From Crocinitomicaceae bacterium (lineage in GTDB: Bacteria; Bacteroidota; Bacteroidia; Flavobacteriales_D; Crocinitomicaceae), in the NCBI GenBank assembly GCA_002709305.1, contig PAQM01000028.1:124001-188000 (forward strand): a DNA stretch of 64,000 nucleotides. The letters run 5' to 3'. The notes beneath the pieces were generated by a model that saw only the letters and a list, made by a program, of their open reading frames with translations, was not told the origin of the DNA and made no database searches. The position numbers were made by a program, and so were the translations under genes. Below are positions 1 through 64,000 of this stretch, one piece after another. Numbering within the stretch: the first letter of the stretch is position 1; each line of letters opens with the position of its first letter.

Positions 1-224
1 CCTTCTATATATGCAATTGCATCACCTACAGTTTGAATATTCTCTGCTTGCTCATCTGGAATTGCTATATTAAATTCTTTCTCAAATTCCATAATTAATT
101 CAACAGTATCTAAAGAATCTGCGCCTAGATCGCTTGTAAAGCTTGCATCATTTGATACTTCACCTTCATCAACACCTAATTTATCTACAATAATAGATTT
201 CACTTTTGATTTAATGTCAGACAT
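1..224 (-). CDS. acpP: Acyl carrier protein (3' end outside window)
   Basis: This is the acyl carrier protein that carries growing fatty-acyl chains on a phosphopantetheine arm in type II fatty acid synthesis in the cytoplasm. Reading leftwards from the ATG at 224, about 74 codons are present. They start [10 protein letters not shown] and contain the GADSLD motif around residue 36, whose Ser is the phosphopantetheine attachment site, followed by the acidic [11 protein letters not shown] helix 2. ACPs are usually 75-80 residues, so only the last few codons lie beyond the left edge. It diverges from purN across about 150 bases, an arrangement common in Bacteroidetes. The identification is secure; only the C-terminus is unseen. 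Confidence 0.95.
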
Positions 225-361
225 TTCTTTCTAATTTTAAATTATTTATTTAGCATCAAAGAAAGCTACAAAATATCAAAAGACAAAATATTTACTAATA
301 ATTTATCACTACTATAATGTTAATTTCTTTAAACTGCATTATGTAATTAAAATCAAGTTAA

Positions 362-369
362 TAACTTTG
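362..369 (+). promoter_or_regulatory. Bacteroidetes -7 promoter box of purN
   Basis: TAACTTTG matches the Bacteroidetes -7 consensus TAnnTTTG exactly and ends only four bases before the purN ATG at 374. No clear TTG -33 element lies 17-23 bases upstream. If the box is used, transcription would begin at or next to the start codon. Confidence 0.45.
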
Positions 370-373
370 TAAT

Positions 374-946
374 ATGGGAAAAATAAAAATAGCAATATTT
401 GCTTCAGGAAAAGGGAGCAATGCTATCAACTTGATATCTTTCTTCAAAAATCATAATTTAATTGAGGTGTCTTTTGTTTTAAGTAACAAAGCTGATGCGC
501 CTGTCTTAAATTCTGTGAAAAAAATTGGATTAGAAACAAAGTATTACAATAAAAACAAAATTGAAGATGGTGAATTTTTAACTCAAGTATGCAAAACAGC
601 AGAAATTGATTGGATTATTCTAGCAGGTTATCTAAAACTTATTCCACCAAAAGTAGTATTAACATATAAAGATAAGATAATCAATGTTCATCCTTCACTT
701 CTACCTAAATATGGAGGTAAAGGAATGTATGGATTGAATGTTCATAAAGAAGTACTTAAAAATAAAGAAAAAGAATCTGGGATTACTATCCATTTTGTTA
801 ATGAACAATTTGATAAAGGGAGAATAATTGCACAATTCTATTTTGAAATAAACCCAAAAGATAACCTTTTAGAAATTGAACGAAAAATTAAACAACTAGA
901 GCAAAAATACTTGCCTATAGTAATAGAAAAATCAATTTTACAATAA
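374..946 (+). CDS. purN: Phosphoribosylglycinamide formyltransferase
   Basis: PurN transfers the formyl group of 10-formyl-THF to GAR, the third step of purine synthesis, in the cytoplasm. The 190-residue protein has the usual family length. It shows the N-terminal SGKGSNA phosphate-binding loop (about residues 11-17), the NVHPSLLP active-site segment (about 104-111, with the catalytic His) and FDKGRI (about 148-153), whose Asp matches the family's catalytic Asp. The start at 374 is the only plausible ATG. marC begins three bases after the stop, so the two are probably co-transcribed. Confidence 0.95.
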   Translation: MGKIKIAIFASGKGSNAINLISFFKNHNLIEVSFVLSNKADAPVLNSVKKIGLETKYYNKNKIEDGEFLTQVCKTAEIDWIILAGYLKLIPPKVVLTYKDKIINVHPSLLPKYGGKGMYGLNVHKEVLKNKEKESGITIHFVNEQFDKGRIIAQFYFEINPKDNLLEIERKIKQLEQKYLPIVIEKSILQ

Positions 947-949
947 GCT

Positions 950-1543
950 ATGTCCTCTTTTTTAAGCCAATTTAATCTCAGTGATATTTTTAAAGCATCT
1001 ATGGTTTTATTTGCTGTAATAGATGTCATAGGATCAATTCCAATTATCATAAAAATAAAAGAGCAAAGTGGTGAAATTCATCCTTTTAGAGCAAGTATTG
1101 TTTCACTGGCAATAATGACACTTTTCCTAATCTTAGGTGAAAAAATTCTACATTTATTTAGTGTGGAAGTTGAAGAATTTGCTGTTGCAGGATCATTAAT
1201 CTTGTTTGCAATGGCTACAGAAATGATTTTAGGGATTAAAGTCTTCCGGGGAGAGACGACTGGTAAAACAGCAAGCATAGTTCCACTAGCATTTCCTATT
1301 ATTGCCGGTGCAGGGTCAATGACATCAATAATTTCTTTAAGAGCAGAATATCATCAAATTAATATTGCTCTTGCTATTCTGATTAATATAATTGTTGTTT
1401 TTATTGTACTAAAACTCACAAAGAAAATTGAACGTATATTAGGTCCTGGAGGTATTGCTATACTTGAAAAAGTATTTGGAATAATTCTTCTTGCTATAGC
1501 AGTAAAACTTTTCAGCTCTAATGCAAAAGAATTATTTGCCTAA
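950..1543 (+). CDS. MarC family (UPF0056) membrane protein
   Basis: This is a small multi-pass inner-membrane protein of the MarC/UPF0056 family. The 197 residues match the family length and give about six hydrophobic segments. The family hallmarks are DVIGSIPI in the first third and a FPIIAGAGSMTS stretch in the middle. MarC was once linked to multiple antibiotic resistance, but its function is not established, so no substrate is assigned. The gene starts three bases after purN. Its stop lies ten bases from the end of the convergent MORN-repeat gene, and no strong terminator is visible between them. Confidence 0.85.
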   Translation: MSSFLSQFNLSDIFKASMVLFAVIDVIGSIPIIIKIKEQSGEIHPFRASIVSLAIMTLFLILGEKILHLFSVEVEEFAVAGSLILFAMATEMILGIKVFRGETTGKTASIVPLAFPIIAGAGSMTSIISLRAEYHQINIALAILINIIVVFIVLKLTKKIERILGPGGIAILEKVFGIILLAIAVKLFSSNAKELFA

Positions 1544-1552
1544 AAAACTGTA

Positions 1553-3259
1553 TTATCTTTTTGGGGAAAACCCCCCATCATTCAATCCACCCCCATCCAC
1601 TTTTATACCATTTTTAAAATTGTATTTCTTAATAACTTTTCCACTTTTACCATAGAGAATAAAAGTTCCATTTTTAAGCCCTTCTTTATAGTTTATTTCA
1701 GAAGTTATTTCACCGCGACGAGAGAACTTTTGCATAAGACCATTTAACTTACCTTCCTTATAATTAGAAATCACAAATGGTATGCCTCCTGGGTAATATG
1801 TGGTCCATTTACCATCCTTTTCACCTTGCCTATATTCTCCTTCTTCAATTATTTTATAATTTTCTGAAGAGTACGAGGTTGAAGGTCCATGTAATTTACT
1901 AAAAATAATAGACCGATTCTTAATTAGATCATAGTCTAATTTAGATTTTTCCTTAAAAATCTTATAATGCTTTAACTCTTTTAATCTTCCATTTTCAAAA
2001 TATTCCACCCACTTTCCCACTTTCATGTCTTTTTCATATTGACCTTTAAGCTTTAATTTCCCATTAATGTGATATGAGCACCATTCTCCCTGCAATTTCC
2101 CATCATGAAAATTTGCTGTATTTTTCAGCTCTCCAGTATTCCAATAATTTTTCCACACCCCATCTTCTTTACCTTTAGAATAATCTCCTTCCATTAAAGT
2201 TGTTCCATCTTCATACCAAGTCATCCATTTTCCATCTTTAATGTTTTTTTCAAAAATACCTTGCTTAAACTTTTTTCCATTTTGGTAATAATAAACCCAC
2301 TCTCCTGTCTTCAATCCATCAAAATAATGCGCATTATAAGAACGCTCACCATTAGGGTACCAATAAAACCAATCACCATGTTGGAGGCCATTTCTAAATT
2401 CACCTACCATATCCTTACCTCCTTTATTAGTGTACCAAGCCCATTTACCTTCTTTATGTCCATTTATAAATTGGCCTTCTACATTTATTTTTCCATTGTC
2501 ATAGAAATACAAATATTCTCCTTCTAAAATACCATCTTGATAATGTGTCACCTTTTCTTTATCACCAGTATAATAAAAATATTCCCAGCAACCATTTTTT
2601 AAGCCACTATGGAAAGAGCCCTTAAGAGTATGATATCCATATGGACTAAACTCCTCAAAATCTCCATTTTTAAGACCTTCTGAATAATTATACCACTCTT
2701 TAACACGACCAGTGGTATAATAAGTTATAAGCTCCCCTTCTCCATTAATAATTGTTTGAGTACCAACTGAATCAGGTAAATAAAATTCCAACAATGAACT
2801 TCTATCTTCTTTAATCTCTTCAACTGATTTTAGTCGTCCATCACTGTAATAATAATACCACTTATTGGTTGGCTTACCCTTAGTAAATTCTCCTTTAACT
2901 TTAAGATAACCTGTCTCATACCATTCTATATAAATACTGTCTTGAAGATTGTTTTTAAAATAACCTTCTTGACGTAATTGACCATTAGAATAATATAAGA
3001 GAACTGAACCAAAAAGCATGTCTCGATAATAGTCCCTTACTTCTTCTATCTCACCATAAGAATTATAATAATACCACCTTCCATGCTTCTCATTAGTTTC
3101 ACCGAACTCACCTTTAAAATATTGCCCTTTTGATTGTAGAATATTATTAGTGAAATCCCAATAAGTTTTTCTTTCTTTTGATAAGTCCTCCTTTTTTATT
3201 TCTTGCGAAAAGATTGTGTAAGTAGAAGAACATATAAATAAAACTATAATTAATCTCAT
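1553..3259 (-). CDS. Secreted protein of tandem YwqK/MORN-type repeats
   Basis: This 568-residue exported protein consists almost wholly of repeats of about 22-24 residues built around G-x-W-x-x-Y-x-x-N/D-G-x-x-x/K-x-x-G, the MORN_2 or YwqK-antitoxin-like repeat; I estimate about 20 copies. Residues 1-19 look like a signal peptide ending near TIFSQ. The repeats probably form one long beta-rich meander. Despite the family name (toxin-antitoxin system YwqK family antitoxin), no toxin gene is adjacent, and in Bacteroidetes such proteins are common with unknown roles. It lies 23 bases downstream of the LysE gene. Repeat class is confident; function is not known. Confidence 0.8.
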   Translation of the reverse strand: MRLIIVLFICSSTYTIFSQEIKKEDLSKERKTYWDFTNNILQSKGQYFKGEFGETNEKHGRWYYYNSYGEIEEVRDYYRDMLFGSVLLYYSNGQLRQEGYFKNNLQDSIYIEWYETGYLKVKGEFTKGKPTNKWYYYYSDGRLKSVEEIKEDRSSLLEFYLPDSVGTQTIINGEGELITYYTTGRVKEWYNYSEGLKNGDFEEFSPYGYHTLKGSFHSGLKNGCWEYFYYTGDKEKVTHYQDGILEGEYLYFYDNGKINVEGQFINGHKEGKWAWYTNKGGKDMVGEFRNGLQHGDWFYWYPNGERSYNAHYFDGLKTGEWVYYYQNGKKFKQGIFEKNIKDGKWMTWYEDGTTLMEGDYSKGKEDGVWKNYWNTGELKNTANFHDGKLQGEWCSYHINGKLKLKGQYEKDMKVGKWVEYFENGRLKELKHYKIFKEKSKLDYDLIKNRSIIFSKLHGPSTSYSSENYKIIEEGEYRQGEKDGKWTTYYPGGIPFVISNYKEGKLNGLMQKFSRRGEITSEINYKEGLKNGTFILYGKSGKVIKKYNFKNGIKVDGGGLNDGGFSPKR

Positions 3260-3282
3260 TATTTATAAATTATAATTAATCC

Positions 3283-3930
3283 TTAATTTAAAAGTGCTAA
3301 AGTAGCTTGCGCAATTAAAACCATTGAAAATGAAATAAACACTATGCCAATTAAATAATTTAACCCTTTCAGAAGTTTAGGTGTTACTAAAGGTCGTAAA
3401 CTCTTTGCTCCAAAAATTTTAAGTAAATCAACTAAAAAAAATGAAATTAGAATCGAAGCAATGAAAGTAAACATTGTAATATAATTTTCTCCAGATGAAG
3501 ACTCTTCAGAAACAAGCGTCATAACACTAAACCAGTAAAACAAAATCATTGGATTTGCAAGATTTAACAAAAAACCCTTCAGACCGAGTAAAATATATCC
3601 TTTTAAATCAGTGTCTAGTTCCATATTATTATCAATAAAGCTCTCCTCTACCTTTTTAAAAAGAGTAAAAAGACCATAGAAAAAGAACATAACTCCACCT
3701 ATAATTTTCAATACAGAATTATCATCTCCAGAAGAAAGTAATTCAACTTGATTAAAAAAGACATATGCTATTAAAATATAGAGAAAATCATTCACCAAAA
3801 CACCAATATCAAAAGCAATACCGGCTTTAACCCCTTTTCTTATACTTATTTCTAGGAGAACAAAAAACACAGGTCCAATCATGATACTCAAAATAAACCC
3901 TGTAACTATACCTTTAAGTATCAAATCCAT
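3283..3930 (-). CDS. LysE family exporter
   Basis: This is an inner-membrane protein of the LysE/RhtB family, which exports amino acids or other small metabolites. The 215 residues are typical. The start carries the conserved GFILSIMIGPVFFVLLE segment (first membrane helix with its Gly-Pro), followed by about five more hydrophobic helices and a middle LANPMILFYW motif characteristic of the family. The MORN-repeat gene follows 23 bases downstream and may be co-transcribed. Nothing in the sequence identifies the substrate. Confidence 0.85.
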   Translation of the reverse strand: MDLILKGIVTGFILSIMIGPVFFVLLEISIRKGVKAGIAFDIGVLVNDFLYILIAYVFFNQVELLSSGDDNSVLKIIGGVMFFFYGLFTLFKKVEESFIDNNMELDTDLKGYILLGLKGFLLNLANPMILFYWFSVMTLVSEESSSGENYITMFTFIASILISFFLVDLLKIFGAKSLRPLVTPKLLKGLNYLIGIVFISFSMVLIAQATLALLN

Positions 3931-4040
3931 TTTGTAAAAATTATAGTTTAAAACAAATTAAAAAAAATCATCTTTCAAAAAAAAATCAAAAAATAAGTTT
4001 GATTTATTTATGTGATGTGAAATATTTAATTGAAGTTACT

Positions 4041-4048
4041 TATTTTTG
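4041..4048 (+). promoter_or_regulatory. Bacteroidetes -7 promoter box
   Basis: TATTTTTG fits TAnnTTTG and lies 26 bases before the ATG at 4075. It falls inside the extra N-terminus that a TTG start at 4030 would add, so it argues for the shorter protein. No clear -33 TTG is seen at the right distance. Confidence 0.4.
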
Positions 4049-4074
4049 TAAACGGAATTATAATTAAATTATAT

Positions 4075-4434
4075 ATGAAACTTGCTGCAGCAAATAAAAA
4101 TTTGGAGTCTATAATTGAAGACGTAAAAAAAAATGGGATAAACGTTAAAATGATTGTAGAAAAACTAAAAGAATTAAGAGAGCTTGCTCTAAAAGAAAAA
4201 GATCCACTAGTTACAAAAGTTCTTCGCTTAACTTATGAATATTTAACTGAGAAATCATGTTTTAACATTCAAGCTCAATATGAAGAAGATGATGAAGGAA
4301 ATGAATATCCTATCGAAATTGAGGATAAAGAAAACTTCATATACTTTTTAAATCTTCTATTGAGATCAGATCACAAAGTCAACCGAGAAGAAATTAAAGA
4401 CTATAGATCTGCACTTAAATTAGAACTTTATTAA
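4075..4434 (+). CDS. Small conserved hypothetical protein
   Basis: I do not recognise a named family. From the ATG at 4075 the product has 119 residues, is probably cytoplasmic and is mostly alpha-helical. It has a charged helical first half (KLAAANKNLES through KELRELALKEKD), a middle acidic stretch (QYEEDDEGNE) and a helical C-terminus with no signal peptide or membrane segment. The frame stays open to a TTG at 4030, but that extension is hydrophobic and overlaps a promoter-like TAnnTTTG box, so I prefer the ATG. Similar short proteins seem familiar from other Flavobacteriia, but that is recollection, not a search result. It converges with the AddB-like gene. Confidence 0.6.
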   Translation: MKLAAANKNLESIIEDVKKNGINVKMIVEKLKELRELALKEKDPLVTKVLRLTYEYLTEKSCFNIQAQYEEDDEGNEYPIEIEDKENFIYFLNLLLRSDHKVNREEIKDYRSALKLELY

Positions 4435-4465
4435 AATAATTTTATTTTAAATTCTCTTTTAACTA

Positions 4466-7285
4466 TCAATCACAATATTCACAATAAGAAAATTCCCCAT
4501 TTTCTTCAACATGAGAAAATGGTATTTCATCATTATACATTTCAGAAAATATTATACCTAAATACCTTGGAAAGTTACTTACAACCATCTCTAAATCATT
4601 CTTTTTAACATTTAAAATAAATGGTTCTCCTTGATTGGAAACAAAAGAAATGATACTAGATTGTGGTATAACATTATGATTTTTTTTATATAAAAATGCG
4701 TATTGTAAAAGTTGCAGAACATGTTTCCTTTTTTTTATAGTTTCAACAATATCTTCTGCGCTTTTATCTTTATCTCTTAATGCTACATCATTATTTAATA
4801 CTTTGCCAGATTTATAGTCAATTATCCTAACTTGATCTCCAACTCTATCAACCCTATCAACAAATCCTCTTAAATTTATTGTTTTACTTTCACCGTTAAC
4901 ATGAATAGATATAGATGCATTATACTCTTTCTCTACAGATTCAATAAAGACTAATTCCTTTTGTTGTGATAAAAATTTAATTTCTGAGTTCAAAAATCTT
5001 TCTGTCATCTCAATTGCCATCCTATATGACAATAAATTCTTTCCCTTTGTAAATGAATCAGAATCTCCATTAAAGTGGTTTATAAATTTTTTGTGAATAA
5101 TCTCTTTATATTTATTTAACATCTCTTTGATGTTCGAAATAGTAATGTTTTTTGGATTAGGGATACGCTCTAAACCATTTTTATCATATCGTGCAAAAGG
5201 ATAATATAACTCTTGTAATGTTTCATGAATTATTGTGCCAAAAGTAGCATTTTCAACTTCTTCTTCTACAGAGTTAGATTCACCAAATTCCATAACATAT
5301 CTAAAATAAAAATCTAATGAACACATTAAATATTTTTTTAACATAGATGCAGAAACAGAATTAGAAATAATAAAATCCAATCTTTTTTTTATTTCTGGTG
5401 TCTTAATAATATTAGTTAAAACAACACTTTTTTCGACGTCTAAAGAATATGTTTTCTTTTGAATTTTAATCTTTTTATTCAAGTGATTTAACTCCATTTC
5501 GATCTGCATCAAATAACGACTTGGTTCATTAATTCCAATAGAATCTGTTGAGCTACAGTAAGTAATATAAATATCTGAACAAAAGTGCAATAAACGATAA
5601 AAATGATGAGCAAATAACCCCTGCCTTTCTCTTATGGTAGGGAGCCCATAATGCTGTCTCAAATCCATTGGGATAATGGACTGTATAGAGTTATTTAAAG
5701 GCAGTTTACCTTCATTCATTCCTATACAGATAATTCTTTTAAAGTCAAGACAACGAGTTTCTAGAAGTCCCATAATTTGCAATCCATCCATTGGGTTACC
5801 ATGGTAAGCTATAGATTTTTTATCCCAGTGTTGACTGAATAAATTATTAAAAGATTTTAAAGTCATCTCTGGCAGACCTTCATATATAATGTTTTGAAAG
5901 TCAATTAGTGAATAATCAAAACTCTCGATAATAGCCTTTTCAAAAGAAAATTCTTCCCTCAATGAGGAAAAAATATACTTATTTAAATCCCTAATATAAA
6001 AAATAGCCTTATTCCAATCTGAAAGCCAATCGGACGATATTAAATTAAGTATTTTCTTTAAAAAAGAACTTATTTCAAGATTCTTATAATTTAAAAATAT
6101 TCTATTATTCTTAAGAATACTCTGCTCAATATTAACTATTTTCTTTTTCTCTTCTTCATTAAGGATAGAGATAATAAATGGATGATTAAATAAGTTCAAC
6201 AAATCATTATAATAAAATGCATTTGTGTTAAACCTCGACTTATTCTCTTGTATTGAAAAAATTATTTCTACCCATGTTTTAACCGCCGTGTTTCGTATTG
6301 GTAAACCTAAAGTTATATTTGCTTTTTTTATATTAGCAGGTAAGTTCTTTAAAAGTGGTCCAACTAGTGATTCATCTGCTAATAAAATCATTGTTTGATC
6401 TACTTCATCTTTAGGAAGATCTTGCAATATAGTTGAAGCAACCTTTACCTGACCTGTAATCTGAACACAATCAAAAATTTCAACATTCATCTTTTTGTTA
6501 GAAATTTCATCTTGAATAAAGTCTATACTTTGCTTATCTAAAAACCCTAATAATTCTCTTAAAAATCTACCTGCTTCGTGAGATTTTTTATTAAAATAAT
6601 AATCATCTGCGTCGATAATTACATGGGCTTTACCTATTCTTTCAAGTTGTTTTATAATAGACATCTCTGACTTGGATAAAGCGTTTAGTCCAGCAAATAA
6701 AAACTGTTTATCCTTATTTTCTTTAAATAAATGATGAATATTCTCTGACAAAAACTTAAATGATTTGCCAAAATAACAAGCCTTTTTATCTAATAATGAT
6801 TGATTTAATAAATTATAATATGTTGGGAGGCGTTCCCAAAATTCCATGAAACGACTCTGATTCTCTGTGACTTCAGTATCTCCAAAACTCCAACTTTCAA
6901 GTTCTTTAATATCAGATAAATTTTTAAATACCTGATTACTATCCAATAAATATCGATCAATTTCATTAAAATCATTAAGAATAATATTACCCCAAGTTAA
7001 AAACTCATCAAATGTGCATTCATGAGTAGCTTGAAATTGATCTAAATGGATTTCAAATAAACGAACCAGAGCTCGAGTATTGTCAATGACTGTTTCTCTA
7101 CTATGATGTTTAATCCAATTGTCAATAGTGAAAATTTTTGGAGAGATAATTGGTCTTCCATAGACCTTAAATAGCGCTGATGACAAGTACTTCTTAGCTC
7201 TCTCTGATGGAAGAACTATAGTTAAATTATCTAGATCTAAGTCCTGTTCAAAAATATAATTCGCTACTCTTGAAATAAAATTCAT
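4466..7285 (-). CDS. AddB-like PD-(D/E)XK nuclease / inactivated helicase
   Basis: This 939-residue protein resembles the AddB half of AddAB-type recombination helicase-nucleases, which process double-strand breaks. The N-terminal two thirds look like the UvrD-like fold lacking good helicase motifs. The C-terminus is a RecB-family nuclease: GFVDRVDRVGD followed by DYKSGK at about residues 823-828. AddB nucleases hold an iron-sulphur cluster with one upstream Cys and three near the C-terminus. Here Cys655 (in CSLDFYF) and a terminal CEYC (935-938) are present, but the protein ends one residue later, so the usual fourth Cys is missing. It lies 11 bases downstream of hutI; no AddA partner is in the window. 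Confidence 0.8.
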   Translation of the reverse strand: MNFISRVANYIFEQDLDLDNLTIVLPSERAKKYLSSALFKVYGRPIISPKIFTIDNWIKHHSRETVIDNTRALVRLFEIHLDQFQATHECTFDEFLTWGNIILNDFNEIDRYLLDSNQVFKNLSDIKELESWSFGDTEVTENQSRFMEFWERLPTYYNLLNQSLLDKKACYFGKSFKFLSENIHHLFKENKDKQFLFAGLNALSKSEMSIIKQLERIGKAHVIIDADDYYFNKKSHEAGRFLRELLGFLDKQSIDFIQDEISNKKMNVEIFDCVQITGQVKVASTILQDLPKDEVDQTMILLADESLVGPLLKNLPANIKKANITLGLPIRNTAVKTWVEIIFSIQENKSRFNTNAFYYNDLLNLFNHPFIISILNEEEKKKIVNIEQSILKNNRIFLNYKNLEISSFLKKILNLISSDWLSDWNKAIFYIRDLNKYIFSSLREEFSFEKAIIESFDYSLIDFQNIIYEGLPEMTLKSFNNLFSQHWDKKSIAYHGNPMDGLQIMGLLETRCLDFKRIICIGMNEGKLPLNNSIQSIIPMDLRQHYGLPTIRERQGLFAHHFYRLLHFCSDIYITYCSSTDSIGINEPSRYLMQIEMELNHLNKKIKIQKKTYSLDVEKSVVLTNIIKTPEIKKRLDFIISNSVSASMLKKYLMCSLDFYFRYVMEFGESNSVEEEVENATFGTIIHETLQELYYPFARYDKNGLERIPNPKNITISNIKEMLNKYKEIIHKKFINHFNGDSDSFTKGKNLLSYRMAIEMTERFLNSEIKFLSQQKELVFIESVEKEYNASISIHVNGESKTINLRGFVDRVDRVGDQVRIIDYKSGKVLNNDVALRDKDKSAEDIVETIKKRKHVLQLLQYAFLYKKNHNVIPQSSIISFVSNQGEPFILNVKKNDLEMVVSNFPRYLGIIFSEMYNDEIPFSHVEENGEFSYCEYCD

Positions 7286-7296
7286 CTTAAAAACAG

Positions 7297-8532
7297 CTAT
7301 TTTACAATTAACCTTTCAATATTCTGTTCACCAAAAGAATATGGAATATATGCTAAACTAGGTATCTTTTTTGTAATTATTATGGGTGTTTTCTTACCTA
7401 TAGAAATTGTACCATGAGTGTCAGGTAAATCCATAGCATAAGCTGCGTTTAGGGTAAGTGCGTTTAGGGCCTCTTCAGGTGTCATCTTCATCTTAATACA
7501 AGCTAAGGACCAAACAAAAGATAAATTGCCACTAGGAGTACTCCCTGGATTAAAGTCACTTGCAAGAGCAATAGGTATATCATTTTGAATTAGTCTTCTC
7601 GCATTACTGTATGGAATAGACAAAAAATATGAGCAACTAGGTAGTATAGTTACAATTGTACTTGTTCCTTGCAATGCACAAATATCATCATTAGATATTT
7701 CTTCCATATGATCTACTGATAGAGCGTTCTTTTCTACAGCCTTTCGAACTCCACCTATTGAAGAAAATTGATTAACGTGAACCTTAGGTCTTAATCCATA
7801 ATTAATGCCAGCATCAAGAATCTGTGACATATCATCAACAGAAAAATAATTTCGTTCGCAAAATACGTCAATATAATCCGCTAATCCTTCCTGATTAATT
7901 TTAGGTAACATTTCATTAATAATCTGATCAATATAACCTTTATGATTTTCTTTAAATTTAAGTGGATAAGCATGTGCTCCTAAAAATGTTGATTTGATGA
8001 TAATATCACTTTCTGCTTTAAGCCGCTTTATGACACGCAACATCTTTAATTCTGACTCAATTGTTAATCCATAACCAGATTTAATTTCAAGCGCACCTGT
8101 ACCATAAGACTTTAATTGATCTATTCTTTTCATAGAACTATTAAATAATTCATCTTCTGACATTTCTTGTAATCTAGCTGCAGAATTTAATATCCCTCCA
8201 CCATTAGAGGCAATGTCTTCATAGCTTAATCCATTAATTCTATGAACAAACTCTTCTTCCCTTGATTTTGCAAAGACAGTATGTGTATGAGAATCGCAGA
8301 ATGCTGGTAGAACAAATTTCCCTTCAGCATCAATTACTTCTAAATCTCTCCAATCAGTTACTCCTGAACACTCTTTCATTTTCCCATAAGAAACAATAAC
8401 GCCATCCTCTATAGCTAAAAAAGCATTTTCTAAAATAGGGAGTTCTTTCATTTCATCGCCTTTTCGAATTTTTGGTAAATTCTCACCACACTGAACTAAA
8501 CCTTTAATATTTTTAATCAAAATTTTACTCAT
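7297..8532 (-). CDS. hutI: Imidazolonepropionase
   Basis: HutI hydrolyses 4-imidazolone-5-propanoate to N-formimino-glutamate, the third step of histidine degradation. The 411 residues match the amidohydrolase family. The metal-binding HTHTVFA motif is near residue 82, followed by GGGILNSA, the VHVNQF and SVDHMEEI metal and substrate segments, and ASDFNPGSTP with the catalytic Asp. No hutH, hutU or hutG is nearby, so the pathway must be completed elsewhere or is scattered. The AddB-like gene follows after 11 bases with no functional link that I can see. Confidence 0.95.
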   Translation of the reverse strand: MSKILIKNIKGLVQCGENLPKIRKGDEMKELPILENAFLAIEDGVIVSYGKMKECSGVTDWRDLEVIDAEGKFVLPAFCDSHTHTVFAKSREEEFVHRINGLSYEDIASNGGGILNSAARLQEMSEDELFNSSMKRIDQLKSYGTGALEIKSGYGLTIESELKMLRVIKRLKAESDIIIKSTFLGAHAYPLKFKENHKGYIDQIINEMLPKINQEGLADYIDVFCERNYFSVDDMSQILDAGINYGLRPKVHVNQFSSIGGVRKAVEKNALSVDHMEEISNDDICALQGTSTIVTILPSCSYFLSIPYSNARRLIQNDIPIALASDFNPGSTPSGNLSFVWSLACIKMKMTPEEALNALTLNAAYAMDLPDTHGTISIGKKTPIIITKKIPSLAYIPYSFGEQNIERLIVK

Positions 8533-8668
8533 AACAACACAATTTTAGACAAAAACAATGACTTCATAACATAGTTACTAAATAATTTATAAACTCTTTT
8601 TACGATTTAAAGAAATTAACTAACTTCGATTTGACTAAAATTTCCTTATTAGAAAGGAATTTAAAAAT

Positions 8669-8750
8669 GCTCGAGTGGCGGAACTGGTAGACGCGCTGGA
8701 TTCAAAATCCAGTTCTTTCGAGAGTGCGGGTTCGATCCCCGCCTCGAGTA
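8669..8750 (+). tRNA. tRNA-Leu (anticodon CAA)
   Basis: A full cloverleaf can be drawn. The acceptor stem pairs GCTCGAG with CTCGAGT (first pair a G-U wobble) and has discriminator A at 8750. The D-arm reads GGCGGAACTGGTAGACGC. The anticodon stem CTGGA/TCCAG encloses the loop TTCAAAA with anticodon CAA at 8703-8705. There is a long variable arm as expected for leucine, and a T-arm GCGGG-TTCGATC-CCCGC. No CCA is encoded. A sugar transporter gene begins 12 bases after the end. Confidence 0.95.
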
Positions 8751-8762
8751 CTAAAAAAAAAC

Positions 8763-10367
8763 ATGTCTCAAAAAACAAATTACAGCGCACTAACAACACT
8801 AACGACTGTTTTTTTCTTTTGGGGATTTATCGCTGCAGGCAATAGTGTATTTATTCCTTTTTGTAAAACATATTTTAATTTAGATCAATTTCAAAGTCAA
8901 CTTATTGACTTTGCTTTTTACGGTGCATACTATTTAGGTGCTTTAGCACTCTTTTTATATGGCAGCTCATCAGGCAAAGATTTAATCGGTGTATGGGGCT
9001 ATAAAAAAAGTATTGTATACGGGTTATTATTCTCTGCATTAGGTGCAATAGCAATGATTCTATCTGTATACTTTAATCTATTTACGGGTATGCTTATTGG
9101 TCTTTTTATAGTTGCTCTAGGATTTTCTCTTCAGCAAACTTCCGCCAATCCCTTTATGATTTCGCTTGGTGATGAAGCTACAGGATCAAGCAGGATAAAT
9201 CTTGGTGGTGGAATAAATAGTTTAGGTACAACAATTGGACCTTTAATCGTTTCCTTATCACTATTTGGTACAGCATCAGCAATTAGTGAGGAAATGATAA
9301 TCTCATTAAGTCTGTCAAAAGTGATTATTCTTTACGCATGTGTAGGTATACTTTTTATTTCTATCGCTGCACTATTTGGGCTATCAAAAAGAGTCCCAGA
9401 AGGCAAAATAAAAATAACAGAAGACGAGCAAGGTGATAATGTTGCAAAGGCAACCAAAACATTACTTATAATTACAGGTCTTTTAATAATTTCATTTGCT
9501 CCTGTATTCTACAGCTACAAACCTAATTTAAACTGGAATATAAATGATGCTGAAAATATTAGGATTATTGGATGGTCAGCAGGCCTTGTTATTATAATAG
9601 TAGGATTAATATATGCATCAGTAAAAGGAGTAAAAGAAAGAAAAGGTTGGGGAGCTATGCAATATCCTCAACTTACACTTGGAATGATTGCTATATTTTT
9701 ATATGTCGGTGTTGAAGTTTCTATAGGTAGTAATTTAGCAGAACTTTTATCTAAAAATAAATTTGGGGGGTACAACTCCTCTCAAATTGCTCCATTCATC
9801 TCTATGTATTGGGGTTCATTAATGATTGGACGATGGGGAGGAGCTATAACTGTATTTAATTTGACAAAGCAAACAAAAAAAATTCTTCGTTTTTTTGTCC
9901 CTTTAATTGCTTTTAGCATAGTTCTTATTTTAACTAAATTTTCTGGGTATAAAATTGATTCTTTATACTGGTATTTTCTGTGCGTAATTATTCAAATTAT
10001 AGCCTTTTTTATCACAAAAGATAAACCTGCTTATACTCTATGTGTCTTTTCTGCATTAGGAGTAGTTTCTACAATTATTGGATTAAACACAAGTGGTATG
10101 TTAGCAGTATATTCTTTTTTAAGCACTGGGTTATTCTGTTCTATTATGTGGCCCTGTATTTTTTCTCTTTCACTTGCCAGATTAGGTAAACTTCAAACAC
10201 AAGGTTCAGCGTTTCTTGTCATGATGATTCTTGGCGGAGCAATAATCCCACCACTTCAAGGAAAAATATCTGACCTTATAGGCATTCAACCTTCATTTAT
10301 GGTTGGTACAGTTTGTTTTATATACATTTTATTTTTTGCAATTATTGTTAAAAAGATACTAAAATAG
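8763..10367 (+). CDS. Sugar MFS transporter, FucP/GluP-like (FHS family)
   Basis: This is a 534-residue inner-membrane transporter with about 12-13 hydrophobic helices. It resembles the fucose-galactose-glucose/H+ symporter branch of the major facilitator superfamily: an N-terminal FFFWGFIAAGN segment, the GKDLIGVWGYKKS loop, and FSLQQTSANPF followed by SRINLGGGINSLGTTIGP, typical of Bacteroidetes GluP-like carriers. The open frame extends into the tRNA through a GTG, but that would encode tRNA sequence, so the ATG at 8763 is chosen. A central insert makes it longer than the usual 400-440 residues. The sugar cannot be read from sequence. Confidence 0.88.
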   Translation: MSQKTNYSALTTLTTVFFFWGFIAAGNSVFIPFCKTYFNLDQFQSQLIDFAFYGAYYLGALALFLYGSSSGKDLIGVWGYKKSIVYGLLFSALGAIAMILSVYFNLFTGMLIGLFIVALGFSLQQTSANPFMISLGDEATGSSRINLGGGINSLGTTIGPLIVSLSLFGTASAISEEMIISLSLSKVIILYACVGILFISIAALFGLSKRVPEGKIKITEDEQGDNVAKATKTLLIITGLLIISFAPVFYSYKPNLNWNINDAENIRIIGWSAGLVIIIVGLIYASVKGVKERKGWGAMQYPQLTLGMIAIFLYVGVEVSIGSNLAELLSKNKFGGYNSSQIAPFISMYWGSLMIGRWGGAITVFNLTKQTKKILRFFVPLIAFSIVLILTKFSGYKIDSLYWYFLCVIIQIIAFFITKDKPAYTLCVFSALGVVSTIIGLNTSGMLAVYSFLSTGLFCSIMWPCIFSLSLARLGKLQTQGSAFLVMMILGGAIIPPLQGKISDLIGIQPSFMVGTVCFIYILFFAIIVKKILK

Positions 10368-10412
10368 AAGAGTATAAACTTTAAATAAAGAATTATATTT
10401 ACGCTAAATTAA

Positions 10413-10445
10413 TTTGATATGATTTTAGATAAAATAAAAGGTTTG
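10413..10445 (+). promoter_or_regulatory. Putative promoter and palindrome of the metal ABC operon
   Basis: TTTG at 10413-10416 and AAGGTTTG at 10438-10445 resemble the Bacteroidetes -33 and -7 boxes, separated by 21 bases; the -7 box has one mismatch to TAnnTTTG. Between them lies ATTTTAGATAAAAT (10422-10435), an inverted repeat with six-base arms around GA. That is a plausible place for a repressor to block the promoter. The A+T richness makes chance palindromes common, so this is tentative. It would leave a leader of roughly 115 bases. Confidence 0.35.
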
Positions 10446-10569
10446 CATCTGATTATTTTAAAATTGTATTTTTCCAAAAAATATTCGTTCATATGTTCCC
10501 CTTCTTAAAATTAATAATCAATCACTCAACTAAAATGTTTAATTAAAAACCCTAATATAATTTTTAAAT

Positions 10570-11517
10570 ATGTTATATCTTAAAAAAGATGAAATCAATA
10601 AAAAAATACAATTTAGTATTCTTATTTTCTTATTAGCAATACTAATAAGCTGCGGAGAGGTAAATTATCAAAAAAATCAAAAAATAAAAGTTATTTGTAC
10701 AACAGGTGTGATAGCTGATGCAATAAGTAATATTCTTCCTTCAAATTTTGAGGTAAAATCATTGATGGGACCTGGTGTTGACCCTCATACATATAAAAGC
10801 AAAACATCAGAAATAAAGAATATGATGAATGCAGATGTTATTATATATAATGGAATTGACTTTGAATCAAATTTAATTGATGCAATAGAGGAAATAGGGA
10901 AATACAGTCTCGTTGTTAGTTTAGGAGACATTGTGCCAAAAGATAGGCTCAGGAAAACTAACGATTTTGGAGGCACATATGACCCTCATTTTTGGCACGA
11001 TGTTAATTTATTCGCTAAATCTATTCAGTTGGCAGGTAGGAAGATGTCACTTGAGTTTTCTAGCTATAAAAATTATATCGATTCTTCTTCAAGTTCTTAT
11101 GTTAAAAAGTTAATTGAAACTGAAAAATATGTCAAGAATCAAATTTCTAAAATACCTGATTCTTCAAGAGTTTTAATTACCGCACATGATGCTTTTGGAT
11201 ATTATGGTCGATTATTTGGAATAGAAGTAAAAGGTTTGCAAGGAATTTCTACATCTTCAGATATATCTATAAGAACAATTACTGAATTAACTGATTTTAT
11301 AGTTTCAAGAAATATACCATCAATATTTATTGAAAATTCTGTTTCTCAAAAAAATATTAATTCCGTTATTGAGGGATGTAAATCAAAGGGATTGGATTTA
11401 AAGATTGGTGGAACATTATATAGCGATGGATTAGGAGATTCAAATAGTGGTGCTGATAGTTATATAAAAATGATAAAAAAAAATACTAATTCGATAGTTA
11501 ATGGCCTAACAAAATGA
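10570..11517 (+). CDS. Metal ABC transporter substrate-binding lipoprotein (ZnuA/MntA/YtgA-like)
   Basis: This cluster A-I binding protein captures a divalent metal outside the inner membrane and passes it to the downstream permeases. The N-terminal hydrophobic stretch ends in a lipobox-like LISC near residue 28, so it is probably lipid-anchored. Family features follow: TTGVIADAI, GPGVDPHTYK (first His ligand), DPHFWHDV (second His), IFIENSV (Glu) and a C-terminal YSDGLGD (Asp). A His-His-Glu-Asp set is typical of Mn, Fe or Zn binders. It lacks the His-rich loop of many zinc-specific ZnuA proteins, which leans towards Mn or Fe. The ATPase gene overlaps its stop by four bases. Confidence 0.9.
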   Translation: MLYLKKDEINKKIQFSILIFLLAILISCGEVNYQKNQKIKVICTTGVIADAISNILPSNFEVKSLMGPGVDPHTYKSKTSEIKNMMNADVIIYNGIDFESNLIDAIEEIGKYSLVVSLGDIVPKDRLRKTNDFGGTYDPHFWHDVNLFAKSIQLAGRKMSLEFSSYKNYIDSSSSSYVKKLIETEKYVKNQISKIPDSSRVLITAHDAFGYYGRLFGIEVKGLQGISTSSDISIRTITELTDFIVSRNIPSIFIENSVSQKNINSVIEGCKSKGLDLKIGGTLYSDGLGDSNSGADSYIKMIKKNTNSIVNGLTK

Positions 11518-12287
11518 TTAAGAAAGTGAATGATCCAATAATTGAAGTTCACAATTTAACAGTGTCTTATGATAATAACCCAGTAGTTTGGAATGCTAAT
11601 TTTAGTGTCCCACAAGGTAAAATGGTTGGAATAGTTGGTCCAAACGGCGCTGGTAAATCAACATTACTTAAGTCAATTATGGGGCTTATTCCAAGAAGTA
11701 CTGGAAATATTAAAATATTCAATAAAAATATTAATAGTGTTATTTCAAAAGTAGCTTATGTCCCTCAAAAAGAATCTGTTGATTGGGATTTCCCAGCAAC
11801 GGTTTTTGATGTAGTTGAAATGGGTAGATATGGTAAAAAAAACCTTTTTAAAAGATTGAATAATAATGACAGAAAAATTGTTTCTGAATCATTAGAAAAA
11901 GTGAAAATGGAAAATTATCATGACTATCATATTTCTGAACTTTCAGGGGGACAACAACAACGTGTATTTATTGCAAGAGCTTTGGCACAAGAATCTGATA
12001 TATATTTTATGGACGAACCCTTTTCAGGTATTGATATCGCAACTGAAAAAACAATTTTTCAAGTTTTATTGCAATTAAAAAAAGAAGGGAAAACAATTTT
12101 TGTTGTTCATCATAATTTGCAGTCTGTAATGAACTACTTTGATTGGACAATTTTAATCAACAAAAGAATTATTGCAAGTGGACCAACCTCCGATGTTTTT
12201 ACTCAAGAATTTTTGCGAAGAACTTACGATGGAAACCTAACCTTGGCCGAAAAAACTGAAAAAGATTTAAAAAGAAGTAATTTATAA
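11514..12287 (+). CDS. Metal ABC transporter ATP-binding protein
   Basis: This 257-residue cytoplasmic ATPase energises the metal importer. Walker A GPNGAGKST lies at about residues 43-51, the Q-loop at VAYVPQK, the signature LSGGQQQR at about 143-150, Walker B with its catalytic Glu in YFMDEPF, and the switch His in VVHHNL. The YVPQKESVDWDFP segment is typical of the Mn/Zn/Fe (MntB, ZnuC, YtgB) branch. Its ATG overlaps the stop of the binding-protein gene and the permease follows after 14 bases, so it is part of one operon. Confidence 0.93.
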   Translation: MIKKVNDPIIEVHNLTVSYDNNPVVWNANFSVPQGKMVGIVGPNGAGKSTLLKSIMGLIPRSTGNIKIFNKNINSVISKVAYVPQKESVDWDFPATVFDVVEMGRYGKKNLFKRLNNNDRKIVSESLEKVKMENYHDYHISELSGGQQQRVFIARALAQESDIYFMDEPFSGIDIATEKTIFQVLLQLKKEGKTIFVVHHNLQSVMNYFDWTILINKRIIASGPTSDVFTQEFLRRTYDGNLTLAEKTEKDLKRSNL

Positions 12288-12301
12288 AAACATAATTATA
12301 A

Positions 12302-13585
12302 ATGAGTTTTTGGCGTGATTTAATATATTTTTTTTCATTTCAAGATGCAAATATAAAATATGTTGTTTTAGGAACAATAATTTTGGGCTTCACTTGTGGT
12401 ATTGTCGGTGTTATTGTTGTACTTAGCAAAAAAGCATTAATAGTAGATGCAATTTCACATGCTGTATTACCAGGTATTTGTATTGGATTCATGTTTTCAG
12501 GAGTAAAGAATCCAATATATTTAAGTATTGGAGGGATGATTGCAGGGGCAGCGGCTGTCTATTTAGTGGATTGGATGTCGCGTATTTCAAGAATTAAAAA
12601 AGATGCTTCAATTGCGATCTCTTTATCTATATTTTTCAGTTTTGGTGTAATTCTTCTCAATATTATTCAACATTCAGAAAATAGTAATCAAAGTGGCTTA
12701 ACTGACTTTTTATTCGGTAAAGCGGCAACAATAATCAAATCTGATTTATATATTTTTTCAATAATATTTGGAATAGTAATTTTGACTTTAACAGTCTTTT
12801 ACCAGCATTTTAAAATTCTATTATTTGATAAGTTGTTCGCAACTACTATTGGGTTGAGTGAAAAGTTTGTTCAAGGTCTAATTTCTGGGTTAATTATAAT
12901 CAGTACTTCCATTGGAATTCAAACAGTTGGTATTGTTTTAATGAGTGCTCTTCTTATTACTCCAGCATCCTCTGCGCTATTTTGGACAAATAGCTTTAAA
13001 AAAGCAATTTTATTGTCAGGACTGTTTGCTACATTTAGTAGTGTAATAGGAGTATTTATTTCTTTTTTATCTACTGATATGCCAACCGGACCTTGGATTA
13101 TTGTTGTTCTATCTTTATTTTCTTTATTTTCTGCTTTCTTTTCAAAAAAAGGGCTTGTAGCGAAGAAAATAAAACTTTTAAAAAACAAAAAAAAATTATT
13201 ATCAGACAATATAATAAAAATAATTTATGAAGCTGAAAAGTCAAATAATCAATTTAAGAAGCAAAGAACTTTTAGAGAAATTAAAAATATATATTCAACA
13301 TCATCATCAGAACTAAACTCAGGGATAAAAATTTTAAAAAAACATAACTATTTAAAACACTCACAAGGTTTATATTCTATAACAGATAAAGGGATAATTA
13401 AGGCAAAAAAAATAATTCTGTTAAATGTTTTATGGGAGTTTTACATGGATAAAATATTAGACGTAAACCCTTACCATTTACCAAATGGTTCAGAAACTAT
13501 TAATCAAATTATAACTCCTTCAATCGAAGCCGAATTAATAAAAAGAAATATTGAATTTAAAATTATTACAAAAAATAAAAATTGA
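12302..13585 (+). CDS. Metal ABC permease fused to DtxR-like winged-helix domain (YtgCR-like)
   Basis: Residues 1 to about 280 form an ABC-3 family permease with eight or more membrane helices, including the conserved DAISHAVLPG segment and an ALLITPAS motif. After a Lys-rich linker, residues about 300-372 look like a winged helix (FREIKNIYSTSSSELNSGIKILKKHNYL, then GLYSITDKG). Residues about 375-427 resemble the DtxR/MntR metal-binding and dimerisation domain (LLNVLWEFYMDKIL, then PYHLPNGSE, then ITPSIEAEL). Permeases of this type are normally 280-300 residues, so this is a true fusion. Chlamydia YtgCR has the same architecture and releases its repressor half by cleavage. Only some DtxR metal ligands seem retained. 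The next gene overlaps by four bases. Confidence 0.88.
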   Translation: MSFWRDLIYFFSFQDANIKYVVLGTIILGFTCGIVGVIVVLSKKALIVDAISHAVLPGICIGFMFSGVKNPIYLSIGGMIAGAAAVYLVDWMSRISRIKKDASIAISLSIFFSFGVILLNIIQHSENSNQSGLTDFLFGKAATIIKSDLYIFSIIFGIVILTLTVFYQHFKILLFDKLFATTIGLSEKFVQGLISGLIIISTSIGIQTVGIVLMSALLITPASSALFWTNSFKKAILLSGLFATFSSVIGVFISFLSTDMPTGPWIIVVLSLFSLFSAFFSKKGLVAKKIKLLKNKKKLLSDNIIKIIYEAEKSNNQFKKQRTFREIKNIYSTSSSELNSGIKILKKHNYLKHSQGLYSITDKGIIKAKKIILLNVLWEFYMDKILDVNPYHLPNGSETINQIITPSIEAELIKRNIEFKIITKNKN

Positions 13586-14412
13586 TGTTTGATTTTTGGA
13601 TTATTTTAACTGCTTGTATAATAGCAATAAATTCAAGTTTACTTGGGAGTTTTTTGGTACTTAAAAAAATGAGTTTAATAACCGATGCTCTTTCTCATGC
13701 TGTATTACCTGGAATAGTAATTGCCTTTTTAATATCAGGAGAAATCAATTCTTTTTGGATGCTAATTAGTGCTAGTATTTTTGGAGTTTTGTCTATTATA
13801 ATAATAGATTGGTTAAATAATGTGGGTGGATATAGTAAAGACAGCGCTATAGGTATTATATACACCTTACTATTTGCCGTAGGGATTATATTAATTACTT
13901 CAAAGGCAAGAAACTCAGATATTGATGTGGAATGTGTTTTATTTGGAGATATTAATACTGTTCCTATTATTAAAAATCCTTTAGGAATACCAACTCCAAC
14001 TTTTAATCTTTCGATTATATTATTTGTAGTCAGTTTAATTATGTATTATGGTATAAAAGGATTCAAAATAAGTAGTTTTGATAAAAATTATGCAAGCTCA
14101 ATAGGTGTTTCAGTAACCTTTTGGAGCTATCTACTACTTTCTCTTACAAGTATATCAACAGTTTTTAGTTTTGATAGCGTTGGAGCGATTATGGTGATCG
14201 GTTTAATGGTTATTCCACCTTCTTTTGCTAATTTAATTACGAGAAAATTATCTGTTTTTTTAATTTCGGCAGTTCTTTTTGGAGTTTTTTGCTGTATAAT
14301 TGGACATTTAATTGCAATTTTAATAGATATCCCAACTGTTCCCACTATATGTGTTTTAATGGGTATAATTTTAGTTTTAACTGTAATTTTAAAATCGATA
14401 AAACAAAGTTAA
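13582..14412 (+). CDS. Metal ABC transporter permease, second subunit
   Basis: This 276-residue ABC-3 permease is the partner of the preceding fused permease. It has about eight hydrophobic helices, the DALSHAVLPGI motif in the second helix region, and the C-terminal MVIGLMVIPPSFANL segment that corresponds to the coupling region. It lacks any regulatory extension. The ATG overlaps the upstream stop by four bases, indicating translational coupling and equal subunit amounts. No strong terminator is visible in the 80 bases before the convergent aspartate kinase stop, only an A+T-rich seven-base stem. Confidence 0.92.
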   Translation: MMFDFWIILTACIIAINSSLLGSFLVLKKMSLITDALSHAVLPGIVIAFLISGEINSFWMLISASIFGVLSIIIIDWLNNVGGYSKDSAIGIIYTLLFAVGIILITSKARNSDIDVECVLFGDINTVPIIKNPLGIPTPTFNLSIILFVVSLIMYYGIKGFKISSFDKNYASSIGVSVTFWSYLLLSLTSISTVFSFDSVGAIMVIGLMVIPPSFANLITRKLSVFLISAVLFGVFCCIIGHLIAILIDIPTVPTICVLMGIILVLTVILKSIKQS

Positions 14413-14493
14413 ATTAACCGCTATGTTAATTAACAATAATCTTTTATCAACAAGCATTTAATAATTGTTCATTCATAATAAAACAAATATAAA

Positions 14494-15771
14494 TTATTTG
14501 TCTTTTGATTTTATAACTAAACGAGCCGTTTCACGAGTTATTTGTTTTAAAATAACTTCTTTGTTTACCGTTAGTTGTTTTATGGTTTCTGAGTTATAAT
14601 GTCTAATTGTAACTAACTCTAATCCTGTATTATACCTCACTTGATAATTGTCCGTAAACAATAGTAAAAGTTTTTGAATATTAACCTTATCTGCATCTAA
14701 TACAATTGAAAATTGTAAAGCAGAATTCTGCATCAAATTAATCTTAGCATTAGCTTTTGAAAGTCGATTAAAAATATCACTTAAATTGTCTTCTACAATA
14801 AAGGAAAAGTCTTTTGGTGTAAACGAAAAAAGAACTTGGTTCATCTTAAAAATAAAAGAAGGGACTAATTTGTCATTTAAAATACATGAGTCTATTATAG
14901 TACCATCAGCCTTCGGGTTTTTAAATGACTTTACATAAAGAGGTATGTTTTTATTTTGAAGTGGTTTTATTGTCTTTGGATGAATTACAGAGGCACCATA
15001 ATATGAAAGTTCAATTGCTTCTCTAAAAGATATTTTTTCTAATTTAATTGTATTATCAAACCATTTTGGATCAGCATTTAACATACCTGGAACGTCCTTC
15101 CAAATTGTAACATCTTGGGCACAACAGCAATAAGCAACTATTGCAGCAGTGAAATCAGAACCTTCTCTCCCTAATGTTGTTGTAAATCCGTCGGAATTAT
15201 GACCAACAAAACCTTGAATTATCTGAAAATCATATTTATCATATTGAGATAGAAAATCAGCTTGGAACAATGATGTTGTAATCTCCCAATTAACCTCAGC
15301 TTCACTGTAGCATTTATTTGTCCTTATTAGCTTCTTTGCATCTACAAGCCTTGCATTAAAGCCTTCTTGAATTAAAAATTCACTGATGATTTTTGTTGAA
15401 ATTTCTTCACCAAAACTTACAACTTGATCATATACAAAATCATAATTTTCACAATTACTAGATTCATACATAGAACTTAAAAGAACAAAAGTTTCTGAAA
15501 CACTATTATAAACATCATTCGTTCTATCATTAAATAGTTCTTCTATAATAGAAAAATGAAATTGCCTACACACCTCTATTTTTTCTTCAAATAATTCTTT
15601 TTTTCTGTTTATCAAACAATTAACCGTCTTCTCTAATAGATTAGTTGTCTTTCCCATTGCTGAAATGACAATTGCTAATTTCTCATTATCATATAGAGAA
15701 ATAATACTAGCGATATTTCTAATTGATTTAGCATCCTTTACAGAAGCACCACCAAACTTGAAAACTTTCAT
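14494..15771 (-). CDS. lysC: Aspartate kinase
   Basis: Aspartate kinase phosphorylates L-aspartate, the committed step to lysine, threonine, methionine and diaminopimelate. The 425-residue protein begins with the KFGGASV nucleotide-binding motif (residues 4-10). It carries GREGSDFTAA in the kinase core and IWKDVPGMLNADPK, then IHPKTIKPLQ. The C-terminal 130 residues look like regulatory ACT domains, so feedback inhibition by an amino-acid end product is likely. It is monofunctional, with no homoserine dehydrogenase. The gene lies 60 bases after gpsA in the same direction. The symbol lysC is by analogy; the effector is not known. Confidence 0.9.
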   Translation of the reverse strand: MKVFKFGGASVKDAKSIRNIASIISLYDNEKLAIVISAMGKTTNLLEKTVNCLINRKKELFEEKIEVCRQFHFSIIEELFNDRTNDVYNSVSETFVLLSSMYESSNCENYDFVYDQVVSFGEEISTKIISEFLIQEGFNARLVDAKKLIRTNKCYSEAEVNWEITTSLFQADFLSQYDKYDFQIIQGFVGHNSDGFTTTLGREGSDFTAAIVAYCCCAQDVTIWKDVPGMLNADPKWFDNTIKLEKISFREAIELSYYGASVIHPKTIKPLQNKNIPLYVKSFKNPKADGTIIDSCILNDKLVPSFIFKMNQVLFSFTPKDFSFIVEDNLSDIFNRLSKANAKINLMQNSALQFSIVLDADKVNIQKLLLLFTDNYQVRYNTGLELVTIRHYNSETIKQLTVNKEVILKQITRETARLVIKSKDK

Positions 15772-15831
15772 TTAATTTATTTCTAATAATTATTTAATAT
15801 TTACAAGGTAAATAAATATTCGAATTAACTA

Positions 15832-16830
15832 TTAATTTAATCTATCTGTTAATATCCTCATTTCTATTACAGGAGATATCTTCTCATAGAGAATATTATT
15901 CACAGCTTCAACTATCGGCATTTCAACTTGAAACTTCTTTTTGATTTCCATCAAACTTTTAGCAGCATAAAATCCCTCGGCAATCATGTCCATTTCTAGT
16001 TGAGCTGATTTAACCGAATAACCCTTCCCAATCATATAACCAAATGTTCTGTTTCTAGAAAACTTAGAATATGCTGTAACTAATAAATCCCCTAAATAGG
16101 CTGATGATTTAACATCTCGATGAATCGGACTCATTTCATCAATTAAATTTTCAGTTTCCTGAATTGCATTTGAAATAAGAACAGCCTGAAAATTATCACC
16201 ATAACCTAATCCGGAACATATCCCTGAAGCTATAGAGTATACATTTTTTAAGACCGCAGAAATTTCTGTACCAATTAAATCATCTGAAATTGTAGTTTTA
16301 ATATATCTACATGCTAATATTTCTGCCATTTCTTCGGCTAACTCCTCATCTTGACAAGCAACTGTTAAATATGAAAGCCTCTCTAAAGCAACTTCTTCTG
16401 CATGACAAGGCCCACATATAATTCCAATACGATCATAGGGTATTCTAAAAGTCTTATGGATAAACCGAGCGGGTATAGCATTATACTCAGGTATAATACC
16501 TTTTACAGAAGAGAAAACTATTTTTTCATTAAATAACTCGGGAGGACAATTTTCAAACAAATTAACCAAGAAGGCAGATGGAGATGCAATAATTACAATG
16601 TCTACTGGTCTAACTACTTCAGCCAAGTCAATACTAACATTAATTTTATTTAAATCAATCTCAACTGATTGTAAATAATTAGGATTATGTCTATATTTTA
16701 AAATATGATCTACTGCTGTTTCATTTCTCATATACCAATTTAATGAATCAACATTATTACTTAAAATTTTAATAAGAGCAGTAGCCCAACTACCACCACC
16801 AATTACAGCTATTTTTTTACTATCACTCAT
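15832..16830 (-). CDS. gpsA: Glycerol-3-phosphate dehydrogenase [NAD(P)+]
   Basis: GpsA reduces dihydroxyacetone phosphate to sn-glycerol 3-phosphate for phospholipid synthesis. The 332 residues match the family. The N-terminal dinucleotide-binding motif is GGGSWATAL, followed by NPNYLQSVEI. The middle contains FSSVKGI and GPCHAEEVA, and the catalytic-domain AVLKNVYSIASGI with the essential Lys, then SSAYLGDLLVTAYS and SRNRTFGYMIG. It follows the histidine kinase by 48 bases, and that gap contains an exact -7 promoter box, so it may have its own transcript. Confidence 0.95.
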   Translation of the reverse strand: MSDSKKIAVIGGGSWATALIKILSNNVDSLNWYMRNETAVDHILKYRHNPNYLQSVEIDLNKINVSIDLAEVVRPVDIVIIASPSAFLVNLFENCPPELFNEKIVFSSVKGIIPEYNAIPARFIHKTFRIPYDRIGIICGPCHAEEVALERLSYLTVACQDEELAEEMAEILACRYIKTTISDDLIGTEISAVLKNVYSIASGICSGLGYGDNFQAVLISNAIQETENLIDEMSPIHRDVKSSAYLGDLLVTAYSKFSRNRTFGYMIGKGYSVKSAQLEMDMIAEGFYAAKSLMEIKKKFQVEMPIVEAVNNILYEKISPVIEMRILTDRLN

Positions 16831-16849
16831 AAATTATGACATAGACAAA

Positions 16850-16857
16850 CAAAGTTA
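16850..16857 (-). promoter_or_regulatory. Bacteroidetes -7 promoter box of gpsA
   Basis: On the minus strand this reads TAACTTTG, an exact TAnnTTTG match ending 19 bases before the gpsA ATG. The gap between the kinase gene and gpsA is only 48 bases, so the box would let gpsA be transcribed separately. No clear -33 TTG was found. Confidence 0.4.
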
Positions 16858-16878
16858 TTATTTATTATTTTAAATAAT

Positions 16879-19800
16879 TTATTTACTCCCATTTAATGGT
16901 AACTTAATTATGAAATTAGTGCCACTTCCAATAATACTTTTAAATGTAATTTCCCCTAGATGATTCTCAACAATTTGTTTCACCATTGCTAAACCTAAGC
17001 CCGCTCCTGTAGTCTTGGTAGTGAAATTAGGGACAAATATTTTGTCATATTGCTCTTTAGATATTCCTACACCATTATCACTAACCGTAATAATAACGTA
17101 TTTATCTTGAGCATCTATGTTAATACTCACCTCTCCTTTAATATTATCTGGAATAGCTTGAATAGAATTTTTCAAAAGATTATTAAACACACGTATAAAT
17201 TGATTCTTATCAGCCAATAAAAATACTTCCTCCCTATTTGATCTATATGTTACTGAAGTATTAACATTAGAAGCAAAAACCTCTATAACATGGCTTATTA
17301 ATTTAATAATATCTAAATTTCGTTTTGATGGATAGGGCATCTTAGCAAAAGTAGAGAACTCATTTGCGATTCTTGTTAATGAATCAATTTGTTCAATCAT
17401 GGAGTTCGCAACTTTCTTCACTTTCAATGTGCTGTTGGGATCATTTTGATTATATGTCCGTAATAATTGTTGAACGCTAAGTTTCATTGGAGTTAAAGGA
17501 TTTTTTATCTCATGGGCTACCTGTTTTGCCATTTCTCTCCAGGCAATTTCACGTTCACTCTGAGCTAATTTCTGAGCTGCATGCTGAAGCTCCGCTAACT
17601 TCTTATTATATTCTTTAACTAAAGAACCAATTTCATCTTCCTTATCATATGAAATTGGTTGATTATGTTTTCCAAACTTTACTTGAGAAAAACTATTTTG
17701 CAAAATCCTTAAAGGTTCTGTAAGCCAATTAGAAATAAAAATTGCTATGATTATTGAAATAGCTAACAAGAAAATAAAAACATTAACAATAGCAACTAAA
17801 AACTTTTGTATTTGATTTTCAAAATCTCTTTGTTGACCAAAATGCTGCAAATTAATATACCCCATCAAATTACCTGAAGAGCTATAGAAAGGCTTATATG
17901 CAGAAGAATATTTTAATTGTCCAATATTTTCAAAATGAATAAACTCACTTTGACGTAAGAATTTTAGATGTTGATATGCATTTGAGTTTATCTGTTCACT
18001 AATTAGACCAACATTAAAAACTTTTGGTCTAGATGTTGCCAACAAGTAGCCCTCTTTATCATACATATTTATATCCGTAAAAAAAACCTTTGAGAAATTC
18101 TGTAATAATACTTGAATATAATTCCCATGATCTAAAATACTTAACTTATCATAACTAGAAAGCTTTGATTTTATCTCAGTCTCTACAGACTTTAATTTTT
18201 CTTTAATAACATCATCTGTAAGTTCATTGTACTGATCACTAACAAAAACTCCTGACCCCCATCCAAAAGCAAATAAAGATAAAAACACCAATGAGATTAA
18301 TCCAACCTGGATTTTCAAAGCAAGACTAAATGTTTTGCCAAAACCTCTATCCCTATAAGGGATAAAGATTAAAGGAAGCAGAAGAATGCCATATAGTGTA
18401 AATAAATAGGAAAAAGATGTTATATAGTCAACAGGCCTTAATTTCTTTTTAGATAGAATCAAAACTTCATGACTAGACTTTTTTAAAACATAATGATTGT
18501 ACCCCATGTAATCAAAAAACCCCTTATTCTCTAACTTAGATGGAATCATAAAGTTATAAGATGATGGATAATTAAACCCACCATATTTGGTTATCATCCT
18601 TCCATTATGGTACTTTACTATGGAATATGATTCAAGTGGTTCAAAAACATTTGCTTTAGATGAAACTAATAGTCTTGGGAAACCAATTTTTTCGGGTATT
18701 TTTTTTGATTTTAACGTGCAAAATAAAACTCCTTCCTCTTTGTTTTTACCAATAATTTTTTGACGTATTAAATAACTATATTGATTTGTATAATCATTAA
18801 TAAAAAAAACATTCGAATCAATCTTTGAAATAACTCCAGAGCGTTCTATAACCCCTTGAAGATTTTCATATTTTTCAGTCCCTTGTTGTATGGCATCTAT
18901 AATAGGATAATAGTTACTGTCAAACAAATAAAATTCCATTTCATATCTCTCCCAAAATCCTTTATAAAATCGTCGTTCCATTCTTGCTTGAAATTTCGAC
19001 ATACTTATTGCTCTAGGATAACTAATTAAGCGTTTTAAATAATTATCCCTTGATATTTTTTCTTTAATCAGAGTATATTCAACCTCTGTTACAATATTCT
19101 TTTCAGTTGCAAGTTGATTGGCATATAATTCACGTTCACCCTTTTCTTTTCGATTATTAAAAGAAGAAAGATTAAATGCCATTACAATCGAAAAAATAAA
19201 CAATAAAATAATGCCTGAATTTAAATTGTTTGACCTATCTAGTCTATATACAAGATATAGAACAAACTCGTAAAATATTAAAGGGAATATAGCTGCCAAA
19301 AATAATTCATAACCATAATTTATTTCAAAAAAGAAATAAAATAGTGAACACAAAAAAATAAAAACAGCCAATTTAGAGGCAGAAACTAGATGATTATAAA
19401 ATATCTCTATGATTCCTTTCACCAATTTAAAATAGAAGTAAAACAATGCTCCTATGCTTGTTATCGCGATAATTGAATATATATTTAATGAAAAAAGTTT
19501 GTCAATAACCAAGGGGATTGATGAATTATCTACTAATGTTTTGGTTAGATATAAAATTAGAGCCCAAATAAAGAAAGAGATCAAGAGTAAAACTAATGCA
19601 AAATATTTTTTGAATTTAGATTTAGATATGACAACTATTCGTTTTGTGATATAGTCTAGAAGAAAAATTAACACTAAAATATTGACTAAATATTCAAAAA
19701 AATTTGGGAGCCATCTATTGGTTGCATATAGACTAGGATCAAATGCAGATGTATCATGCATAAATCCAAAAAAAGTGAATTTTAAAGATAAAAATCGTAA

Positions 19801-20514
19801 ATAAACTAACAATGTTGGTATACACCAATCCCATTTTAAAGGAACAATTATTCTGCGTAAAAATAAAAGCCAAAAAATCAATGAAATAAATAATAATAGG
19901 AACATTATAATAGACTCAAAGAAAGTCGCCTCTTGATATATATTTGGTAGAATAGAGAATACATATTTTGAACTATTAGAATATATGGGAAATCCTACTT
20001 CTTCTTCTAATGATATTGAAGCAGAAAATGATAGATTGAAATTTGGAGCAAAATCATTCACTAACTCATTATTTTTATACGAATACTCTTGCTTGATTAA
20101 TTTTGATGCACAGATTACATAGTCATCAAAGGTTTTTAATCTTGCATAATACCAACCATTTTGTAAATGTAATAATCCACTAGCTGGGTAATGTATATCA
20201 GCAAAACGAATAATTGGAAGTTGATTTGTGTTCCAAAAAACAAGAGAATCTCTGTGATAAACATGAAAACTATATCTATCTTGAATAACTTCTCTTTTCC
20301 ATTGCCCTTCTATACCATTATTTTTAATTTCCTTTGATCTAATACGTAATGCATTTTCTAAAACTTTTTCAAGGCTAATGAATTCATTTTGAAATTGTCT
20401 AACTGATCCTTTATAATTTTCACTATATGTTTTGAAAAAAAATAATGCAAAAAAAATAGTGCAAAAAACTGCTAAAAATAAAATGTAATATTTTCTTAGA
20501 ATTGTATTTAACAT
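16879..20514 (-). CDS. Large NtrY-like sensor histidine kinase
   Basis: This 1211-residue membrane sensor kinase has a hydrophobic segment near residues 9-28, an extracytoplasmic region to about 195, a block of many membrane helices (about 195-450), a second large soluble region, another helix group near 690-740, a third sensor region and a helix at about 910-935. A HAMP domain follows (LTEPLRIL), then HisKA with phospho-acceptor His at about 1001 (AHEIKNPLTP). The ATPase domain has N box NLLKNSIQAI, DNGVGI, FTTKTTGAGLGLA. The catalytic end looks complete. No response regulator is nearby. It starts two bases after udk, and the signal sensed cannot be read from sequence. Confidence 0.88.
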   Translation of the reverse strand: MLNTILRKYYILFLAVFCTIFFALFFFKTYSENYKGSVRQFQNEFISLEKVLENALRIRSKEIKNNGIEGQWKREVIQDRYSFHVYHRDSLVFWNTNQLPIIRFADIHYPASGLLHLQNGWYYARLKTFDDYVICASKLIKQEYSYKNNELVNDFAPNFNLSFSASISLEEEVGFPIYSNSSKYVFSILPNIYQEATFFESIIMFLLLFISLIFWLLFLRRIIVPLKWDWCIPTLLVYLRFLSLKFTFFGFMHDTSAFDPSLYATNRWLPNFFEYLVNILVLIFLLDYITKRIVVISKSKFKKYFALVLLLISFFIWALILYLTKTLVDNSSIPLVIDKLFSLNIYSIIAITSIGALFYFYFKLVKGIIEIFYNHLVSASKLAVFIFLCSLFYFFFEINYGYELFLAAIFPLIFYEFVLYLVYRLDRSNNLNSGIILLFIFSIVMAFNLSSFNNRKEKGERELYANQLATEKNIVTEVEYTLIKEKISRDNYLKRLISYPRAISMSKFQARMERRFYKGFWERYEMEFYLFDSNYYPIIDAIQQGTEKYENLQGVIERSGVISKIDSNVFFINDYTNQYSYLIRQKIIGKNKEEGVLFCTLKSKKIPEKIGFPRLLVSSKANVFEPLESYSIVKYHNGRMITKYGGFNYPSSYNFMIPSKLENKGFFDYMGYNHYVLKKSSHEVLILSKKKLRPVDYITSFSYLFTLYGILLLPLIFIPYRDRGFGKTFSLALKIQVGLISLVFLSLFAFGWGSGVFVSDQYNELTDDVIKEKLKSVETEIKSKLSSYDKLSILDHGNYIQVLLQNFSKVFFTDINMYDKEGYLLATSRPKVFNVGLISEQINSNAYQHLKFLRQSEFIHFENIGQLKYSSAYKPFYSSSGNLMGYINLQHFGQQRDFENQIQKFLVAIVNVFIFLLAISIIIAIFISNWLTEPLRILQNSFSQVKFGKHNQPISYDKEDEIGSLVKEYNKKLAELQHAAQKLAQSEREIAWREMAKQVAHEIKNPLTPMKLSVQQLLRTYNQNDPNSTLKVKKVANSMIEQIDSLTRIANEFSTFAKMPYPSKRNLDIIKLISHVIEVFASNVNTSVTYRSNREEVFLLADKNQFIRVFNNLLKNSIQAIPDNIKGEVSINIDAQDKYVIITVSDNGVGISKEQYDKIFVPNFTTKTTGAGLGLAMVKQIVENHLGEITFKSIIGSGTNFIIKLPLNGSK

Positions 20515-20516
20515 AT

Positions 20517-21119
20517 TTAGATTTTATTCTCTATTTCTTTAATCAATAAATTAAAATCATTATCTGCATTGGAATCATTCCTAAATTCAAAATCTGCTCT
20601 TTTTTTGTATGGTAATATATATTTAGCATAGCAGGGGGCTACGTGATTTTCCCATTGGTATAGTATTGACTCTCTAGTATAACCTCTAGACTTTTGATCT
20701 CTATTTAACCTTCGTTCTAATTGTGTTTGGGCATCAACATTAATAAAAATAGTATAATCTAATTGATTATTAACGCCTTCATAATGAAATAAAAATAACC
20801 CCTCAACAATAATCAGGTCAGAAGGTTTTATTGTAACTAATCGATTCTTTTTTTGTGGAGTATTAAAATTATATTCACTAACTATCACTTCATTTTTTGC
20901 TTTAAGTTTAGTCAAATCTTTAACTAATCTAACTTCATCTAGAGCTGTAGGTAGATCAAAATTATACACCCCGTTTTCATCTTTAATTTGATCCTGTATA
21001 GGAAAATAATAGTTATCCATTGAGAATACACTTGGCCTAGATTCAATAAAGTGAGAACACAAACGTTTAAGTAAAGTTGTTTTACCTGAACCACTGCCTC
21101 CACAAATCCCTATTATCAT
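20517..21119 (-). CDS. udk: Uridine kinase
   Basis: Uridine kinase phosphorylates uridine and cytidine in pyrimidine salvage. The 200-residue protein has the P-loop GGSGSGKTT (about residues 7-15), the MDNYYFP substrate segment, NFDLPTALD, the VEGLFLF Walker B-like strand and RRLNRDQKSRGY with the conserved Arg lid residues. The length is typical. Its stop is two bases from the start of the large histidine kinase, so the two genes must be co-transcribed. Family members also include phosphoribulokinase-like proteins, but the motif set fits uridine kinase. Confidence 0.9.
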   Translation of the reverse strand: MIIGICGGSGSGKTTLLKRLCSHFIESRPSVFSMDNYYFPIQDQIKDENGVYNFDLPTALDEVRLVKDLTKLKAKNEVIVSEYNFNTPQKKNRLVTIKPSDLIIVEGLFLFHYEGVNNQLDYTIFINVDAQTQLERRLNRDQKSRGYTRESILYQWENHVAPCYAKYILPYKKRADFEFRNDSNADNDFNLLIKEIENKI

Positions 21120-21261
21120 CCTAATTGATTATTAATTATAATAGCTAAATATAAACTATTTATCTAAAAGAGGTAATTTTAAAATCTTCTTCTTTTTTTG
21201 TAAATTAGTAATACAATTTTATATCCATCCCCAATTAATCAAACTTAAAATAAATACAACT

Positions 21262-22878
21262 ATGAAAATAAAAGCACTTATTATATGCACTACAATAATT
21301 GTAAGTTTTTTATCCTTTGCTCAGCAAGGAGATGGGGGGCAACCTAAAAGCCTTACGTTAGAATCAATTGAATCAAAAGTTTACGAGGAGCCGAATATAG
21401 ATTCACTTCGTATAGAAGATTCTAAAGTCGATGGAAAAGGTATAGCTCCATGGAGATTTGGGTTTAATCATTATACTAATTTAAACATGAATAACTCTGG
21501 TTCATGGATAAAGCTTAATAATGGAGGTTCCCTTTGGTTGTTAAAAATAGTTTGTAAAGAAGCTCTGACAATAAATTTAACTTTAGATAATTTATTAATT
21601 CCTGAAGGAAACGAACTTTATGTTTACAATGAAGATAAATCTTTTATTTTAGGTAAATTCAAAGAAAATCACTTGTACAAAGGTGAGCTTGGGACAGAAT
21701 TAATCCCTGGCGATATTGCAATTATTGAATATTATATACCGAAAGAGAATCTAGAACTTAAAAAAAGTCTAAACATAAATACAATTACACATGGTTATAG
21801 GTCATCACAAGAATTTATTGCTCTTTTAAAAGGTTTTGATGATTCTGGTAATTGTAACATGAATGTTAATTGTCCAGATGGAGACGATTGGGAATATCAA
21901 AAAAGAAGTGCAGTTATGCTAGTCTCTGGAAGTAGTGGGTTTTGCTCTGGAGCATTAATTAATAATACTGAGAATGATGGGACACCCTATGTTTTGACAG
22001 CCAACCATTGTTACAGTAATCCAACATCATGGATTTTCAGATTCAACTGGGAATCAAATGGATGCTCAAACCCAAATAGCTCGCCTTCTTTTCAGTCACT
22101 ATCAGGTGCCATTTTAAGGGCAAGAAGGACTCCGTCTGACTTTTGCTTAGTTGAAATTACTGGTGGGTTGTCTGGAGGGACAATCCCTGGTTCATTCAAT
22201 GCTTTTTTCTCTGGTTGGAATAATCAAAATGTCCCCCCAACATCTTCTGTTTGTATACACCATCCCTCTGGAGATATAAAAAAAATTGCCTTTGATGATA
22301 ACCCAGGAAATTCAGTTACAGCAATGGGGTCTTCAGAGAATAATAGTAGTTGGGAGGTTAAATGGGACAGAAATACAACCACAGAAGGTGGATCCTCAGG
22401 AGCACCATTATATGATCAAAATAAAAGGATTATTGGTCAACTATGGGGCGGATCTGCATCTTGTTGGAATTTAAATGGGCCTGATTGGTATGGAAAACTT
22501 TCTAGTTCTTGGGACCCGTCTGGGAGCTCTAATAGCAAACAACTAAAGTTCTGGTTAGACCCTTCAAGTTCCGGTATTGGGGCAATAGATGGGTTTTATG
22601 TAGGTCAAGATGCTTCACTTAATTATGCAGATTCAAAGATTTATTTTGAATTATATCCCAATCCAAATAATGGAATTATTAATGTCAAATTAAACACAAA
22701 TGACTATAAAGGGTATATTTTATTTATCAAAGATTTAATGGGTAGAATTGTCTTTAGATCAGAATTAGATTCATTTAATACATTAATTAATTTAAATAAA
22801 TTAAATAATGGAACTTACCTATCAGTATTGAGAACAAATAATACTGAATATACTAAGGCTTTTATTCTTAATAAATAA
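21262..22878 (+). CDS. Secreted trypsin-like serine protease with T9SS sorting domain
   Basis: This 538-residue protein is exported by a signal peptide (residues 1-20, ending SFAQ) and then by the type IX system. After a beta-rich prodomain, a chymotrypsin-fold domain resembles lysyl endopeptidase or Achromobacter protease I. Catalytic His is about 249 (TANHC), Asp about 293 (SDFCLVE) and Ser about 379 (GGSSGAP), with several Cys pairs. The last 75 residues form a type A sorting domain (YPNPNNG, DLMGRIV, NNGTYLS). It likely digests proteins outside the cell; Lys specificity is only inferred from the family. A 271-residue T9SS protein follows 28 bases downstream. Confidence 0.9.
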   Translation: MKIKALIICTTIIVSFLSFAQQGDGGQPKSLTLESIESKVYEEPNIDSLRIEDSKVDGKGIAPWRFGFNHYTNLNMNNSGSWIKLNNGGSLWLLKIVCKEALTINLTLDNLLIPEGNELYVYNEDKSFILGKFKENHLYKGELGTELIPGDIAIIEYYIPKENLELKKSLNINTITHGYRSSQEFIALLKGFDDSGNCNMNVNCPDGDDWEYQKRSAVMLVSGSSGFCSGALINNTENDGTPYVLTANHCYSNPTSWIFRFNWESNGCSNPNSSPSFQSLSGAILRARRTPSDFCLVEITGGLSGGTIPGSFNAFFSGWNNQNVPPTSSVCIHHPSGDIKKIAFDDNPGNSVTAMGSSENNSSWEVKWDRNTTTEGGSSGAPLYDQNKRIIGQLWGGSASCWNLNGPDWYGKLSSSWDPSGSSNSKQLKFWLDPSSSGIGAIDGFYVGQDASLNYADSKIYFELYPNPNNGIINVKLNTNDYKGYILFIKDLMGRIVFRSELDSFNTLINLNKLNNGTYLSVLRTNNTEYTKAFILNK

Positions 22879-22906
22879 GTGTTAGCTTTATGAAAAATTA
22901 ACTACT

Positions 22907-23722
22907 ATGAAATACTTATTTTTAACCTTTTCACTTGTCTCATTTATGACATTTAGTCAAATAAGTTATACTGTTAAAGTAACTAAACTTATGGCTCTTG
23001 CAGATGATTGCGACGGAGAGCTTACTATTCCGCCAATAATTCCAGGAGTCCCTCCGATTACAACCTGCCCATTTGCACCTCAAGATCCTGTTTTTCAACT
23101 CTGGGTCTCAGACAATGGAAATACAAATGAAGACTACTATTGCTGGGCATTTGACTCAGATGAAGATCAAGCTTATGGACTTTGGAATGATATATCAGAT
23201 GTTGAAATTAAAAGTGAGTACAATATTGTTGCTGACCATATAAAATTTGAAGCTGCAGGCTTTGAATCTGATTTTATTATAGTTACTTGCTCTGAAGTTC
23301 CTCTTATTCCTAATGTAACTGATTTAATAAATCCAGATGAGTCAGTCTATGAACGTCAATTTATAGACCAAATCCCTTTCAGTGATATGCAAAGCGGTGT
23401 ACCTTATACACAAACAATATCTCTAGGTGGGGTTTATTTTTTTGAAATAGAAATCCTCTATTTTAATTTAGCATCAACAATAAATCTATCCAATAACTCT
23501 AACTTTAATATTAGCCCTAATCCTAGTAAGGGTAATTTCACAATTAAACTAAACAATAACATAAATAATTTTTCAACTATTATTAAAGATGTTATGGGTA
23601 GAACTGTTTATTCTAATAAAAATGAATCAGAAATTGATCTTTCGAGTCAAAACCCTGGAGTCTACTTTGTTACTGTAAACTCCAATAATGGTTCTACTAC
23701 AAAAAAAATACTTATTAAATAA
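22907..23722 (+). CDS. Small secreted T9SS cargo protein of unknown function
   Basis: I do not recognise the mature domain. The 271-residue product has a signal peptide ending near MTFSQ (residue 18), a Pro- and Cys-containing stretch (about residues 30-60) and an acidic region rich in Asp and Trp (about 60-110). It ends in a complete type A T9SS sorting domain (ISPNPSKGNF, DVMGRTVY, NPGVYFVTV, KKILIK). It sits 28 bases after the secreted protease and before a strong terminator, so the two probably form one transcript. It could be a substrate, inhibitor or surface partner of the protease, but nothing in the sequence decides this. Confidence 0.75.
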   Translation: MKYLFLTFSLVSFMTFSQISYTVKVTKLMALADDCDGELTIPPIIPGVPPITTCPFAPQDPVFQLWVSDNGNTNEDYYCWAFDSDEDQAYGLWNDISDVEIKSEYNIVADHIKFEAAGFESDFIIVTCSEVPLIPNVTDLINPDESVYERQFIDQIPFSDMQSGVPYTQTISLGGVYFFEIEILYFNLASTINLSNNSNFNISPNPSKGNFTIKLNNNINNFSTIIKDVMGRTVYSNKNESEIDLSSQNPGVYFVTVNSNNGSTTKKILIK

Positions 23723-23745
23723 TTAATAATAATTTTCTTATCAAT

Positions 23746-23777
23746 AAAGGGAGGAAGTTTTACTTCCTCCCTTTTTT
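23746..23777. terminator. Bidirectional intrinsic terminator
   Basis: A perfect 12-base inverted repeat (AAAGGGAGGAAG at 23746-23757 and its complement at 23763-23774) encloses the loop TTTTA and is followed by more Ts. It ends the secreted-protease transcript from the left and, with its A/T flank on the other side, can also end the convergent aldehyde dehydrogenase transcript, whose stop codon abuts it. Confidence 0.92.
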
Positions 23778-25218
23778 AATATTTAATAAAAATATTTTTA
23801 GGTTCTGTGAAAAACCTTAGGGCTTCCCAACCGCCTTCTCTACCCATTCCAGATGACTTCATACCTCCAAATGGAGTTCTTAAGTCCCTTACTAACCAAG
23901 AATTAATCCATACAAGACCAACCTGCAATTGATTTGAGACTCTATGTGCACGTTTCAGATCTGAAGTCCATATAGTTGCACTTAAACCATATTCTGTTGA
24001 ATTAGCCATCATTATGACATCATCTTCTTTTTCAAAAGGAATTAGTGTAACAACAGGACCAAAAATTTCTTCTTGATTTGTTTTACAATCAAAAGACAAC
24101 CCTTCTATTACTGTAGGCCTTATATAATAGCCTTTATCATATGGCTTATCAAGTTTAACTTGGTTACCGCCAGTTAAAATTTTTCCTCCTTCTTCTTTAG
24201 CTATTTTAATATGAGAAAGAATCTTATTCATATGGGGCTTCGAAACAACTGAACCTAATTTAGCATTTGGATCAGCTGGATTTGATACTAATAAATTATC
24301 AACCTGTTTTACAAACTCTTCTTTAAATTTGTGATAAATTGATTTCTCTACAAAAATTCTTGATCCACAAAGACATATCTGACCCTGATTTGCAAATGAA
24401 GAACGAAGTGTCGTCTTAATCATTAATTCAAAATCACAATCTGCAAAGATTATATTAGGATTTTTTCCACCTAACTCAAGAGATGTTTTTTTAAACATTG
24501 AGGCGGCTTTTTGAGCAATTATACTCCCCGTTGCTGTTCCTCCAGTAAAAGATATTGCCTTAATACTTGGATGTTTTACAATAGAATCTCCCACTAAATT
24601 ACCTTCACCATGCAATATATTCAAAACACCCGGTGGTAAACCAGCGTCTTTGGCAACTTGACCTAATAAATAAGCAGTATAAGGAGTCACTTCGGATGGT
24701 TTTGCAATAACACAGTTCCCTGAAGCTAAAGCAGGTGCGATCTTCCATGAAAATAAATATAACGGTAAATTCCATGGAGAAATACAACCAACAATACCAA
24801 TTGGCTTTCTTATAGTATAATTTATACCTAACCCTTCCATATTATGTGATTCAGAAGCAAAATGTAAAATAGCCGTTGCAAAGAAATGAAAATTAGCTAT
24901 TGAACGAGGTATATCAACACTTCTTGCCAAAGAGACTGGTTTACCATTATCCTTAGACTCGGCATTAATAAACTCTTCACTTCTCGCCTCAATCCCTTTC
25001 GAAAGATTAATTAAAATGTTACTTCTTTGTTCTTTTGACATGGACGACCAAATAGGGAAAGCTTCCTCTGCTGATTTAACAGCTAAATCAACATCCTCTT
25101 TAGAAGAATTAGGTATCAAACTATAAACTTCTCCGGTGGAAGGTTCAAAATTCTCCAAATATTGACTATTAATAGGGGCTCGATACTCACCGTTAATAAA
25201 ATTTTTAAGCTTTTCCAT
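23776..25218 (-). CDS. Aldehyde dehydrogenase (ALDH8 / muconic semialdehyde dehydrogenase-like)
   Basis: This 480-residue NAD(P)-dependent aldehyde dehydrogenase is full length. The NAD-binding segment includes GCISPWNLPLY and KPSEVTPYTA. The Glu base is in LELGGKN and the catalytic Cys in QGQICLCGSR; EEIFGPVV and GGMKSSGMGREGG complete the core. The overall pattern is closest in my recollection to the 2-aminomuconate or 2-hydroxymuconate semialdehyde dehydrogenase branch, which would suggest tryptophan or aromatic degradation, but no other gene of those pathways is present. It lies 25 bases after the VanZ-like gene in a hemW-vanZ-aldehyde dehydrogenase run. Enzyme class is sure; substrate is tentative. 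Confidence 0.85.
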   Translation of the reverse strand: MEKLKNFINGEYRAPINSQYLENFEPSTGEVYSLIPNSSKEDVDLAVKSAEEAFPIWSSMSKEQRSNILINLSKGIEARSEEFINAESKDNGKPVSLARSVDIPRSIANFHFFATAILHFASESHNMEGLGINYTIRKPIGIVGCISPWNLPLYLFSWKIAPALASGNCVIAKPSEVTPYTAYLLGQVAKDAGLPPGVLNILHGEGNLVGDSIVKHPSIKAISFTGGTATGSIIAQKAASMFKKTSLELGGKNPNIIFADCDFELMIKTTLRSSFANQGQICLCGSRIFVEKSIYHKFKEEFVKQVDNLLVSNPADPNAKLGSVVSKPHMNKILSHIKIAKEEGGKILTGGNQVKLDKPYDKGYYIRPTVIEGLSFDCKTNQEEIFGPVVTLIPFEKEDDVIMMANSTEYGLSATIWTSDLKRAHRVSNQLQVGLVWINSWLVRDLRTPFGGMKSSGMGREGGWEALRFFTEPKNIFIKY

Positions 25219-25243
25219 TTTTTTTTTTGAACTATAAAAATAT

Positions 25244-25600
25244 CTAAATTATTCTCATAGATTTTAATAATTGAATAATTGGTCTAAAAAGTAAATAAGT
25301 CAATAAAATCCCCACAATAACCCCTATCGTATTTGCTATGAAATCTTCTAAAGACATAAAACGACCAGGGACAAACTGTTGAAGTATTTCTATTAAAAAT
25401 CCATAAGTAATACAAAATAAAATTGCGAGCAAAAACTTCTTCTTTTTTTTAAAAAAAATCAATCCTGCATTAAGCATCAATATCATATATGCAATAAAAT
25501 GACCGATTTTATCATTTCCTATATTTACTGATTCAGATGGAATTAGACTCATGTATGCAATGCCTAAAAGAAATGATATAAATAATAGTCTTAATACCAC
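25244..25600 (-). CDS. VanZ family membrane protein
   Basis: This is a 118-residue inner-membrane protein with four hydrophobic segments and the VanZ-like pattern: SESVNIGNDKIGHFIAY in the first loop and GFLIEILQQFVPGRFMSLEDFIANTIG in the second half. The conserved His, Glu-x-x-Q and Asp residues suggest a hydrophilic site in the membrane, but the biochemical role of stand-alone VanZ proteins is not established; the teicoplanin-resistance link should not be assumed. It lies 33 bases downstream of hemW and 25 upstream of the aldehyde dehydrogenase. Confidence 0.82.
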   Translation of the reverse strand: MVLRLLFISFLLGIAYMSLIPSESVNIGNDKIGHFIAYMILMLNAGLIFFKKKKKFLLAILFCITYGFLIEILQQFVPGRFMSLEDFIANTIGVIVGILLTYLLFRPIIQLLKSMRII

Positions 25601-25633
25601 AATAAATAAAGTTTAAAAAGATCATCATTAAAA

Positions 25634-26764
25634 TTAACTAATAAATAACCCTGAAGCAATATAATCCGCACGAAGTTTACCCTCTTTTGTTAAAGTTAAC
25701 ACGCCTACATCTTCTTCAATCCACTTTTTGTCTTTAAATTCACTCAAAGCTAATTGAAATTCTTTTGTTAGCTTATTTAGCTTAGAAAGCTCATTCAAAT
25801 TAACACCATAAATAGTTCTTAGACCAATTAATATTCTTTCATTAAACTGATCTAATTTTGATAGCTTCTCTGTCTCATTGTACCCGAGATTATTTTCTTT
25901 TATTTTTTTGATATAAATTTTATTATTTGATAAGTTCCAACTTCTTGATTCACCATTAAAAGAATGTGCGCTTGGTCCAACACCAAGATAAGAGAAGCCC
26001 TTCCAATAGTTTGAATTATGTTTTGATTCAAAACCTGATCGACTAAAATTTGAAATTTCATACTGTTCAAAATCACTTTTTTCAATCATCTCAATCAATT
26101 TCAAAAATTGATCTGATTGTACATCTTCATTTGGCAAATTTATTTTACGTTTAATTACCCTATCATTTAAAATTGTATTATTCTCCACAGTTAAACAGTA
26201 TGCCGATAAATGAGTAATTAAATCATTTTGAATAATAAAATTGAGGTGTGAAACCCAATCTTCCATTGAAAGGTTGGGTAGACCATAAATCAAATCAACA
26301 TTTATGTTATCAAAACCATACTTTTGAGCTAATAAAATAGAAGCAAATGAATCTTCAACTTTATGAGAACGATTCATCCAGTCCAAATCTGACTGCTTTA
26401 GAGACTGTATACCTATACTTAATCTATTAACACCATTTTTTCTCCAAATAATAAGATTTTCTTGTTTTATATCATCTGGATTGACTTCTAAAGTAATTTC
26501 GAGAGATTTTTTAACAACAAAATTTGAGTGTATAGTATCCAAAATTGACTTCAATTCATAATCTAATAATAAACTAGGAGTCCCTCCGCCAAAATATATG
26601 GTTTTTATTTCCTGATTATCAAGGTATTTTTTTCTTTCTATTATCTCAACACAAATTGCTTCTATCATTTCTGCTCGATACGAATTAAAGGATGTACTAA
26701 AATGAAAGTCACAGTATATACAACGCTGCTTACAAAAAGGAATATGAATATAAATACCGGCCAT
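25634..26764 (-). CDS. hemW: Radical SAM protein HemW
   Basis: HemW is a radical-SAM protein that handles or inserts haem; it is often mislabelled as oxygen-independent coproporphyrinogen oxidase. The 376-residue protein has the cluster motif Cys11, Cys15, Cys18 followed by Asp-Phe rather than the extra Cys typical of HemN, then YFGGGTPSLL, EVNPDD, RLSIGIQS and the C-terminal winged-helix-like domain. The length fits HemW (about 375-400) rather than HemN (about 450). It heads a run with vanZ and an aldehyde dehydrogenase. The hemACD cluster is 6.5 kb away. Confidence 0.9.
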   Translation of the reverse strand: MAGIYIHIPFCKQRCIYCDFHFSTSFNSYRAEMIEAICVEIIERKKYLDNQEIKTIYFGGGTPSLLLDYELKSILDTIHSNFVVKKSLEITLEVNPDDIKQENLIIWRKNGVNRLSIGIQSLKQSDLDWMNRSHKVEDSFASILLAQKYGFDNINVDLIYGLPNLSMEDWVSHLNFIIQNDLITHLSAYCLTVENNTILNDRVIKRKINLPNEDVQSDQFLKLIEMIEKSDFEQYEISNFSRSGFESKHNSNYWKGFSYLGVGPSAHSFNGESRSWNLSNNKIYIKKIKENNLGYNETEKLSKLDQFNERILIGLRTIYGVNLNELSKLNKLTKEFQLALSEFKDKKWIEEDVGVLTLTKEGKLRADYIASGLFIS

Positions 26765-26856
26765 AGATATAACTAATAGAATTAAGCACAGATTAAAAAT
26801 TAAATGTTTTATATAAATTTAGATAAATTTTAATATCTTAAAATTTTCTTTTGCCC

Positions 26857-27207
26857 ATGAATATTAATGATCAAAAAAAACTATTACAAAAAGAGCTAGA
26901 AAAATTCAGTTTCATCTTAGGTGAGATATTACCTAAATATTTAGATTTACTAAAAAAGGAGAACAAAAATGATGATGAAAAAAAAGAACTAATTCAAACA
27001 GAAGAAACATTACTTGAAATTAACACAAAGATTGCTGAAATTAAAACAAAACTAGACCATGCTCTCTTTGGAGAAAAAATCAATCTATACTACCAAATTA
27101 AAGCACAAGCTAAGACTGGGGATGTGAATTCTAAAATCTACTTAGAGGAACTTAAAAAAAACCTCGAGAAATCAATAAAAACTGATTCTTTTTATAAAAA
27201 GAATTAA
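26857..27207 (+). CDS. Small charged coiled-coil protein, unknown function
   Basis: I do not recognise this protein. From the ATG at 26857 it has 116 residues, about a third of them Lys or Glu, and looks like two or three long amphipathic helices (from about residue 5 to 75, and 85 to 110), so a coiled-coil is likely. There is no signal peptide, membrane helix or Cys. A TTG two codons upstream would add only Met-Pro and is less likely. It stands alone, diverging from hemW and converging with the ALDH7-type gene. Confidence 0.55.
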   Translation: MNINDQKKLLQKELEKFSFILGEILPKYLDLLKKENKNDDEKKELIQTEETLLEINTKIAEIKTKLDHALFGEKINLYYQIKAQAKTGDVNSKIYLEELKKNLEKSIKTDSFYKKN

Positions 27208-27226
27208 CACTTAATTTGAAAAGATT

Positions 27227-28783
27227 CTATAACTCAAACTTTATCCCTTGAGCTAAAGGTAAATCATCTGTATAATTAATTGTATTTGTCTGTCGTCGCA
27301 TATATATTTTCCAAGCATCTGATCCAGATTCTCGTCCACCTCCTGTTTCTTTTTCTCCTCCAAAAGCACCTCCAATCTCAGCGCCTGAAGTCCCTATATT
27401 AACGTTTGCAATACCACAGTCAGAACCAGCAGATGACAAAAACATCTCAGAATCTTTCAAATTACTAGTCATGATAGCTGAAGATAATCCTTGAGGAACA
27501 TCATTTTGTATCGCAATTGCATTCTGTAAATCGCCAGAATATTTAATAATATATAAAATAGGGGCAAATGTTTCATCTTGAACAATTTGAAAACTATTTT
27601 TTGCCTCAACAATAGCAGGTTTAACATAACAACCTGATTCATATCCATCTCCTTCGTATACACCACCTTCAACTAAAACATTCCCCCCTTCCGATTTTGC
27701 TTTTTGTAAAGCATTTAAATATAAATTAACAGCATCATTATCAATTAGTGGCCCGACATGGTTTGCTTCATCTAATGGATTTCCTACTTTTAATTGTTTA
27801 TATGCATTAACAATAGCATTCACAAAATTATCATATACATCTTCATGGATTATTAACCTTCTTGTTGTAGTACAACGTTGACCTCCTGTCCCAACAGCAC
27901 CAAAAACAACACCCGGAAGAACAATATTTAAGTCAGCAGAAGGAGTTACAATAATAGCATTATTACCTCCTAGCTCTAATAATGATTTTCCCAAACGAGC
28001 ACCTACAGAAGATCCAACGGATTTACCCATACGAGTAGAACCTGTTGCAGATACTAGAGGTATCCTTTTGTCATTAGCCATTAACTTCCCGATATCTGCT
28101 CCCCCAACAACTAAGCTAGAAACTCCTTCTGGGACACCATTTTGGCTAAAGACTTCCTGTGTAATCTTTTGACAAACAATTGCTGTAATTGGAGTTTTTT
28201 CTGATGGCTTCCATATACAAACATCACCACAAACCCATGCAAGTGCAGTATTCCAATTCCATACCGCAACAGGAAAATTAAATGCAGAAATTATTCCAAC
28301 AACACCTAATGGATGATATTGCTCATACATCCTATGACCCGGACGCTCTGAGTGCATAGTTAAACCATGAAGCTGTCGAGAAAGACCTACAGCAAAGTCA
28401 CAAATATCTATCATCTCTTGTACCTCACCTAAACCTTCTTGATAAGATTTTCCCATCTCATATGAAACTAATATCCCAAGAGAATTTTTATACTCACGTA
28501 ATTTTGTGGCAAGTTGACGCACTACCTCTCCACGAGCAGGAGCAGTCCATTTCCTCCATAATAAAAAAGCCTCCTGTGCCTTTAAAACAACTGCTTCATA
28601 ATCTGCATCAGTAGACGAATTTACTGCAGAAATAGTCCTGCCGTCTACTGGAGATATAGATTCTATCTTCTCTCCTCTTGTGTTAAACCAATGTTCTCCC
28701 GTTGAAGCTCCCTTATTAATTGAATCAACTCCAAACTGAGATAAAATACCAGCAATATCAATTTCTTTAATTCCTTCTGCCAT
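27227..28783 (-). CDS. ALDH7-type aldehyde dehydrogenase (aminoadipate-semialdehyde dehydrogenase-like)
   Basis: This 518-residue enzyme belongs to the ALDH7 (antiquitin, AmaB/Pcd) branch, which oxidises 2-aminoadipate 6-semialdehyde in lysine breakdown. Supporting features are GISPVDGR-like ESISPVDGRTI, ISAFNFPVAVWNWN, KPSEKTP, the Glu base in LELGGNN and the catalytic Cys in GGQRCTTTRRL (the double-Thr context is typical of ALDH7), plus EIGGAFGGEKETGGGRESGSD. The open frame continues 11 codons upstream to 28816, but a -7 promoter box overlaps that start, so the ATG at 28783 is chosen. Lysine 6-aminotransferase and other pathway genes are not in view. Confidence 0.9.
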   Translation of the reverse strand: MAEGIKEIDIAGILSQFGVDSINKGASTGEHWFNTRGEKIESISPVDGRTISAVNSSTDADYEAVVLKAQEAFLLWRKWTAPARGEVVRQLATKLREYKNSLGILVSYEMGKSYQEGLGEVQEMIDICDFAVGLSRQLHGLTMHSERPGHRMYEQYHPLGVVGIISAFNFPVAVWNWNTALAWVCGDVCIWKPSEKTPITAIVCQKITQEVFSQNGVPEGVSSLVVGGADIGKLMANDKRIPLVSATGSTRMGKSVGSSVGARLGKSLLELGGNNAIIVTPSADLNIVLPGVVFGAVGTGGQRCTTTRRLIIHEDVYDNFVNAIVNAYKQLKVGNPLDEANHVGPLIDNDAVNLYLNALQKAKSEGGNVLVEGGVYEGDGYESGCYVKPAIVEAKNSFQIVQDETFAPILYIIKYSGDLQNAIAIQNDVPQGLSSAIMTSNLKDSEMFLSSAGSDCGIANVNIGTSGAEIGGAFGGEKETGGGRESGSDAWKIYMRRQTNTINYTDDLPLAQGIKFEL

Positions 28784-28813
28784 TTTTTTAGCTTTTTTTA
28801 GATTAATGGAAAA

Positions 28814-28821
28814 CAAAATTA
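28814..28821 (-). promoter_or_regulatory. Bacteroidetes -7 promoter box of the ALDH7-type gene
   Basis: The minus strand reads TAATTTTG, an exact TAnnTTTG match 30 bases upstream of the ATG at 28783 and overlapping the alternative upstream start at 28816. This placement supports the shorter protein. Confidence 0.45.
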
Positions 28822-28867
28822 CATTAAAATTTTGGTTTATTAAATAAACTTTAGCGTAAATAGAACA

Positions 28868-29509
28868 CTAAGAATCTTGCCATAACCAATATAAACCAGC
28901 GGCTAGCGCACCCAAAGTAGTAGCTACTATATAAAGCCACAAATGCTCTAAATGACCTGAAGTAACTGCAGGCGCCAAACTTCGAAATGGATTCATACTT
29001 GCTTTGGATATAGGCCCTGCAAATAATGCCCCTAACATAATAGTCATACCAATGGCAATGGGAGCAAAATGTTGCTCTATTTCCTTCTTGCCTTGAGTGG
29101 TTAACAATATAACTAGCATCAAAATAAACGTTAAAATAAATTCAAGGACAAAAGACTGATAATCAGATCCACTAGGCAGAGTGGAACCTAAAAACTCGTT
29201 CTCTGGGAATATTAACTTTAAGGTGATACTAGCGGAAAATGCTCCTATCAATTGAGACAAAAAATAAGGTAAAAGGTCTTTTCTGGAATGTTTTTTCAGT
29301 AAGACTAAAGTTAAAGTAACTGCTGGATTCATATGTGCACCAGAAATTTTTCCGAAAGAAAAAATCATAACCATAACTATTAAACCCCAAACGGTAGCTA
29401 CGCCTAAGTGTGAAATAATTCCCTGTGATTCAGTGTCTATTATCATTGCACCTGTGCCACAGAAAATCATAAAAAATGTTGCAATTATTTCCGCAATATA
29501 TCTCTTCAT
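28868..29509 (-). CDS. NIP-like aquaporin, probable arsenite channel
   Basis: This 213-residue major intrinsic protein has six membrane helices and two half-helix pore motifs. The first is canonical Asn-Pro-Ala (61-63, in GAHMNPAVTL). The second is Asn-Pro-Phe (173-175, in SKASMNPFRSLAP) and keeps the selectivity-filter Arg. The loop ALFAGPISKASMNP resembles plant and bacterial NIP channels, several of which pass arsenite, glycerol or boric acid. Its ATG overlaps the stop of arsC by four bases, so the two are translated together. By analogy to Sinorhizobium AqpS it probably lets out the arsenite made by ArsC. It could also be a general solute channel. Confidence 0.85.
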   Translation of the reverse strand: MKRYIAEIIATFFMIFCGTGAMIIDTESQGIISHLGVATVWGLIVMVMIFSFGKISGAHMNPAVTLTLVLLKKHSRKDLLPYFLSQLIGAFSASITLKLIFPENEFLGSTLPSGSDYQSFVLEFILTFILMLVILLTTQGKKEIEQHFAPIAIGMTIMLGALFAGPISKASMNPFRSLAPAVTSGHLEHLWLYIVATTLGALAAGLYWLWQDS

Positions 29510-29928
29510 AAATACGCTGAGCTAAATTCTTTACAATATATTTTAATCAAATCACGAGTAGATTTAAAACAATCATTTATATCATTTTTTGAACCAATAA
29601 CTTTTGATGGATCTGGAAAACTATAATGAAATTTAATCGCATCAGAATCAAAATAAGGACAACGTTCTTTTGCGTTATCACAAACTGTAATAATAAAATC
29701 AAAGTCTAATCCTATATATTCATCTACATTATTAGAAGTATTTGATGAAATATCTATTCCATCATCTTTCATTATTTGAACTGCTTTTTGATTTAGGCCA
29801 TGAACTTCAACACCAGCACTTAACACTATTGTTCCTTTAGAAGCAAATGCTTTAAGATACCCCTCAGCCATCTGGCTCCTACAGCTGTTGCCCGTACAGA
29901 GCACTAATACTTTTTTTTTTAAAATCAT
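29506..29928 (-). CDS. arsC: Thioredoxin-type arsenate reductase (LMW-PTPase fold)
   Basis: ArsC reduces arsenate to arsenite with electrons from thioredoxin. The 140-residue protein has the low-molecular-weight phosphatase loop Cys11-x5-Arg17 (CTGNSCRS). The resolving Cys83 and Cys90 are in TVCDNAKERC, the same spacing as Cys82 and Cys89 of plasmid pI258 ArsC, and FPDPS carries the general-acid Asp. These Cys residues distinguish it from a plain tyrosine phosphatase. An AGGAG Shine-Dalgarno-like sequence lies four bases before the ATG, unusual in this group. It heads a two-gene operon with the aquaporin; no ArsR regulator or arsB/acr3 pump is adjacent. Confidence 0.9.
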   Translation of the reverse strand: MILKKKVLVLCTGNSCRSQMAEGYLKAFASKGTIVLSAGVEVHGLNQKAVQIMKDDGIDISSNTSNNVDEYIGLDFDFIITVCDNAKERCPYFDSDAIKFHYSFPDPSKVIGSKNDINDCFKSTRDLIKIYCKEFSSAYL

Positions 29929-29970
29929 ATCACTCCTATGTTATATAAAAATCAATATTAGTTATTAACA

Positions 29971-29999
29971 CAAAAATAGTTATTAAATAATTATTACAA
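29971..29999 (-). promoter_or_regulatory. arsC promoter
   Basis: On the minus strand TTG (29999-29997), an 18-base spacer and TATTTTTG (29978-29971) match the Bacteroidetes promoter consensus in both boxes. The predicted start of transcription leaves a leader of about 35 bases before the arsC ATG. Confidence 0.6.
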
Positions 30000-30055
30000 G
30001 ATTGTTAGATTATAGAATAATTTTCTTTATTTACTGTAACATTTAGAAAAAAAAA

Positions 30056-31354
30056 ATGAATCCATATATACTTATAATAAGCTTATGTAGTATTATTATA
30101 CTTAGTTTTTTCTTCAATATAATTTCGAAAAAAACAAATATCCCTTCTGTTCTTTTATTAATAGCTCTTGGTATAGGTATAAAATACTCTATGGATTATT
30201 ACGGGCTAATTGATGAAGACTTAAAACTTAACACAATACTTGAAATTCTAGGGAATATTGGTTTAGTAATGATTGTTCTTGAAGCTGCTCTAGATCTTAA
30301 ATTAGAAAAAAAGAAAGCTAAATTAATTTTAAAGTCCTTTATTGTCGCTATACTTTGTTTAGTTGGATCCATGTTTGGTATAGGATATTTATTTATTTAC
30401 ATTTTTCCAGGCACAACACTTTATACGGCTTTAATTTATGCTATACCCTTAAGTATTATGAGTAGCGCTATTATTATTCCTAGTGTCAATAAATTAAATA
30501 CAGAGAAACGCGAATTCATGGTATATGAAAGTACCTTCTCTGATATTATTGGAATTATGGTTTTTTACTTTATGATTGGCGCCCAAGGTAGCGTAGAAGG
30601 AACAGGTCTATTTTGGAATATCTCAATGAATATTTTATCAACCATTGTTCTTTCTACAATTCTTTCCTATATCATGGTCTACTTGTTTCAACATTTAACA
30701 ATGCAAGTAAAACTATTTCTAATTATTGCTGTACTGCTAATGCTTTTTGCAATTGGAAAATACTTCCATCTATCTTCATTATTAATTATATTAACCTTTG
30801 GGCTTATTTTAAATAATACTGAAGTTTTCTTCCGAGGTAAACTCTCCCGATTTTTTAATAAAGAAAAGGTTGAGCCTATTCTACGTGACTTTCATGTTCT
30901 TACATTAGAATCAGCCTTCTTAATTAGGACTTTTTTCTTTGTTGTTTTTGGGTTGAGCATCTCTTTAGCATCTCTATATGATTTTGAAGTTACTATGAAT
31001 AGTCTAGCGATTGTTGGTATTCTTTATTTTGTAAGACTATTGTGTCTTAAAATTTTTGCAAAAAAATTTATTTTCCCAGAATTATTTATTGCTCCAAGGG
31101 GGTTAATTACAGTTTTATTATTCTTTGTTTTAATTAAAAGCGATAATGTAAATATTCCTGATTTCGATACAGGATTACTACTATACCCTATTTTAATTAC
31201 AAGTATTATAATGATGTTTGCATTGATTTCACACAGAGGAGAAAAAGTCACAGATGTCATCATAAAAAATATCCCTTTACTAAACAAGGATAAGGTCGAA
31301 TCTGTAGCACAAGAAATAAAGGATACAAATCAAGATGATACGGAAAAAGAATAA
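30056..31354 (+). CDS. Cation:proton antiporter (CPA1-like)
   Basis: This 432-residue inner-membrane protein has about 12 hydrophobic helices in the monovalent cation/proton antiporter fold. Typical elements are SVLLLIALGIGIKY in the second helix, VMIVLEAALDL in the third (the Glu-Ala-Ala-Leu-Asp pattern of CPA family members), PLSIMSSAIIIPSV and FSDIIGIMVFY with the probable ion-binding Asp, and a C-terminal FIAPRGLITVLLFF containing the conserved Arg. A short acidic tail follows. No TrkA-N regulatory domain is attached. It exchanges Na+ or K+ for protons, but the ion is not evident. It diverges from arsC and converges with the oxidoreductase gene two bases away. Confidence 0.85.
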   Translation: MNPYILIISLCSIIILSFFFNIISKKTNIPSVLLLIALGIGIKYSMDYYGLIDEDLKLNTILEILGNIGLVMIVLEAALDLKLEKKKAKLILKSFIVAILCLVGSMFGIGYLFIYIFPGTTLYTALIYAIPLSIMSSAIIIPSVNKLNTEKREFMVYESTFSDIIGIMVFYFMIGAQGSVEGTGLFWNISMNILSTIVLSTILSYIMVYLFQHLTMQVKLFLIIAVLLMLFAIGKYFHLSSLLIILTFGLILNNTEVFFRGKLSRFFNKEKVEPILRDFHVLTLESAFLIRTFFFVVFGLSISLASLYDFEVTMNSLAIVGILYFVRLLCLKIFAKKFIFPELFIAPRGLITVLLFFVLIKSDNVNIPDFDTGLLLYPILITSIIMMFALISHRGEKVTDVIIKNIPLLNKDKVESVAQEIKDTNQDDTEKE

Positions 31355-31355
31355 T

Positions 31356-32390
31356 CTACCAGGTAATAACTAATTTACCCGCAGTTTGGCCACCTTCTAA
31401 TGCGTGATGAGCTTCTGCTAATTGATTAGTATTATATACTCCGCCTACTTGTGGTTTTATTTTACCTTCCACATATAATTTAAAAATCTCTTGTAAACAA
31501 AATAATATAACTTCAGGTTTGTCTTCAGCGATTTTTAACATATTAACACCAAGAATATTTTTAGATTTAATCATCAAAGAAATAGGTAAAACGAACCCCA
31601 TCTTTAATAAAAAATTAAGCTTAGAAATAATCCCCATTTTCCCCTTTGAAAGTTCTGCTGCACCAAATAAAACAATTCTACCCCCAGAACCAAGCAATGA
31701 AAAATCTCTTTTGAATGTTTTTCCTCCAACAGGATTATAAACAATATCTAGACTTGACTGAGCAAACTTTTCTTTAATCTTTTTTATATAATCCCCCTCA
31801 TTATAATTAACCACAAAATCTGCACCTAATTCTTTGACAAGAGACTCTTTTTCTCGACTCCCCACTTTTGCAACTACATAAGCCCCTTTTAGTTTCACTA
31901 ACTGAATCAAAATAGACCCTACACCTCCAGCAGCGGAATGAATTAGAACTTTATCTAGTTTATTAATAGAAATTAAACTCTCTGACATATAGAATGCAGT
32001 AACGCCTTGGGTGCATAATGCCATGAGTGAGCTAGCTGGTTGACTTCCAACAATTACAGAAGCATCATCATATGTAATTACATGTTTTGCATAACCACCA
32101 AATCGACAAAAAGCTATTACTCTTTGCCCTAATTTTGACTTGTTAACTTTCGGCCCTATTCTAATTATTGTACCTACAACTTCGTATCCAATAATACATG
32201 GCAGGGGAGGTGCATCACGATATAAACCCCTACGAGCCATAATATCAGCATAATTTAATCCAAAAGCTTCTACTTCAATTAAAACTTCATTATCCTTTGG
32301 TAGAGTAATCTTAAATTTCTTTTTTTCAAATGCATCCTTTGATTCCCCTTTTCTTACAAGAAAAAAACCTTCTGTCAAAAAATCATTCAT
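31356..32390 (-). CDS. Quinone oxidoreductase-like MDR protein (VAT-1-like)
   Basis: This is a 344-residue medium-chain dehydrogenase/reductase of the zinc-free quinone-reductase branch. It has a GroES-like N-terminal domain (GLNYADIMARRGLY, then PCIIGYEVVG) and a Rossmann domain with VLIHSAAGGVGSILIQLVKL, GADFVVNY, IVYNPVGGKTF and GRIVLFGAAE. The catalytic zinc ligands of alcohol dehydrogenases are absent. The substrate is unknown; related proteins reduce quinones or reactive carbonyls with NADPH. It overlaps the rsmI stop by one base, so the two are co-transcribed. Confidence 0.87.
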   Translation of the reverse strand: MNDFLTEGFFLVRKGESKDAFEKKKFKITLPKDNEVLIEVEAFGLNYADIMARRGLYRDAPPLPCIIGYEVVGTIIRIGPKVNKSKLGQRVIAFCRFGGYAKHVITYDDASVIVGSQPASSLMALCTQGVTAFYMSESLISINKLDKVLIHSAAGGVGSILIQLVKLKGAYVVAKVGSREKESLVKELGADFVVNYNEGDYIKKIKEKFAQSSLDIVYNPVGGKTFKRDFSLLGSGGRIVLFGAAELSKGKMGIISKLNFLLKMGFVLPISLMIKSKNILGVNMLKIAEDKPEVILFCLQEIFKLYVEGKIKPQVGGVYNTNQLAEAHHALEGGQTAGKLVITW

Positions 32391-33067
32391 TACTTCTTAT
32401 CTTTTCCTTCAATAATAATAACAGCCTCCCCTTTAGGAGGGTTTTTCTCGTAATATTCTTTAATTTCTTTCGCTGTACCTCTTTTAAATTCTTCATATAA
32501 TTTTGTCAATTCTCGAGCAACACATACCTTTCTATCTTCTCCCATAAATTCAACAATTTGATTAAGACATTTCACTAACCGGTGTGGGGATTCATATAAA
32601 ATTGATGTTTTATTCTCTGCACCTATTTCTTCCAACCGTTTTTTTCGACCCTTCTTATGAGGCAAAAAACCTTCAAACACAAATCGATCACATGAAAAAC
32701 CACTTGATACAATTGCAGGAATCAAAGCTACAGGGCCTGGTAAGCATTCAACTTTTATAGATTTTAATATGCACTCTCTAATAAGTAAAAATCCAGGGTC
32801 AGAAATTCCAGGTGTACCAGCATCAGAAACCAAAACAGTCGAATTGTTGGAAAGTATCTTGTCAATTACACCAGATAATATTTTGTGCTCATTATGGGTA
32901 TGAAATGACAATATTGGCTTAGAGATCTCCAAACTGTTTAACAGTTTTTTTGTTACTCGTGTATCCTCAGCTAAAATTAAATCAGACTCCTTTAGTACAC
33001 GAATTGCCCGTAGTGTAATGTCCTCCAAATTACCTATAGGAGTGGGTACAATATAAAGCTTAGACAT
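32390..33067 (-). CDS. rsmI: 16S rRNA (cytidine1402-2'-O)-methyltransferase
   Basis: RsmI methylates the 2'-OH of C1402 in the decoding centre of 16S rRNA. The 225-residue SAM-dependent enzyme of the tetrapyrrole-methylase fold shows YIVPTPIGNLEDITLRA at the start, LAEDTRVTKKLL, FHTHNEH, VSDAGTPGISDPG, LPGPVALIPAIVSSG, FEGFLPHKKGRKK, YESPHRL and VCVARELTKLYEE. All hallmark motifs are present. It is shorter than the 270-290 residues of proteobacterial RsmI because the C-terminal extension is missing. The oxidoreductase gene overlaps its stop by one base. Confidence 0.95.
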   Translation of the reverse strand: MSKLYIVPTPIGNLEDITLRAIRVLKESDLILAEDTRVTKKLLNSLEISKPILSFHTHNEHKILSGVIDKILSNNSTVLVSDAGTPGISDPGFLLIRECILKSIKVECLPGPVALIPAIVSSGFSCDRFVFEGFLPHKKGRKKRLEEIGAENKTSILYESPHRLVKCLNQIVEFMGEDRKVCVARELTKLYEEFKRGTAKEIKEYYEKNPPKGEAVIIIEGKDKK

Positions 33068-33278
33068 ACTAAATTAATTACTATTAAAATGAATATAGAA
33101 ATATTATTAGTAAAAAGACTCTTTTGGCTCTTTTTTATTTCCCAAGTATATAAAATCTATAAAAACATACAGCTAACATTGATGTTTTATTTTAAACTCT
33201 TTATTTAGATGTATTCTAAATATGTTTAAATGACAAATCTATGACAAAAGAAAAGTAATATGTAAGGATATTTGTATT

Positions 33279-34547
33279 GTGCAAGATTTAGAAAATAACA
33301 GTGCAAAAAATTCATTAAAAAAGCTTCATATTATTGCCTTTACGCATAATAATTTTTCTTTATCTAAAATTGGTAAGTTACACATTGAAGAAGAAAATCA
33401 GAAACATTCTCTCCCTGCATTTAAGTCAAAAATGGGGTTTGACGAAATAATGTTTCTTTCTACTTGCAATCGTGTAGAATTTATTTTTGTTACAAATAAA
33501 AAAATTAGCGCAACTTTTCCTAATAATTTTTTAACCCTACTTTATCCTAAACTAAATATAAATGAACGAGAAGAATACTTGTCTAATTGCATAGTTAAAA
33601 GTGAACTAAAAGCTTTAGATCATATACTTCGTGTTGCATCTTCAATAGATTCAATGATACTTGGTGAACGAGAGATTATAAGACAAGTTAGAGAGTCTTT
33701 TGAAAGATCAAAAGAAAACAAATTAACAGGAGATTTTATTAGGTTATTGATTGATCATACTATTGAAGTTGCAAAAAAAGTTTATACAGAAACAAACATA
33801 GCTAAGCGTCCAGTATCTATTGTTTCTCTAGCATATAAAAGACTAAAAGAAATAAATGCATCCTTAAATTCTAGTATTTTAATTATAGGAGCTGGTAAGA
33901 CTAACACGAATATGAGTAAGTATCTTTTAAAATATGGTTTTAAAAACTTTCATGTTTTTAATCGCACTTTCTCAAAAGCACAAGTACTTGCGAACGAACT
34001 AAATGGGAAACCATACCAACTTAATGAGATTAAAAGCTTTAATGAGAAATTTGATATTATAATTACTTGTACAGGTTCAGAAAATCACATTATTACACAT
34101 GATCTATATAAAACAATTTTAAAAGAAGACAAATCTCATAAGACTATCATTGATCTTGCAATTCCACAAGATGTATCTCCTGAAATTGTAAAAAATCATA
34201 ACGCTTCACATATTTCAATTGAATCACTTCAAAAGATATCAAACAAAAATCTAAAAATAAGATCAAAAGAAATTGCGTTAGTTGAGGAAATTATCTCAAA
34301 AGGAATACTAAAGTTTCAACACATAAATCAAGTTAGAGAAATCGAAATTGCTATGCGTTCTGTTCCTGACAAAGTAAAGGAGATTAAATCTAATGCAATT
34401 AATGAAATTTTTAAAAATGACTTAAAGAATTTAGATGAAGATTCTCGTGAAACACTTGATAAAGTAGTCAATTATATGGAGAAAAAATACATTAGTATAC
34501 CAATGCTTATGGCAAAAGATATCTTAATAAAAAAGAGCCTTAAATGA
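33279..34547 (+). CDS. hemA: Glutamyl-tRNA reductase
   Basis: HemA reduces glutamyl-tRNA to glutamate-1-semialdehyde, the first step of haem synthesis by the C5 route. The 422-residue protein has the catalytic Cys63 in FLSTCNRVEF, the SSIDSMILGEREI and RPVSIVSLAY segments, the NADPH domain IIGAGKTNTNMSKYL, and a C-terminal dimerisation helix. I use the GTG at 33279; the family's conserved start (LHIIAFTHNN) begins about 16 residues later and no ATG lies between. hemC overlaps its stop by four bases. The product is unstable in some bacteria, but nothing here indicates regulation. Confidence 0.94.
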   Translation: MQDLENNSAKNSLKKLHIIAFTHNNFSLSKIGKLHIEEENQKHSLPAFKSKMGFDEIMFLSTCNRVEFIFVTNKKISATFPNNFLTLLYPKLNINEREEYLSNCIVKSELKALDHILRVASSIDSMILGEREIIRQVRESFERSKENKLTGDFIRLLIDHTIEVAKKVYTETNIAKRPVSIVSLAYKRLKEINASLNSSILIIGAGKTNTNMSKYLLKYGFKNFHVFNRTFSKAQVLANELNGKPYQLNEIKSFNEKFDIIITCTGSENHIITHDLYKTILKEDKSHKTIIDLAIPQDVSPEIVKNHNASHISIESLQKISNKNLKIRSKEIALVEEIISKGILKFQHINQVREIEIAMRSVPDKVKEIKSNAINEIFKNDLKNLDEDSRETLDKVVNYMEKKYISIPMLMAKDILIKKSLK

Positions 34548-35425
34548 AAAGGCTTATCATTGGTTCAAGAAGTAGTAAGCTTGCACTATGGCAATCTAAT
34601 TACATCAAATCTAAACTTGAAGCTTTTAATTATAAAATTGAAATTAAAGTAATTCAAACTAAAGGAGATTTAATTCAAAACCTTAGCTATAGTAAAATGG
34701 AAGGGAAGGGTTTTTTTACAAAAGAAATTGAAACTGCACTGCTAAATAAAGAAATTGATCTAGCTGTTCACTCATATAAAGACCTTGAAACAACAAGCCC
34801 AAATGGATTAAAAATTGGTTGTGTTTCAGATCGTGCAAATCCAGCAGACACATTGTTAATTAATAAAAATGCCATTGATTTATCTCAGGAGTGGTTACTT
34901 AAAAAAAATTCTACTATCGGAACTTCTTCAGCGCGAAGAAAGTCTCAGATTCTAAAATATATTCCCGATTCAAAAATTAAAGATCTAAGAGGAAATGTAC
35001 CTACAAGGATACAAAAGCTAAAAGATGGTGCTTATGATGCAATAATTTTAGCTAAAGCAGGTGTTGATAGGTTAAATATCAATTTATCTGAATTTAAAGA
35101 AGTTCTTCTTGACCCTAAAAAGTTTGTGCCGGCTCCAGCTCAAGGAGTATTAGCAGTTCAAATCAGAAATGAAGATCAAAAAATCAATACGCTTTTAAAT
35201 AAAATAAACGTAGAAAGTATTCAAAAACGTGTTGAATTAGAGCGACAAGTCTTAAGCTTATTAGATGGTGGTTGTCAACTACCTCTTGGAGTTTATTGTG
35301 ATGAAATGAACAACTTATTTGTCTCTTATGCAAGTGATAAAGAGAAAAAGTGTATCCAATTGAAATATACAATTAAAAAGTTTGAAGGAATCGCTGAAAA
35401 AGTTGTCTCAGAACTAAAAAAATAA
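34544..35425 (+). CDS. hemC: Hydroxymethylbilane synthase (porphobilinogen deaminase)
   Basis: HemC joins four porphobilinogens into hydroxymethylbilane on a dipyrromethane cofactor. The 293-residue protein starts with IGSRSSKLALWQSNY and carries IQTKGD, AVHSYKDLETTSP, TIGTSSARRKSQI, LRGNVPTRIQKL and APAQGVLAVQIR. The cofactor-binding Cys is about residue 244 in DGGCQLPLG. Its ATG overlaps the hemA stop and hemD follows after seven bases, so hemA-C-D form one operon. hemB and hemE are not in the window. Confidence 0.95.
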   Translation: MKRLIIGSRSSKLALWQSNYIKSKLEAFNYKIEIKVIQTKGDLIQNLSYSKMEGKGFFTKEIETALLNKEIDLAVHSYKDLETTSPNGLKIGCVSDRANPADTLLINKNAIDLSQEWLLKKNSTIGTSSARRKSQILKYIPDSKIKDLRGNVPTRIQKLKDGAYDAIILAKAGVDRLNINLSEFKEVLLDPKKFVPAPAQGVLAVQIRNEDQKINTLLNKINVESIQKRVELERQVLSLLDGGCQLPLGVYCDEMNNLFVSYASDKEKKCIQLKYTIKKFEGIAEKVVSELKK

Positions 35426-35432
35426 TAATTAA

Positions 35433-36095
35433 TTGCCTAAACGTCTTTTCATATCTAAATCAAACTCTGAGTGCGAATACCTAAATCAATTTTTAGCAGA
35501 AAAAAACATTAAACTTTTTTCTGTTTCCTTTTTAAAATTTCAAGGAGTTAAATTTAATGTCGATTTCAACTATGACATTATTTTTTTTACTAGTCCACGA
35601 TCTGTTGTATTCTTTAAAGAATGTGAAAAAATCCCAAAAAATATAAAGATTGCCTGCACAGGATCTAAAACCGCTGAGCTACTCTTACAAATGGGTCATG
35701 AAATTGACTTTATAGGTAGAACAAGTGGTAATATTGAAAAAATTGCAGACGAATTTAACATTTGGTCAGAAAATAGAACTGTATTATTCCCTATATCTGA
35801 CATATCACTAAAGACAGTCTCATCAAAGCTAAACAAAAGTAGGGTGTTCGAAGTTATAGTATACAAAACTATTATAAATAGTTCTAAAATTATTCCTTGC
35901 GACATCTATGTCTTTACAAGTCCCTCAAATGTTGATGGATTTCTTCAAAAAAATGACATAACAAACCAATCTATTATAATTGCTTGGGGGACAAGCACTG
36001 AAAAATACTTAGTTAAAAAAGGATTTAAAGTCCGACACACTTTGAATGATTCGTCTGTTAATAGTCTTTTAAAATACTTGCAGAATAATTTATAA
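35433..36095 (+). CDS. hemD: Uroporphyrinogen-III synthase
   Basis: HemD closes and inverts ring D of hydroxymethylbilane to give uroporphyrinogen III. The 220-residue protein is poorly conserved, as the family is, but has the bilobed pattern with IIFFTSPRSVVFF in domain one, ACTGSKTAELL, and YVFTSPSNVDGFL with AWGTSTEKYL in domain two. Position directly after hemC strengthens the call. The reading frame begins at a TTG seven bases after the hemC stop; no ATG gives a full-length protein, so a TTG start is likely. It converges with the metalloprotease gene five bases away. Confidence 0.88.
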   Translation: MPKRLFISKSNSECEYLNQFLAEKNIKLFSVSFLKFQGVKFNVDFNYDIIFFTSPRSVVFFKECEKIPKNIKIACTGSKTAELLLQMGHEIDFIGRTSGNIEKIADEFNIWSENRTVLFPISDISLKTVSSKLNKSRVFEVIVYKTIINSSKIIPCDIYVFTSPSNVDGFLQKNDITNQSIIIAWGTSTEKYLVKKGFKVRHTLNDSSVNSLLKYLQNNL

Positions 36096-36100
36096 AATTG

Positions 36101-38245
36101 CTATTTAATAAGCAGTTCTAATGTTTTCTGGCTACTAGTAGTTTCAACATTTAAAAAATATAACCCCGATGACAATCGATCTGTGTCTATTGTAACAAGG
36201 TTTATTCCAGGTTTTGCTTTTATCGTATTTCGACTTGTGATCCTACCCGTAATATCTTGGATATTAATGATAACATCCTGATTATTTACAACTTCAAAAC
36301 GAACATTGACCTTCTTATCCGTTGGGTTAGGATAAATAATTAAATCTGTAATCTGATTATCCTCATATAGGCCTAAGTTATCATAAATAATTTCGTCTGA
36401 AGGGCTTCCATTATATATATTAATGTCATCTATATATATGTTATTACCCCCACCAGCTTCAAACTTAAATTTATACCTAAAATTTTCTACCCAATAAGGA
36501 CTAGTGATATTAGTCATATGAACGGTAGTCCATTCAAATGATGGGGATGGTATAAACATTGATGATTGAACTTGACTGGAAAGTTGAAACCCATGAAGAG
36601 TTTTCCTTAGATCCCAAGTTTCTCCACAATCTTCAGTTACATATACTCTGAAAAAATCATCATCATTTGTGTTTCTTCGCTTATATGCATATCTAAAACT
36701 TAAAGTAACAGATGATGTGATGTCAGATAAATCTACAGGAGAAGAAATTAGTTCATCTATTGTACCCTCAGTTTGATTATAGTTAGTCAGCTTTACCGAT
36801 TTATTACCCGTATTGGAGATGTTTGAAATTAACTCAAACCCATTTCCTTGTTCATTTTTTATTTCCCACTCTTGAATGTTATTTAAAGTTGAGTAATTTT
36901 CAAAACCTTCCCAAAAAGGAAGTGAGGAAGGTGATTCCATTACTCTAATATAATATGATTTCACCTCCGAATCACTTATAGAACCATCATTCGCTATTAA
37001 TGAAACTTCATAAACACCTGGTGTGTTATAAGTAACCGAAGGGTTCTGAATTGTTGAAGACGATGGAGAGCCTCCTGGGAAAGACCAAGTCCATTGATTA
37101 ACTTCATTGTATGAAAGATCTGTGAAATTTATAACCCCTCCAGGGCAGACAGAGGTCTTATCTGCCTCAAAATCTGCCTTACATAAATATAAATTACCAT
37201 CAGCTCCCGTCTCTGTAAGATTAGATGCTGTTTTTAAATTATTTCTTCCTGCAGTGTTTGAGTTTAAAGCATTTCGCATTCTATTTACTTGACCTTGAGT
37301 AAACATCTTTGAACAATAAGAATAATTCATGTAATTTTCAACATTTGCTCTTGGTCCACAAGACATCTCATTTAAAGCACAAGCCGTTACACCTATCTCA
37401 TTTGGAGTATCCGCGACGTTGTCATCATCATAGCAACTAGTAATATTTCCTGGGTTGTTATTTGGCCCCCAAGTGTGTCTCAAATTTAACCAATGGCCCA
37501 CTTCGTGTGTTAATGTTCTGCTAGATCCAACACTCGATGTACCAATAGAACCTAAGTAATTATCTAAAACAAAAATCCCATTATAAAACATGTCATTTCC
37601 GGACCAGCCACTTGGAGTAAATGTATATCCAGCAGCACCTCCAATATCAGCACAAACATAAACATTACAATACTTGTTTGGTGGCCACTGACCTTGATAG
37701 ATATCATTACCATTTATAATCGCATCAACTTGATCTTGTCCATCACTTCCATCAAGTGTCAAAGGGCTTTCTGTTCTAGTAATACCTGAAAAACATGACC
37801 CATCCGGAGCCTTTGTTGCTAACCTAAACTCTATATCTACATCAGCAGGCATACCTTGAAAATCCGGGTGGACATTATCAGCATCTAGATTCTCACGTTT
37901 AAAATCTCTATTTAAAATATTAAATGCATCTATAATCTGATCATCAGAAATATTTTCAGGGCCTTCATTATGTAAAACATGAAAAACGATAGGGATATAC
38001 CAAACAATAGCTTTTGTATTTATTTGTTCATTTTCTTTTCTTTCTTGACTTCGAACAATTTCATCTTTAGCTAAAGCCTTTAAATAATCGGGGTTTTTGA
38101 GAAGTTCTAATTGTTTTTTATGCTGAGAACAATATTCAACCGTTTCACCATCCCTGGCATTAGATCTATCAAAAATTCTTTCTTGTGAGTCAATGAAAAA
38201 AGAAAAAGAAAAAACTGAAATAATGGAGAGTATTATTTTATTCAT
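36101..38245 (-). CDS. Secreted M43-family zinc metalloprotease with PKD and T9SS domains
   Basis: This 714-residue exported protease has a signal peptide (1-20), a propeptide, and a pappalysin/cytophagalysin-type (M43) catalytic domain with the zinc motif HEVGHWLNLRH at about residues 246-256 and a following Met-turn region (ENYMNYSYCSKMF). A PKD domain (about 352-430, YNEVNQWTWSFPGG) and a jelly-roll-like region (about 435-625, WEGFENYS onward) follow. A type A T9SS sorting domain ends the protein (YPNPTDKKV, DITGRITS, SSGLYFLNV). The product should cleave proteins or peptides outside the cell. It is flanked by hemD and an SDR gene with no obvious operon partner. Confidence 0.92.
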   Translation of the reverse strand: MNKIILSIISVFSFSFFIDSQERIFDRSNARDGETVEYCSQHKKQLELLKNPDYLKALAKDEIVRSQERKENEQINTKAIVWYIPIVFHVLHNEGPENISDDQIIDAFNILNRDFKRENLDADNVHPDFQGMPADVDIEFRLATKAPDGSCFSGITRTESPLTLDGSDGQDQVDAIINGNDIYQGQWPPNKYCNVYVCADIGGAAGYTFTPSGWSGNDMFYNGIFVLDNYLGSIGTSSVGSSRTLTHEVGHWLNLRHTWGPNNNPGNITSCYDDDNVADTPNEIGVTACALNEMSCGPRANVENYMNYSYCSKMFTQGQVNRMRNALNSNTAGRNNLKTASNLTETGADGNLYLCKADFEADKTSVCPGGVINFTDLSYNEVNQWTWSFPGGSPSSSTIQNPSVTYNTPGVYEVSLIANDGSISDSEVKSYYIRVMESPSSLPFWEGFENYSTLNNIQEWEIKNEQGNGFELISNISNTGNKSVKLTNYNQTEGTIDELISSPVDLSDITSSVTLSFRYAYKRRNTNDDDFFRVYVTEDCGETWDLRKTLHGFQLSSQVQSSMFIPSPSFEWTTVHMTNITSPYWVENFRYKFKFEAGGGNNIYIDDINIYNGSPSDEIIYDNLGLYEDNQITDLIIYPNPTDKKVNVRFEVVNNQDVIINIQDITGRITSRNTIKAKPGINLVTIDTDRLSSGLYFLNVETTSSQKTLELLIK

Positions 38246-38335
38246 AGTTTATGAAAATTAAAGTATATTCTAGAGTGAAGTTAAGGAAACACGAGCATTT
38301 TCACAAATAAAATTTTAGCCGTCTTCTAATTATTC

Positions 38336-39031
38336 CTATAGATTACGAAGATCTACTTTAACATCACCCTTAAATGGAGTATTTAACAAAATCAGAAGTC
38401 TTTCTGCAGCATCTGAAGAAGATAGCAACTGATTGTTTTTTTTATAGCCAATAAATTTATCAACAAGAGAAAAGTTGTTTTTATCAGTTTGTCTAATTTG
38501 CTTTTGCATATCTGTTTCAATTACCCCAGGTGATATAGAATATGCTACAATATTGTTGCCCTTCTCTTTCTCTTCAAGGAAGAACGCTTCTGTAATAATA
38601 TTAAGAGATGATTTCGAAGCACAGTATGACGCCCATGATGGTATAACCTTATCAGCGGCTCCTGAACTAATATTTATAAGACGAAAACCCTGTTTCAAAT
38701 CTAAAGAATTATAAACTAAATTCGTTAATTCCGCAGGAGCAACGGTGTTTACCATTAAAACTTCTGAAATGTCTAATGATTTTTGATCAGACATTCGTTT
38801 AATATTACCTATTATCCCCGCATTATTTATTAATGTAATTTGACCTTTTAAATTAGGGAATTTTATTCGTTTAATCGCCTCTATGTCTAATAAATCACAT
38901 TCAATAAAAAGAAAATTTTTGTGATCAAATTTGTGAGAGCGACCAATACCTATTACTTTTTCCCCTCTCTCAAGTAATAGACTAACAATTGCTCTTCCGA
39001 GACCTCGAGAAACACCTGAAACAATAAACAT
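38336..39031 (-). CDS. Short-chain dehydrogenase/reductase
   Basis: This 231-residue NAD(P)-dependent oxidoreductase of the classical SDR type has the nucleotide motif SGVSRGLGRA near the start, the structural NNAG motif in LINNAGIIG, the Ser of ISSGAA and the catalytic YCASK. The N-terminal VSRGLG and overall length resemble the sepiapterin-reductase or benzil-reductase-like group, but the substrate cannot be deduced. Its ATG overlaps the last base of the KtrA-type gene, so the two share a transcript. Confidence 0.85.
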   Translation of the reverse strand: MFIVSGVSRGLGRAIVSLLLERGEKVIGIGRSHKFDHKNFLFIECDLLDIEAIKRIKFPNLKGQITLINNAGIIGNIKRMSDQKSLDISEVLMVNTVAPAELTNLVYNSLDLKQGFRLINISSGAADKVIPSWASYCASKSSLNIITEAFFLEEKEKGNNIVAYSISPGVIETDMQKQIRQTDKNNFSLVDKFIGYKKNNQLLSSSDAAERLLILLNTPFKGDVKVDLRNL

Positions 39032-39732
39032 TAAAGAGACTCATTAATTTCAATAAACCGTTCGACACTCTTTGCAGCACCAAAAACGACTAGTGTATCT
39101 TTATGCTCAATTACCATGTTACTCTTAGGAACTCCTATTATATGTTGCTCTGTTTGATCTTCACCATTTTTAACAATTTCGTATTCACGTTTAATTGTAA
39201 TCAGTGTCATTTCATATTTATTCCTAAAACCAACATCATCGATTGTTCTTCCAACGCAGCCTTTTGGAGCAATAATTTCGGCAATCTCATGGTTGTCTGG
39301 TAACTGAAGAAAAGAAACAATATTAGGGTTCAACAATTTTTCACTAACAACGTTAGCAACCTCATTCTCAGGAGTAAGAATTTCCTTTACGCCTATCTTT
39401 TCTAAAATAAGACGTTGGTGAGAGCCACTAGCTCTAGCAATAACTCTTTTAACTCCAATATCTAATAGGTGAACACAAGTAAGAACCGTCGCTTCAAAAT
39501 TTTCTCCAATAGCTACGACGGCAGCATCCATTTTGTGAAAATCCTGAGACTTTAACGCACGCATATCCGTTGCATCTAAAGTTACTGCAAATGCAACTTC
39601 ATCTTTAATTCTCTCTATCTTGTTCTCATTAGGGTCAAAAGCATGTACTTTAGCTCCCTTCTCAGCCAAATGACTTGCTATTGTATAACCATATCTTCCA
39701 ACACCAATAACGGCAAATTTGTCAGCCTTCAT
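39031..39732 (-). CDS. TrkA/KtrA-type potassium channel regulatory protein
   Basis: This 233-residue cytoplasmic RCK-domain protein has an N-terminal nucleotide-binding Rossmann fold (VIGVGRYGYTIA, acidic strand end at AFDPNE, AVVAIGENFEA) and a C-terminal TrkA-C domain (about 140-225). It would form a ring that gates a KtrB/TrkH-type K+ channel in response to ATP/ADP or c-di-AMP. The channel subunit is not in this window. A complete Bacteroidetes promoter lies 40 bases upstream. The SDR gene follows with a one-base overlap. Confidence 0.88.
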   Translation of the reverse strand: MKADKFAVIGVGRYGYTIASHLAEKGAKVHAFDPNENKIERIKDEVAFAVTLDATDMRALKSQDFHKMDAAVVAIGENFEATVLTCVHLLDIGVKRVIARASGSHQRLILEKIGVKEILTPENEVANVVSEKLLNPNIVSFLQLPDNHEIAEIIAPKGCVGRTIDDVGFRNKYEMTLITIKREYEIVKNGEDQTEQHIIGVPKSNMVIEHKDTLVVFGAAKSVERFIEINESL

Positions 39733-39771
39733 CTTTTATTTATTATTTATTAAATAAAAATTATCAATACA

Positions 39772-39802
39772 CAAATGTAACAACAATTCAACGGTTAACA
39801 AA
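39772..39802 (-). promoter_or_regulatory. Promoter of the KtrA-type gene
   Basis: On the minus strand TTTG (39802-39799), a 19-base spacer and TACATTTG (39779-39772) match both boxes of the Bacteroidetes promoter consensus. The -7 box lies 39 bases before the ATG at 39732. Confidence 0.65.
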
Positions 39803-39919
39803 AGTCAAAACAATGACTAAAACATTATTTAAAAAATCACTATATAGAATGAATGAAAATTTTAAACAAAAAGCCCTTACTGCATATTATTAATCTTTCT
39901 TGATTAAATTTATAGAGTA

Positions 39920-42900
39920 ATGTCTATATCAATAAAAAATAAGTTAAAGGAGTTACTCTCAGAAAGTGTTCAGTTTAACACAAATGATGTGTTAGTAAAT
40001 ATAAATAAAGACAATAAACTCCTTGTATTCAATAATAAATCTTTAAGCTTCGAGTTAAACGATTTCCCCAAAAAAATAATTCTAGAAGCAAAAAAAAATA
40101 AAAAAGAATCTGGAATTAATTCTTTATGCGAAACACATGGCACTGTTGAGCATTTAATTAATGGTAAGATTGTTCAAACACCTATTTTAATTTGTCCGCT
40201 TGAAATTTCAATCAACAAATTCATCAATCAAATATCATTTACTAGAAGTGAAGAGGATGAGTTTATCAACCCTTTTCTGCTTAGACATATCAATAAAAGC
40301 ATTAGCGGAATAAATTCAGGCCCTAAATTAAATAAAGAGAACATTTTCAAAGAACTCGAACTTTTAGGCTTATCTATTAAAAATAATGCCTCATCAATTG
40401 GTAATTTTCATCATCACAGATATTATATAGTTAAAGAGCTAGAAGAGCTTTTGACGATAGAAAACCCATCCATCAATGTTTTACAACTATTTGGTGAAGA
40501 GCAAGATCAAACTCAAGAAATAGAGTCTATTACGCGTAAGAAAATACTCGAATCAGATACTGACCATGAGTTAGTTTTCAAAAAAGCAGCTGAAGGAAAT
40601 ATTGTTATTCAAGGCCCTCCTGGCACAGGGAAGTCGCAGGTTCTAACTAACTTAATTTCAAAATACTTATATAAAAACAAAACATCCATTATTGTATCTG
40701 AGAAAAGAGTCGCATTGGAGGTAATTAAGAAAAAACTTTCTCATTTTGGCCTTGATAAATACTCCTTCATTGCAAGTTCAAATAAACTAAGTCATTCGTT
40801 TTTAAAAGAGCTCAAAGAAACATGGGATTATTTAGAATCGACACAAGAATGTGGTAAAAAAAATCTATTATTATCTGATCAGTATCTCGACAATCTTCAA
40901 ATGAGTCTAGATATGTTAAATAAAAAAAACCTTATTGGAGGAGATTCATACACAAAATTTAAAGAATTATCTTCAAATCATAATTTAGCAAAATACAAAT
41001 ATAATAGTGATGCTCCATCTATTGATTCTTTCTTAAAGGTTAAGGATGAGATTAACAATCTTTATAAGCTATGCATAAATCCCATTATTAGCAACCTCAA
41101 AATCAACACAATTAAAAATGAAAACTTCGATTTTATTGATAAAAAGATAAATTTTTGGATCGAACAACTTAAGGAATTATCAACAACTTTTCAGATCAAT
41201 ACATGGAGCTCCTTTAGCAAAGTAAAAAAACAAGCAGTCGACTGTCAAATTTTCGAAAATGAAACCTACAAAAAATACCGTTTAATTTTCGAGCCTGGAT
41301 CAAAAGAACAAAAAAAATTTTTCGCGCTTTACAAAAGCTATTTGTCATTAAAAATTGAAGTCGAATTTATCACCAAAAATCAATCTCATTGGAAAATAAT
41401 TCCTTCTGAAAAAGAAACGGAATTTCTACTAAAAGAAATCAAAGAATTTAAGAGTTTTTTTAAACGAAGAAAAATAAGGAGAAGATGGATTCAAATTTCA
41501 AACACAGATTTCTGTTTTGCTAAAGAGGTTCTCATTAAACGAGAAAAAGAAATTACCACTTTAAAAAAACAGACTAAAAATTTAATGTCTCTCTGTAAAT
41601 TAGGTATTAATGACCCCGAAGAAAATATTAACATAATCAACTTAACTTTAAATCAATTTAGCCAAGAAAAATGGCGGGAATTATATGAAATTAAAGAAGA
41701 AGTAAGACTAAAAATAACTTCTAGTCATAATACAATTAATGAAGTCTATAATGATCTAAAAATGCACTTCAATTTTGACCCTGAAATTAACGTAATTAAA
41801 TATCTTAATCAACTACAAAAAGAAATAGGTAGCGTAGTCTCTGCTAAACATAGCCTATCAAAACTTAATAAAAAAATGTTAAACGCTTTTAAAGAAAGTA
41901 ACACTTTCATTGATTATGAAGGGGTTATTCTAAAAAGCCATTTTGTAAAATTCAAAGAACGGTTTCCATTCTTTTCTTCTTTTAAAAGTGAAGATTTAAG
42001 ATTCAAGGTACTAGATATACAGAAAGCATATAATGAAGAACAAAGGTTATTTTCCTTAGAAATAGAAAATAATATAATTAATAAATTTAATTCATATCAT
42101 AAACTATTAAACAGAACAACACGAAAATTAAATGAAGAGCAGAAACAGTTAAAAAAAATATTAAAAAAAGGGAAGTCCATTTTAATTAAAGAATTCGGAA
42201 AGACTCGCAGTCATCCTTCCTTACGTCAACTTCAACAATCAGAAGCGAAAATTTGGATTGACTTATTAAAACCTATTTGGCTAAGTAATCCTTCTCAGGT
42301 GTCAAACTGCTTCCCTTTAAAAGAGAACATTTTTGATGTTGCTATTTTTGATGAGGCAAGTCAAATACCAATCCAAAATGGTCTTGGTACAATTCATCGC
42401 GCAAAAAAAATCATTATTGCAGGAGATGAAAACCAAATGGGACCTTCTAATTACTTTGTTTCTAAAGACATTGATAGCTTAGATCTATTACACCAAGCAA
42501 ATTATAACTGGCCAAGCGTCAAATTAAAGCATCATTACCGGAGTGTTCATCCAGATTTAATTGCATTTTCCAATCAGTTTTTTTATAATAACGAATTAAC
42601 TGCTTATCCAGAAAGAAATGCTGATGTTCCAATAAGGCACCATTATATATCAAAAGGAAAGTTTATAAATCGAAAAAATAAAATTGAGGCTATACAGGTG
42701 GCTAAGCAGATTCATGAAACAATGAGAATTCCTGGAAGTATTGGAGTTGTAGCCTTTTCAGAGGAACAGTTGTCCTTAATATGGAGTCTATTATCTTCAA
42801 CTGATCAAAATCTATTAACTGAAAAAATAGAGTCAAACAATGGCTTCTTTAAATCACTAGAAAATGTCCAAGGAGATGAATGTGATTTTTTAATAATTAG

Positions 42901-43273
42901 TTTTGGTTATGGGAAAAACGAAGACAATCTATTTATGATGCACTTCGGCCCAATGAATAGACCAAATGGACGTAAAAGATTAAATGTACTATTAACAAGA
43001 GCAAAAAAAACGATAGATTTTTTCTGCTCTATCAATTCATCAGACTTCAAGCTTACAGATAATGAGTCTATCAACTTAATGCGAAAATGGGTTTCTTTTT
43101 CTGAATCATATAAAAACCAAGTTAACTATTTATTCCCTATAAATAATCAGCCTATAATACAGGGGCAAGAAATTAACTTTAAATCAATTCACAAATCTAT
43201 CCCTTCAGCAAAAGAACTGCACACATTTACGACTGTATTATCTAAAAGAGGTTGGGACATAAGATTTCAATAA
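39920..43273 (+). CDS. Large SF1 (Upf1/DUF4011-like) helicase without visible C-terminal nuclease
   Basis: This 1117-residue helicase has Walker A GPPGTGKS at about residues 232-239, then IIVSEKRVALEVIKKKL (motif Ia). An insert of about 500 residues rich in Lys and Glu follows, probably coiled-coil. Walker B is DEAS (from about 811), then IIAGDENQMGPSNYF (motif III), LKHHYRS (motif IV), NVQGDECDF (motif V) and LNVLLTRAKK (motif VI, about 1020-1029). Relatives often continue into a Vsr-like endonuclease, but this protein ends 90 residues after motif VI at KRGWDIRFQ. It stands alone with its stop touching the DUF2891 stop. Roles could be DNA repair or phage defence; neither is shown. Confidence 0.82.
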   Translation: MSISIKNKLKELLSESVQFNTNDVLVNINKDNKLLVFNNKSLSFELNDFPKKIILEAKKNKKESGINSLCETHGTVEHLINGKIVQTPILICPLEISINKFINQISFTRSEEDEFINPFLLRHINKSISGINSGPKLNKENIFKELELLGLSIKNNASSIGNFHHHRYYIVKELEELLTIENPSINVLQLFGEEQDQTQEIESITRKKILESDTDHELVFKKAAEGNIVIQGPPGTGKSQVLTNLISKYLYKNKTSIIVSEKRVALEVIKKKLSHFGLDKYSFIASSNKLSHSFLKELKETWDYLESTQECGKKNLLLSDQYLDNLQMSLDMLNKKNLIGGDSYTKFKELSSNHNLAKYKYNSDAPSIDSFLKVKDEINNLYKLCINPIISNLKINTIKNENFDFIDKKINFWIEQLKELSTTFQINTWSSFSKVKKQAVDCQIFENETYKKYRLIFEPGSKEQKKFFALYKSYLSLKIEVEFITKNQSHWKIIPSEKETEFLLKEIKEFKSFFKRRKIRRRWIQISNTDFCFAKEVLIKREKEITTLKKQTKNLMSLCKLGINDPEENINIINLTLNQFSQEKWRELYEIKEEVRLKITSSHNTINEVYNDLKMHFNFDPEINVIKYLNQLQKEIGSVVSAKHSLSKLNKKMLNAFKESNTFIDYEGVILKSHFVKFKERFPFFSSFKSEDLRFKVLDIQKAYNEEQRLFSLEIENNIINKFNSYHKLLNRTTRKLNEEQKQLKKILKKGKSILIKEFGKTRSHPSLRQLQQSEAKIWIDLLKPIWLSNPSQVSNCFPLKENIFDVAIFDEASQIPIQNGLGTIHRAKKIIIAGDENQMGPSNYFVSKDIDSLDLLHQANYNWPSVKLKHHYRSVHPDLIAFSNQFFYNNELTAYPERNADVPIRHHYISKGKFINRKNKIEAIQVAKQIHETMRIPGSIGVVAFSEEQLSLIWSLLSSTDQNLLTEKIESNNGFFKSLENVQGDECDFLIISFGYGKNEDNLFMMHFGPMNRPNGRKRLNVLLTRAKKTIDFFCSINSSDFKLTDNESINLMRKWVSFSESYKNQVNYLFPINNQPIIQGQEINFKSIHKSIPSAKELHTFTTVLSKRGWDIRFQ

Positions 43274-43274
43274 T

Positions 43275-44369
43275 CTAATTTGTTAAGCTCATTAAAGCAA
43301 AACTTCCAAGCCAATGACCTCCCTCATAATTCCCATCATAAAGAGAGACTAGGGACTTAACTACGTGGCTATTTGCTAATTTGATTAAATAAGAATATTC
43401 AGGGACTGACTCAGCAATACCATATAAACACCAAGCACGACTAAAATTTAGCCCATCTAAATGAACCAAATGACCATCTTTTCTATCTGAGACTACTCCT
43501 GGAGCTAAAAAAGCTTTTTTATCAACCAACGATGGCAGAAACTTAGCTAACCAAGATTTAAACTCTTCTTTATGCAATACTCTTCGCATTAAATTTGCTT
43601 CTTCCAAACATGGTGAAAGAAAATCATATCCGCTTGGCTCCCATGAAATAGGGCAATTACTGTCTTGCATATAATAGTTAATTGCTTTTTCTTTAACTAA
43701 ACTTACTAGTTCTATATTACTTGTTGATTGAGCAAAATCATAAATCATTGTTAAAGAAAATGCTGTGTTAGTGTGTGTTCCAACACGAATTGGATATTTT
43801 AACTTGGGTAAGAACTCAAAAATTCTATTAACAATTAACTTAGTTAATGGTTTTAGATTTTCTTCTAAATTTCTAACCTCAGCTATATCTGAATCATTTA
43901 GTTCTTGAGACAGTCTTAAAAGCCAAGCCCAACCGTACATTCGTTCAAATCCTTGACTTGTCTCTAATTTAAAATATTCTACTTCACGAGAAATATTTTC
44001 CTTTGATAAGTGTACTTTTAATGTTTCTATTATTTTATTCTTTTCATCTATATTAGGATATATTTTTAAAATTCTAACCAAAGACCAATGAGCATGAACA
44101 GAAGAGTGCCAATCAAAACAACCATAAAATGTAGGGTGTAATTGCCTAGGAGATAATAATTCTTCTTTAGAGCTAATTACTTGATTTAATTTGTTAGGAA
44201 ATTCCCTGTCAACACAATCTAAAGGTAATTGAACTAGTCGCTTTGCATCTTCCAAAGACAAAGAGACTGGTGACAAAGTATCTAAATCACTATTAACTGG
44301 TGATTCCTCTCTGTTGTCATTACAACAAAATAATAAAAATAAAAATAAAAAAAAGACAAATTCTCGCAT
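43275..44369 (-). CDS. DUF2891 family lipoprotein
   Basis: This 364-residue protein matches my recollection of DUF2891: CVDREFPNKL near the start of the domain, LHPTFYGCFDWHSSVHAHWSLVR (about residues 75-97), YGWAWLLRL, a THTNTAFSL middle section and HLDGLNFSRAWCLYGIA towards the end. The fold is expected to be an all-helical toroid; no activity is established, though conserved His, Trp and Asp residues suggest a carbohydrate or peptide-binding groove. The N-terminus is a hydrophobic leader ending in a Cys pair (residues 15-16), so it is probably a lipoprotein, whereas many family members are cytoplasmic. Confidence 0.82.
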   Translation of the reverse strand: MREFVFFLFLFLLFCCNDNREESPVNSDLDTLSPVSLSLEDAKRLVQLPLDCVDREFPNKLNQVISSKEELLSPRQLHPTFYGCFDWHSSVHAHWSLVRILKIYPNIDEKNKIIETLKVHLSKENISREVEYFKLETSQGFERMYGWAWLLRLSQELNDSDIAEVRNLEENLKPLTKLIVNRIFEFLPKLKYPIRVGTHTNTAFSLTMIYDFAQSTSNIELVSLVKEKAINYYMQDSNCPISWEPSGYDFLSPCLEEANLMRRVLHKEEFKSWLAKFLPSLVDKKAFLAPGVVSDRKDGHLVHLDGLNFSRAWCLYGIAESVPEYSYLIKLANSHVVKSLVSLYDGNYEGGHWLGSFALMSLTN

Positions 44370-44451
44370 ACCTAAATATACAAAATGAGTTTTATTATTA
44401 CTTTATTTGAATTTCAATTCAAGAAAAATAACTTTAAATAAAATTTAATTT

Positions 44452-44946
44452 ATGCTTAAACATATTGCTTTTTTTATTGCCCCCTTTGTTCTAATACTAG
44501 CATGTAAAACATTAAAAAAGTCAGACACAGAAAAAAAATCAAATCAATCTATTTTGTTTTCATCTATAAAACGTGAATACTGCTTTGGAAACTGCCCTGT
44601 TTATGAATTAAAGATTTTCAAAAATGGTGACGCAATTTACCATGGTATTGCAAACACTAAATTACAAGGATGGTACTGTTCGAAATTAGATAAAACTGTA
44701 CTTGATAGATTAAGCGAAAAAGCGCGTGAAATAAATTATTTAAATTTAGACTCTACATACTTTCATCCTCAAGGTATCGATGCGCCATATACAACAACAT
44801 CAATCCTAATTAATAAAACATTTAAAAAGGTTCGTCGTCAATTACAGTATCCACCTAAATTATTATCCTTTGAAAGAGTGTTTGATGAAATCATTGAATC
44901 AACAAATTGGGTAAAAAAAAGTGAATCAGGTAAAAAAGATAACTAA
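44452..44946 (+). CDS. DUF6438-like lipoprotein
   Basis: This is a 164-residue lipoprotein: the leader ends in LILAC with Cys18 as the likely lipid attachment site. The mature part fits the DUF6438 pattern, with YCFGNCPVYELKIFKNGDAIYHG (about residues 43-65), a Cys pair probably forming a disulphide, and a beta-rich remainder. The function is unknown. The last four bases overlap the 3' end of polA on the other strand. Confidence 0.75.
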   Translation: MLKHIAFFIAPFVLILACKTLKKSDTEKKSNQSILFSSIKREYCFGNCPVYELKIFKNGDAIYHGIANTKLQGWYCSKLDKTVLDRLSEKAREINYLNLDSTYFHPQGIDAPYTTTSILINKTFKKVRRQLQYPPKLLSFERVFDEIIESTNWVKKSESGKKDN

Positions 44947-47744
44947 TGCGCGTCTAGCCAATTATCTGCGAGCTCTATTTCAACTTCCATCGGTACAATC
45001 AAATTTACAGCAGATTCCATCTCACGTTTAACTAGTTCTAACATTAATTCAATTTCTGATTCATGAATATCAAACACAAGTTCATCATGTACTTGAAGAA
45101 GCATCTTAGATTTCAACCTTTTTTCTTCCATTGACCGGTGAACTGCTATCATCGCTAACTTAATAATATCGGCAGCAGAGCCTTGAATAGGAGCATTTAC
45201 TGCATTTCTTTCTGCGTAACCACGAACTACTGCATTGGCAGAATTAATGTCATTTAAATATCTCCTCCTATTCATTATAGTCTCGACATAACCATTCTCT
45301 CTTGCTTTAAAAATAGTTTTATCCATATACGATTTTATTGTTGGATACTGAGAAAAATAACTGTCTATAATCTGTTTGCTCTCTTTTCTAGAAATGTTTA
45401 AGTTCTGTGCTAAACCAAATGCAGATTGGCCATATATAATGCCGAAATTTACTGCTTTTGCAGATCTTCTCTGACTACTTGTAACATCTTTTAAAGGTAC
45501 ATTAAAAACCTTTGACGCAGTGGCCTTGTGAATATCAATGCCTGATTTAAAAGAATCAATCATATTTGTGTCTTGGCTTAATGCTGCAATTATTCTCAAT
45601 TCAATTTGTGAATAATCTGCTGCCATTAATTTAAAATCTTTACCTCTAGGAACAAATGCTCTTCTAATTTCTTTACCTTTTTCAGAACGGATTGGTATAT
45701 TTTGAAGATTTGGATTGTTTGAACTCAAACGACCAGTAGCAGTAACGGTCTGCATGTAATTTGTGTGTATTCTTCCATCAAACTCATCCATCAAGTTGGG
45801 CAATGGATCGACATATGTGTTTTTTAACTTTCTAAGTTGACGATAATCTAAAATAAAAGGTATAATAGGGTGAGCATGTTTCAACTTTTTAAGAACATCT
45901 TCACCTGTTGCATATTGCCCTGTTTTTGTTTTTTTGATTTTATCAGAAATTTTCATCCTATCAAACAGAACTTCTCCTAATTGTTTTGGTGAATCAATAT
46001 TAAAATCAACTCCTGACTCTAACTTAATCAAGCGTTCCAATTCTATTAATCTATCTCCAAGTTCATTTGAATAATTTTTGAGTGATTTGGAATCAATTGA
46101 AATACCTTCTTTCTCCATTGATACAAGAACATGAACAAGTGGCATTTCAATTTCATAAAACAACTTTTTCAAGTGGTTTTTTTGAGTTTCAGGCTCAAAA
46201 ATTTCCATTAATTGAAATGTTATATCTGCATCTTCACAAGCATATTCATAAACTTCATTTGGTGGCAATTCTGACATTGATTTTTGGGATTTCCCCTTTT
46301 TCCCAATAAGTGATTCAATAGAAATTGGTCTATATTTCAAATAATATTCAGACAAAAAGTCCATACTCTGTTTTGAGTCAGGATTAATTAAGTAATGAGC
46401 GATCATTGTGTCAAATATGGGAGCCTTGACTTCAATTCCATATCGATTAATTACTTGAATATCATACTTAATATTGTGTGCTATTTTTTGAATTTTAGTC
46501 GACTCAAAGAATGAACAGAATTCTTGAAGAATTTTTTTTGCTTCTATAAAATTGTATGGCAATGAAACATAAAATGCTTCATTTGGTCTAAAACTAAAAG
46601 AGATACCTATAATATTTGCATTTAATGCATCTAGTCTATCTGTTTCTGTATCAAAAGAAACTTTTCTTTGGTCCATTAAACTTTCTATTAATTTCTTCCG
46701 ACTTTTTTCTGTGTCAATTAAATGATAGCTTATCTTTTCGTTCTCAATTGTTTTAATTTGCTCTTTTTCATCTTCATGAGTGAGCTTTTCTTCAGCAAAT
46801 AAGTCCATCTGTCCGCTTTTTTGAGATGTATAAGTAGTCTGTGAGACCACTATTTCTTCGCCTAGAATTCTACGTGCTAAATTTCTAAACTCTAATTCGA
46901 TAAAAATATTCCGCAATTTTTCAGTGTTAAACTCAGAGACTACCATATCCTTCTCATTTAATTCTACATCAACATCTATAATAATAGTAGCCAACATCTT
47001 TGACATTAATCCTTGATCACTAAAATTTTCAACGTTTTCTCTCTGTTTTCCCTTAAGCTCACTAGAGTGTTCTATTATTCTTTCTATAGAACCGTATTGT
47101 TTTAATAATTTAGAAGCTGTTTTTGGACCAATCCCTGGTATTCCAGGTATATTATCTGCGGAATCACCTTGCAGAGCAAGAATGTCAATAACTTGTTTGA
47201 CATTATCAATGTCAAACTTCTCTAGAACTTTAGACTCACCCCATACTTCAGCCGGATTACCCCCCCTACCTGGCCTATACATAAAAACATTTTTTGTAAC
47301 TAGCTGTGCAAAATCTTTGTCTGGAGTCATCATATAAGTTATAAAACCAGCTTTTTCTGCAACAACAGATAAAGAGCCTATAACATCATCTGCTTCAAAA
47401 CCTTGAACCTCAATAATCGGAATATTAAATGCGCTAATTATATCTTTAATAGGTTGAACCATCGACAAAATCCCTTCTGGTGTTTCATCTCTGTTTGCTT
47501 TGTATTCAGGATATTCTTCTTTCCTGCTAACAGAACCCCCTGGCGGATCAAAAACAACAGCTAGATGAGTGGGTTTTTCATTCCTTATAATATCTAAAAG
47601 TGCATTTGTAAAGCCAAAAGCAGCAGAAGTGTTCTGCCCCTTAGAATTAATTCGAGGGTTTTTTGAAAACGCAAAATATGCTCTGAAAATTATTGCATAA
47701 GCATCAACTAAAAAAAGCTTTTTTTTATGTTCTAAAGAAATCAT
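44943..47744 (-). CDS. polA: DNA polymerase I
   Basis: DNA polymerase I fills gaps and removes primers in replication and repair. The 933-residue protein has all three parts. The 5'-3' exonuclease starts FLVDAYAIIFRAYFAF and includes GFEADDVIG and GIPGIGPKTA. The 3'-5' exonuclease has FDTETD, AHNIKYDI and YACEDADIT, so the DEDD proofreading residues are intact. The polymerase domain has TATGRLSS, DYSQIELRI, RRSAKAVNFGIIYG and QVHDELVFD. cysS lies 12 bases upstream in the same direction; the DUF6438 gene overlaps its end on the other strand. Confidence 0.97.
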   Translation of the reverse strand: MISLEHKKKLFLVDAYAIIFRAYFAFSKNPRINSKGQNTSAAFGFTNALLDIIRNEKPTHLAVVFDPPGGSVSRKEEYPEYKANRDETPEGILSMVQPIKDIISAFNIPIIEVQGFEADDVIGSLSVVAEKAGFITYMMTPDKDFAQLVTKNVFMYRPGRGGNPAEVWGESKVLEKFDIDNVKQVIDILALQGDSADNIPGIPGIGPKTASKLLKQYGSIERIIEHSSELKGKQRENVENFSDQGLMSKMLATIIIDVDVELNEKDMVVSEFNTEKLRNIFIELEFRNLARRILGEEIVVSQTTYTSQKSGQMDLFAEEKLTHEDEKEQIKTIENEKISYHLIDTEKSRKKLIESLMDQRKVSFDTETDRLDALNANIIGISFSFRPNEAFYVSLPYNFIEAKKILQEFCSFFESTKIQKIAHNIKYDIQVINRYGIEVKAPIFDTMIAHYLINPDSKQSMDFLSEYYLKYRPISIESLIGKKGKSQKSMSELPPNEVYEYACEDADITFQLMEIFEPETQKNHLKKLFYEIEMPLVHVLVSMEKEGISIDSKSLKNYSNELGDRLIELERLIKLESGVDFNIDSPKQLGEVLFDRMKISDKIKKTKTGQYATGEDVLKKLKHAHPIIPFILDYRQLRKLKNTYVDPLPNLMDEFDGRIHTNYMQTVTATGRLSSNNPNLQNIPIRSEKGKEIRRAFVPRGKDFKLMAADYSQIELRIIAALSQDTNMIDSFKSGIDIHKATASKVFNVPLKDVTSSQRRSAKAVNFGIIYGQSAFGLAQNLNISRKESKQIIDSYFSQYPTIKSYMDKTIFKARENGYVETIMNRRRYLNDINSANAVVRGYAERNAVNAPIQGSAADIIKLAMIAVHRSMEEKRLKSKMLLQVHDELVFDIHESEIELMLELVKREMESAVNLIVPMEVEIELADNWLDAH

Positions 47745-47756
47745 TTTTATTAAAAA

Positions 47757-49223
47757 TTAATCCCAAGAGCTTCCGTTCTTAGAATCCTTTATAGTAATCC
47801 CTATACTTGCGAGCCCATCACGAATCTTGTCCGAAGTTTTCCAATCTTTATTATTTCTAGCCTCTTCCCGTAGCTGAAGTAATAAATCCATAACGGGAGA
47901 CAATCTATCTTCTGATTTTAAATTAGAATCCTTTAACCCTAGAACATAAAAAAGAAAAGTAGACATCTCTTCTTTAAGTAATTGTCTATCAGAGGAGGAT
48001 ATGGTTTCATCTCCTTTTTTTACTGAATTAATATATTTAACTGCTTCAAAAATATTTGCAATAAGTACAGGAGTATTAAAATCATCATTCATGGCATCAT
48101 AAAAACTCTTTACAATTTTCAATACTGATTCAGAAGAATCTACATTAGTAGGCAAGTTTTCAATCTCATTAATTGTATTAAGTAAACGATGATATCCTTT
48201 TTCTGCGGCAGAAAGAGCCTCTGAAGTGAAGTCTAATGTAGACCTATAATGTGCCTGCATCATAAAGAAACGAACAACCATTGGGTCAAAGGGTTTATCC
48301 ATAAAATCATTCTCACCAGAAAACAACTCACCAGGTAAAATAGAATTATCTATAGACTTACTCATTTTCTTCCCATTAAGTGTAAGCATATTTCCATGCA
48401 TCCAATACCTTACAGGCTTTTTCCCATTTGAAGCCATTGCTTGTGCTATCTCACATTCGTGATGTGGAAATTTCAAATCCATGCCTCCTCCATGAATATC
48501 AAATTCGTCTCCTAAGTATTTTGTGCTCATTGCTGAACATTCTAAATGCCAACCAGGGAAGCCAAAACCCCAAGGTGAGCGCCACTTCATAATATGTTCT
48601 GAAGAAGCTTTTTTCCAAATAGCAAAATCAAAAGGTCCACGCTTCTCTGTTTGTCCGTCTAATTCTCTAGTGTTAGAAATTAGATCTTCTATTTTTCGAC
48701 CTGACAACTCTCCGTAGTTCTGTTTTCTATTATATTTTTCAACATCAAAATAAACAGATCCATTAGACTCATAAGCAAAACCATTATCAATAATAACTCT
48801 AATCATTTCTATCTGTTCCATAATATGCCCAGTGGCTGTAGGTTCAATGTTTGGTGAAAGACAGTTGAAATCATTCATAACCTTATGAAAGTCTAAAGTA
48901 TACTGCTGAACAACCTCCATTGGCTCTATTTTTTCAAGACGTGCTTTCTTTAAAATTTTATCCTCTCCTTGATCACTATCGTCGACTAGATGACCTACAT
49001 CTGTAATATTTCTAACATATCTAACTTTATACCCCAAATGTAGAAGGTATCGATAGACCATATCAAATGAAATAAATGTTCTACAATTACCTAAATGAAC
49101 TTTATTATAAACCGTAGGCCCACAAACATACAACCCTACAAACCCATCTTTAATAGGATTAAATAAAACTTTTTTCCCTTCTAAAGAATTATAAATAGTT
49201 AATTGTTTTTTATTAAAATTCAT
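47757..49223 (-). CDS. cysS: Cysteine--tRNA ligase
   Basis: CysS charges tRNA-Cys with cysteine. The 488-residue class I synthetase has the zinc-binding CGPTVYN, the HIGH-type motif HLGN, the WHLECSAM and HHECEIAQ zinc and substrate residues, and the KMSKS loop. A C-terminal DALR-type helical domain follows. It is encoded between aspS (31 bases upstream) and polA (12 bases downstream), and all three probably share a transcript. Confidence 0.97.
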
Positions 49224-49254
49224 TAAATTATATATTACTTAAAAACCTTATTTA

Positions 49255-50997
49255 CTATGATTTAATCCCTAATTCATTAATCTGCTCTATATTTAAAGGT
49301 GAAGGTGCATCAATCATCACGTCACGACCACTATTATTTTTAGGAAAGGCGATATAATCTCGAATAGAATCTACACCATCCATTGTTGCAACTAAACGGT
49401 CTAAACCAAATGCGATACCTCCGTGAGGAGGAGCTCCATATTCAAATGCGGACATCAAAAATCCGAACTGCTCTTCTGCTTCGTCTTTTGTAAATCCTAA
49501 CAAATCAAACATTTTTGATTGAAGCTCACGGCGATGGATACGAATTGAACCTCCACCAAGCTCTACTCCATTCATTACTAAATCATATGCGTTTGCCCTT
49601 ATTTGACTTGGGGCAGAGTCAAACAAATCGATGTCTTCTACTTTTGGAGAAGTGAATGGATGATGTTTTGCATGATAACGTTTTTCATCTTCATCCCACT
49701 CAAAAAGAGGAAAATCTACAACCCATAATGGGTTAAAAACATTTGGGTCTCTCAACCCTAACTTATCTGCCATATGTAAACGAAGATCGTTCATTTGCTT
49801 TCTTGTCTTATCTAATTCTCCGCTAATTAGCAATAATAAGTCTCCTGGCTTAGCTTCCGCTAATTTAGCCCAACAATCTAAATCCTTTTGAGAATAAAAC
49901 TTATCTACTGAGGATTTATAGGTCCCATCTTGATTACACTTCAAATAAACTAACCCTTTACATCCTATTTGAGGCCTACGAACCCAATCTGTTAATTTGT
50001 CTATTTCTTTTCTTGAATATTCCGAACACCCCTTAGCATTGATAGCTAAAACTTGTTCAGCATTATCAAAAATTGCAAAACCTTTATTCTTAGTAACTTC
50101 ATTCATGTCAACAAATTCCATAGCAAAACGAGTGTCTGGTTTATCAGAACCAAACCGTTCCATAGCTTCTTGATAGCTAATTCTGGGGAATTTTTCTTCT
50201 AATTCAACACCTATAACTACTCGGAATAAATGTTTAATTAATTCTTCAAATAAGTTTAATACATCTTCTTGCTCAACAAAAGACATCTCACAGTCAATTT
50301 GAGTGAATTCAGGTTGACGATCAGCCCTCAAATCTTCATCTCTAAAACACTTAACAATTTGGTAATAGCGATCAAAACCTGAAACCATTAACAATTGCTT
50401 GAAGGTCTGAGGAGACTGAGGTAATGCATAATATTCTCCCTCATTCATTCTGCTGGGAACAACAAAGTCTCTAGCTCCTTCAGGTGTTGATTTGATTAAG
50501 ACAGGTGTTTCAACATCTAAAAATTCTTTTGAATCCAAAAACTTTCTCGTTTCTAAAGAGACCCTATTTCTTAATCTTAATTTTTCTTGCACACAGCTAC
50601 GGCGTAAATCTAAATATCTATACTTTGCTCTTAAATCTTCTCCCCCATCTGTATTTTGCTCTATAGTAAAAGGTGGGGTTATAGAACTATTTAATACTTT
50701 TAAAGAGAGAACTTTAATTTCAATATCTCCTGTTGGAATATTCTTATTTTTACTTGAACGTTCAATTACTTCACCTTTAATCTGAATAACAAATTCACGT
50801 CCTAATTTTCTTGCTTTTTCAGTTAACTCTTTTTCATCATCAACATTAAACGCTAACTGAGTAACCCCATAGCGATCTCTTAGGTCTACAAATGTCATCC
50901 CCCCTAAATCTCTTGACTTCTGAACCCAGCCAGATAAAAGAACCTTTAATCCTATATCTGAATAACGTAATTCACCGCAAGTATGTGATCTATACAT
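49255..50997 (-). CDS. aspS: Aspartate--tRNA ligase
   Basis: AspS charges tRNA-Asp with aspartate. The 580-residue class IIb synthetase has an N-terminal anticodon-binding OB domain (about 1-105), motif 1 around FLDVETPVL, motif 2 with [18 protein letters not shown], a bacterial GAD insertion domain (about 290-410) and motif 3 in [10 protein letters not shown]. The length and GAD insert mark it as bacterial-type. An alternative longer start is not needed. It precedes cysS and follows the carboxylase gene by about 50 bases. Confidence 0.97.
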
Positions 50998-51047
50998 AAT
51001 AATATCATTTAAAAATAAAATTAACCCCCTTATATTCTATATTTGAA

Positions 51048-52589
51048 TTACAGAGGGATGTTTCCATGTTTTTTTCGAGGTAAAACATCCGCTTTATTTT
51101 CTAGCATTTTAAATCCTGCTATTACTTTACTCCTAGTCTCCTCAGGGAGAATAACATCATCAATAATCCCTCGCTCAGCTGCCCTGTAAGGATTAGCAAA
51201 CATTTTAGCATACTCCGATTCCTTCTCTAACCACTTCTCTTTTGGGTCATTGGCTTTCGATATTTCTCGTTTAAATATTATTTCTGCCGCACCTTTAGCA
51301 CCCATAACAGCAATTTCTGCTGTTGGCCAAGCAAAATTTAAATCTGCACCTATACTCTTAGAATTCATTACATCAAAAGCGCCACCATATGCTTTACGTG
51401 TTATGACTGTTATTCTAGGAACTGTTGCCTCTGAAAATGCATAAAGCAATTTTGCGCCATGTGTAATTATCCCTCTCCATTCTTGATCTGTCCCAGGGAG
51501 AAAGCCTGGCACATCCTCAAACACTAATAAAGAAATATTAAACGCGTCACAAAAACGAACAAAACGGGCCCCTTTTCTTGAAGCATCAATATCTAAAACT
51601 CCTGCTAATGACTCAGGTTGATTAGCAACCACGCCTATTGTTCTTCCCTCAACACGAGCAAACCCAATAACAATATTTTTCGCAAAATCTTTATGAATTT
51701 CCTTGAAGCTATTATCATCTATAACTGAATCTACAACCTTTCTAATATCATAAGGTAGGCTATTGTTTTCTGGAAGTATCTTTTTTATTGTATCTAATTT
51801 TGATCTATTAAATGAAAATTTCGTTGGACTAGGTGGCATCTCATCCATGTTTTGTGGCATAAAAGTTATTAATTCTCTAACCAACTTTAATGCTTCAATA
51901 TCATTTGAAACTGTAAAATGATTTACCCCTGACTTTTCTGCATGAGCTTTTGCACCACCTAAATCCTCAGAAGAAACTTCTTCATGTGTTACTGTTTTAA
52001 CAACATTTGGACCTGTAACAAACATATATGAAGTATCTTCAACCATAATAGTAAAGTCTGTCAATGCGGGAGAATACACTGCGCCCCCAGCACAAGGTCC
52101 CATAATTACACTAATTTGAGGGATTACACCAGAAGCTCTTGTGTTTCTATAAAAAATATCCGCATAACCAGCCAAAGAAATGACACCTTCTTGAATTCGA
52201 GCACCACCAGAATCATTTAACCCAATTAAAGGTGCGCCATTCTGCATTGCTAGGTCCATTATCCTGCAAATTTTAGCAGCATGTGCCTCTGACAAAGAAC
52301 CACCGAAAACAGTGAAGTCTTGTGAAAAAACATAAATTAATCTACCATGAATTCTTCCAAAACCAGTTACAACACCATCGCCAGGTATTTTATTTTTTTC
52401 TAAACCAAAAGAGCTCGAACGATGCTCAACAAATTGTCCAATCTCATTAAAAGAATTTTCATCCAACAGTAAAGTGATACGTTCACGAGCAGTAAGCTTC
52501 CCTTTACTATGTTGACGTTTAATCCGCTCTTCTCCACCCCCTAACATAGAGCCACTTCTTCGATCTTTTAGTTCTTGATTCTTATCCAT
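51048..52589 (-). CDS. Acyl-CoA carboxylase beta subunit (propionyl-CoA type carboxyltransferase)
   Basis: This 513-residue carboxyltransferase moves a carboxyl group from biotin to an acyl-CoA, usually propionyl-CoA, making methylmalonyl-CoA. The N-terminal half has [28 protein letters not shown] and [11 protein letters not shown]. The second half has [27 protein letters not shown] and [15 protein letters not shown]. These form the two oxyanion-hole sites of the family. It could be PccB, an acetyl-CoA carboxylase beta of the same type, or the MmdA subunit of a decarboxylase; the biotin-carrying subunits are not nearby. A -7 promoter box lies 28 bases upstream. Confidence 0.9.
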
Positions 52590-52617
52590 TTCTCTTAGTT
52601 TAATCTCATACTTAAAA

Positions 52618-52625
52618 CAAAAATA
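52618..52625 (-). promoter_or_regulatory. Bacteroidetes -7 promoter box of the carboxylase gene
   Basis: The minus strand reads TATTTTTG, matching TAnnTTTG, 28 bases before the ATG at 52589. No -33 TTG is seen at the expected distance. Confidence 0.35.
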
Positions 52626-52669
52626 ATTTTATTATAAGAAATATTATATGAAATTAACAAAATGATTCT

Positions 52670-53533
52670 TTATTGTATCTCAATCCAAAATGAACCGCCA
52701 TGTTTTTCAACTAAATCTAATTTTTTATTAGACCAAATTGGATTTAAAATTTGACTTAATTCTTTATCCTCACTAATAAAATAATTAGGCATTATTATTT
52801 TATATTTCTCTGGGTTCGCTATTATAAAAGCTGCCAAAACATATTGCTCTGAATAAGCTCTATCACACATAAACTGAGGATAATCATATGGCAAATAAAT
52901 ATCATGAAACTGTACTATTACTCCTGACTTTAATAGTGGTAAAATCTCAAGAAAACAAACAGTGGCGTCAGAATTTGGAAGTACTCGATGTGAATTATCT
53001 ATAAAAATAATATCTCCTGCATCTAATTCTTCAAACATTGAATAATCCTTTAAATCTTGGATTGGCATACGAATAATGGTATCAGCCAAATGGTTAATGT
53101 CTGCACGTGGATACGGATCAATTGAGGTTATCTTTGTGTCTAGGTTGTTTTCATCAACCGATTTTCTTACAACTTTAGTAGAATTTCCCGATCCAATCTC
53201 GATATATTTTTTAGGCTTTATTAGTGCAACAAATCCATACAAAATTATAATATCCAAGCCCGGAAGGAATTTATTATCCCAAACGGGTTGATCACTGTTT
53301 TTCTCATCAATGGAAAAATTTAAGTTATCAAAAACCTCTTTGTAAAAAAGGATTTTTTTCAACCTGCAAAAAATTTCATACCTATTTTTTTCAATAATTG
53401 AATAAAGTAAACGCCTTGTCTTGTTTGATTCATGAACGAAACGTGGTTTAAGTTCAACTGGATAATCTAAGTGAAGTGTTTGTCTTCTTTTAGAAAAAAA
53501 ATAGTATAACGATTTTAATTTTTTTATTAACAT
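52670..53533 (-). CDS. Class I SAM-dependent methyltransferase
   Basis: This 287-residue protein has a basic N-terminal region and a Rossmann methyltransferase core: motif I YIEIGSGNSTKV at about residues 114-125, the acidic motif II end in SIDPYP, and GDIIFIDNSHR (motif IV). The metal- or substrate-binding VQFHDIYLPYDYP segment follows. The pattern resembles the Methyltransf_24 or CmcI-like group, whose members methylate small molecules or sugars. The target is unknown. It lies between pgk and the carboxylase gene with 40-80 base gaps and has no surface-polysaccharide neighbours. Confidence 0.8.
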   Translation of the reverse strand: MLIKKLKSLYYFFSKRRQTLHLDYPVELKPRFVHESNKTRRLLYSIIEKNRYEIFCRLKKILFYKEVFDNLNFSIDEKNSDQPVWDNKFLPGLDIIILYGFVALIKPKKYIEIGSGNSTKVVRKSVDENNLDTKITSIDPYPRADINHLADTIIRMPIQDLKDYSMFEELDAGDIIFIDNSHRVLPNSDATVCFLEILPLLKSGVIVQFHDIYLPYDYPQFMCDRAYSEQYVLAAFIIANPEKYKIIMPNYFISEDKELSQILNPIWSNKKLDLVEKHGGSFWIEIQ

Positions 53534-53574
53534 GAATAATGTCTTTTAAACATTCCAAAAAAACTTATTTTATC

Positions 53575-54768
53575 TTAACTTTTAATCGCCTTAATACCAG
53601 GCAATTCTTTACCCTCTAAATATTCTAACATTGCTCCGCCCCCAGTTGAAACATAACTAACTTTATGAGATAAACCGAATTTATTTATTGCAGCAACAGA
53701 GTCACCTCCTCCAACTAATGAAAAAGAACCTTTACTTGTGGCACTTACAATTGCATTAGCAACTCCCAAAGTTCCATGCTTAAAATTATCCATTTCAAAA
53801 ACACCCATAGGGCCGTTCCATAAAATCAATCGAGATTTAGAAATAATCTTAGAGCATTCTTTAATTGTTTTAGGACCAACATCTAACCCCATCCAACCAT
53901 CAGGTATTTTATCAATCATTGTCTCTGCTATATTTGCTTCGTTTTTAAATGAATCAGCAATAACTGAGTCAATTGGTATGTATAATTTTACACCCTTTCT
54001 TTTTGCTAATAATCTGATTTTTTTAGCTGTCTCTATATAATCTTCTTCAACTAATGAATTTCCAACTTTTCCACCAGCTGATTTGACAAAAGTATAAGCC
54101 ATGCCTCCTCCCACAATAAGATTATCAACTATGTCTATAAGACGCTCAATAATAATTATCTTAGATGAAACTTTTGCTCCACCAACAATTGCTGTTGAAG
54201 GCTTTTCTTCACTGTTTAAGAGTCTATCTACATTTTCTATTTCTCCTTTTATTAGAAATCCAAACATCTTAGCATTAGGGAAATGTTTTGCAATAACGGT
54301 TGTGCTAGCATGTGCACGATGAGCCGTCCCAAATGCATCGTTAACAAAAACATCTCCATGTTTTGATAAAGCTTCAGCAAAACTCTCTGCACCTATTGTT
54401 TCTTCCTTGTAATAACGGACATTTTCAAGGAGTAGGACCTGTCCAGGTTTTAGCTTAGAGCTAATTTTAAAAGCCTCATCTCCAATACAATCATCGGTAA
54501 AATGTACCTCTACCCCTAATACATCTGAGACACTTTTAAGAATGTTTTTTAAAGAAAATCTTTTATTCAAAGAGCCTTTAGGTCTACCTAAATGTGATAT
54601 AAGAACCACACTGCCTCCACTATCTAAAATATGACGAATAGTAGTAGATGCAGCCTTAATCCTAGTGTCGTCTATAACTTTTAATGTACCCTTGTCTATT
54701 GGCACATTAAAATCAACTCTAACTAAAGCTCTTTTACCTCTAAAATTATAACTGCTTATTTCTTGCAT
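53575..54768 (-). CDS. pgk: Phosphoglycerate kinase
   Basis: Phosphoglycerate kinase makes ATP from 1,3-bisphosphoglycerate in glycolysis. The 397-residue protein is full length, with RVDFNVPIDKG at the N-terminus, LISHLGRPKG, LLENVRYYKEE, NDAFGTAHRAHAST, AIVGGAKVSSK in the hinge region, LWNGPMGVFE and SLVGGGDSVAA for nucleotide binding. All substrate Arg residues appear present. It is flanked by gatC and the methyltransferase gene in the same direction. Confidence 0.97.
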   Translation of the reverse strand: MQEISSYNFRGKRALVRVDFNVPIDKGTLKVIDDTRIKAASTTIRHILDSGGSVVLISHLGRPKGSLNKRFSLKNILKSVSDVLGVEVHFTDDCIGDEAFKISSKLKPGQVLLLENVRYYKEETIGAESFAEALSKHGDVFVNDAFGTAHRAHASTTVIAKHFPNAKMFGFLIKGEIENVDRLLNSEEKPSTAIVGGAKVSSKIIIIERLIDIVDNLIVGGGMAYTFVKSAGGKVGNSLVEEDYIETAKKIRLLAKRKGVKLYIPIDSVIADSFKNEANIAETMIDKIPDGWMGLDVGPKTIKECSKIISKSRLILWNGPMGVFEMDNFKHGTLGVANAIVSATSKGSFSLVGGGDSVAAINKFGLSHKVSYVSTGGGAMLEYLEGKELPGIKAIKS

Positions 54769-54837
54769 AGTTAAGTGTTGAAAGAGTAAAGTTAGTAACT
54801 TTGAATGAATCTATTTTCTGTTTCTGACTAGCTTATT

Positions 54838-55134
54838 TTATTTCTCTAAGACTTTAGGTATTCTAAAATAATCCGAATCTTTTTTTGGAGCATTTTTCAA
54901 GACTTCCTCCTGAGTAATGTTCTCTTTAGGGTCATCCTCGCGTAAACGGTTTATTTCATTAGTCATATAGATTAAAGGCTCTACATTTTCCGTATTAACC
55001 TCCTTCAGCTTCTCTATAAATTGAATGATTTTATTCAAATCCTCCTGAATAGCCTTTTTACCATTTTCACTCTCAAATTCTAACTGAGCTAAATGTGCAA
55101 TATGATCAAATGTTTCTTCAGATATTTTAGACAT
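54838..55134 (-). CDS. gatC: Asp-tRNA(Asn)/Glu-tRNA(Gln) amidotransferase subunit C
   Basis: GatC is the small chaperone-like subunit of the GatCAB complex, which amidates misacylated Glu-tRNA(Gln) or Asp-tRNA(Asn). From the ATG at 55134 it has 98 residues. It starts MSKISEETFDHIAHLAQLEF, followed by a helix with LNKIIQFIEKLKEVNTENVEPL and the conserved LREDDP segment. A TTG nine bases upstream would overlap a promoter-like box, so the ATG is preferred. gatA and gatB are not in the window. It follows plsC closely. Confidence 0.92.
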   Translation of the reverse strand: MSKISEETFDHIAHLAQLEFESENGKKAIQEDLNKIIQFIEKLKEVNTENVEPLIYMTNEINRLREDDPKENITQEEVLKNAPKKDSDYFRIPKVLEK

Positions 55135-55140
55135 AATAAA

Positions 55141-55148
55141 CAAAGATA
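55141..55148 (-). promoter_or_regulatory. Bacteroidetes -7 promoter box of gatC
   Basis: The minus strand reads TATCTTTG, an exact TAnnTTTG match ending six bases before the gatC ATG at 55134. It lies in the few bases between plsC and gatC, which makes a chance match possible, but if real the mRNA would have almost no leader. Confidence 0.35.
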
Positions 55149-55151
55149 ATA

Positions 55152-55913
55152 TTAATCAACTAAATCTGGATACTCTTGTATAAGAGCAGACTCTATTATC
55201 TTAAAAGACTTGTTTGCTAATTCTGTTTGGGAGAGACGTCGAACTTCTTCTTTAGATATAAAGGGATGAATATACACGAAACTTAAACCAGGCCTTGCTA
55301 TACCTTTTATGTTTGAAGGGTTGTTTAACAATTTATGGTTGTTTATAAACGTAATAGGTACAATGGGTACGTCACTACTCTTCGCTAATTGAAATGAACC
55401 CTCTTTAAACTTAATCATCTTTGGATTATTAAGGCTTGGTATTCCTCCTTCAGGAAAAATGACTAGAGACCAACCCTTTTTTAACTCTCGTTTTGATTTA
55501 ATTAATGACTTGGCCGCTTTTAACTTGTTTTGTCGAAATACCGGTATATGTAACTTCTTAAAATATGTTTTTATTAAAGGGTAACTTAAAAGCTCGCTTT
55601 TACCTAGGAAAAGAAAACGATTCTTTGGTAAAATAGAAGGGAGTAAAAAAATATCTAAATATGAAATGTGATTAGCAACGATAATATATGGTGCATTTGG
55701 TAGGGGGCTATTCATCTTTTTCACAACAAAATAAAAACAAAAGACTCGCATAGACCAACTCCAAGCTACAAAAAAGGGGAATGTGTGTTTTTTTAATTTT
55801 TCAGAAAAAAGAAGGGGTACAATCAAAGGATAAAAGAAAAGAGTAGTTATAGAAAAAATAATTGTGATGTAAAATTTCCATAAAACAGAGACTATTATTC
55901 TAGCGATTATCAT
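55152..55913 (-). CDS. plsC: 1-acyl-sn-glycerol-3-phosphate acyltransferase
   Basis: PlsC acylates lysophosphatidic acid to phosphatidic acid at the inner membrane. The 253-residue protein has a hydrophobic N-terminus (about 5-35 and 45-65) and the catalytic NHISYLD (His-x4-Asp) near residue 81. The FLFLGKSEL segment follows, then FPEGGIPS (substrate Arg/Glu block) and VPIVPITFINNH. The length is normal. gatC begins 17 bases downstream. It diverges from trpS. Confidence 0.92.
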   Translation of the reverse strand: MIIARIIVSVLWKFYITIIFSITTLFFYPLIVPLLFSEKLKKHTFPFFVAWSWSMRVFCFYFVVKKMNSPLPNAPYIIVANHISYLDIFLLPSILPKNRFLFLGKSELLSYPLIKTYFKKLHIPVFRQNKLKAAKSLIKSKRELKKGWSLVIFPEGGIPSLNNPKMIKFKEGSFQLAKSSDVPIVPITFINNHKLLNNPSNIKGIARPGLSFVYIHPFISKEEVRRLSQTELANKSFKIIESALIQEYPDLVD

Positions 55914-56003
55914 AAACCAAAAATACGAATTTCAACCTGTTGATATCTATTGTTAATGAATATTCCTGTCAAAATGATTATTTTCGTTTGAAACAAAATA
56001 TAA

Positions 56004-56972
56004 ATGGCAAGAATATTAACAGGAATTCAGAGCACTGGGACACCTCACCTAGGTAATATTTTAGGTGCAATTTTACCTGCAATTAATATGGCTAATAAAC
56101 CAGAAAATGATTCTTTCCTTTTTATCGCTGACTTACACTCTTTAACCCAAATTAAAAATGGTGAGTTACTAAGTTCTAACACTCTCTCGACAGCAGCAAC
56201 TTGGCTAGCTTTTGGTATAGACCCCGAAAAAACAGTTTTTTATCGACAAAGTGATGTGTCTGAAGTGACTGAATTATCTTGGTATCTTTCCTGTTTCTTC
56301 CCATATTCTCGTCTTGGTCTAGCACATAGTTTCAAAGACAAATCAGATCGTTTAGAAGATATAAATTCAGGACTATTTACATACCCCATGTTGATGGCCG
56401 CAGATATTCTAATTTATGATGCAGAGATTGTTCCCGTTGGGAAGGATCAACTTCAGCATATAGAAATGACTAGAGATGTAGCTAATCGTTTTAATAATAA
56501 AATGGGGGAAACTTTTGTCATTCCAAAAGAAAACATACAAAAAGAAACAATGTTAATCCCAGGGACAGATGGTAATAAGATGAGTAAGTCTCGCGAAAAT
56601 TATATTAACATTTTTCTTCCCGAGAAAAGTCTTAGGAAACAAATAATGGGGATTCAGACTGACTCAAAAACATTAGAGGAGCCTAAGATCCCTGAAACAT
56701 GTAACTGTTTTAATTTATATCGACTTATTGCAAACAAAAATGAAATTAATGAAATGCGTAACCTTTATGTGAAAGGAGGTTTTGGTTATGGACATGCCAA
56801 ACAAGCATTGTATGAATTAATTGTGAGAAAATATAAAAAAGAACGAGAGAGGTATAACTACCTAATGAGTAACCCAGAAGAGATTGAAAAAACGCTTAAG
56901 ATGGGTGCTGAAAAAGCAAGAATAGTTGCAAAGAAAGTATTAAAAAGAGTGCGAGACAAGATTGGGTATTAA
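56004..56972 (+). CDS. trpS: Tryptophan--tRNA ligase
   Basis: TrpS charges tRNA-Trp with tryptophan. The 322-residue class I synthetase has the HIGH-type motif in GTPHLGNILGA, FIADLHSLT, YPMLMAADILIYDAEIVPVGKDQLQHIEM for substrate binding and the GNKMSKSREN loop. The length and motifs fit the bacterial form. A TTCGTTTG sequence near 55980 is one mismatch from the -7 consensus and may be its promoter. It is the first of two plus-strand genes, 54 bases before an oligopeptide-binding protein. Confidence 0.96.
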   Translation: MARILTGIQSTGTPHLGNILGAILPAINMANKPENDSFLFIADLHSLTQIKNGELLSSNTLSTAATWLAFGIDPEKTVFYRQSDVSEVTELSWYLSCFFPYSRLGLAHSFKDKSDRLEDINSGLFTYPMLMAADILIYDAEIVPVGKDQLQHIEMTRDVANRFNNKMGETFVIPKENIQKETMLIPGTDGNKMSKSRENYINIFLPEKSLRKQIMGIQTDSKTLEEPKIPETCNCFNLYRLIANKNEINEMRNLYVKGGFGYGHAKQALYELIVRKYKKERERYNYLMSNPEEIEKTLKMGAEKARIVAKKVLKRVRDKIGY

Positions 56973-57026
56973 ATTCTCTTATATAAGCTAAGCTTCTTTA
57001 TTTTTACTAAATTTAATCTTGTGTGT

Positions 57027-58745
57027 ATGAAAAACTCCTTCCTTATTTTAATGCTTTCCTTTCTTATCTACACTCCTTCATGTAAAGAGGAAGGAAAAGA
57101 TATTATTAACTTAAATGGATTAGGAGGCAAAAAATATGGTGGCACATTAACATTTATGGCCCAAAAAAAAATAACTTCTTTAACGCCAATAGAATCTACT
57201 AATAACTCCGAACATCGAATTATATCTCAAATTTTTGAAACATTATTTATAATAGACTCTGAAGAGTCAACTGTCGTACCTAGATTAGCAGAAAGTTTTT
57301 CTGTTAGTGATGATGCTATGTCTTACACTATTAAAATCCGTAAAGGTGTTTTTTTTCATAAAGACAAATGTTTTAAAAATCAAACACACGAGTTAAAGGC
57401 ACAAGATGTTAAATTCACATTAGATTTAGCATGCTCTGGTTTAAGAATAAATAATATTAGTCACCTGCTAATCGGATACATTAAAGGCGCGAAAAAATTT
57501 AACACAAAAACTGAGCAGAGTTTTATCTCAAAAGGTGTAGATGGGATTCGTATTATTGATGACTATACATTAAAAATTGAACTCTGTCAACCTTTCTCTA
57601 ATTTTGAGAAAATTCTTACTGCCCAAAGCCTAGGAATCATAACAAAAGAAGCATATAAAAAATATGGAGATGATTTAAATAAACACCCTATAGGTACGGG
57701 GCCTTTTCAGTTAAGTAATATTGATGAAAAGAATATTGTATTAAAACGTAATAACGAATATTGGAGAAAGGATAACTTTGGAAATCAACTCCCTTTTATC
57801 TCTAAAGTAAATATAAAATATACTAAAAATAAGCGCTCTGAATTACTTGCATTTACAAATGCTTTAATTGATTTAGTTCTTGATATTCCGGCTCAAGAAA
57901 TTGAGCATATTCTAGGGTCACTTTCAGATGCTCAAAAAGGAAAAAACGTAATACATAAAGTACAATCAAAAAAATCTTTAAATATCGCTTATATTGAATT
58001 CAATTGTAATAGTAAAGAGTTTGATGATTTAAATGTTAGAAAAGCAATTAATTTAGCAATAAACAGAGATGAGCTTATTAACACTAAACTCGAGGGTGAA
58101 GGATGGGTTTTAAAAAATGGATTTGTCCCGTCAATTCAAAACTATCCAAACGAAAAAATTAATGGTCATCAATTTGATATAACACAAGCAAAAAATTTAA
58201 TGAAAAAAGAAGGTTATTCTAATGGTGATAAATTCCCAGATTTAGATTTATATGTAAATACAAATAAAGGAAGCCTTTCTTACAAAATATGTCGCGCTAT
58301 TTCTAATCAAATTAAAAAAAATCTAGGTATTAATCTAATTGTTAAACCTTGCGGGGAAGAGGAATTTAATGATGCTGTCAAAACTGGAAAAGCTAAAATT
58401 TGGAAAGCTAAATATACTGGAGATTATCCTGCACCAGAAAACTTCTTACGCTTATTTTACAAAAACAAAGTAGACACTTTAATTAGCAATAACGGATTGT
58501 TTAATGCCTTTAAAAGTAATGAATATGACTCTTTGTTTATGTCCGCTATCTGTGAACAAGATGAAGAAAAAAGAAATAGCTTGTTACTTAAATGTGATCA
58601 GATGATTGTCGATGAGGCGATTTTAATACCTATTCTTAATGAAGATCATACCGTAATGATAAATAGACGTTTGAGAGACTTCAAGTCTAACTCAATGGGC
58701 GACATAGATCTTTCTGAAGTATATATTAAAGAATATAGAAGGTAA
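57027..58745 (+). CDS. Oligopeptide/nickel-type ABC substrate-binding lipoprotein
   Basis: This 572-residue SBP_bac_5 family protein binds peptides or other solutes for an ABC importer. Residues 1-18 form a lipoprotein leader ending YTPSC. The domain shows GGTLTFMAQKK, IISQIFETLFIID, LAESFSVSDDAMSYTIKIRKGVFFH, IGTGPFQLSNID and FNCNSKEFDDLNVRKAINLAINRDELI, all typical of DppA/OppA. I take the ATG at 57027; the GTG at 57021 adds only two codons. No permease or ATPase genes are adjacent, so the rest of the importer must be elsewhere. Specificity is unknown. Confidence 0.88.
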   Translation: MKNSFLILMLSFLIYTPSCKEEGKDIINLNGLGGKKYGGTLTFMAQKKITSLTPIESTNNSEHRIISQIFETLFIIDSEESTVVPRLAESFSVSDDAMSYTIKIRKGVFFHKDKCFKNQTHELKAQDVKFTLDLACSGLRINNISHLLIGYIKGAKKFNTKTEQSFISKGVDGIRIIDDYTLKIELCQPFSNFEKILTAQSLGIITKEAYKKYGDDLNKHPIGTGPFQLSNIDEKNIVLKRNNEYWRKDNFGNQLPFISKVNIKYTKNKRSELLAFTNALIDLVLDIPAQEIEHILGSLSDAQKGKNVIHKVQSKKSLNIAYIEFNCNSKEFDDLNVRKAINLAINRDELINTKLEGEGWVLKNGFVPSIQNYPNEKINGHQFDITQAKNLMKKEGYSNGDKFPDLDLYVNTNKGSLSYKICRAISNQIKKNLGINLIVKPCGEEEFNDAVKTGKAKIWKAKYTGDYPAPENFLRLFYKNKVDTLISNNGLFNAFKSNEYDSLFMSAICEQDEEKRNSLLLKCDQMIVDEAILIPILNEDHTVMINRRLRDFKSNSMGDIDLSEVYIKEYRR

Positions 58746-58752
58746 TTTAATT

Positions 58753-59445
58753 TTACTCATATAATACTTGCCTTATAATATCATGCGATTCAAGCTCTTT
58801 AAATTTTGATATATGAATCATAAAATATTCTAACATAATATCTAAAGCATCATCTCTAGACTCTTTGGAGAAATCTATAGGAGATTGTTCGTTTAATAGG
58901 CAGAGAATAAGTTGAACCCCTAGGCCTTTTTTAACTCTATCCATTTTATTAATTGATGATTGAAATATTCCCGAATCAAGGTTAAAGAATACGACATCTT
59001 TTTCTTGTATTAATGGTTTAAAACCTAAGACATCACTAAAACCTATCAAAAAAGAAATTGGAAACAATTTTAAATCATCGGTAGAATCTAATTCTTTCAC
59101 ATAACTCAAAATAAAATCAAAAATTTTTTCATCAACATCACCTTCATAAACAGACTTCTGTATTGCCTCCGCCATAAAAAAAGCTATTGCAGATTTTATC
59201 GGATTAAACTGAAACGAAAGAGAAGAAAAACTGTCAACCTGTGTTAATTTTTTTAACCCCGAATCTGTTCTACCATAAAAAGATAGCTCTGAAATAGACA
59301 TCGGAAACATGTTGTGTGACTTTTTTTTACCTCCACGAAAAAAAAAATTTTGAAGGCCACTTTTTTTGGTATAAAACGTGGTTATTAAACTCGTCTCTGA
59401 ATATGATTTTCTATTCAAAAAAATACCATGATCAATAGACTTCAT
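58753..59445 (-). CDS. recO: DNA repair protein RecO
   Basis: RecO helps load RecA on SSB-coated DNA in gap repair. The 230-residue protein begins with the OB-fold domain (HGIFLNRKSYSETSLITTFYTKKSGLQNFFFRGGKKK) and continues into the helical domain with YGRTDSGLKKLTQVD and FMAEAIQKSVYEGD. The zinc-binding Cys cluster of many RecO proteins is absent, which is common in Bacteroidetes. It follows porZ by six bases, a linkage widely conserved in this phylum. Confidence 0.92.
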   Translation of the reverse strand: MKSIDHGIFLNRKSYSETSLITTFYTKKSGLQNFFFRGGKKKSHNMFPMSISELSFYGRTDSGLKKLTQVDSFSSLSFQFNPIKSAIAFFMAEAIQKSVYEGDVDEKIFDFILSYVKELDSTDDLKLFPISFLIGFSDVLGFKPLIQEKDVVFFNLDSGIFQSSINKMDRVKKGLGVQLILCLLNEQSPIDFSKESRDDALDIMLEYFMIHISKFKELESHDIIRQVLYE

Positions 59446-59451
59446 ACATAT

Positions 59452-61782
59452 TTAATTTACCACTAATACTTTCCCAACTTTTCTTCCTTTACCTTGATTT
59501 GCAGCAGTCCAAATTAGATACACCCCTGTGGAAACAGGTTCCCCATTCAAAGTTTTTCCATCCCAAATAGCTGTACCTCCATTTGAGGTTGTTTTGTATA
59601 CTAAATTCCCCGAAATGTCTGTTATCTTAACATCTGAATCATACCTAATTCCTTGAATTGTTATAGGACCAGAAAACTCAGGACGCACTGGGTTTGGAAA
59701 AATAGTAACATCATTGTAATCTGGGTCTTCATAGGTGGCATCTGTTCTATAGGAAACCATACCTAAGTCAGTAATTATATACATTTCCCCTGTATTATGA
59801 TCAATCTCTAAATCCAAAATATTATCAGATATCAAAGGGGAATTGTCTTTTGTATATTGTTCTATTATCTCTAAACCATCAGCTGACAATAATACTATTC
59901 CACTATTGGATGTCGCGAACCACTTTCGATTACCACCATCAACAACAATATCCGTAATGTCAGTATCTCCCAAGACATACTCAACATTTCCTTCATATTC
60001 TAATTTTATCCTTTGCGCATTATACTCACCAAAGCCAGCATCAAAAGATTCTTGAGAATTATACAAAACAGCAAAACCATTATCTGTACCAATCCAAATC
60101 TCATTGTCAAAATCAACAGCAATAGCATTAACTTGATTCGAAGGTAAGGATCCTGTATTCTCTCCTGTATTTAATAAGACTATCTTATCATCACTAGGAT
60201 TAGAAATAGTCCCATTATCATTATATCCAAATAATCCCACACCCCTTATAGAGAGCCATTTATTACCATTATAATCAACCTCAATGTTATCTGAAAACTT
60301 TGATTTTGCAGTGGCGCCTAGATCAAACTCATACCATAAACCATCATTCGTGAGAACTTTTAAAGGTGCGTTAGCATACCCATTAAGTATCCAAAGATTA
60401 CCTGTTTGATCATATATAATATCGGAAAGTAATGTCATTCCATTACCCAAGCTTGTTTCTTCTAATAACGAATTTGATGAAGTATAAGTGTTTGATATTT
60501 GACCATCTATGCTTCCAACGGATAAAGGAGTGTATGAATATGTCCCAACAGCAAACTCATTTGAATTAATTGGATTAATTGATGACGTTATAAAGTCCCA
60601 AATATCGCCATTACTCCATTGCGACATATTATTTTGATCCTTCAATATCCATCTCTCATCCTCAAAAATATAAACTCCAGCACGATTAGTTGTCGAGCTT
60701 AATGAAGATAATGAGCCTCCATTTACAAGTAATTTCCCGTCTTCCCAATCCATGCTGTAAAAGTCACTTTTAGGAGGCCCGAATAATTCGATCTTAGAAC
60801 TTCCTCCTGTTGATTCAAACTTTACCAAGCCATGTTCATTATCAGCAATCCAATAATGAGAATCCCCATAAGAAATAGCATTCGCGTTGACAGATGAACC
60901 AAAAGAATATGGGCCAAAATAAGCTTCCGACAAGAAACTATTATTATAAATGAATGATCCACCATAATAATTTACTAGTAAATTATTTTGAATTTGAGAG
61001 ATACTATTTATCTCAGGGCTGAATGATTCTCCAATTTGATGGAGTAATGTTGATGATGTAAGTGTAAATACGGTGTCATCTCCAAAACCACTACCCTTAG
61101 CTAAAATGAAAATTCGATTATCAACCTCTTCAATCTCAGCATAAGAATCATCCACCGAAAGAAAAGGAACCCTAGAATCAATAGACCACTGCGAAGGGTC
61201 TGCCAATGCAATATTGTTTATTAATCCTGTATATAATTTATCCTCTGTTAAAGCAAAAATAGTATCGTTTCTAAAAGCAACATCTAGGATTGACAGGTTA
61301 CCATTAGTTGGGTAATATGTGTCTCTTACTTCATTTTTTATTGGATCAATCTTAACAATACTGAAACCTGTCGCAACATAAACATAACTATCATGCTCTA
61401 CTATTTTATTGATTCTCTTTGAACCCTGAACTTGAGCTAATTTAATTGCTGGAATATTAGTGACAGCATTATTCTTAATCTTATCTAAATTACCATTTTC
61501 ATAACCAACAAATAGAGCATCATTAGATGTACTATTCCCAAGACAAGTTACTGTAATGTCAGACAAACCACTTACAGCATTCCAAGCACTTAGCTCATTA
61601 GAAGAATAACCATATTCTGTTATTCCATTTTGGTATGCTGTAAAAACACGGTCAGATTTTGCAACAACATCAATTGCTTTAGTCGCAGACATATGAAGAC
61701 GCCATTGCCCTGTACCTATTTGGGCCGCGACATTAGTAGCGCAAAAAAAGATAAATATTAATATTCGCATTCTATTATTCAT
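59452..61782 (-). CDS. porZ: Type IX secretion system surface protein PorZ
   Basis: PorZ belongs to the outer-membrane attachment complex that cleaves T9SS cargo and joins it to lipopolysaccharide. The 776-residue protein has a signal peptide ending near NVAAQ (residue 20), and its mature part begins with WRLHMSATKAIDV. Two beta-propeller domains (about 25-650) contain repeated two-component-regulator-type blades such as KWLSIRGVGLFGYND and IWIGTDNGFAVLYN. The last 85 residues are a sorting-type domain (FPNPVRPEF, DISGNLVYK, STGVYLIWTA) with a FlgD-like DGKTLNGEPV pattern. Length and neighbouring recO both fit known PorZ loci. Confidence 0.9.
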   Translation of the reverse strand: MNNRMRILIFIFFCATNVAAQIGTGQWRLHMSATKAIDVVAKSDRVFTAYQNGITEYGYSSNELSAWNAVSGLSDITVTCLGNSTSNDALFVGYENGNLDKIKNNAVTNIPAIKLAQVQGSKRINKIVEHDSYVYVATGFSIVKIDPIKNEVRDTYYPTNGNLSILDVAFRNDTIFALTEDKLYTGLINNIALADPSQWSIDSRVPFLSVDDSYAEIEEVDNRIFILAKGSGFGDDTVFTLTSSTLLHQIGESFSPEINSISQIQNNLLVNYYGGSFIYNNSFLSEAYFGPYSFGSSVNANAISYGDSHYWIADNEHGLVKFESTGGSSKIELFGPPKSDFYSMDWEDGKLLVNGGSLSSLSSTTNRAGVYIFEDERWILKDQNNMSQWSNGDIWDFITSSINPINSNEFAVGTYSYTPLSVGSIDGQISNTYTSSNSLLEETSLGNGMTLLSDIIYDQTGNLWILNGYANAPLKVLTNDGLWYEFDLGATAKSKFSDNIEVDYNGNKWLSIRGVGLFGYNDNGTISNPSDDKIVLLNTGENTGSLPSNQVNAIAVDFDNEIWIGTDNGFAVLYNSQESFDAGFGEYNAQRIKLEYEGNVEYVLGDTDITDIVVDGGNRKWFATSNSGIVLLSADGLEIIEQYTKDNSPLISDNILDLEIDHNTGEMYIITDLGMVSYRTDATYEDPDYNDVTIFPNPVRPEFSGPITIQGIRYDSDVKITDISGNLVYKTTSNGGTAIWDGKTLNGEPVSTGVYLIWTAANQGKGRKVGKVLVVN

Positions 61783-61826
61783 AAACGAACAAAGGTGTAT
61801 ATTATTTTCAATTCAAATTGATAAAA

Positions 61827-61834
61827 CAAATGTA
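61827..61834 (-). promoter_or_regulatory. Bacteroidetes -7 promoter box of porZ-recO
   Basis: The minus strand reads TACATTTG, an exact TAnnTTTG match 44 bases before the porZ ATG. It sits beside the -33 element of the divergent tRNA-Arg promoter. No clear -33 TTG accompanies it. Confidence 0.4.
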
Positions 61835-61842
61835 ATATATCC

Positions 61843-61872
61843 TTGTCGATTGAAAAAACGATATTAATTTTG
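61843..61872 (+). promoter_or_regulatory. tRNA-Arg promoter
   Basis: TTG at 61843-61845, a 19-base spacer and TAATTTTG at 61865-61872 match the Bacteroidetes promoter consensus in both boxes. The predicted start leaves a short precursor leader before the tRNA at 61902. Confidence 0.7.
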
Positions 61873-61901
61873 AAATAATTTTTATACTAAAAAGATAAAA
61901 A

Positions 61902-61975
61902 GGCCCCGTGGCGCAACTGAATAGCGCATCAGATTTCGGCTCTGAGGGTTACAGGTTTGAATCCTGTCGGGGTCA
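61902..61975 (+). tRNA. tRNA-Arg (anticodon UCG)
   Basis: The cloverleaf is complete. The acceptor stem pairs GGCCCCG with CGGGGTC (one G-U pair), with discriminator A at 61975. The D-arm is GCGCAACTGAATAGCGC. The anticodon stem TCAGA/TCTGA encloses the loop TTTCGGC with anticodon TCG at 61936-61938. The T-arm is ACAGG-TTTGAAT-CCTGT. No CCA is encoded. A strong hairpin terminator follows within five bases. Confidence 0.95.
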
Positions 61976-61979
61976 CTCT

Positions 61980-62026
61980 AGCGGAGAATTGGTTAAAATT
62001 AACTGGTTCTCCGCTTTTTATTTTTT
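61980..62026 (+). terminator. Intrinsic terminator after tRNA-Arg
   Basis: AGCGGAGAA (61980-61988) pairs perfectly with TTCTCCGCT (62007-62015). The inner bases TTGGTTAA and TTAACTGG extend the stem with some G-U pairs, and a T-rich tail follows. This should end the tRNA transcript before the clpB region. Confidence 0.88.
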
Positions 62027-62253
62027 CCAAATCCACTTATAATAGTTGAGATTAAGCAAAATAATGATTGGCGATTTCAAGGAGATGGGGATGTAAATAA
62101 ATCGCACTTATTCAGTTTCATTATTCAGGCCTTAAGGTTGAGCAAAACTGCTTGCACGGCGTCAAAATGGCATTTAAAACCCACCAAACATGTCAAAATG
62201 TCTGTTTGTGTTCAGGTTTTATATGATGGTTTAAGTTTTGTAGTGTCAAAGGT
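62027..62253 (+). other. Non-coding stretch upstream of clpB
   Basis: No open frame of useful length is present. It contains GTCAAAATG twice (62161-62169 and 62192-62200, 31 bases apart) and the arms CAAACA and TGTTTG flanking the second copy (62185-62208). Near its right end TAAGTTTTG (62232-62240) is a -7-like box with one extra base, close before the clpB ATG. It probably holds the clpB promoter and control sites. I see no attachment-site repeat of the tRNA-Arg 3' end here. Confidence 0.4.
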
Positions 62254-64000
62254 ATGAACGAAAAACGATTTACACACAACGCGTTGACCACAATTCAGTT
62301 CGCACATGAATTGTGTTTGATGAAGAACCATGCTGAATTAAAAACACTGCATTTACTCGCAGCAATGTGCGAAAAAAATGCATCCGAAATTACATTCCTA
62401 AGCAAACCTTTCATTGATAACACTGATATTTTGAAGGATAAGGTGACCGTTGCATTAACGGGTTTGAAGTCATCAACTGGTGAATTGCCGTCTTCATCCT
62501 CTATGATGAATGAATACTTTCAAAGAACTTTAATGAGTTTGAGTGAATTTGGAGATACGCACATTACAATTGAAACTTTATTTTACAACTTACTTGTTAT
62601 GTCTAGCGAGGCTCAAAGCATTCTAAAATCTTTTGGATTAACTGCTAGTCAGGTAAAAAATCAAATCAAGAAACTTAGGTCTAATGAAAAAATGGAAAGT
62701 ACCAGTTTAGTAAAAACGAATACAGCACTGAATAATTATGCAAAAAACTTAAACGAGCTTGTAGAACAAGGGAAGGTCGATCCTATCATCGGAAGAGAAG
62801 ATGAGATAAGACGAGTATTGAGAATATTGAGCCGTAGAACAAAAAATAATCCCATACTAATTGGTGAGCCAGGTGTGGGTAAAACTGCTATAGCCGAGGG
62901 CATAGCTCAGCGAATTGTGAAAGGCGACGTTCCTGAAAATCTCCAATCAAAAAAGGTTTTTTCACTCGATATGGGTTCACTTGTTGCAGGAGCCAAGTTT
63001 AAAGGGGAATTTGAGGAGAGGCTTAAAAGCGTGATTAATGAGGTAATTAAGTCTGATGGTGAAGTAATTTTATTTATCGACGAAATTCATACATTGGTTG
63101 GGGCCGGTAGCGGTGATGGTGCAATGGATGCTGCAAATATTCTCAAACCAGCACTGGCAAGAGGAGAGTTAAGAGCTGTTGGTGCAACAACGCTCTCGGA
63201 GTACCAAAAATATTTTGAAAAAGACCGTGCCTTGGTAAGACGATTTCAAACTGTTTCAGTTGATGAGCCTACTGAGGAGGATGCAATATCGATACTAAGG
63301 GGAATAAAAGAGAAATATGAGGGGCACCATAAAGTACTCATAAAAGACGCAGCCATTGTGGGCGCAGTTCAATTGTCACAACGCTACATTTCTGAACGGT
63401 TTCTTCCTGATAAAGCCATTGACCTCATTGATGAAGCTGCAGCAAGTCTCAAAATGGAAATCAACAGTAAACCTGAAGATTTGGATGAAGTCGAACGGAA
63501 AATTATGCAACTCCAAATTGAGAAAGAAGCACTTAAAAAAGAAAATTCAAAGGAAAAGCTAAAGAAAATAGAGGAAGAATTAAATGCCTGTTCAGCCATT
63601 CAAAGTGAATTAAATTCAAGGTGGAGTTTAGAAAAAAATCTTATTGATGAAGTTCAAGATATAAAAGATGAGATGGAGCACTTGAGAGTCGAGTCAGATC
63701 AATTGGAGAGGAATGGAGCTTATGAGCAAGTTGCTGAGATTCGATACTCCAAATTAGTCAATCTAGAAAACGAGCTAGATAAAGTAAAAAAGGAACTCCT
63801 AAAAGTTCAATCGGATGCTAAAATGATTAAAGAAGAAGTTGATTACCATGAAATCGCTCAGGTCGTTTCGAAATGGACAGGTATTCCTGTAACTAAAATG
63901 TTGGCATCTGAATCAGATAAACTCTTAAAATTAGAGGAGGCTCTCTCAGAAAAAATTATTGGACAGGAAGATGCGGTCGTTGCATTGTCTGACGCTATCC
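62254..64000 (+). CDS. clpB: ClpB-type AAA+ disaggregase (3' end outside window)
   Basis: ClpB is a hexameric ATPase that works with DnaK to pull apart protein aggregates. The first 582 codons are here. They encode a divergent N-terminal domain (about 1-145), the first AAA+ domain with Walker A GEPGVGKT at about 204-211, Walker B FIDEIHT at about 275-281 and the pore loop [12 protein letters not shown]. The coiled-coil middle domain that defines ClpB follows (about 400-520), then [12 protein letters not shown] and the start of the second AAA+ domain (IIGQEDAV). The N-domain is unlike the usual ClpB start. The gene appears richer in G+C than the rest of the window and lies just after a tRNA, so it may be acquired or a second copy. 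Confidence 0.93.

Follow-up and report, generated by a model that had tools for sequence, protein, structure and literature searches.

A DtxR-derived tail on a metal-importer permease of Bacteroidota: a plausible transporter-borne metal sensor, probably decayed in one Crocinitomicaceae genome

In the trans-inhibited ABC importers MetNI and ModBC the regulatory domain is carried on the ATPase, and its sequence is unrelated to the DtxR-type tail considered here. A different arrangement is found in Chlamydia, which to our knowledge has no DtxR-type regulator besides the fused one: chlamydial YtgCR joins an ABC-3 permease and a C-terminal DtxR-like domain in one frame, within an operon ordered A-B-CR-D. 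A 28–30 kDa YtgR fragment is reported to be released by cleavage and to bind at the promoter of ytg (PMC5599777, PMC7755916), and the metal-coordinating residues of YtgR are described as highly conserved (PMC5599777). No permease–DtxR fusion outside Chlamydia was found in the titles and abstract openings listed by searches of the open-licence PMC literature.

Such a fusion is found in the window, the 64,000-nucleotide stretch of a Crocinitomicaceae genome analysed here (contig PAQM01000028.1, positions 124,001 to 188,000). The first-pass annotation had read the genes at 10570-14412 as binding protein, ATPase, permease-regulator and permease, with an ABC-3 permease and a DtxR-family domain in a single uninterrupted frame; open reading frames and Pfam confirm the order, and the open frame together with the match of a tail profile to the PDB confirms the fusion (Table 1). 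The cluster holds an importer set of the ABC-3 (Tro/Psa/Mnt/Znu) kind, with a binding protein, an ATPase and two ABC-3 permeases. The top NCBIfam models for the product of 10570-11517 are AztC and MntC, both under their own cut-offs, and the ATPase at 11514-12287 matches PRK15056 (Mn/Fe; E 1.7e-73), also under its cut-off. The operon's product is best explained as an ABC importer that takes up a divalent transition metal. Its anatomy is that of the Mn and Zn importers PsaBC, TroCD and MntABC, though the permease chains in solved PsaBC structures, at 258-290 residues, lack such a tail.

Table 1. Features of the operon with the fused permease and of the region before it, in window positions
Feature	Coordinates	Strand	Evidence
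Upstream region, no TTAG-N6-CTAA box	10368..10569	+	Box scan; box precedes most relatives' operons
ZnuA/TroA-type metal-binding lipoprotein / substrate-binding protein	10570..11517	+	Pfam PF01297 E 1.8e-59
ABC ATPase, metal importer	11514..12287	+	Pfam PF00005 E 9e-31
Fused protein, whole ORF, 427 aa	12302..13585	+	Open frame, no internal stop
ABC-3 permease half, residues 1-280	12302..13141	+	PF00950 residues 16-280, E 8.5e-57; Foldseek PsaBC 7kyp E 1e-15
Predicted helix, residues 285-314, membrane part to winged helix	13154..13243	+	AlphaFold2 secondary structure
DtxR-derived tail, residues 294-427	13181..13582	+	Profile vs PDB E 2.6e-19
Second ABC-3 permease, without tail	13582..14412	+	Pfam PF00950 E 1e-48

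Taken alone, the window tail scores only 15.2 bits (whole protein) or 18.2 bits (fragment) against Pfam Fe_dep_repr_C, where the cut-off is 27, and a single-sequence phmmer search of the PDB gives no convincing relative (best E 0.45). Once it is aligned with 21 homologues its sequence clearly places it in the DtxR family: the profile of these 22 tails finds 5zr4 at E 2.6e-19, SloR at 1.3e-18, DtxR at about 1e-12 and a B. subtilis-type MntR at about 1e-7. The DtxR or winged-helix match that the first-pass annotation proposed to look for is therefore present, and a chance winged-helix resemblance can be rejected, since the single-sequence Pfam score is under cut-off yet the profile searches are clear. 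A winged helix occupies residues 300-360 or so, and the metal-binding and dimerisation part begins at residue 361. When the fused protein of the window is modelled with AlphaFold2 (mean pLDDT 88.7), its permease matches PsaBC (Table 1), and the model also resembles DtxR/MntR, with weak Foldseek E-values (0.014 and up) at a probability of 1.00 and a TM-score by target of at most 0.74. For an intact member of the family (L114) the modelled tail aligns to DtxR (PDB ID: 2qq9) over 134 residues with Z 16.9 and rmsd 2.3, and the modelled permease to PsaBC over 283 residues with Z 35.7 and rmsd 2.9. No match at E <= 0.001 was found in a library of viral structures.

The first-pass annotation had also suggested a survey across Bacteroidota, which shows that the fusion is not rare. 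When 395 genomes of the phylum were sampled, 67 gave a match and 27 of these ran to the end of the tail, so we reject the idea of an isolated oddity. Among the other 40 matches, 38 stop near profile position 370, one (G315) stops at position 309 beside a contig end, and one (G484) lacks the tail. Matches were also found in 28 of the 99 genomes searched as relatives and, at E <= 1e-50, in 62 of 399 order-level genomes, from which sequences were taken for G600 and G733 only; a plasmid search gave no record at 80% coverage. The comparisons below use 40 fused proteins, namely that of the window, L033, two sets of 17 and 20 further loci, and L151. G028 was excluded for its runs of N, and G041, G070, the phylum fusions G227, G254, G135, G367 and G414 and the further order-level matches also lie outside the 40. 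Two variants were seen in passing: in G086 (L027) the permease frame stops at 317 residues with an unrelated end, and in G006 the match covers profile positions 264-428 within a 357-residue frame.

Across the family the metal-binding part of the tail is well kept. Pfam recognises the metal and dimerisation domain PF02742 in 39 of the 40 fused proteins, the window being the sole miss, and FeoA in one. We take the residue numbers and ligand roles of DtxR as given and transfer them to the tails by alignment. In the 25 operons that hold both a fused and a standalone DtxR, every fused copy has equivalents of H79, E83, H98, C102 (as Glu), E105 and H106. The tails thus share with DtxR, IdeR, MntR and SloR their fold, as modelled for L114, and in 39 of 40 cases most metal ligands; they differ in being carried on a permease and in the rarity of FeoA.

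They differ also in the part that would read DNA. The DtxR DNA-binding domain PF01325 is recognised in none of the 40 fused proteins at E <= 0.01, whereas 26 of 26 standalone DtxRs, used as a control, have both PF01325 and PF02742. Within the 25 operons with both kinds, pairwise identity of the recognition helix is 0.26 for fused copies versus 0.58 for standalone ones, and its ratio to the identity of the remaining winged helix is 0.84 (0.75-0.91) in the former and 1.33 (1.26-1.40) in the latter. In the nine closest operons, by contrast, the recognition helix of fused copies is level with the remainder of the domain (0.347 against 0.333), while in standalone copies it is again the better conserved (0.736 against 0.538). 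Other winged-helix DNA-binding models do match at E <= 0.01, MarR_2 in two of the 40 proteins and MarR, Rrf2, SarA/Rot, CggR_N and CvfB_WH in one each, and around the recognition helix the fused copies remain positively charged on balance (1.44 versus 1.88), so the tails may bind DNA in some other manner.

Transcription of these operons has a more evident candidate regulator. A standalone DtxR lies in the same operon at 25 of the 40 fused loci and elsewhere in the genome for 13 of the other 15, so that 38 of 40 fusion genomes have one. This includes the present genome, whose copy (G000:C15:78831-79223) has all its ligands. In G300 and G316 the fusion is present and no standalone DtxR was found in either genome, and there the tail could still be a regulator. 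The sequence TTAG-N6-CTAA lies upstream of 25 of 35 fused operons, a count that omits four loci with DtxR-derived tails (type A) but no recognised binding-protein gene. As a control, shuffles of 38 upstream stretches (35 of type A, and three of a second kind, type B, with no box) gave 0.37 occurrences on average and two at most, and enrichment was seen at a spacing of 6 only. DtxR-linked operons without the fusion, where linkage was read from coordinates, have the box in ten of ten cases once start codons were set again (nine of ten with the first choice), and it is rarer before unlinked DtxR genes (3 of 10; L189-L198). From these sequence patterns the box is likely the operator of the standalone DtxR, and a separate, complete DtxR acting there is the most likely controller of operon transcription in the Bacteroidota family.

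The window operon departs from this pattern. No DtxR is linked to it and no box lies within 250 bases before it, the best candidates having two mismatches in the eight fixed bases; inverted repeats upstream are A/T-rich ones only. A scan of the whole window finds five boxes against 2.2 expected, none preceding the operon. Allowing one mismatch, the genome itself has 51 places per strand versus 67 in a reversed control, and no regulon can thus be read from them. The operons of L157 and L158 likewise have no box upstream.

The first-pass annotation had found the metal-site residues of the window only partly conserved, which is correct and even an understatement. Equivalents of H79, H98, E105 and H106 are lacking, their places being taken by N375, P394, N401 and Q402, though each original residue is kept in 39 of the 40 fused proteins. 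The DPH motif is missing as well, its histidine being absent from seven of the 40. A frameshift was rejected as the source of the replacements, since both before and after the ligand motif the window and its relatives align in the same frame. The tail branch is 1.35 long for the window versus 0.47 for its relative L033, and the permease branches are 0.12 and 0.17. The nearest relatives found, G705 and G715, are 80% identical over residues 1-295 and end at 305 residues with the tail absent. The tree resolves the order in which the window, L033 and L157/L158 branch only weakly (support 77), and the decay of the tail may therefore have happened independently of its deletion.

An alternative is that the window tail has been put to a new task, either as a sensor of some other ligand or as a part that stabilises the importer. 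Its frame is open, E379, H392 and E398 are retained, and against L033 change over linker and tail is not neutral (dN/dS about 0.29, with dS near saturation). However, of the 27 tail columns invariant in eight outgroups the window keeps 15 (L033 keeps 21, and for the permease 50 of 61 are kept), model confidence over residues 391-420 is 52-60 versus 73-89 in the intact L114, and in G705 and G715 the transporter is present with no tail. We consider a new task unlikely. Given that most ligands are lost, that the tail evolves fast and that neither a linked DtxR nor a box is present, we regard the window tail as probably a decaying, metal-blind remnant that keeps its frame, and think there is a good chance that its function is gone. 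With most of the metal site gone besides the missing DNA-reading part, it resembles a sensor fallen out of use more than a cut-off repressor. A possible start of the second permease (ATG 13585) overlaps the TGA stop of the fused gene (13583-13585), and translational coupling to that permease perhaps keeps the tail in frame.

For the family as a whole we lean towards a metal sensor carried by the transporter, which has probably decayed in this genome. The tail would be attached on the cytosolic side through a helix of fixed length; the linker between G284 and K306 measures 22 residues in all but one of the 40 fused proteins, and the window model shows it as a helix belonging to the base of the winged helix. 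The permease's own segments are just as fixed in length (37-40 of 40), so the constancy of the linker is nothing special. Having kept the DtxR metal sites and lost a recognisable DtxR DNA-binding domain, the tail would bind metal, read its internal level and adjust the transporter itself, with the separate DtxR at TTAG-N6-CTAA handling transcription. The ligands of the tail and its position fit the pattern of trans-inhibited importers, and the likeness to MetNI and ModBC would lie in an extra cytosolic domain that possibly reads internal substrate and slows import, though here the domain is DtxR-derived and sits on the permease. We put feedback on transport at slightly under an even chance.

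MalK and MalT are a model for the logic by which a transporter signals its flux to a regulator, and by analogy the tail could pair through its dimerisation part with the standalone DtxR, hold it at the membrane and so report flux. The frequent sharing of one operon by the two kinds would suit such docking, as would the better conservation of the dimerisation part (identity 0.50 versus 0.31 for the winged helix). But the linked partner is missing at 15 of the 40 loci, two genomes yielded no standalone copy, and mere docking would not account for ligands kept in 25 of 25 operons; we think it quite unlikely. The reading that the first-pass annotation took from Chlamydia, in which cleavage frees the tail from the permease to act as a metal-dependent repressor of its operon, is not supported and very improbable: fusion, gene order and DtxR ancestry do recall ytgABCRD, whose YtgR we compare by its published description as a cleaved, promoter-binding fragment (PMC5599777, PMC7755916), and G300 and G316 could accommodate it, but PF01325 is absent throughout, the recognition helix is poorly conserved, nearly all the genomes have a standalone DtxR (here with every ligand), and the window has four ligands replaced, no box, and nearest relatives without the tail.

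Returning to the transporter-borne sensor, a broader version can be put forward tentatively, and we hold it a little more doubtful than feedback by the tail itself: Bacteroidota may at least twice have made parts of winged-helix regulators into importer-borne metal sensors that gate import beside an ordinary DtxR. Type A would be the DtxR-derived tails, with metal sites kept and DNA reading dropped, type B the histidine-rich, winged-helix-like tails found on both permeases, and the window would show the loss of such a sensor in progress. If the sensor reading is true, a transcription factor that senses metal has become a component of a transporter, and a single domain family would sense metal both for transcription and for transport. 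With the tail intact in L033, decayed in the window and absent from G705 and G715, the series is a natural experiment on the need for the tail, and the family would offer a route outside pathogens to understanding how a DtxR domain can act while bound to the membrane, as in chlamydial YtgCR.

The four genes of the metal importer operon are present as the first-pass annotation described, and 12302-13585 is a single open frame of 427 residues, with a possible ATG for the second permease at 13585 overlapping its stop codon. The annotation also took this frame to be a permease fused to a DtxR-type domain, and this was borne out: aligned with 21 homologues, the tail matches the metal-dependent regulator 5zr4 best (E 2.6e-19), followed by SloR, DtxR, IdeR and MntR. 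Taken alone, the window tail reaches 15-18 bits for Fe_dep_repr_C against a Pfam cut-off of 27. In structure searches the model of the window protein matches PsaBC (E 1e-15), with DtxR and MntR entries ranking lower (E 0.014 and up, probability 1.00), and the model of an intact family member, L114, matches both PsaBC (7kyp_F; Z 35.7, rmsd 2.9, 283 residues) and DtxR (2qq9; Z 16.9, rmsd 2.3, 134 residues). Judged by these profile and model matches, the permease tail is a descendant of a DtxR-type regulator. The DtxR tail profile, applied to all frames of at least 100 residues in the 64-kb window, matches the fusion alone.

Features of the fused protein and of the neighbouring genes
Feature	Position	Remark
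ABC-3 permease part	residues 16-280 of fused protein 12302-13585	
Helix from membrane part into winged helix	residues 285-314	predicted structure model of window protein
Winged helix, then degraded DtxR dimerisation part	C-terminal part of fused protein	
Amino-acid kinase (aspartokinase-like) and glycerol-3-phosphate dehydrogenase genes	window 14494-16830	convergent to operon

In a sample of 395 Bacteroidota genomes, a profile built from 22 fused proteins (A2) gave matches at E <= 1e-60 in 67; 27 of the matches, the window included, run through the whole DtxR tail, 38 stop near position 370, one stops near a contig end and one lacks the tail. Within the window's own genus the full-length fusion was matched in 2 of 34 genomes. 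Another observation from this genus is a pair of neighbouring DtxR-type matches (G006:C42:62641-63785), one of them in a 357-residue frame and beginning ahead of the DtxR domain. The domain combination appears in protein databases for other phyla. The fusion of an ABC-3 permease to DtxR is already known in Chlamydia (PMC5599777, PMC7755916), and we found no report of its occurrence in Bacteroidota in the open-licence literature.

The fused proteins compared number 40, the window's and those of 39 loci. At E <= 0.01 Pfam recognises the metal-binding and dimerisation domain PF02742 in 39 of them, all except the window's, and none matches PF01325, the DNA-binding domain of DtxR; other winged-helix models were found in a few (MarR_2 in two; MarR, Rrf2, SarA/Rot, CggR_N and CvfB_WH in one each). 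PF02742, PF01325 and FeoA all occur in each of 26 standalone DtxRs, of which 25 share an operon with a fused protein and one comes from the window's genome. In the 25 operons with both kinds, every fused copy keeps the six ligand positions equivalent to DtxR H79, E83, H98, C102, E105 and H106, with Glu at the C102 site. Mean pairwise identity of the recognition helix is 0.26 for fused copies versus 0.58 for standalone ones, and divided by the identity of the remaining winged helix it gives 0.84 (bootstrap 0.75-0.91) versus 1.33 (1.26-1.40). For the nine closest operons, the fused recognition helix is about level with the rest of the winged helix (0.347 versus 0.333), and the standalone helix stands at 0.736 versus 0.538. 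The stretch G284-K306 is 22 residues long in 39 of the 40, the permease's own segments being equally fixed, and the distance between K306 and the last residue of the recognition helix ranges from 34 to 44. These features fit a metal-binding unit anchored on the permease better than a loosely linked repressor that reads a specific sequence, though fused tails may bind DNA in another way.

A standalone DtxR gene lies within the gene cluster at 25 of the 40 fused loci, upstream of the binding-protein gene at 24 and past the last permease at one (L109). For the remaining 15, one was found elsewhere in 13 genomes, the window's (L063) among them, and none in G300 or G316. The box TTAG-N6-CTAA stands upstream of the operon in 25 of 38 stretches, namely 25 of 35 with the DtxR-derived tail (type A) and 0 of 3 with His-rich tails on both permeases (type B); shuffled sequences gave a mean of 0.37 and a maximum of 2, and among spacings of 2 to 12 none was enriched except N6. 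It also precedes all ten operons that lack the fusion and have a DtxR linked to them (L164, L165, L180-L187; 9/10 under an earlier choice of start codon, 10/10 under the later one) and the unlinked DtxR genes of the window's genome, G705 and G715, and only 3 of 10 DtxR genes (L189-L198) from genomes in which no DtxR lies upstream of the fused operon. These counts mean that the box accompanies standalone DtxRs and does not require the tail. The DtxR of the window's genome (L063:1-2172, on G000:C15) keeps all metal ligands, with a box at -48, between its gene and a divergent TonB-dependent receptor gene.

Type B operons (21 loci, L110-L112 and L133-L150) have a winged-helix-like tail without the DtxR dimerisation part on both ABC-3 permeases. 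The PermC tails keep two His in 21/21, and the PermD tails keep His and His (21/21), Glu (20/21), His (19/21) and His (21/21). The two loci tested, L134 and L138, gave no Pfam name above cut-off for their tails. The type B tails look as if they bind metal.

The window tail has N375, P394, N401 and Q402 at four ligand positions that are kept in 39 of the 40. L033, a close relative whose operon has a linked DtxR, retains these four and, like the window, lacks the DPH motif, the His of which is absent in 7/40. Against eight outgroups, the tail branch measures 1.35 for the window and 0.47 for L033, and the permease branch 0.12 and 0.17; the window keeps 15 of 27 outgroup-invariant tail columns (L033, 21) and 50 of 61 permease columns (L033, 49). 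Pairwise dN/dS between the two is 0.05 for the permease and 0.29 for the linker-tail part; dS is almost saturated. Model confidence over residues 391-420 is 52-60 in the window versus 73-89 in L114. No TTAG-N6-CTAA box was found within 250 bases of the window operon.

Among the relatives identified, G705 and G715 are nearest (80% identity over residues 1-295); their permease ends at 305 residues, the next follows immediately, and neither box nor linked DtxR was found in their operons. Branching among the window, L033 and these two is weak (support 77). Their operon adjoins genes matching the window's kinase and dehydrogenase, so the importer operon looks native in the window's lineage. At L157 and L158, the loci of these two relatives, homologues of the kinase and dehydrogenase genes lie ahead of the operon on the same strand; set against the convergent window, this gene order implies a local rearrangement in one lineage, the window's or theirs. 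Additionally, L157 has a palindrome-like GTATACA-N3-TGTATAC upstream of the binding-protein gene, imperfect in L158, in the place of the DtxR box in many relatives; it is possibly the site of another regulator.

That the tail is cut from the permease and acts as a repressor is possible in G300 and G316, where no other DtxR was found, and unlikely at the window. Among the loci here these two (L128 and L130) come nearest to the chlamydial arrangement, and in the 5.9 kb of sequence covered neither a binding-protein gene nor an ATPase gene could be recognised. Both genomes are 2.3-2.4 Mb, rated 100% complete, and have the full fusion.

Many Bacteroidota metal importers have a permease with a DtxR-derived, ligand-bearing tail; a conventional DtxR, which has a box of its own, is found alongside. 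We propose that the intact tail would bind internal metal and restrain import. At the window the tail is changing fast, four of its ligands are lost, and box and linked regulator are absent; such a tail would no longer bind metal or restrain import, and its frame may persist because it is coupled to the gene that follows, or because too little time has passed for it to be lost.
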